Virus record (IMG/VR): IMGVR_UViG_3300015366_000172
Coordinates: 1 to 24,619 of that record
Length of the DNA: 24,619 bases
Source: a virus
Direction: 5' to 3' (one strand)
The position numbers and the translations under genes were made by a program. The notes beneath the pieces were generated by a model, which worked only from the letters and a program-made list of their open reading frames with translations, did not search any database and had not been told where the DNA came from. Positions 1 through 24,619 of the stretch are shown here, piece after piece (the first letter of the stretch is position 1; every line of letters starts with the position of its first letter).

Positions 1-1779
1 TCCTGTAAAGAGAATTTGTGAAAGCCCACTATTTGTGTGGATGAAGGTTGGCTGTCCTGTCGCAATGGTAGGAGAACCAGCGCTTGTTCCCACATCAAAT
101 GTAGCCATATCAGGCCCAGCAGTATTGAAACTAATTGAAGTTGCTGCTGCGCCGGAAATTGATTGATTATAAACTGTGTAATAAGAAGCCGTTGCTAATA
201 ACCCAGTTGGGGCAACGCGAGCAGGTACATCAAATTTATAGAAGTATTTGCTTGTTGTGGTGCTTGTAGCAAAACCTAACATTTCCTGTGTATACCCAAG
301 AAATGCTGGCAAGTATCTTCTACAAGCGGCTAACTCCCCTTGGAGTGTGGAGCCGTTTCGGCGTACTGGCAGGGCTACTGAGCCAATATCCACTTGTACA
401 CCTGTTACCTCAAAGTAATCATTTGCAAGCGCGGTACCAGTAGGACTCCAGTTAAGGGCTACGTAAAACTCTGTTGCAGCAGCACTTATTGTGCCTGTAT
501 AACTAAAACGCTGCCAAGTAGTTGTAAGCGTTGGAACGCTAGATATTGGACTTGCAGCACCTGTATAAACTACAAGTGGATTTTGGTCTACACCTGTACC
601 ATAGGTCAAAACCGCCGACACACTTCCTGAAAAATTAGCACCAGCACGAGCATAAAAAGAATAAGTAACAGTTTTTCCAGCATAGGGGATAGCGTTAATT
701 GTTTCTAAAGGTGAGTTTAAGTATCTTACATCGGTATTGGTAACACCCGAATCACGAGCAACACGCATACAATATTGAATAAAAGGCAGGTTAGTTGTAT
801 CGCTTGTTGTTCGGCGTGTAACAGTTGTGCCAGTATTACCTACATAAATTTGCCATCGGTCAGCAAGATATGTTGTGGCATTTGGTGTAAATGAAGTTCC
901 ACGCTGCCAAACATCAAAACAGGAATTAATGACTGGGTTAGGAATGGGGTTGCCAGCAGTCCACGCCACACCTGTAGACGATGCAGAGTTGGCAACGAGT
1001 GTTGTGCCGTCAGCTCCGACTGCAAGGTTTGTGACGGTTCCTGAGCCGGTAGCGGCTAGGAGATCGCCTTTAGCAGTTACTGTAGAGGACTGGATCGCGT
1101 TAGCAATATTGAATGTACCTGTGGATACAACTGTGGCTATATCGCCCGCTACAAGGGCTGTAAGCCCTGTTACAGAGGTTCCGTTAGAAGCTGTGTAGTC
1201 AACGCCACGCTCTAGAAGAACGCCGTTGATATAGACCATTTCCTGCCCTGCTGTATAGGCAAGGGTCGTGGAGAAATCATCTGTGCCGGATAGCGATGTT
1301 TCTCCACCTGCTGCAGCTTTACGCCATTGGGTCATAGTTCCGGCGTTTGTAGTCCATTTAACGCCAGCAGTCTGAGTTGAGTCAGCAACTAGGAAAGCAT
1401 TGTTAGAACCAACTGCCACGCGAGCCATCGCGCCAGCTCCTGTTGCGGCAAGAATGTCGCCCTTGGTTGTTGGCAAATTAACAAGGTTATTTGCTTCATC
1501 AAAATCAACTGCTGTTGGTGATGGATAAATGATCGCACCAGCAAGGTGAGAAGTGGCTGTAGTTCCATCATAGCCACGGGTTGTAATAGTTACAGTAGAT
1601 CCGCTACGAGAAGTAGCAAGCATCTTTTCTTCGCCAGCTAATCCTGGGTCAATAACAAGGGAAAAAACACCTGTGGGCCACCCAGTAGTGGCGGTTAAAG
1701 TAAGGCTGGTAGAAGAATTGGTAATGTTCGATGTGATTGTTGTAGGGGCTGCAGCACCCTGATATTCACGACGACCCAT
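1..1779 (-). CDS. Tail fibre / receptor-binding-type tail protein (3' end outside window)
   Basis: The frame is open from an ATG at 1779 to the window edge: 593 codons with no stop, so the C-terminus is missing. Residues 106-143 and 237-274 are two copies of a KGD(I/L)LAATG...VAVG...LVA(D/N)S...GV(K/A)W repeat, a motif common in phage tail fibres. Residues about 150-222 (WRKAAAGGE...VYINGVLLERGVDYT) match a linker domain seen in phage tail proteins. From about 279 the sequence NPVINSCFDVWQRGTSF...YLADRW, followed by a beta-rich stretch and a VQVDIGSVALPVRR...ACRRY segment, resembles the carbohydrate-binding-like C-terminal domain of many phage tail proteins. It is the last visible gene of the minus-strand module, 3 bases after the propeller protein. 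I infer it is the receptor-binding fibre. The family call is from motif memory. Confidence 0.85.
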   Translation of the reverse strand, partial: MGRREYQGAAAPTTITSNITNSSTSLTLTATTGWPTGVFSLVIDPGLAGEEKMLATSRSGSTVTITTRGYDGTTATSHLAGAIIYPSPTAVDFDEANNLVNLPTTKGDILAATGAGAMARVAVGSNNAFLVADSTQTAGVKWTTNAGTMTQWRKAAAGGETSLSGTDDFSTTLAYTAGQEMVYINGVLLERGVDYTASNGTSVTGLTALVAGDIATVVSTGTFNIANAIQSSTVTAKGDLLAATGSGTVTNLAVGADGTTLVANSASSTGVAWTAGNPIPNPVINSCFDVWQRGTSFTPNATTYLADRWQIYVGNTGTTVTRRTTSDTTNLPFIQYCMRVARDSGVTNTDVRYLNSPLETINAIPYAGKTVTYSFYARAGANFSGSVSAVLTYGTGVDQNPLVVYTGAASPISSVPTLTTTWQRFSYTGTISAAATEFYVALNWSPTGTALANDYFEVTGVQVDIGSVALPVRRNGSTLQGELAACRRYLPAFLGYTQEMLGFATSTTTSKYFYKFDVPARVAPTGLLATASYYTVYNQSISGAAATSISFNTAGPDMATFDVGTSAGSPTIATGQPTFIHTNSGLSQILFTG

Positions 1780-1782
1780 GTA

Positions 1783-3672
1783 TTAACCTACTATCTCTCT
1801 AAGTTGGGCATAAAAAACACCACGGACTTTGCCATAAATGTCCACCGCATCGGGCAACCATTGGTAATCATACATGATTACCTGATAAACATTGTCTGCC
1901 ACTTGTAGGGAAACAATATTCTGATTTTGATGTAACCCAAAGAGGAAGTTTAGTTCTGCATCCGAGTCTTGCGCCCAGTCTTTGTCCCCAAGAGTTACGG
2001 TAGGGTAGATCAAAAGAGGCACATCCCATTGAGCGCTTCTAACTGGCTTTGGGTAAGAACGCAAAATCCAACGAGTAAGAATTGGGCTATGTGTGCCATC
2101 TGAAATTAGTTTAATAACGATTTGGAAATTTTCTCCTGATAATTGACCGGCAGGGAAAGGATAAGGACCTGAAACGCTTCCTTGAACATCTGATGTTCCG
2201 ATGATATTTGCATCCGAAGCTACAATATAAGCATCGTTTTGGTCAGCAACAATTCCTACTTCAATACTTCCCTGCAATGGCTCATGTTTAATATCAACAT
2301 ACATGGCAACTTTAGGATCTGAAATACCGTAAGCAATAACTCCACTAATAAAAGTACCGTCAGGGACTGGAACGCTTGCTTCTCCAACTAAACCAAAACC
2401 ATCTACTGTGAAATAACGCTTATTATTAAAAGTAATAACAGATCGAACTGCACCTAATACACCAATTCTTTTACCAGCAGAAGTATCAAAAGACATAAGA
2501 TCTGCTGCATAGGCAGGGACAAGATTAGAAGTAAATGTGGTGAGATCCATTCGACCCAAGCCACTTGTATATGCATTGTAATTAGATTCGCCGTACCAAA
2601 CAAAATGGTCTTGTGCTTCAAAACAATAAACAGGTGAATCTGTTGAAATAATTCCACCGATGGTTAAAGAACCGTCTGTATTGACCGAACAAAAACGAAC
2701 ACCCTTATCTGAGCCAATCATTATGTAACCAAGATAAGCAGAAATAGAACGAACAATTTCACCGTCAGGAAGTTCTGCTGCAACTGTAGGAACAGCAAGA
2801 GCAGTTCCATCAGGAAGAATACCCGTACGATAAATAAGAGATTTATCGCCAGCATAGCCAGCAGCGTAAATTTGAGACTGCCCACCGCAAATATCTACCC
2901 AGGTAAAGTTGCGAGAAGAAAGGTCAAGAAGGGCTGTAGGTAAAGCACCAGTAGTTGTTACATTGTAAAGTTTGCCATCGCCAGCAACCATAAGGCGTGA
3001 CTTAGTAAAACGGACAAGAGTGGCTGTGCCAGTAGCAAAACTGCTAACGGTAGTCCCGCCAACAGTACCTGAATAAATGCCATTGCTGCCGTGGGCTGTG
3101 TAAATAGTATTGCCATCTGTGTCTATTGATACAGGGCTACCAGTAGCACCTGTAGCAGTAAGCCATGTTGCAAGAGTTCCCGAAGAATACTTAATAGCGC
3201 TTCCATCAAGAAGGTAAATATAACTACCTGCTGTAACGCATTGAAGCCCTGTATTAGTGCTTGCGTAAACTTTAGTTGTATCGTTAAGAAGTTTTAATTG
3301 CCAAGGAGTCCAAGGGTCAATTCCAAGTCCATCATGGTAACGACGAATTTCTGAAGTTGAACGATCAAGGTAAGTCTGACCTTCTCCATATAGCCAAGTA
3401 TCTTGAGATCTACGCCAAAATTGTTCAGGGGAAATTGATTGCTCACCTGGAATATTAGAATTATCTGCTTGCTGGCGAAGCAAAGGAAGTGATTCGCGTT
3501 TAAACTTTGCGCCCCATACGCCAATAGAATCTTTATCCCATTGAACTCCATAATAATGCCCACCTAAACCGACGGGAAATGGATAAGGAACTAAATTAGA
3601 TGAAGAAGTACCAGCAAAAAGTGCCGGAGATGGATCATATAAAGGTGTATCAAATGTTTCTAAATCAGCCAT
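1783..3672 (-). CDS. Beta-propeller-like tail protein (possible tail nozzle/hub)
   Basis: A 629-residue protein with an ATG start 2 bases after the upstream adaptor stop. Residues about 150-440 show repeated beta-blade-like units of the type 'hydrophobic strand, DG/GN turn, hydrophobic strand' (for example around SIDTDGNTIYTAHGSNGIYS, GYIMIGSDKGVRFCSV and SVITFNNKRYFTVDG). This looks like a beta-propeller. The last ~180 residues are also beta-rich. T7-like podovirus nozzle proteins (gp12) contain a beta-propeller, and this gene sits where a tail nozzle gene would, just after a head-tail adaptor and before the fibre. That makes a short-tail nozzle the best guess. No specific family is recognised from sequence, and a receptor-binding propeller is an alternative. 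Confidence 0.8.
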   Translation of the reverse strand: MADLETFDTPLYDPSPALFAGTSSSNLVPYPFPVGLGGHYYGVQWDKDSIGVWGAKFKRESLPLLRQQADNSNIPGEQSISPEQFWRRSQDTWLYGEGQTYLDRSTSEIRRYHDGLGIDPWTPWQLKLLNDTTKVYASTNTGLQCVTAGSYIYLLDGSAIKYSSGTLATWLTATGATGSPVSIDTDGNTIYTAHGSNGIYSGTVGGTTVSSFATGTATLVRFTKSRLMVAGDGKLYNVTTTGALPTALLDLSSRNFTWVDICGGQSQIYAAGYAGDKSLIYRTGILPDGTALAVPTVAAELPDGEIVRSISAYLGYIMIGSDKGVRFCSVNTDGSLTIGGIISTDSPVYCFEAQDHFVWYGESNYNAYTSGLGRMDLTTFTSNLVPAYAADLMSFDTSAGKRIGVLGAVRSVITFNNKRYFTVDGFGLVGEASVPVPDGTFISGVIAYGISDPKVAMYVDIKHEPLQGSIEVGIVADQNDAYIVASDANIIGTSDVQGSVSGPYPFPAGQLSGENFQIVIKLISDGTHSPILTRWILRSYPKPVRSAQWDVPLLIYPTVTLGDKDWAQDSDAELNFLFGLHQNQNIVSLQVADNVYQVIMYDYQWLPDAVDIYGKVRGVFYAQLREIVG

Positions 3673-3674
3673 TG

Positions 3675-4565
3675 CTACGCCTTAAAGTTTGGGTAGAGTG
3701 CTTCTAGTCTTGCAGCTTCTGCTGTAATGCGGTTGGCGCGAAGTTGCTGTAACCCACGGGCAGATTGTAGAACTGCTCCTGGTGGGGTTTCGCCAGCACG
3801 ACGGGTATCTCCCTGACCTTCTGTAAAGTTACGCTTAATTTCTCTGCCTTCCATCAAACGAATTGCAGCACCCAATGGCGGCAAATCATAAGCAGATGCA
3901 AGTAAACCAGTAGAAGATACATTGGCAAGGTAAGTAGTTGGCATTACAAAATTAGAACGGTAAACAACGCGAACATTGTAACCAGGGTAAGCAGGTTCAA
4001 ACATCTGCAATGAAAGTCCTGATGGGAATTGTGAAGAATTGGCATTACGGTTTAAACGCCATCCTGTTGTGTGGATGCGTGGGTTATCAAGTTGTGGTCC
4101 AGGAGTGAGGTATTTAACTTCATAAATAGATTGAAGATTGTCACCAATAGAGCCAAGGTCATAACCATTAAGTGTTGCGTTATAAGTAAGATCTACGGTT
4201 TGAATTCCGTACAATCCATTGGCAGGAGATGAAAGATCCCCAAGATCATTACCTAGTTGTTTCCAAATTTCATCACCAGTAAAGCGTGGAGATATACGAA
4301 CAAGGCTTCCTGCTGGAACGCTAAGATCAGTAGAAGAATCTTCTCCTGCTTGAACTGTTGCTACCTGACCACTTACTGACCATACATAAAAAGTATTTGT
4401 TCCAATCGAAAGGCGAGCGCCTGAGCGAATACCAGCCATGTCATATTGGAAAGTAAGAAGCCCGCTACCTGCTGTATAGTCCTCAGCAAGTTTGTTTCGG
4501 TTTTCAGCATAACCACTCATTAAGTATGAGCGAGTTTGGGCGATCCAGTCTTGTCCTGTTGTCAT
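3675..4565 (-). CDS. Probable head-tail adaptor / tail completion protein
   Basis: A 296-residue protein whose ATG overlaps the preceding stop as ATGA. The N-terminus (residues 1-30) is helical, and the middle is beta-rich (TFQYDMAGIRSGARLSIGTN...FYVWSV). The C-terminal ~60 residues are charged and helical with repeated Arg/Glu, ending EAARLEALYPNFKA. No enzymatic motif is visible. Its position between the capsid-proximal small genes and the propeller tail protein matches T7 gp11-like or other head-to-tail adaptors, so I infer a connector component. The family is not recognised. Confidence 0.75.
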   Translation of the reverse strand: MTTGQDWIAQTRSYLMSGYAENRNKLAEDYTAGSGLLTFQYDMAGIRSGARLSIGTNTFYVWSVSGQVATVQAGEDSSTDLSVPAGSLVRISPRFTGDEIWKQLGNDLGDLSSPANGLYGIQTVDLTYNATLNGYDLGSIGDNLQSIYEVKYLTPGPQLDNPRIHTTGWRLNRNANSSQFPSGLSLQMFEPAYPGYNVRVVYRSNFVMPTTYLANVSSTGLLASAYDLPPLGAAIRLMEGREIKRNFTEGQGDTRRAGETPPGAVLQSARGLQQLRANRITAEAARLEALYPNFKA

Positions 4566-5002
4566 AGATTTACCGGTTTCGTATCAGGGGCATACACACT
4601 CTTGCCTGTAATGGATTCAATAGCGTTGACAGCAGTTTCAATTTTCTTTGCTTGACCAGGAAGTACCTGACCTGATTCAACTTCAAAACGAGTTTCTGCT
4701 TTTGCTTCAATATGAGCTGAGCCATCAATAGTTTTAGGTTGCAATCCCTGTTGACGCATACGCTTATATGCTGGCATATCTTTTTCCCAACGCTTTTCGC
4801 GGGCTTCTACTGCTTGAGATCCTGGGTGACGAGTAGGCATTGTGCCAACACCGAAACCGATAGAGCGAACTGCATCTATTGAAAAATTACCTTCATCAAT
4901 GGGAAGGGAAGCATCACATAGTTTGCAAATGTAAGTTTTTTCTACGCTTCCATCTTTTTGTGTTACAAAACTCATTTTGCGATTTGTATGGCTACAAGTC
5001 AT
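4562..5002 (-). CDS. Small zinc-ribbon-like phage structural-module protein
   Basis: A 146-residue protein. I chose the ATG at 5002 because a GGGAG Shine-Dalgarno lies directly upstream and it begins 13 bases after the previous stop. The frame is open further upstream (to 5074), but that would overlap the neighbouring gene by nearly 60 bases. The N-terminus has Cys3, His5 and, after about 26 residues, a CKLC pair, which could bind one zinc. The rest is charged and helical (EAREKRWEKDMPAYKRMRQQ, then QPKTIDGSAHIEAKAETRFE). Similar small proteins downstream of capsid genes occur in other phages, to my recollection without an assigned function. The gene overlaps the next by 4 bases (ATGA). Confidence 0.75.
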   Translation of the reverse strand: MTCSHTNRKMSFVTQKDGSVEKTYICKLCDASLPIDEGNFSIDAVRSIGFGVGTMPTRHPGSQAVEAREKRWEKDMPAYKRMRQQGLQPKTIDGSAHIEAKAETRFEVESGQVLPGQAKKIETAVNAIESITGKSVYAPDTKPVNL

Positions 5003-5015
5003 TACGCTCCCTTTC

Positions 5016-5336
5016 TCACCCGACAATGTTATCACCGTAACCTGCTTCGGTAAGGATGCGCTTTTCGTCATCATTTATTTCGTAAATATGCCCACCGTAA
5101 TAAACTTTTTTAACCCCAGGAGTTACGCTGAGTTTGTTTCCATCAGCATCTGTAACTGTGCGCTCAAGCCACAAAGGGGGCTGGATTTCGGTGACTTCAT
5201 TAAAAGTATTGATCCACACATTTATACCGCGTGGGATAGACGGTTTGAAATAAGCAAAAGGGCGTTGCTGTTCTTTAGGGACATTGGGAGTAACAACAGG
5301 AACAAGAACGCGTGAAGGTGGTTCAAAAGTTGCCAT
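5016..5336 (-). CDS. Small protein downstream of capsid, unknown
   Basis: A 106-residue protein with a good TTAGGAG site before its ATG. The N-terminal half is Pro-rich (PPSRVLVPVVTPNVPKEQQRP), followed by a beta-rich middle and an acidic helical end (EINDDEKRILTEAGYG). No family is recognised. It is the first gene after the stem-loop that follows the major capsid gene, a position often held by head decoration, head completion or tail-attachment proteins. Any such role is a positional inference only. Confidence 0.7.
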   Translation of the reverse strand: MATFEPPSRVLVPVVTPNVPKEQQRPFAYFKPSIPRGINVWINTFNEVTEIQPPLWLERTVTDADGNKLSVTPGVKKVYYGGHIYEINDDEKRILTEAGYGDNIVG

Positions 5337-5357
5337 TGTTACTCCTAATGATAAAGC

Positions 5358-5396
5358 GGGGGATAAGACGAGAAAGGTATAAGCGCCTCATCCCCC
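5358..5396 (-). terminator. Stem-loop after capsid gene, possible partial terminator
   Basis: GGGGGAT (5358-5364) pairs perfectly with ATCCCCC (5390-5396), with two more possible pairs inside after a mismatch. It lies in the 68-base gap just after the capsid stop. The minus-strand sequence after the stem is only GCTTTAT, so it lacks a proper U-tract. It may be an attenuator or mRNA-stabilising hairpin that raises capsid over downstream expression rather than a full terminator. Confidence 0.45.
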
Positions 5397-5404
5397 TAAC
5401 TTAA

Positions 5405-6592
5405 TTACTGACCGAGTGAAGAACCTGATTCAATACGGTACAGAGCAGCCTGACGGAATGGTGCATATCCGACAAAGTGCTTCCAGCCAATACCTGTGAA
5501 ACGACGCAATGTGTCGATAACAGGTACATCAACAATCTGAGCTTGCTCGCCGTAACCGCCACCGGTTGAGAAAGCCTTAGCAAGTGCCTGGCGACCCATT
5601 ACGAGTGTGCCGTACACATCTACTGCGTTAACAACAAGTGTAAGTGAAGTTCCAGCGTTGACATTTGAAAGACCAGTAACATCAACTGTAACAGTTGTTG
5701 TTGATGGAACAGTTACAATTGTGAACTGAGCATTGAAGCCGAGCTGTGAAGTTGAACCTGTACCTGATGTTGCTGTTGCTCCTGAAATAGTGATGTTGTC
5801 ACCAATAGCAAGACCATGAGCAGCAGAAGTTGTGAGTGTAGCAACATTTGAAGATACAGCAATTGTTGAAATTGTGTATGCAGATGTTCCACCGTCAGAG
5901 AAGAATGGTGCGCGTGGTGTTTCCATGAACTGAACGCCCTGGAAGTTACCAATTACGCCATTGTAGATACCTGATGGATCTGAGTAAACATGAGGATCAG
6001 ACCAGTTAGTACCGCCAGTACCGCCACGGAAATCGTATGAAGCATCAGGGTGGATAAGACCCTTGTACATACCATTGAATGTAGCGACATTCTGCTTACG
6101 GAGCTTAGCAACAGCTTTGCGAACATCGTTACCTGTGAGGATATCTGTCTTAGCAAGTGCAGCGCGTGAAGTCTTTGATCCAGCGTATGCAACCTGTGTA
6201 CCTGCGCCAGCAGCATTACGAGCAATACCGTCTGTTGAGATACCAGCGTTCCAGCCTACGATGTTTGCAGCAATTGGGTTAACTTCCATGAACGCTGTTG
6301 CGCCAAGCTTAGAAGTAAGTTGAACTGCGTTACCGTATTCAAGAGGTGTTACAACAACATAAGAATCTGACATAGCAACAGGAGTTGTGTCTGAAGATTC
6401 GTTAAGTGCTGTTGTTGCTTCAGCAAGATCTGAAGCGATTGTGAACTGTACGGATACGCCACGGTTTGTAGCGTTTGTTGACTGAACCTCTACTAGAGCA
6501 TCGTAATAAAGCTCTGGGCGAAGTGCGTAGTATGCAAGCATCTCATACGCGGCCTTCGAGAGATCCAGCGACGAGGTGGTTGTTAATGCCAT
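5405..6592 (-). CDS. Major capsid protein with inserted beta-sandwich domain
   Basis: A 395-residue protein with an AAGAGA site before its ATG. The scaffold-then-capsid order, the length and the features DALVEVQSTN, SDTTPVAMSDSYVVVTPLEYGN, TGNDVRKAVAKLRKQNV and the C-terminal VDVYGTLVMGRQALAKAF fit the HK97-fold capsid proteins of the N4-gp56-like family. Residues about 240-322 (STIAVSSNVATLTTSAAHGL, then GDNITISG and FTIVTVPSTTTVTV) are a self-contained Thr/Ser/Val-rich unit of the Ig-like or related beta-sandwich type found as add-on domains in phage structural proteins. It interrupts the capsid fold and is probably displayed on the outer surface. The capsid call rests on motif memory and context, not on a search. 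Confidence 0.88.
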   Translation of the reverse strand: MALTTTSSLDLSKAAYEMLAYYALRPELYYDALVEVQSTNATNRGVSVQFTIASDLAEATTALNESSDTTPVAMSDSYVVVTPLEYGNAVQLTSKLGATAFMEVNPIAANIVGWNAGISTDGIARNAAGAGTQVAYAGSKTSRAALAKTDILTGNDVRKAVAKLRKQNVATFNGMYKGLIHPDASYDFRGGTGGTNWSDPHVYSDPSGIYNGVIGNFQGVQFMETPRAPFFSDGGTSAYTISTIAVSSNVATLTTSAAHGLAIGDNITISGATATSGTGSTSQLGFNAQFTIVTVPSTTTVTVDVTGLSNVNAGTSLTLVVNAVDVYGTLVMGRQALAKAFSTGGGYGEQAQIVDVPVIDTLRRFTGIGWKHFVGYAPFRQAALYRIESGSSLGQ

Positions 6593-6623
6593 TTATTTCT
6601 CTTTTCGCTAGGAGTAGTGCAGA

Positions 6624-7130
6624 TCAAATCTTAAACATTTGACCTGGTTGGTCATGCGAAATAACAATATTGTTTTCACGAAGAATCTTCATAATCTCCG
6701 AAGGATCAGCAGCATTGCGAATTGAATCCAATGCAGTCGGGGAAACAACCCCTGTAGAACCTGCTGCGGCTTGTGAAATACGATCTAGCGCATCAAGATC
6801 ATTCTTGACCTCAGTAGTCTGAGATGTTGCGATCAAACCATATTCAGTTGCTGCTGCCTTAATTGCTTCTACAGAAATCTCTCCATCGTATGCTTTAGCA
6901 AACAACTTTCCTGTTGGAGATTCAACATCTACGCCTGACTTGATTAGGGCTAATTCGCGCTTTGCAGCATCTGCTTCGTTTCGGGCATCTTCTGCCTGAC
7001 GCTTTGCAGCCTTGCCTTCCTTCGCTTCCTGCTCTAACTTCCGTACAAACTGACGAGAATCCCTAGCGGGTTCGTTGCTTTCTTCCGGTGAGTTATCTAG
7101 TTCTTGATCTTCAAAATCATATTCGCTCAT
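6624..7130 (-). CDS. Capsid assembly scaffolding protein (putative)
   Basis: The ATG at 7130 gives 168 residues (MSEYDFEDQELDN...). I prefer it because GGAAA lies about 7 bases upstream; an in-frame ATG at 7142 and a GTG at 7157 are possible. The N-terminal ~30 residues are very acidic, residues about 30-70 form a charged coiled coil rich in Lys/Glu/Ala (EQEAKEGKAAKRQAEDARNE), and the C-terminus is mixed with a basic or amphipathic end. An acidic, coiled-coil protein just upstream of the capsid gene is the typical pattern for phage scaffolds, which are mostly unrecognisable by sequence. It is separated from the upstream gene by an unusual ~220-base gap. Confidence 0.8.
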   Translation of the reverse strand: MSEYDFEDQELDNSPEESNEPARDSRQFVRKLEQEAKEGKAAKRQAEDARNEADAAKRELALIKSGVDVESPTGKLFAKAYDGEISVEAIKAAATEYGLIATSQTTEVKNDLDALDRISQAAAGSTGVVSPTALDSIRNAADPSEIMKILRENNIVISHDQPGQMFKI

Positions 7131-7349
7131 TGCATTTTCCATTTCCGTTTCGCGCACCTGCTAGGAATAGCGGTACGGCGGGGCTGATTGTTTGGGTTGG
7201 CTCGGAAGCCAAAAGCCGACACCACGAAGCCATTCGCGGGGCGACCTTCATCAAGTCTCAACAGGTCTTAGGCAGACGACTTGGAAACTGCCAACAATTA
7301 CTTGGACCTTCTAGACAAAAGCGTACAGAATGTCTAGGCAGTAAGCAAC
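7131..7349 (-). promoter_or_regulatory. Inverted-repeat-rich leader upstream of scaffold/capsid genes
   Basis: This 219-base gap is the only long one inside the otherwise overlapping minus-strand module. It includes a perfect hairpin TTGGCT-CGGA-AGCCAA (7197-7212; UUCC-type loop on the minus strand), an inverted repeat CTAGAC/GTCTAG (7311-7316, 7332-7337) nested just inside ACTGCC/GGCAGT, and a small CGAA/TTCG hairpin. A promoter and a 5' leader controlling scaffold and capsid expression would be expected here, but I see no clear -35/-10 pair. A 45-codon frame starting with a GA-poor ATG runs through it and into the scaffold start; I do not call it. Confidence 0.45.
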
Positions 7350-8672
7350 TTAGGCTGTGGCGTTACTTGTTCCAAGACCTGACAAACCAGCAGCATTTCC
7401 TACTACAGCACCACCGGCATTGAATTCATTGATACGAGCTTGCTGTACTTTTTTAAGAGCAATGACATCATTAGGGTTCATACCAAACTGAGCATTGATA
7501 AGTTGTTGGTTACTAACATTGCCCGATACATCCCCAGGAAGGGCTTGAGCAAATTGACCTTGTTGACCAATGTTGTTAAATCCAGTTTGTGCTTGAGATT
7601 GAGTAACACCAGCACCAGCAAGGGCTTCTGATTGTGCAGTACTAAGTTCCCCATTAGCACCAAGTCCACCAGCAAAACCGTTCATTAATGCTGCTCCACC
7701 AATTTGTACTGCCTTAGCCTGTTGTTGAATAACTGGCAAAGCCTTAGTTGGATCAAGCGCCCATGCTGCAAGATGTCCAGCATCAAGTCCATAATTGTCA
7801 AGAGCATACTTTTTAACAGATGGGTCAAATGAATTGACTGTATCTGCTACAGCCTGAAGGCGACCTTGAAGATCTTGTGTCGTCACATTATTTGTCATAA
7901 GACTTCCAAGATAATCCTTGGTATCAAAAACTCCTGAAGGAATACCAAATTGCTTAAGCAGTTCAATATCTGCTTGTTCTTTTGCAAGATAAGCAGCTTC
8001 TGTAATTCCTTGACCTGCAGCATTTAATGCTGCCATTGCAGGAAAGTTTTGCTTATAAACAGGTTGAGCGCGGATTCCATTAATTGGGTCATCCATAATT
8101 GCATTTATATCAAAACCTTGGTTCCACATTGTCCATGCTTTTGAAGCAAGAGATCCAAGACCTGCTGCTGTAAGAGCATCTGTAATTATTTGAAGCGCTC
8201 CTGGATTTGCATTAACACTTCCACCAGGGTTGACGGTAACTGCTCCCGCCCCTGTACCTGTTCCATTGGTTATTCCCGAACCAGTTCCACCAGTTATTCC
8301 TGCACCTGTAACATTGCCACCCAAACCAAGGGATGATGCAGTTAGATCTTTATAAAGAATTGGATTTCCATCAGGACCAAGCGTTGTACCGTAATGTGTT
8401 CCTGCTGGTGCGGGATGAGCAGCAGCATAAGCAGAAATAGTATTAGCAATTTTTTGGTTTGTTGATAATGGGGTATTACTAATTGACCCTGTTTGATAAT
8501 TTGTAGGCATAACAACCATGCCATTTTCATCAACAGTTCCACCAACTAATTTAGCGGTTGCTTCAGCGTTTGCACGGGCATCGGAAACTGCAAGACGGGC
8601 TGCAATTTGTTCTTGGCTAAGGGTTGGTCCGCCACCATCAGTCATCATATTTAAGCCTGGATTTATTGCCAT
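7350..8672 (-). CDS. Putative internal virion protein C, Gly/Ala/Asn-rich
   Basis: I chose the ATG at 8672 because GGAG precedes it and it lies 1 base after the previous stop; this gives 440 residues. The N-terminal third has low complexity, with a Gly/Thr-rich tract around residues 120-165 (repeats of GTG/GIT/TGAG). The C-terminal half is Ala/Gln-rich and helical (AQSEALAGAG, QSQAQTGFNN). There are no catalytic motifs, Cys residues or obvious membrane helices. It is the last of four consecutive proteins between the portal region and scaffold that replace a tape measure, so an ejection-protein role like T7 gp14-16 is inferred from position only. Confidence 0.7.
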   Translation of the reverse strand: MAINPGLNMMTDGGGPTLSQEQIAARLAVSDARANAEATAKLVGGTVDENGMVVMPTNYQTGSISNTPLSTNQKIANTISAYAAAHPAPAGTHYGTTLGPDGNPILYKDLTASSLGLGGNVTGAGITGGTGSGITNGTGTGAGAVTVNPGGSVNANPGALQIITDALTAAGLGSLASKAWTMWNQGFDINAIMDDPINGIRAQPVYKQNFPAMAALNAAGQGITEAAYLAKEQADIELLKQFGIPSGVFDTKDYLGSLMTNNVTTQDLQGRLQAVADTVNSFDPSVKKYALDNYGLDAGHLAAWALDPTKALPVIQQQAKAVQIGGAALMNGFAGGLGANGELSTAQSEALAGAGVTQSQAQTGFNNIGQQGQFAQALPGDVSGNVSNQQLINAQFGMNPNDVIALKKVQQARINEFNAGGAVVGNAAGLSGLGTSNATA

Positions 8673-8673
8673 G

Positions 8674-9711
8674 TTATGCTCCAAATCCAAAAGTTGCTTT
8701 AATGGTTGATGCCAAATCATAAGCTTGATTTATTGCTGGCATTGATTTGTCATAACCATACTTAGGGTCAGTTTTAACTGTTGTCAAAATATCATTGATA
8801 GATTTAGGCACACTTGTTTTTGTTGCTGGATCATAAGATGTTACAAGCCCTGACCATTTAGAATCTTGCCAATTAATGTCTGCAGCATTGATGCCAAGAG
8901 TATTAGCAATTTGAGTTCCAATAGGATTTAAATATCCCTTAACAGTACCGCCAGCATCAAGAGAACCTTTCATCCAGGGATAAAGTTGAATTGCTTGTGC
9001 TTTGGCATAGTCTGTAAATGCTTGAGTTGAACCATCGGGTCCGATTGCTTGTTTAATAAAATCATTAAGTTGAGTTGGGTTAGTTGGAACTGGTACTCCA
9101 TAATTTGCTGCAATGGTTGCAAATGTATCAAGATTGGCTGCAATAGTTCCGCTTGTTTTAGCAGATATATTATTCAATCCAACTTGAGATCCATACTTTT
9201 GAGTAGAAAGATCTATGTAAGCACTTACTGCTTTTGTAAGTTCTGTACTTCCATTGCTCCAAGCATTATTAAGAGCTGCATCCACAAGTTTTTGGTGGTT
9301 ATCAGCAGAAATTGTAATTCCTTCTTTGGCAATTTCATTGTCAACAACATTGGTTGCATCAATAACTCGTTGTTTATATTCGCCAGGTGAAAGTGCTTTT
9401 AACCGATCAAGGTTTTGTTGAATAGCATTATATTGTTGAACAATATTAGTTGGATAAATAGCGGCATCAATTTGTTCCTGAGTAGGTCCACCAGGAATTT
9501 TTGCCCAAGCAATAATTGTATTTTTAAGTTCAGGATGTGAAGTAATCCATTGTGACCATTGTGGGTGATTAGTTGCAAGATCTTTAAGGATGGCTGCATC
9601 GGCTGCTGCCGCATCTGCCGTTGCTTTTGCTTTTGCTGCTGCGGTTACTTTAGCGGCTGTGGCTTTTGCTTTAGCGGCTGCTGCCGCTTTCTGAGCTGCT
9701 GTTTGTGCCAT
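8674..9711 (-). CDS. Putative internal virion protein B, Ala/Lys-rich N-terminus
   Basis: A 345-residue protein whose ATG overlaps the previous stop as TAATG. Residues 1-45 are almost pure Ala/Lys/Thr in a repeating AAKAKATAAK pattern, predicted as a long basic helix that could bind DNA or membrane. The remainder is soluble and helical with scattered Trp/Tyr (HPQWSQWITSHPEL, AIQLYPWMKG). No lysozyme or peptidase motif is visible. It lies inside the presumed ejection-protein block; function unknown. Confidence 0.7.
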   Translation of the reverse strand: MAQTAAQKAAAAAKAKATAAKVTAAAKAKATADAAAADAAILKDLATNHPQWSQWITSHPELKNTIIAWAKIPGGPTQEQIDAAIYPTNIVQQYNAIQQNLDRLKALSPGEYKQRVIDATNVVDNEIAKEGITISADNHQKLVDAALNNAWSNGSTELTKAVSAYIDLSTQKYGSQVGLNNISAKTSGTIAANLDTFATIAANYGVPVPTNPTQLNDFIKQAIGPDGSTQAFTDYAKAQAIQLYPWMKGSLDAGGTVKGYLNPIGTQIANTLGINAADINWQDSKWSGLVTSYDPATKTSVPKSINDILTTVKTDPKYGYDKSMPAINQAYDLASTIKATFGFGA

Positions 9712-10676
9712 TATTGTGAGTTCCTTGCTAACGAGGCGAACATTGCATTGAGAGCATTGCTGACATTTTCAGATCCTGCTGCTGCTGGATTTGATTTTCT
9801 AGCAAATTCTAATGCTGCATCTTGAGCAGAAGGTTCTTGTTGTACTGATTGAAGAACAGTATTACTTGTTGAACCTTTACCAGCGTTTTTCTGAATAGAA
9901 GTTAATGCTTCTTCAGGTGTTGTAGCGGCGTTAGCACCACTTAAATCAATTGAAGGCGCTCCTGGCTTTGGAGTAAATGCGGTTGTAGAACCTGCGCTCG
10001 CTGGTAATGCAGGAGCTTTAATTTCTGTAGTTTGAGCAACATTAGCCCGAGCAACTGCCATAACTTGTTGTTGAAATTCTTTAGCAAATGCTTTGGATTG
10101 TGCATCTGTTGGTGGGCGACCATTAGCAGTACGAAATGCTGCATCGGCAATATGAACAAGATCAATAGTATTAGGAACAGTAACTTTTTGAACTTGAGTT
10201 CTTGCTGATGCTCCACCGTAATTTAATGCCATATTTTGAGTATCAGAAAGAAAATTAGCAATTGGCGTTGGAGTTTCATTTGGGCTTAAATCTGAATTTT
10301 TATGAGCAAGGGTTGTAAGCAATTGTTTAATTGCAGATCCATCAGTTCCATCATCCCAACCTGGTGCATAAGAAGATGGGGCTGTATTATAAAAATGACT
10401 TTGTGCAAGAGCATATTTAATTGCTGCCCATTGTGGATTTGATAAAGCCATCTTTACAAAAGCGTTGTATAACTGAGAACCATTTACTTTTGCTGCATCT
10501 ACCGTTCCTGGAAAAACAAGACCTAATCCTCGAGCATCAAAAGTTGCAGTTGAAAGATCAACTGTAGAAATATTTGAACCGGTACCCCCAGGTACTGAAG
10601 GCAGATTAATTACGAACTTTTTAGAACCACCTGAAGCTGGTGGTGTGGGTGATGGACTAGGTGTTGTCATGCTCAC
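9711..10676 (-). CDS. Putative internal virion protein A with Pro/Ser/Thr N-terminal tag
   Basis: The frame opens with GTG at 10676, overlapping the previous TGA as GTGA; an in-frame ATG at 10670 is an alternative. It gives 321 residues. The N-terminus MSMTTPSPSPTPP closely resembles that of the neighbouring 1,518-residue protein (MSMQTPLPSPTGG). After this tag comes a soluble alpha/beta region and then an Ala/Gln-rich C-terminus. No known domain is recognised. The shared tag suggests the two proteins are assembled, packaged or processed together. Confidence 0.7.
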   Translation of the reverse strand: MSMTTPSPSPTPPASGGSKKFVINLPSVPGGTGSNISTVDLSTATFDARGLGLVFPGTVDAAKVNGSQLYNAFVKMALSNPQWAAIKYALAQSHFYNTAPSSYAPGWDDGTDGSAIKQLLTTLAHKNSDLSPNETPTPIANFLSDTQNMALNYGGASARTQVQKVTVPNTIDLVHIADAAFRTANGRPPTDAQSKAFAKEFQQQVMAVARANVAQTTEIKAPALPASAGSTTAFTPKPGAPSIDLSGANAATTPEEALTSIQKNAGKGSTSNTVLQSVQQEPSAQDAALEFARKSNPAAAGSENVSNALNAMFASLARNSQ

Positions 10677-13600
10677 TTAAAACTCTCCAATGGTCCAAAT
10701 AGCCGTTGATAATGGGTCTTGTAGAAATTATAGAAGTTCTTGTCATTGATTGCTAGATCAATTGCCGTTTTTCTAAAAGCATCCGTAACGGAAACAAGCG
10801 TAGCAGTATCAATATTGTCTTTGGATACTAATGCGCTTATCTTTTTTGCATATTCGTCAACTTGACGATAGGCAGATCCAAGATCAGGGTTAATAGCAGC
10901 AATGCCACCAATAAACCTATCTGCTTCAGTTGTTTTTTTAACCGCTACGCTAGAAGCAATAGTGTTGTCCCAAGCAGGGTATCTATAGTGGACAAGTTCT
11001 CCAATAGTGGCTTTATTGATGGGTTTGTCGATAAGCCCAGTTTCTTTAGGAATAGTATTCCCATCCCCATTTTTAATAGCTCCCCATGTATAAGGGGCTT
11101 GTGGATGTTTGTAGTTATAGTCTAAAACTTGCCCAAGCTGAGTAATGAGATTAGTTCGGTAGTCCCAAGCATTTGATTGCTGTGCTTTGGCTGGCATTAG
11201 GTACTGTGGGCGTGGAACTGTGTCTGAGCCAAAAGAATACTGACCAACTGTACGAAGGGCTAGAGCAGCCCCTGTACGAGCCGTATCGGCCCCTTCTGTA
11301 ATTACATCATTAAAGCTCTTTAAAAGCGGGATGTACTTTTGCAAAGTTTTGTAAGCAGTTAACCCTTGCTGAGCATCCATATAAGAAATTTGCTTAGGTC
11401 CTACCATAGTTGCAAAGGCATTAAACAAAGGTTGAACATAAGGCATATTGATACCACCAAAACCACCAAGCCCAGTACCATGTTCAAAAGCGTTAAGTTT
11501 TTCAACTTCTTTAATTAATGGCATATTGTCTTCAAGCCATTTACGCATCTTTGGACCATCGTGAGTATCATACAAATTCAACATTCCTGCAGCAACAAGG
11601 CGTTGACCAGGATGGGTAAGAAGATAACCACCAAATTGACGCATCAAAGTTTTATTAAATGAAAATGGATAAAAGACAGCGTTAAGAGATTTTTCGGCTG
11701 CTGTGCGCTCGCCATAACCCATTACTCTTTCAACTTTATCTAAAGCATCTTGACCCTTATATCCTGCTTGATCCACATGATACAAAACCCATTTTTTAAA
11801 ATCGCGTGGACTATAAAGATTATAAAGATCTGATTGATTAAGTAAACGCTCTACATCGTCTTGAATAATATTTTTAGCATTTTCTTTTGGATACATTTTT
11901 GTATAAAGTTTTTCTGCTTCTTGGTCAATGCCCATTGAACGCATTTTTTCACCAGGATAAAAAGTAGGTGGAACGCCTTCTGTAATTCCTTTAGACATTG
12001 TTTTAAAAACACGACGATAAGCAAAAAGAATAGATTCTTGAAAACGAACACGGTTACGCATATTAAGGAAATAAGCAGGAATATTTGGGATAGTTGCTCC
12101 GCTAATTTCTTTGCCACCAATTTTAATTGTATTACCAGCAATGCCTAAACCGGCATAAAGCCAATCTTCAGCTTTAGCCAAACCACCAATCATTTCTGAA
12201 GGAACTTTAACTCGAGCGCGTTGGACTGCTTGAATCATTGCCGTAGCAGATGCTTTGTCCATTAAAGGAGTTCCATGAGGAACACCCATCAAATCAGCAG
12301 ATAGATCATCCATTGGGCGCATAAGGACTGTAAGCATTTCCTTATTGCTTGCATCCCTAATTCCCATTTCCGCTTTTTTGGCTTCAATGATTTTAGCCAT
12401 TGCGCCTTCTTCTGTAAGCCCTTGAGTATCCATAAGATTTTTAATCTCATAGCGATAGCCACCAGCTTTAAGTGGAGCAAGAATATTTTCAGCAATAAAC
12501 AAAGATGTTTTTTGACCTTTAGTAAGGGAACGACTTTCATCTAGTCCTTTACGAAGCCAAGATAAAGCTCGAGAAGCGTTAAACCCAGGTGGAAGTTTAA
12601 TTTTACCTGCATCAATTGCAGTTTGAACAGAAATGTTTGTTTCAATAGAAGCCCGAGCAGAGACAGCAGATGAATCACTAAGGCGTGGGCTAAGTCCTAG
12701 TTTGCTTGCTATACGAGCAGTTTGGGCTTGTGTTGCTTCTGAAATTTGACCTGCTTTTAATGTGTCAGCAACATTGACTTTTGCCTTACCAAGATCTACA
12801 CCCATAAGGTCTTTTGTAAAGTAATGACCAATATCAGTACCGACTACAGGTTGGTATCCAAGTTTTGCAAGTTCTTTAAACATATTTTGAATTTCAACAG
12901 GAGCGCCAATAACAGGATGAATTTTTACTGCCAATGTATCTGCTTTTGCATATATTGCATCAAGCATTTTTTGGGTATCACCATTTAATGAATTGGTATC
13001 TATTCCAAATTCATTTATTAAATAACGAGCAATATCAAGACGAGTCTTTTCATTTTCAGCAACTGTGCCATTTGTTAATGCTTCTTTAAAACCATTGGCT
13101 GCAATAATGGCATCTTCTTTCATAACGCTACCAATGCGAGCAAGTCCAAATACACCACGACCCATAACAGGGTTATTAGTTTCAACCCAACGCTTATCAA
13201 GTTTTATTTTAGGAGCGCCTTCAACTGCTGTTTCCCAAGGAGCAGGTTCTATTGCTGCTTTTGCTTTTTTAAAAGCATCAACTGTTCCTGGGTGAATTAA
13301 ATACTTTTGAACTTCAGGTTTAAGTATTTGGTCAGCAACTTTGCGAGCGTTCATGTAATTATCGAAAGTAGATGTTCCCTTTTTAACCAAAGCGCTTTCG
13401 CGTGTATCTGCCATAGCTTGAGAACGCATAATGCGAAAACCGGTTTCAAGAGCATTTTGGTCAGTTGTTACTGCTTCACGGGCATTATAAAGTGCGCTTC
13501 CCTTGCCATTAACTGAATCCATCCAAATGCTATGGGAAAGATCTAATAACTTTTGTGCTTTTTCTTCATCAGAAAGCATTGCCCAAGGACCTGTAGGACC

Positions 13601-15229
13601 TGCCGCTTTAAGCGGGTTAAGTTTTTCTTCTGCAGCAAACATTGCTGAAACTTTGTTTAATTGATCGTTAATGTGTTGATAAACAGATGCGGCTCCATGA
13701 TCGGCAATTGCTTGATCTAAATTAAATTCAGGGTTTGCTTTTTGGAAAGCATTGAGAACCCCAAGTTCATCAAGTGACTGGCGCATTGCATGAGAACCAT
13801 TGGCTACATCTGCAGAGTAAGAAGCAATTGCATCTTTTGATACTCCACCAGGATTTGCTTGTGCTGAAATAAGATCTAATGCAGTAGCAAGATTTCCAGC
13901 AACTGGGTGAATTGAATGAATTGCTGTATCAAGACCAGTATCGGGTCCAAATTTATTTTCAAGATTTCCTATACCAGTTTCAAGCGCACCAGCAACAATA
14001 GTTTTTCCAATAATTTTATTTGTTGCTTGAACAAGAGGCAAACGCAAACGCTGAGCAAGTGTATTACGAACAGCCATTTGAGCAGGAGCAGATTTTGCAA
14101 CTCCTGCCTCTAATCCATGATACATCCAAGCAGTAATTGGACTGTTAGCAATTACCCTTGGAAGAATTTTTGGTAATACTGTTTCAGTACCTGCTGCTTG
14201 AGCAGCTTGAATTGATTTTAAAATTGTAAATTTAGGTGCAACTTCAGAAAAAGGAAGGACTTTAGTAAGACCTTGTTTTGATGCAACCGATAATGCTTCT
14301 TTAGTACCAAAAGCAACTCTGCCAATTGGAATAAAAGATAAAGCAGTTCCTATATCTTCTAAAGTTCTATCATTTGCTGATTTAATATATTCTTCAGTTG
14401 TTTGCTTTTGTGTTGGTTTTCCAGGAAATATTTGAGCATTTGAAATTGCTTGACCTGCTGGCGCTAAAGAATTGTTTGTTGCTTTATTTACTAAATTAAG
14501 CAAAGGGTTTAAATTATTTGATCCTGAAACTACATCGCCCATTAAATTCATAATGCTTCGAGGTAATGATTTTACTGTTGCATAAACTGAATTAAGCGCT
14601 GTTGAAAGAAGCCCTTGATTAAGAAGGTTATGAAGTGCTGTTTTTGAATCCATATTACCTGGACCAAGGTTTGCTAAAGCTTGATTGCTTGAATTAACAA
14701 AAGCATTTTGCCATTCAGGAGTCCATGCTCCAGTAGGTGTTGCTCCTACAAATGCTTGTTTTTTAGCAATCATGTCTTGTTGAATTTTGCGAACATCTGT
14801 TTCTGCAATTGGGTATGAACCCATAGTTCCATTAAACCAAAATTGAATTTGTTGTGTTTTGGTTGGAAGTTTTTGTAAATTTGGATCTGAAAATAAATGG
14901 TTAATTGCCGGTAAAGGATTGCCAATTATTGATGCTTGTTGTGTTGTTTTAGCCAAAGCAACTGCTTGTGTTGGAGATGAAGCGCCTTTAGCAAACGCTG
15001 TTTGAACAAGCGGTTCCAAATAAGAATAACCACTATTATGTAAAGCATCTAAATTATCAGCAAGCATTTGTGCTGCAGGATCAACACCTGGCTTTGGTGT
15101 AGGAACAGCAAGTTTTGGTGTCTTAACATTAGGGGCAACATTTTTTACAGGAGAAGGTGTAGGTGTTGGAAGTCCTTGTGGTGGTGTACTACCGCCTGTA
15201 GGAGATGGAAGCGGAGTCTGCATACTCAT
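10673..15229 (-). CDS. Giant internal virion / ejection protein (putative)
   Basis: A 1,518-residue protein, the largest in the window, with an ATG that overlaps the upstream stop as ATGA. Residues 1-50 are Pro/Thr/Ser/Lys-rich low complexity. The rest is mainly helical and rich in Ala/Lys/Asp/Asn, with a few hydrophobic stretches such as TALSFIPIGRVAF and ATIPNIPAYFL that are short of clear membrane helices. I could not find lytic transglycosylase, peptidase or polymerase motifs by eye. Size, position after the portal and absence of a tape measure fit a large podoviral internal protein that is ejected with the DNA (compare T7 gp16 in role only). An alternative is a tail-associated protein of another type. 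Confidence 0.8.
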   Translation of the reverse strand: MSMQTPLPSPTGGSTPPQGLPTPTPSPVKNVAPNVKTPKLAVPTPKPGVDPAAQMLADNLDALHNSGYSYLEPLVQTAFAKGASSPTQAVALAKTTQQASIIGNPLPAINHLFSDPNLQKLPTKTQQIQFWFNGTMGSYPIAETDVRKIQQDMIAKKQAFVGATPTGAWTPEWQNAFVNSSNQALANLGPGNMDSKTALHNLLNQGLLSTALNSVYATVKSLPRSIMNLMGDVVSGSNNLNPLLNLVNKATNNSLAPAGQAISNAQIFPGKPTQKQTTEEYIKSANDRTLEDIGTALSFIPIGRVAFGTKEALSVASKQGLTKVLPFSEVAPKFTILKSIQAAQAAGTETVLPKILPRVIANSPITAWMYHGLEAGVAKSAPAQMAVRNTLAQRLRLPLVQATNKIIGKTIVAGALETGIGNLENKFGPDTGLDTAIHSIHPVAGNLATALDLISAQANPGGVSKDAIASYSADVANGSHAMRQSLDELGVLNAFQKANPEFNLDQAIADHGAASVYQHINDQLNKVSAMFAAEEKLNPLKAAGPTGPWAMLSDEEKAQKLLDLSHSIWMDSVNGKGSALYNAREAVTTDQNALETGFRIMRSQAMADTRESALVKKGTSTFDNYMNARKVADQILKPEVQKYLIHPGTVDAFKKAKAAIEPAPWETAVEGAPKIKLDKRWVETNNPVMGRGVFGLARIGSVMKEDAIIAANGFKEALTNGTVAENEKTRLDIARYLINEFGIDTNSLNGDTQKMLDAIYAKADTLAVKIHPVIGAPVEIQNMFKELAKLGYQPVVGTDIGHYFTKDLMGVDLGKAKVNVADTLKAGQISEATQAQTARIASKLGLSPRLSDSSAVSARASIETNISVQTAIDAGKIKLPPGFNASRALSWLRKGLDESRSLTKGQKTSLFIAENILAPLKAGGYRYEIKNLMDTQGLTEEGAMAKIIEAKKAEMGIRDASNKEMLTVLMRPMDDLSADLMGVPHGTPLMDKASATAMIQAVQRARVKVPSEMIGGLAKAEDWLYAGLGIAGNTIKIGGKEISGATIPNIPAYFLNMRNRVRFQESILFAYRRVFKTMSKGITEGVPPTFYPGEKMRSMGIDQEAEKLYTKMYPKENAKNIIQDDVERLLNQSDLYNLYSPRDFKKWVLYHVDQAGYKGQDALDKVERVMGYGERTAAEKSLNAVFYPFSFNKTLMRQFGGYLLTHPGQRLVAAGMLNLYDTHDGPKMRKWLEDNMPLIKEVEKLNAFEHGTGLGGFGGINMPYVQPLFNAFATMVGPKQISYMDAQQGLTAYKTLQKYIPLLKSFNDVITEGADTARTGAALALRTVGQYSFGSDTVPRPQYLMPAKAQQSNAWDYRTNLITQLGQVLDYNYKHPQAPYTWGAIKNGDGNTIPKETGLIDKPINKATIGELVHYRYPAWDNTIASSVAVKKTTEADRFIGGIAAINPDLGSAYRQVDEYAKKISALVSKDNIDTATLVSVTDAFRKTAIDLAINDKNFYNFYKTHYQRLFGPLESFK

Positions 15230-15750
15230 TGCATAAGCCCATTATTTGCGCCAGCTTCTAAAGTATTTCTAATCATCATTACATGGGGAGAAACATTATC
15301 TCCAAGTTGTTTAAGCAAACCAAGTGCTTGCATTTGAAGATTGCTATTAAATGTTGGAGCAAGAACTTCAGGTCCAGCGCCAGGTGTATTGCCACCAACT
15401 CCTGTTGTTACTGGAAGTCCATGTGTTGTTGGTGCGTTAAGAGGAACAACTGATCCAAGCGTTTGTCCTTGTGGTGCGCCTTGTGGTGCGCTTTGTGGTG
15501 CGGGTGCAGCAGGTGAAGTAGGTGCAGTTTGAATTGGGTTAGATGTTGCTCCCATTGGAACAGCTTTTTGTGCAGCCAATTGTGCGCCAGCAGCACCATA
15601 AGCTTGTCCAGGAACTGCTGTCATAGCAATTTTGTTTGTATTAAGGTTTTGACCTTGCGGTCCTACAACATTTGCGCCATTCATGTCTGTACGGTTTGGA
15701 TAAGCCTTGCCCGTAACACCCTGACGCATACCACCACGACCTCTAGGCAT
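15226..15750 (-). CDS. Pro/Gln/Ala-rich low-complexity protein between portal and giant protein
   Basis: A 174-residue protein that starts with ATG overlapping the portal stop (TAATG) and ends in ATGA overlap with the giant-protein gene. It begins MPRGRGGMRQG and has a low-complexity centre (TSPAAPAPQSAPQGAPQGQ). The last ~35 residues (MQALGLLKQLGDNVSPHVMM) form an amphipathic helix. It resembles an extended, mostly unfolded linker protein. The Pro/Gln content echoes the C-terminus of the portal, which also carries QAPQGAPETMPG, so the two may share origin or partner. Function unknown. Confidence 0.7.
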   Translation of the reverse strand: MPRGRGGMRQGVTGKAYPNRTDMNGANVVGPQGQNLNTNKIAMTAVPGQAYGAAGAQLAAQKAVPMGATSNPIQTAPTSPAAPAPQSAPQGAPQGQTLGSVVPLNAPTTHGLPVTTGVGGNTPGAGPEVLAPTFNSNLQMQALGLLKQLGDNVSPHVMMIRNTLEAGANNGLMQ

Positions 15751-17525
15751 TATGCACCAGCCTTAGCGCCCCCACCGAGCGATGCAAGAAATGCACCAAC
15801 ATCTTGTGGTTGCTGTGATTGTTCTTGTGGTTGTTCTGCACCCATTCCTGGCTGTGCAAGCCCTGGCATTGTTTCAGGTGCGCCTTGTGGTGCTTGTGTT
15901 GCTTGACGCTTTTGAGCTTGTTCGTGAATTTTTGTTACCGCGTCAGCCAATGATGCTTTATCTGACGCGACCATAGCAACAATAGCAGCCACATCGCTAG
16001 GGGGAATAGCACCTTGAGAAGCCTGAGTTTGAATTGATTGGAGAAGTGCTTGCTCGAGTCCTTCACTAATAACACGATCTTTCTCTTGTTCGGGATCAGA
16101 AATAAATGGATCAATTTCTTGGGCTGTTTGCTTAGACATGATTCCAATACCGATACGCTGACCAAGACCTACAACAAGTGCATTTGCATCTGCGCCTGTG
16201 TGTGAATAAGTAACCACATTGTTATCATCTTCAAAATCTTTATTTGGAATATAATCAACATGACCTTTTGCGCCACGGGATGAAATATAGAAAGACTTGC
16301 GTTCGTTGCCAAAATAAGTTTTAGCAATAGCAATAGCGCGACGGTTTTCTTCTTGCAATGAAGCAGCAAAAATTTCTTGTGCTTCTTGAATTGGAAAATC
16401 AACTACTGCTGAAAGGATTGCATCTCCACGCTTTCCAGTACGAACATTGGATGTTGATTCTCCACCAAACTCAGCAGGAGTACCTGAGCCAATACGCTGC
16501 GCTCGCTCAATTCGATCCATCATTCCATTGGTAGCAAATCCAGGGTTAGCAGCCATTTCACGAATGTCTCCACCTTGAACCACATTCACTTGACCGGTAC
16601 GACCATCATAAGGTCCTGCTACAAAACGAGCAGTTTCACCTGGGCGAGATACAAGATAAGTGTCAGGAAAAATACCGCGTTCTACAGCAATGACTTCAAG
16701 AGCCATTAATTTAGATTGTAATTGATACATACCAACAAGTGAATCAAATTGACCCATTGGTCGATCAAGAGTGATACGACCAGGAACAACAGCAAGGCAA
16801 AGCCCTGTTTTGTTTTGGATGCGTTCTAGTTCTACATGAGGAACTCCACGAACTGGACCTTCCCATTGAGAAAGTTTTGTTTGTGATGAAGCCATAAGGA
16901 CTGTTACTTCAGCATCTGTGTACTCAGCAATCTGAACAAGATCAGTTGGCTTTGCTTTATCTCCACCAACAAGTTGAATTGCTGCATCAGGATAATGTTG
17001 CTTGAGCCATGCGCGTGAACGAGTGTATGTAAAAATACAATCGTTAGGGGTAATCTCATCAGGATCTTCACCGACAGATGGATAAGTGCTTAGTGGGTCA
17101 CGAATATCCCAACGAGCAGCTCCCCATTTTGTATCAGGGCGAAGAACAACTGGTGATGAAGCATAACCAATAAGCCAGCGAGCGCGACGGCGCATTTTCA
17201 ACTGCATCTTATTTGCTTCCCACCAGCCCATTGTTGCGCGCTTACGAGTACGAGCGCGCTTCTCAGAAGCATTATTTCCTTCTTCAAGTGCAGGATAATA
17301 AACACTTGGCATTGTTGATGAAATACGCATTGCAGTTTGATCTAAACCAGTAGTAATAAGATTTGCTACAGCAGACTTTTCGCGTCGATCCATTTCGGGT
17401 AGCGGAATAACAAGATCGCCATTGTAAGCATCTCGCAATTGACGCATTTGGTCAATCATTGGACCTTGCCTTTGCTGCCTTTCAGACAGGATATAAGCAA
17501 TCTCCGCAATTGTTGGACCGAGCAT
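15750..17525 (-). CDS. Portal protein
   Basis: A 591-residue protein with a good AAAGGG site before its ATG, 3 bases after the small upstream gene. It has the order and size of a portal: an N-terminal region that binds neighbours (LRDAYNGDLVIPLPEMDRRE), a central Trp/Arg-rich segment (KRATMGWWEANKMQLKMRRRARWL), a wing region with VIAVERGIFPDTYLVSR, a helical stem segment around RIERAQRIGSGTPAEFGGES, and a long Gln/Pro/Ala-rich C-terminal tail (about residues 520-591). It sits directly after terminase and the small basic genes, as portals commonly do. It would form the dodecameric DNA gateway of the head. The family assignment is from memory of podovirus-like portals. Confidence 0.87.
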   Translation of the reverse strand: MLGPTIAEIAYILSERQQRQGPMIDQMRQLRDAYNGDLVIPLPEMDRREKSAVANLITTGLDQTAMRISSTMPSVYYPALEEGNNASEKRARTRKRATMGWWEANKMQLKMRRRARWLIGYASSPVVLRPDTKWGAARWDIRDPLSTYPSVGEDPDEITPNDCIFTYTRSRAWLKQHYPDAAIQLVGGDKAKPTDLVQIAEYTDAEVTVLMASSQTKLSQWEGPVRGVPHVELERIQNKTGLCLAVVPGRITLDRPMGQFDSLVGMYQLQSKLMALEVIAVERGIFPDTYLVSRPGETARFVAGPYDGRTGQVNVVQGGDIREMAANPGFATNGMMDRIERAQRIGSGTPAEFGGESTSNVRTGKRGDAILSAVVDFPIQEAQEIFAASLQEENRRAIAIAKTYFGNERKSFYISSRGAKGHVDYIPNKDFEDDNNVVTYSHTGADANALVVGLGQRIGIGIMSKQTAQEIDPFISDPEQEKDRVISEGLEQALLQSIQTQASQGAIPPSDVAAIVAMVASDKASLADAVTKIHEQAQKRQATQAPQGAPETMPGLAQPGMGAEQPQEQSQQPQDVGAFLASLGGGAKAGA

Positions 17526-17528
17526 TGT

Positions 17529-17711
17529 TTAACCCTTTTTCTTTTTTACCTTGGCAATAATTTTCTTATCGATAGCATTGTCTGCTTCTTGAGTTTTAAC
17601 TTTGCGATGCTTTTCATCTAGCTTCTTAAATGCTGCTTTTTGAGTAGCAGATAAATTGCCAATCATGCGCTTATCAATAACTGTATCTTTTGCTTCTACA
17701 TACTTAGCCAT
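17529..17711 (-). CDS. Tiny Lys-rich protein 3
   Basis: A 60-residue protein with an AAAGG site ahead of its ATG. It is strongly basic, with Lys about a quarter of the residues, and ends IIAKVKKKKG. There are no Cys or membrane segments, and it is probably helical. It sits 3 bases before the portal ATG and is the third of three similar-sized basic genes. It could bind DNA or RNA, but no function is known. Confidence 0.65.
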   Translation of the reverse strand: MAKYVEAKDTVIDKRMIGNLSATQKAAFKKLDEKHRKVKTQEADNAIDKKIIAKVKKKKG

Positions 17712-17713
17712 GA

Positions 17714-17899
17714 TTAACCTTTCTTCTGCTTCATCCCTGAAACTTTTTTAAGGTTTGGGTTAGCCTTGAGTGCGGCAGGAGATGCTTTACGAGCGCCAGC
17801 AGCAAGAATTGCTCCTGCTCGTTCTTTACTAACCCCTTGCTTTTTTGCAATCTGTGCTTGAACAGCTTTGAATCCTGGGTGCGCTTTCTTTGCAGCCAT
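17714..17899 (-). CDS. Tiny basic protein 2 with HPGFKAVQ/KKANPNLK-type motif
   Basis: A 61-residue protein with a strong AAGGAG site before its ATG. The sequence HPGFKAVQAQIAKKQG, then RAGAILAAGARKASPA and NPNLKKV, matches a small basic protein I recall from other phages, where it appears as an uncharacterised ORF. Helical segments with regularly spaced Lys suggest DNA binding. It lies between the other two Lys-rich genes. Confidence 0.7.
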   Translation of the reverse strand: MAAKKAHPGFKAVQAQIAKKQGVSKERAGAILAAGARKASPAALKANPNLKKVSGMKQKKG

Positions 17900-17910
17900 G
17901 TCATTGCTCC

Positions 17911-18096
17911 TTAGACGCTCTTGTTAATCTTTTTGCCGGCAGACTTCATCTTCATAGATGACTTGGTTGCCTTGACAACTACATCTTTTTCGCCCATTTT
18001 CTTTTCCATAGCAACGATCTTTTTGCCTTCAGCATTTTCATGCTTAGCCATTGCTTTCTTAGAAGCGTACTTTTCAATTTTACCCATTTTTGCCAT
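17911..18096 (-). CDS. Tiny Lys/Met-rich protein 1
   Basis: I chose the ATG at 18096 (61 residues, MAKMGKIEKYASKKAMAKHE...), although the frame is open another 36 codons into the end of terminase. The Shine-Dalgarno is weak (GAGATATAC). Composition is extreme: Lys and Met dominate (MEKKMGEKD, SSMKMKSAGKKINKSV). It starts the trio of mini-genes between terminase and portal, and a possible promoter lies just upstream. Function unknown. Confidence 0.6.
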   Translation of the reverse strand: MAKMGKIEKYASKKAMAKHENAEGKKIVAMEKKMGEKDVVVKATKSSMKMKSAGKKINKSV

Positions 18097-18133
18097 GTAT
18101 ATCTCAATTCTCGAGAGGCGTAACTTGTGTGTA

Positions 18134-18142
18134 AATATACCA
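18134..18142 (-). promoter_or_regulatory. Possible extended -10 promoter for mini-gene/portal operon
   Basis: The minus strand reads TGGTATATT, which matches an extended -10 (TGnTATAAT with one change). It lies in the 61-base gap between the terminase stop and the first Lys-rich gene, the only such gap here. I see no good -35. The call is weak. Confidence 0.35.
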
Positions 18143-18157
18143 CTTAACGGTAATGAA

Positions 18158-20047
18158 TTACCTATTTCCCCATCGAGAACCTGACATCCAACTTGGTCGT
18201 GCAAATTTTGGTGGGTCAGTCATATTGCTATGAAATAAATTAGGCGCGTTCCAAATTAAGAACCAATGCGCCATAACGGTATCGTCGGTTGATCCTTCAG
18301 GCCATTGAATAAGTTCTTTAACCATTGGCTTCATGGTTGCTTTAGAACCAATGTAATCGCCACCGCCAGGGAAGCGAACGCGGCCAGCTTTATAATGCGG
18401 GGCAAGGGTTTGAACACCAAAGTCCTCATCGGACTTATTGCGGTTAGTTTGATGCGGAACAAGGCTGACATTGCGGATTGCTGCCCACCGTTTGAAATGG
18501 TCGTACTGAAGCATAAAGCGTTGCGCCGCGTTAGCCTCAACAATCAGCGTGGTAAACGGATGACCTTGATCGTTAGCGCGTTGCCACCATTCCTCAAGCA
18601 ACCCTGTGTACTGGCGCGTATCTTGGTTAAAGTCCAAAAAGTCAGGAGCATCCATAGGCGAGCGCACCAAATCAACCAAATGCTGCATTTGAGTTTCTGC
18701 TGAGTAAGCCCACCATTGAACCGCCCAATACTTTGTAGGAGACGGATCAGCAGTTACCACCGAGTAAGCGTTGATACCAACAGGCCATTTACCGATGATT
18801 CGATCCTCATCCCAAGATCCTTGGTGCATGACACCGGTTGAATCTTGCCCACCGTCAATCCATGCTGGCTGGATCAAGCTCGCTGCTTGATCTACATCTT
18901 CTTGTTGATAGAGAGTCTGAAAGCGATCTAAACGATTTTTTTTAATTCGGGCTAGTTCACGCCAAGGCAATCTGTATTCATCTAAAAGACAACCCGCAGG
19001 GTAGTTGCCTTTGTGTACCCCACCGTTTTTTTCTGCTTCGCATAGTTCATCGTAATGTGATTTGTAAACAATGTGGTGATATTTTTTGGGTGCTTTTTCA
19101 GGGGTTTCTTCAAACTCTTCAGACCAGTCAACAAGGTTAAGTGCGTACCGGTACAGATCATCTGATGCCATGCGCTGACCTTGAAGAATTAAAAGCCCAC
19201 CTGGGTCAAGTCGTGTCTCGGCTTCTGTTTCCCACCAACTGATGAGGTTTTCTCTTGATTCAACTGTACGAATGTTTGTTTTATCAACAAGGTCATCCCA
19301 AATAACTGTGTCGAATCGCCCACCCAAGAAACCTGAATCCATACCGTATGCGACGAAGTTTGGTTCTTTGTCGTCAACCGCCACTCCACCATCTTGCGCC
19401 AAAATAAATTCCTCAAGTCGCCATAAGTCTGAGTTGCTTGGTTTGAATCTTCCAAAGTCTGTGATGAGAGTTGATTTTGCATCTACCGCTAAGCCTTTCT
19501 CAAAGAGGATTGGGTCAGCTTTAACTGGGCTGACGCGTTCAAAGGTACGACGAATACGACCTGTGTATTTAACTGCTTGTCCTGCTGTACGAGAACCGAT
19601 CATAGTTCTACGGGAACGGTCACGGACTGCAAGCCACACCGGAAAGTCGTGTGTCCATGTGGTTGACTTACCAACGCCAGGGGGACAGTTGATAACAACA
19701 TATTCTTTGTTGGGGGTAGCCGCTAACTCAAGCATTTTGTATGCAGCTTCTTCAACCCAAGGAGAAGTAGAACGCGCAAAGTAACGCTGACGAAAATACC
19801 CAAAATCTTCTATCGCTCTTTGTGCATCACCTTTGACATCATCAATTCCAAAGACACCGGCTTTTTCAAATCCAAACTCGCCAAGAACTCGATTGAGTCT
19901 GGAAGTTGGAATTGGCAATTGACGCATGACAGATGAATAACTAATGCCAGCCATCTGCGCAGCGGTTCGCTGTGAGTGTCCTTCGCTGACTGCCTTTGCG
20001 TACTTGCGCCAGCGTGTGTCATCAATGCGTTTGTTACTGTTGCTCAT
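18158..20047 (-). CDS. terL: Terminase large subunit with N-terminal helix-turn-helix
   Basis: I prefer the ATG at 20047 (629 residues), though the frame opens with TTG at 20056. Residues about 15-45 contain a helix-turn-helix pattern (YAKAVSEGHSQRTAAQMAG, SYSSVMRQL) as in small-subunit terminases. The ATPase has Walker A CPPGVGKST (about 121-129), Walker B VIWDDLVD (about 248-255) and the coupling motif ILQGQRM (about 287-293). The nuclease half shows the acidic residues of the RuvC-like fold: TADPSP (Asp about 434), LIVEANA (Glu about 505) and TDDTVMA (Asp about 588/589). It packages DNA into the prohead through the portal. No separate small-subunit gene is visible beside it, so the N-terminal domain may take over DNA recognition. 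Confidence 0.93.
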   Translation of the reverse strand: MSNSNKRIDDTRWRKYAKAVSEGHSQRTAAQMAGISYSSVMRQLPIPTSRLNRVLGEFGFEKAGVFGIDDVKGDAQRAIEDFGYFRQRYFARSTSPWVEEAAYKMLELAATPNKEYVVINCPPGVGKSTTWTHDFPVWLAVRDRSRRTMIGSRTAGQAVKYTGRIRRTFERVSPVKADPILFEKGLAVDAKSTLITDFGRFKPSNSDLWRLEEFILAQDGGVAVDDKEPNFVAYGMDSGFLGGRFDTVIWDDLVDKTNIRTVESRENLISWWETEAETRLDPGGLLILQGQRMASDDLYRYALNLVDWSEEFEETPEKAPKKYHHIVYKSHYDELCEAEKNGGVHKGNYPAGCLLDEYRLPWRELARIKKNRLDRFQTLYQQEDVDQAASLIQPAWIDGGQDSTGVMHQGSWDEDRIIGKWPVGINAYSVVTADPSPTKYWAVQWWAYSAETQMQHLVDLVRSPMDAPDFLDFNQDTRQYTGLLEEWWQRANDQGHPFTTLIVEANAAQRFMLQYDHFKRWAAIRNVSLVPHQTNRNKSDEDFGVQTLAPHYKAGRVRFPGGGDYIGSKATMKPMVKELIQWPEGSTDDTVMAHWFLIWNAPNLFHSNMTDPPKFARPSWMSGSRWGNR

Positions 20048-20249
20048 CAGGCTCAATTCTTGCGTGTAGGTATCCAGTTACATTTGTTATGTACAGGTGG
20101 TGAAAAAAATGCTTGCGCTTAATATGATTTTTTAAATCTAATGTCCATAGATCAAGCGCATCCATAAATACAACGCTTGGGTAACTCTCAGACTTCCAAG
20201 CGCATTTAGGACAATGAGCGCAATACTTGCCATCAATTAATTCAAACAT
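20034..20249 (-). CDS. Small Cys/His (zinc-finger-like) protein
   Basis: The ATG at 20249 gives 71 residues and overlaps the end of the upstream ORF (ATGTTTGA), which suggests coupling; a TTG at 20270 would add 7. CAHCPKC at residues 10-16 gives three Cys, and the later LKNHIKRKH with further HH could complete a zinc site. It overlaps the start of terminase by 14 bases. Possible DNA-binding or packaging accessory; no family is recognised. Confidence 0.6.
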   Translation of the reverse strand: MFELIDGKYCAHCPKCAWKSESYPSVVFMDALDLWTLDLKNHIKRKHFFHHLYITNVTGYLHARIEPDEQQ

Positions 20250-20388
20250 TACATCCCAAGATTTCAGCAATGTCTAAAGCATCACGCTTGACTAAATATT
20301 TATATGCCAACGCGTAATCTTTCTTTGAAGCATTAGGGATGCCATCGAGTACATAAGCAACATTGGCGAGCTTGTCCATCATTTCCAT
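20242..20388 (-). CDS. 48-residue ORF, first of the minus-strand module
   Basis: The ATG at 20388 has a clear AAAGGA about 7 bases upstream, and its stop TGA overlaps the next ATG, so it is likely translated. The product (MEMMDKLANVAYVLDGIPNA...ALDIAEILGCNV) is helical, with no motif I recognise. It may be the 5' end of the packaging operon. A short regulatory peptide is possible but unsupported. Confidence 0.55.
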   Translation of the reverse strand: MEMMDKLANVAYVLDGIPNASKKDYALAYKYLVKRDALDIAEILGCNV

Positions 20389-20422
20389 TATGGATCCTTT
20401 CGTAATGTTTAAACCCTATCAC

Positions 20423-20450
20423 TTGCAAGTCGTGTAATTGATGCTATTGT
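20423..20450 (+). promoter_or_regulatory. Candidate promoter for structured RNA
   Basis: TTGCAA (20423-20428) and TATTGT (20445-20450) are separated by 16 bases; each matches 4 of 6 consensus bases. Transcription would start near 20457, exactly where the first hairpin begins. The match is modest; position makes it credible. Confidence 0.35.
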
Positions 20451-20456
20451 TCCCAT

Positions 20457-20930
20457 ACTGCTTCGGCAGGTCTTTAAAAAAACTTAATAATGGCAGCGCG
20501 GCACACCATGTAAAAAACCGCGCACACTACTGACTCTAGTGTGGCCCCGTTTGATGGGTAAGTCTTTACTGTCCAAATGTTGCTTGGCAAAAGGTTAGCC
20601 ACCGAGGAACTCCTGAGAGCAAGGGAGTTAAACAGCGAGTATCTATTAGCTCATAAACACGAATCACCTTATGAGCATTACAACAACTAATAGATTACAT
20701 ATAGCGTGATTGGGAGTAATCCCCTATCTAAAAGATAGTCCTTTACTAAGGCTATCTATGTTCACCACCGGTTAATCAGTTACCCCGCGATTAGTTGGTG
20801 GCTTTAAAACCATTACTCATAGATGAGAGATAGCCTTAAAGCTACACGATAAACTTGAGTCACACCGACTCAACTACGACTGGTCAATAGGTTACGCTGA
20901 TGACATATAGTTCATAGGGTGATATGACCA
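20457..20930 (+). ncRNA. Candidate large structured noncoding RNA, undescribed class or GOLLD/ROOL-like
   Basis: About 470 bases hold twelve mutually compatible helices: C(UUCG)G hairpin 20458-20469; GCGCGG/CCGCGC 20496-20501/20518-20523; CACACTA/TAGTGTG 20523-20529/20537-20543; AACTCC/GGAGTT 20608-20613/20624-20629; a two-part helix ATCTATTAG/CTAATAGAT (20641-20649/20687-20695) around CTCATAA/TTATGAG (20650-20656/20669-20675); GGGA-GUAA-TCCC 20712-20723, stacked on CTATCT/AGATAG 20724-20738; an 11-pair helix 20747-20757/20828-20838 enclosing a 13-pair hairpin 20765-20777/20789-20801; TTGAGTC/GACTCAA 20855-20861/20867-20873; TGGTCA/TGACCA 20881-20886/20925-20930. The 13-pair hairpin uses three G-U wobbles, which would be C-A mismatches on the minus strand, so the RNA is read from the plus strand. 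Loop 20780-20785 (TTACCC) could pair with GGGTAA (20556-20561), a pseudoknot. Boundaries are approximate. GOLLD and ROOL are known large phage-linked RNAs; identity to either cannot be seen. Confidence 0.7.
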
Positions 20931-21141
20931 AACCTGCGCGCCCCCACCCTCGGCACATACCCCGTCAAACGATCTTAACTAGACATAATCTAAAAAAAAG
21001 TCTAACCGCCTAAAAAATATCTCTCTCCTAAGCAGTACAACTAGGGCGAACATTCAAGCGATACCCCTAGCAATTAACACCCCACCCCCTCGCAAGATAT
21101 AACTATTACAGATAACGGGCATCGGACTACTAGGGAATAAA

Positions 21142-21249
21142 TGGGGATAAGGTGGGGATAACATTCGCCAGCTTAAGAATAGTTACTCACAATATATGCA
21201 CACTCCGGAGCGATAATCGGGGATAAGTGGAAAAGATTCTGGGGAAATA
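21142..21249 (+). repeat. Repeated TGGGGATAA motifs, possible DnaA-box-like cluster
   Basis: TGGGGATAA occurs at 21142-21150 and 21153-21161, 11 bases apart; CGGGGATAA is at 21218-21226, and TGGGGAAAT follows at about 21240. On the minus strand TTATCCCCA differs by one base from the DnaA box TTATCCACA. Two palindromes lie between the copies. This could be an origin or iteron-type site, but it could also be an operator cluster. Confidence 0.45.
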
Positions 21250-21427
21250 GTGGGGTAATACCTACCTCACTCCCGGCCCTAAGAATTCGAGCGTGAAACT
21301 ACCCCGAGCAGCTATGGCAAAACCGCCGGCATATAGTGCGCCTATCGCTGCGGGTTAGATACCGGCATGAATCAACTATGAAACCCCGCCGGCGAGCTAT
21401 TCGCGGCCTATTAAGTCCCCGAAATCC

Positions 21428-21502
21428 TGGCCCTATAGATACCCGGATTTCGTAACACTCCCGGCGCGGCTCTATTGCGTACCGTAATCTATGGCCCTAT
21501 AG
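21428..21502 (+). repeat. 11-base direct repeat before the right-arm genes
   Basis: TGGCCCTATAG occurs at 21428-21438 and again at 21492-21502, 64 bases apart, just upstream of the first right-arm gene. It may be an operator pair or a coincidence. Confidence 0.4.
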
Positions 21503-21552
21503 TTATGCCTAACGAGCTGCAATGGGTTGCGGCCAATATCGAAAGGCTAAAA

Positions 21553-21705
21553 ATGAAAAAATATACCGCGCAAGCTAACAAATTCGGAAATGTAATTGTC
21601 TGCGGCGACGAAATAGCTCGCAACACTTACCGGATAATCTTCACCGGAACTTATGCCGAATGTATGGCGATTAAATTCGGCGGCGCGAAAGTGAGCGCTA
21701 TCTAA
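21553..21705 (+). CDS. 50-residue unknown protein, first of the right-arm operon
   Basis: I chose the ATG at 21553 because AAAGG lies about 8 bases upstream; in-frame ATG at 21505 and TTG at 21475 lack good sites. The product MKKYTAQANKFGNVIVCGDE...GAKVSAI is small and mixed alpha/beta. The stop TAA shares an A with the next ATG (TAATG). No family recognised. Confidence 0.6.
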   Translation: MKKYTAQANKFGNVIVCGDEIARNTYRIIFTGTYAECMAIKFGGAKVSAI

Positions 21706-21860
21706 TGAAAGTTAACTATCCACTAACACAATTAATAGACGCTAACGGTTATTTATGGATAAGCGCCGAATTGTCTCCCGCTAAATTAAAGAAAATTATC
21801 CGCGCCTATGAATTAGCCGGTGTCGAATTATTTCAATTAGCCGGAAAGGTTGCCGCATAA
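21705..21860 (+). CDS. 51-residue unknown protein
   Basis: The ATG overlaps the previous stop (TAATG), and the stop overlaps the ardA ATG the same way, so it is coupled on both sides. The sequence MKVNYPLTQLIDANGYLWIS...LAGKVAA has a hydrophobic-amphipathic C-terminal helix (AKLKKIIRAYELAGVELFQL). No motif is recognised. It may assist or regulate ArdA, but that is only position. Confidence 0.6.
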   Translation: MKVNYPLTQLIDANGYLWISAELSPAKLKKIIRAYELAGVELFQLAGKVAA

Positions 21861-22408
21861 TGACTATTACAATGCAGGACACCGACACCCCTAGCGCCTG
21901 GGTCGGCTGTTTAGGGTGTTATAACAATGGACACTTATTCGGTAAATGGTTGCCCGGTAATGTCTGCGATGATCTCGAAGCTGCGGGGTTAGCCCGAATC
22001 GAAACTATCGGGGATTATACGGCGGCCCGGTGCGTTAAATGCGGCGGGGATGAATTTAACGTGTTAGATCACGAAAATTTCGGCGGACTATTATCTGGCG
22101 CATGTAGCCCGGCGGAAGCTCGCGAAGCTGCCGAATTATGGGAGCAAGCGCCGGAAAGTGAGCGCGAAGCCTGGGCCGCTTATCTCGACAATATCGGCAA
22201 GGGTGCTACATATTCCGACTTCCAGGAAAATTATATAGGCGAATTTAATTCGGATTATGAGCTAGCCGAAGAATTCGCTAATGAATGCGGGCTATTGGAT
22301 GAAATGCCCGAATCCTTGCGCCGATATTTTGATTTTGACGCGTATGCCCGCGATCTTATGTCTGGCGATATATGGGCAAATTCGGGCCACTATTTTTGGA
22401 ATCGGTAA
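21860..22408 (+). CDS. ardA: ArdA-type antirestriction protein
   Basis: A 182-residue acidic protein. The N-terminal WVGCLGCYNNGHLFGKW (about 14-30) and the C-terminal YIGEFNSDYELAEEFANECG, then FDFDAYARDLMSGD and HYFW, fit ArdA proteins, which mimic B-form DNA and block type I restriction enzymes. ArdA is usually about 165-170 residues; this one is slightly longer and carries CVKCGG (58-63) plus the CLGC pair at 17-20, so it may bind zinc. It would protect incoming phage DNA. It has an overlap with the preceding gene and is followed 3 bases later by a membrane peptide. Confidence 0.87.
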   Translation: MTITMQDTDTPSAWVGCLGCYNNGHLFGKWLPGNVCDDLEAAGLARIETIGDYTAARCVKCGGDEFNVLDHENFGGLLSGACSPAEAREAAELWEQAPESEREAWAAYLDNIGKGATYSDFQENYIGEFNSDYELAEEFANECGLLDEMPESLRRYFDFDAYARDLMSGDIWANSGHYFWNR

Positions 22409-22411
22409 AAT

Positions 22412-22579
22412 ATGTCTAATCCGATTAAATTAACCCGCCGGGAAAAAATTGCCCGGGCCTTATTGATCGCCGGAATTATCGCCGGCATATTCTGGGCAGG
22501 TTATGCCACTACACCGAAACAGTGCCGGGTTCCGGTGTCGGATATGTCGCAATTCTGCATAAACCTACTTTATCCCTAA
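22412..22579 (+). CDS. 55-residue single-pass membrane peptide
   Basis: ATG starts 3 bases after the ardA stop. MSNPIKLTRREKIARALLI is followed by a hydrophobic helix ALLIAGIIAGIFWAGYA (about 16-32). The basic N-terminus suggests an N-in orientation, with an external tail carrying two Cys (QCRVPVSD, FCINLLYP). A small inner-membrane peptide could be a superinfection-exclusion or holin-like factor, but no family is recognised. Confidence 0.6.
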   Translation: MSNPIKLTRREKIARALLIAGIIAGIFWAGYATTPKQCRVPVSDMSQFCINLLYP

Positions 22580-22664
22580 TTATGGACTATTAGCCCGGGC
22601 CTAATTTCCCGGGTTAGTGGCCTCTAATTAGTAGAGGGATCGGACTAACTAAGGATAAAAACTA
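22580..22664 (+). promoter_or_regulatory. Structured intergenic element, copy 1
   Basis: Begins right after a stop codon. TAGCCCGGG (22591-22599) with CCCGGG again at 22608-22613 can form a 6-pair hairpin, then GGGTTA, then a perfect hairpin CCTCTA-ATTAG-TAGAGG (22621-22637), then CGGACTAA (22641-22648) and an AAGGA site before the next ATG. No U-tract follows, so it is not a normal terminator. Confidence 0.5.
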
Positions 22665-22784
22665 ATGGAAAATAAAGAAATCGAAGCGGCGTTAATCGCT
22701 TCCGGTATTAGCGATGATTTAAAATTTATCGCGCAGGAAATGATCGAATCGGGCCGGTTGGTAATTATGGGGTGGGATGAATGA
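22665..22784 (+). CDS. 39-residue acidic unknown protein
   Basis: Product MENKEIEAALIASGISDDLKFIAQEM...MGWDE is acidic and helical. AAGGA lies upstream of its ATG, and its stop overlaps the next ATG as ATGA. It is the first gene after a structured element. No function recognised. Confidence 0.55.
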   Translation: MENKEIEAALIASGISDDLKFIAQEMIESGRLVIMGWDE

Positions 22785-23347
22785 AAAATTACACAATAAC
22801 GCGCTATTCTTTCGAAGAATTAACCCCGGAAGCTCGAATCAAGGCTATCGAAAACGAAAGAAATTCGGCATACAATTACATCCCCGAAGAATTTTTAAGT
22901 GAATCAATGCGGCAGCAATTAAATTATCTTCTATTTGGTGAAGATATTTACCCCGGGAAATTAGATATAAGCTATTCGCTAGGGTATTGCCAGGGAGACG
23001 GTGCAAGCTTCACCGGGAGAATTAACCGCAGCGAAGCGCTAGGCCTACCCTGGCCCGCTAATGCAGATTATGCCGAAATAGTGCGCCGCGATAGGCACTA
23101 TTCTCACGCGTACACTATCCGCGCCGAATTGTTCGATGATACCGGCGAAGAATTGGAAACACCGAAAGAATTCGCCGATGAAATTCGGAAAATCTGCGGC
23201 AAGCTCGAAGAATTAGGCTATGCAGAAATAGAAGAATGGAGCAGCGAAGCCCGGGCCATTGAATCACTATCCGAATGCGGGGATATATTTTTAGCGAATG
23301 GCACAATTTCGCAACCCCTAGGAATAAGTGAAACGGTGAGCGCGTGA
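22781..23347 (+). CDS. 188-residue phage protein with LGYCQGDGASF motif, unknown
   Basis: The ATG overlaps the previous stop by four bases. The N-terminus YSFEELTPEARIKAIEN and the central DISYSLGYCQGDGASF resemble an uncharacterised phage/prophage protein family I recall with a QGDGASF-type signature. The middle is mixed alpha/beta (residues 90-160), and the C-terminus has an acidic helix. It overlaps the following gene by GTGA. The role is unknown; antirestriction or host takeover are possible given the ardA neighbourhood. Confidence 0.7.
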   Translation: MKNYTITRYSFEELTPEARIKAIENERNSAYNYIPEEFLSESMRQQLNYLLFGEDIYPGKLDISYSLGYCQGDGASFTGRINRSEALGLPWPANADYAEIVRRDRHYSHAYTIRAELFDDTGEELETPKEFADEIRKICGKLEELGYAEIEEWSSEARAIESLSECGDIFLANGTISQPLGISETVSA

Positions 23348-23637
23348 GAGGTTATTTTGTAGAAGATACGCAAGGCGCCTATTTTTTGCAGCTCGAGAAT
23401 TGGGGATTATTTAATACGCAGCGAGATATTGTAAAAATAATCCGCTCATTCGGGGATTTTCACGACAGTTGCGAATCCTGGGAAAATTGCAGCGCTAATG
23501 AATGCGCTATATCTAAGCTGCCGAATTATGCGATATTCGATATTTGGGGATTTAGGCCACACCGGGCAACCCCTAGCAATTTCGCGAAATTTAATTATTC
23601 GCCGGGAGATATAGCTAGCGATCACGCCGCCGCCTAA
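23344..23637 (+). CDS. 97-residue unknown protein (GTG start)
   Basis: GTG overlaps the previous TGA. Product MRGYFVEDTQGAYFLQLENW...SDHAAA has two Cys in CESWENC (about 43-49), a third soon after, and aromatic residues throughout. No family is recognised. It ends directly before the second structured element. Confidence 0.6.
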   Translation: MRGYFVEDTQGAYFLQLENWGLFNTQRDIVKIIRSFGDFHDSCESWENCSANECAISKLPNYAIFDIWGFRPHRATPSNFAKFNYSPGDIASDHAAA

Positions 23638-23720
23638 CTATTGGAGACGTATAGCCCGGGGTTAATGAAAATTAGCGCCGGGTTATCTGCCGCCAATGGC
23701 AGAATGACGAAAGGTTAAAT
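23638..23720 (+). promoter_or_regulatory. Structured intergenic element, copy 2
   Basis: Same layout as the element at 22580: TAGCCCGGG (23652-23660), CCGGGTTA (23678-23685), then a perfect hairpin TCTGCC-GCCAAT-GGCAGA (23686-23703), then AAAGG before the next ATG. The hairpin sequence differs from copy 1 but pairs fully, which suggests selection for the stem. Confidence 0.5.
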
Positions 23721-23993
23721 ATGAATCAAGAATCTATATCCTGGGGTGAATTGGCCCTATTAACGCACGAATCTCAGGTTGAGCGCTTTAATTTTTGCCT
23801 ATGCGAAGATAGCGCCGATACCGATAACCCCTATTCGGACTGTCCTAAGTCTTCCGGCAATGGTGAGCGTGTAACCGCTAACGAATCCGGGCTATTTATT
23901 GATAGCCTGGGCCGCTTCGGTTATACCGTTAGAATGTCCGGCGCTTATGTCTGCTATACCTGCGGGCATTTATGCGAATGTAGCGAAGAATGA
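23721..23993 (+). CDS. 90-residue Cys-rich mini-protein
   Basis: Good AAAGG site. Cys at 26, 28, 41, 78, 81, 85 and 87 include a C-terminal CYTCGHLCEC. This looks like one or two zinc sites. The stop overlaps the next ATG (ATGA). No family recognised. Confidence 0.6.
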   Translation: MNQESISWGELALLTHESQVERFNFCLCEDSADTDNPYSDCPKSSGNGERVTANESGLFIDSLGRFGYTVRMSGAYVCYTCGHLCECSEE

Positions 23994-24178
23994 GCGCGGC
24001 AGAATTTTACGCGCTAGGGGTTGAATCCTGGGATATTAAGCAGCGCCAGAATAGCCTTATGCCGCTATTCTCCTGGTGCTTGCATTTAACTAGCGGGGTA
24101 TCTTTCGCCGGCGCTAGTAGCTCGCCAGGCGAAGCGCTCGAATCAATGGCCCGTTATGCCGAAAGAATGCAGCGATGA
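23990..24178 (+). CDS. 62-residue unknown protein
   Basis: ATGA overlap on both sides. The C-terminal half (FAGASSSPGEALESMARYAE) resembles the C-terminal part of the next gene's product (FSLSYRQALEAIAHNA), suggesting a shared small domain. No function is recognised. Confidence 0.55.
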   Translation: MSAAEFYALGVESWDIKQRQNSLMPLFSWCLHLTSGVSFAGASSSPGEALESMARYAERMQR

Positions 24179-24465
24179 AATTCGCCGAATTAATTTCGCC
24201 AGAATGCGAATCTTGCGCCGGGGAATCTTTCGGCGATGAATGCGAAATATGCGGCCCGCTATCGGGTTGCCAATGCTTAGGCGGGCTAGGGGTTGCGGAT
24301 TGGGAAATTCTACCCGCTAACCTAACCGCCGGCGCTTATGATTTTCGATATTGGTTAGATAATGGCGATACCGGGGCAGGATTTAGCCTTAGTTATCGGC
24401 AAGCGCTCGAAGCTATAGCCCATAACGCTAATTTCACTTATGGATTATGTAAGGGGGTGATCTAA
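24175..24465 (+). CDS. 96-residue Cys-rich protein, zinc-ribbon-like
   Basis: Cys at 11, 14, 23, 26, 32 and 34 (CESC, CEIC, CQC) form a likely zinc-binding N-terminus. The C-terminal half contains a YDFRYWLDNGD...ALEAIAHNA segment related to the preceding gene. Overlaps the previous stop (ATGA) and the next ATG (TAATG). Function unknown. Confidence 0.6.
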   Translation: MKFAELISPECESCAGESFGDECEICGPLSGCQCLGGLGVADWEILPANLTAGAYDFRYWLDNGDTGAGFSLSYRQALEAIAHNANFTYGLCKGVI

Positions 24466-24575
24466 TGAATATCGAATACGACAATTACGGGAATGCAGAA
24501 TTTGACGGGATGAGCTTAAGCGCCGATGAAGCGGCAGAATTGGAAAATATATTATCCGGAATTTTTAAAGATTAG
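24465..24575 (+). CDS. 36-residue acidic peptide with very strong ribosome binding site
   Basis: Product MNIEYDNYGNAEFDGM...ILSGIFKD is strongly acidic. The ATG is preceded by AAGGGGGTGAT, which matches the 16S 3' end (AAGGAGGTGAT) at 10 of 11 positions, the best site in the arm. That suggests high translation. Function unknown; an acidic mimic-type peptide is possible but unsupported. Confidence 0.6.
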   Translation: MNIEYDNYGNAEFDGMSLSADEAAELENILSGIFKD

Positions 24576-24619
24576 CCGGTGCAATAGTTAGGGTCGCCGA
24601 ATTGCGGCCCGGACTAATT
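24576..24619 (+). promoter_or_regulatory. Structured intergenic element, copy 3 (partial)
   Basis: After the stop comes GTTA, then GGGTCGC-CGAATT-GCGGCCC (24591-24610; 7 pairs with one wobble), then CGGACTAA (24610-24617), the same tail as copy 1. The window ends here, so the following gene is not visible. Confidence 0.45.

What the first reader, a model, noticed from the sequence alone, without database searches (positions are those of the whole stretch)
20457..20930. Candidate large ornate noncoding RNA at the divergent arm junction
Twelve compatible helices in about 470 bases, including a C(UUCG)G hairpin, a GUAA loop, an 11-pair long-range helix enclosing a 13-pair hairpin, and a possible loop pseudoknot (TTACCC with GGGTAA). 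G-U wobbles fix the RNA to the plus strand. No good protein gene explains the region. Large phage-linked RNAs such as GOLLD and ROOL are known, mostly without assigned function; this could be a relative or a new class.
Basis: partly seen in the sequence, partly recalled or inferred. Interest (0 to 1): 0.9.

Follow-up and report, generated by a model that had tools for sequence, protein, structure and literature searches.

The report
Phage origin-type structured noncoding RNA
This lake-virus sequence encodes a real, intricately folded RNA that belongs to a widespread and apparently undescribed family, and its core module recurs inside the RNA-driven replication origins proven for some mycobacterial phages, so it probably helps start viral DNA replication.

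Summary
The structured RNA is real. Homologues lie upstream of the terminase large subunit (TerL) gene in about 18 freshwater phage contigs. No Rfam family matches, including GOLLD, ROOL, tmRNA and introns.

A shorter RNA of the same design occurs in at least 38 bog, marine and lake phages, mostly 80-110 nt before a conserved cos-like motif. Its central module (hairpin H2, then hairpin H3 with loop GUYAGA) also occurs in cultured mycobacteriophages: exactly once in each 50-kb stretch of Gladiator, Alma and RedRock, each time inside the experimentally defined RNA-based replication origin and on the strand of its noncoding RNA. A covariance model built only from aquatic phages gives a single hit across those 150 kb: the RedRock origin.

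Best explanation: an initiator RNA for phage DNA replication, related to those origins, placed next to cos. The structure is near certain, the kinship likely, the replication function inferred (about 50%). Packaging or regulatory roles are not excluded.

The parts
20413..20418 (-). leftward extended -10 (TAGGGT) of the divergent promoter towards TerL
   Evidence: pattern TGnTAGnnT kept in aligned relatives; promoter role inferred
20423..20450 (+). rightward promoter: TTGCAA, 16 nt, TGcTATTGT; RNA start predicted near 20457
   Evidence: TGcTAnnnT conserved with variable flanks in relatives; not mapped
20458..20469 (+). 5' hairpin CTGC(TTCG)GCAG
   Evidence: sequence; replaced in relatives by compensated hairpins with a GGGGAA loop
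20490..20523 (+). H-type pseudoknot PK1: 20490-20493 with 20506-20509, and 20496-20501 with 20518-20523; A-rich loop
   Evidence: compensatory changes in both stems
20524..20542 (+). hairpin H2
   Evidence: 5 of 6 pairs with changes on both sides
20546..20558 (+). hairpin H3: CCC-GUUUGAU-GGG, the module shared with B-type RNAs and mycobacteriophage origins
20570..20589 (+). hairpin H4 (CCAA/TTGG core)
   Evidence: alignment by eye, stem letters change together
20641..20695 (+). helix a (20641-20649 with 20687-20695) enclosing hairpin b (20649-20656 with 20669-20676; G20649 can join either)
   Evidence: covariation in 14 sequences
20662..20711 (+). loop pseudoknot PK2: 20662-20667 with 20706-20711
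   Evidence: AATCAC/GTGATT, AACTGC/GCAGTT, AAGTTAC/GTAACTT, TCGC/GCGA, GTCTC/GAGAT, GAGC/GCTC in relatives
20712..20723 (+). hairpin c with GNRA loop (GUAA)
   Evidence: GCAA, GAAA and compensated stems in L002, L007, L010
20747..20838 (+). long-range helix 20747-20757/20828-20838 and enclosed hairpin
   Evidence: present; no covariation support beyond near-identical relatives
20890..20930 (.). conserved ATTAC...GGTGATA element, RNA or DNA; kept in L069 and L104, which lack the large RNA
20948..20968 (.). cos-like motif CCTCGGCACATACCCCGTCAA
   Evidence: conserved upstream of TerL in distant relatives; cos role inferred
18158..20056 (-). terminase large subunit with long N-terminal extension
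   Evidence: PHROG 38, E 1.8e-55
21860..22408 (+). ArdA antirestriction gene, in the rightward arm beyond the cos-like motif
   Evidence: PF07275, E 1.1e-25

Best explanation
The stretch encodes a free-standing noncoding RNA of about 270-480 nt, transcribed from its own extended -10 promoter away from TerL and towards a cos-like site. It belongs to an actinophage RNA family whose other members include the noncoding RNAs of RNA-based replication origins. Most likely it folds around the pseudoknot PK1 and the H2-H3 module and starts phage DNA replication without an initiator protein, either by supplying a primer in the manner of ColE1 RNA II or by loading host replication factors on the transcribed duplex. 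Shown here: the structure, the family, the position, and the presence of the H2-H3 module in proven origins. Inferred: transcription, the replication role, and the primer or loading step.
For: (1) Covariation: domain 1, 93.9% of cells paired, score 0.441 against 0.176 shuffled; domain 3, 89.4%, 0.730 against 0.231; 0/500 shuffles reach either. (2) A model of W-type domain 1 alone (R1) gave, beyond its own family, 14 weak hits in 400 kb; 10 fall exactly on B-type RNAs, which links both types. (3) A model of A+B domain 1 (R2), built without mycobacteriophages, gave one hit at E<=10 in 150 kb of Gladiator, Alma and RedRock: RedRock 27576-27622 minus, E 0.028, inside the origin 27232-27897 and on the ncRNA strand. 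(4) A GTYAGAD hairpin with four Watson-Crick pairs occurs 3 times in 456 kb (both strands), once per mycobacteriophage genome, each inside the published origin on the ncRNA strand. LadyBird, Phlei, First, Steamy and Gordonia phage Daredevil carry it with covarying stems. (5) PMC7157519: about 600 bp there, with the ncRNA and no required ORF, supports autonomous plasmid replication; deleting the transcribed region from Alma or LadyBird destabilises lysogens. (6) A near relative encodes WhiB, the actinophage marker.
Against: The proven function is for the whole ~600-bp origin, not for the H2-H3 module. The module also lies near the right end of Mundrea-type phages (192 records match that stretch), far from parABS, so it may serve another purpose there. 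R1 alone finds no origin in those mycobacteriophages; W is linked through B-type relatives, and W's own H3 loop is GUUUGAU, not GUYAGA. No parABS was seen next to W's RNA, and a relative carries a small replication-initiator-like fragment (phrog_270) and an XerC-like recombinase. In B-type phages the downstream linker is C/A-rich and G-poor, unfavourable for a ColE1-like G-rich hybrid. Alma without its ori region grows lytically as normal (PMC7157519).
Confidence: 0.5

Rival explanations
1. A packaging or cos-linked RNA: it acts at the cos-like site or on TerL, in the way phi29 pRNA serves the phi29 motor.
For: In B-type phages the RNA end lies 78-108 nt from the motif in 20 loci, while the TerL-to-RNA distance ranges from 394 to 2455 nt. 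W's promoter is divergent with the TerL-side promoter. W-type and B-type RNAs each map to one TerL clade.
Against: TerL relatives L064, L069, L104 and L070-L072 keep TerL and the motif without a recognised RNA. The module also lies mid-genome beside parA in mycobacteriophages, far from cos and TerL. No Rfam pRNA match.
Confidence: 0.17
2. A regulatory or leader RNA: the nascent RNA or its stable product controls early transcription across the ligated cos, or acts on the host.
For: In W and most loci examined, rightward genes follow the motif. Related cluster A phages L5, D29 and StarStuff make an abundant stable early right-end ncRNA that is toxic to M. smegmatis (PMC5712189), and the Mundrea-type copy sits at a similar place.
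Against: No intrinsic terminator or other expression platform was found on the plus strand. The D29 right-end region lacks the H3 module.
Confidence: 0.22
3. A member of a known large phage-linked class such as GOLLD or ROOL, or tmRNA, or a self-splicing intron.
For: Size, ornate fold, lake phage origin.
Against: No Rfam match at gathering level or up to E 10 over the region, nor in B-type relatives at this locus.
Confidence: 0.02
4. A conserved DNA element (extended cos or origin DNA) whose hairpins matter as single-stranded DNA, with no functional RNA.
For: Tight spacing to the cos-like motif; the element at 20890-20930 is kept without the RNA.
Against: A promoter sits at the 5' boundary in both types; G.U pairs exceed A.C pairs; the mycobacteriophage counterpart is transcribed from this strand (PMC7157519).
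Confidence: 0.05

Closest known systems
Noncoding RNA of the RNA-based prophage origins of non-RepA parABS mycobacteriophages (RedRock, Gladiator, LadyBird, Alma; PMC7157519)
   Same: H2 hairpin followed by H3 with invariant GUYAGA loop and covarying stem, about 60-90 nt from a promoter; large intergenic RNA divergent from the neighbouring gene; actinophages.
   Different: Those lie beside parA in mid-genome; W's lies between TerL and a cos-like motif. W adds PK1 and PK2 domains that I did not demonstrate in mycobacteriophages. W's H3 loop has U instead of A at the fourth position.
Right-end early (Pleft) noncoding RNA of cluster A mycobacteriophages (PMC5712189)
   Same: The Mundrea-type copy of the module starts near a TTGACA/TAGCGT promoter about 590 nt from the right end.
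   Different: D29, where the RNA was studied, lacks the module, so this is positional resemblance only.
ColE1 RNA II
   Same: Would work alike if the RNA is a primer (inference only).
   Different: No sequence or Rfam match; G-poor linker in B-type relatives.
phi29 pRNA
   Same: RNA gene near a genome-end site, reading towards it.
   Different: About 174 nt, phi29-like phages only, no Rfam match; module also found away from packaging genes.
GOLLD and ROOL RNAs
   Same: Large ornate phage-linked RNA.
   Different: No covariance-model match.

Membership tests
RNA-based origin RNA of parABS mycobacteriophages | H2-H3 module (GUYAGA loop, covarying stem) in the transcribed strand | tested here: met
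   B-type: met in 38 loci and found by R2 in RedRock. W-type: same architecture, though W's own loop is GUUUGAU.
RNA-based origin RNA of parABS mycobacteriophages | Location beside parA/parABS | tested here: inconclusive
   Neighbours identified in W are TerL and ArdA; no ParA among the proteins scanned, but the record is a fragment and not every gene was scanned.
RNA-based origin RNA of parABS mycobacteriophages | Noncoding RNA is expressed | not testable with these tools
   Promoter conserved; no transcript data at hand.
RNA-based origin RNA of parABS mycobacteriophages | Segment suffices for autonomous replication without a protein | not testable with these tools
   Shown for the mycobacteriophages in PMC7157519 only.
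GOLLD / ROOL (Rfam) | Covariance-model match | tested here: not met
phi29 pRNA (Rfam) | Covariance-model match | tested here: not met
ColE1-type RNA primer origin | G-rich RNA forming a persistent hybrid at the origin, processed by RNase H, extended by Pol I | tested here: inconclusive
   B-type linker is G-poor (8% G); mechanism itself not testable.
cos site (the DNA motif) | Physical virion DNA ends at the motif | not testable with these tools
   Only position beside TerL and conservation; no cultured close relative with known ends.

The most novel reading that the evidence does not exclude
A previously unnamed superfamily of pseudoknotted initiator RNAs starts DNA replication in many actinophages of lakes, bogs, oceans and soil. 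The proven mycobacteriophage prophage origins are one branch, and in the aquatic branch the RNA is built next to cos, so that replication start and packaging site form one module.
Probability: 0.33. Interest if true: 0.9.

Novelty: new variant of a known kind. Interest (0 to 1): 0.8.

Why it matters
RNA-only initiation of phage replication is known from a handful of mycobacteriophage origins with no published structure that I could find. This work gives those RNAs a conserved structural core, a covariance model, and well over a hundred relatives in cultured and uncultured actinophages, including viruses of aquatic bacteria that are hard to culture. It makes the mechanism directly testable: the invariant H3 loop, its stem and PK1 can be changed in existing laboratory origin plasmids. 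It also warns that a bare cos-adjacent 'noncoding gap' in such phages can hold an essential RNA.

Tried and rejected
Rfam searches of the window, W-type and B-type relatives and mycobacteriophage origins found no family for this RNA. blastn against cultured phages with W's region: none. Capsid and TerL scans of bacterial genomes: none. Streptomyces phage Immanuel3 ends: terminal repeats, no motif. The isolated Nanopelagicales phages E7 and F5 lack RNA and motif. Quhwah ends were fetched but not analysed. The D29 right-end ncRNA lacks the module, so I dropped the idea that it is the same RNA. Alma's origin has no match in plasmids. Some structured gaps upstream of distant TerL genes (L078, L108) are repeats or other structures not shown to be related.

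Full report
WHAT WAS CHECKED. The window is a 24.6-kb fragment of an IMG/VR virus record. The candidate lies in a 1.1-kb gap without credible genes, between the leftward TerL arm and a rightward arm with ArdA. The plus strand of 20457-20936 folds better than all of 100 shuffles (z -3.84); the minus strand gives -2.09. Rfam gives no family, at gathering level or up to E 10.

HOMOLOGUES AND COVARIATION. Scanning viral contigs with TerL brought 23 relatives. The RNA region is conserved upstream of TerL in most that reach far enough, plus one contig found by DNA pattern (L026). On plain MAFFT alignments, domain 1 (PK1, H2, H3) has 93.9% of cells paired and 12 of 19 pairs with changes on both sides; domain 3 (helix a, hairpin b, PK2) has 89.4% and 20 of 24. 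No shuffle of 500 reaches the pairing percentage or covariation score, and partners slid by 1-3 columns drop to 25-53%. PK2 alone shows at least five different base-paired versions: AATCAC/GTGATT, AACTGC/GCAGTT, AAGTTAC/GTAACTT, TCGC/GCGA, GAGC/GCTC.

THE DNA AROUND IT. A motif (GGCACA, 2-3 nt, CCCCGTCAA) just downstream is conserved upstream of TerL even in relatives with 40-57% TerL identity that lack the large RNA. I read it as cos by position; physical ends were not tested.

THE SECOND TYPE. Distant TerL relatives carry a shorter RNA in the same slot. It has PK1 (absent in marine members), H2, H3 with loop GUYAGAR, PK2 (0.361 against 0.157 shuffled, 0/500) and a 3' GGAGGGACCCAGGG element, 78-108 nt before the motif in 20 loci. 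The downstream linker is C/A-rich (C/G ratio 6.2 against 1.3), the composition of a Rho-utilisation site, which would end the RNA near the motif (inference). R1, a covariance model made only from W-type domain 1, finds 10 of these B-type RNAs among its 14 weak extra hits in 400 kb; single E-values are 0.08-7, and related loci are not independent, but at least five lineages are hit at the exact place. TerL trees put W-type and B-type in one clade each. R2 adds a clear member in a third TerL lineage, L096 (E 3.2e-4), there reading towards TerL, and weaker ones in L086 and L204.

LINK TO A KNOWN FUNCTION. A pattern scan for H3 hit isolate genomes, which proved to be cluster A mycobacteriophages. 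One, Steamy, has it next to parA. PMC7157519 defines RNA-based origins there: about 600 bp left of parA, a noncoding RNA transcribed opposite to parA, no required ORF, sufficient for plasmid replication; removal of the transcribed region destabilises Alma and LadyBird lysogens but leaves lytic growth normal. In Gladiator, Alma and RedRock (50 kb each, both strands) a GTYAGAD hairpin with four Watson-Crick pairs occurs exactly once each, always inside the published origin and on the ncRNA strand. R2, which contains no mycobacteriophage sequence, gives one hit at E<=10 in these 150 kb: the RedRock origin, E 0.028. The stem covaries among origins (GCCC/GGGC, GCCG/CGGC, GTCC/GGAC, CCCG/CGGG) while the loop stays. 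I could not find a published structure for these RNAs.

INTERPRETATION AND LIMITS. That W encodes a structured RNA is near certain (about 0.97). That it shares a module with the origin RNAs by descent is likely (about 0.8). That it starts replication is inferred (about 0.5). Against it: the module also occurs near the right end of Mundrea-type phages, where its role is unknown; W's own H3 loop departs at one base; no parABS was seen; relatives carry a small replication-initiator-like fragment. A packaging role is attractive for the aquatic members because of the fixed distance to the motif, but does not fit the mid-genome mycobacteriophage copies. How the RNA would act (primer or loading platform) is open; the G-poor linker speaks against a close ColE1 copy.

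Noticed in passing
L069:2741-2802 (-): Hammerhead ribozyme type II (51.5 bits, gathering 37) at one end of a 952-nt noncoding gap upstream of TerL, about 0.7 kb beyond the cos-like motif.
   Followed up: no
L064:1217-1296 (+): An 80-nt tmRNA match (61 bits, above gathering) in a phage contig related by TerL; much shorter than a full tmRNA.
   Followed up: no
L345 (Mundrea 50035-51257, minus strand): The H3 module follows a TTGACA/TAGCGT promoter about 590 nt from the right end; 192 mycobacteriophage records match that stretch, with no annotated feature there.
   Followed up: partly
L096:3634-3695 (+): Clear R2 hit (E 3.2e-4) in a TerL lineage without other recognised RNAs, oriented towards TerL rather than away from it.
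   Followed up: no
L352 (Gordonia phage Daredevil, about 3.5 kb from its left end): A 90-kb Gordonia phage carries the module (CCCG-GTCAGAG-CGGG) near its left end beside an HNH endonuclease gene.
   Followed up: partly
window:21137-21260 (+): Repeated GGGGATAA words in the 500-nt gene-free stretch beyond the cos-like motif; GC skew turns near 21.4 kb. Possibly origin DNA.
   Followed up: no
L039:8492-9022 (+): Proteasome/HslV-like peptidase gene in a close relative of the window's phage.
   Followed up: no
window:18158-20056 (-): TerL has about 110 residues with a weak helix-turn-helix match before the ATPase motif, perhaps a fused small-terminase-like DNA-binding part.
   Followed up: no
window:20714-20724 and RedRock/Steamy origins: The 11 letters GAGTAATCCCC occur both in W hairpin c and in a downstream hairpin of the RedRock and Steamy origins; may be chance.
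   Followed up: no
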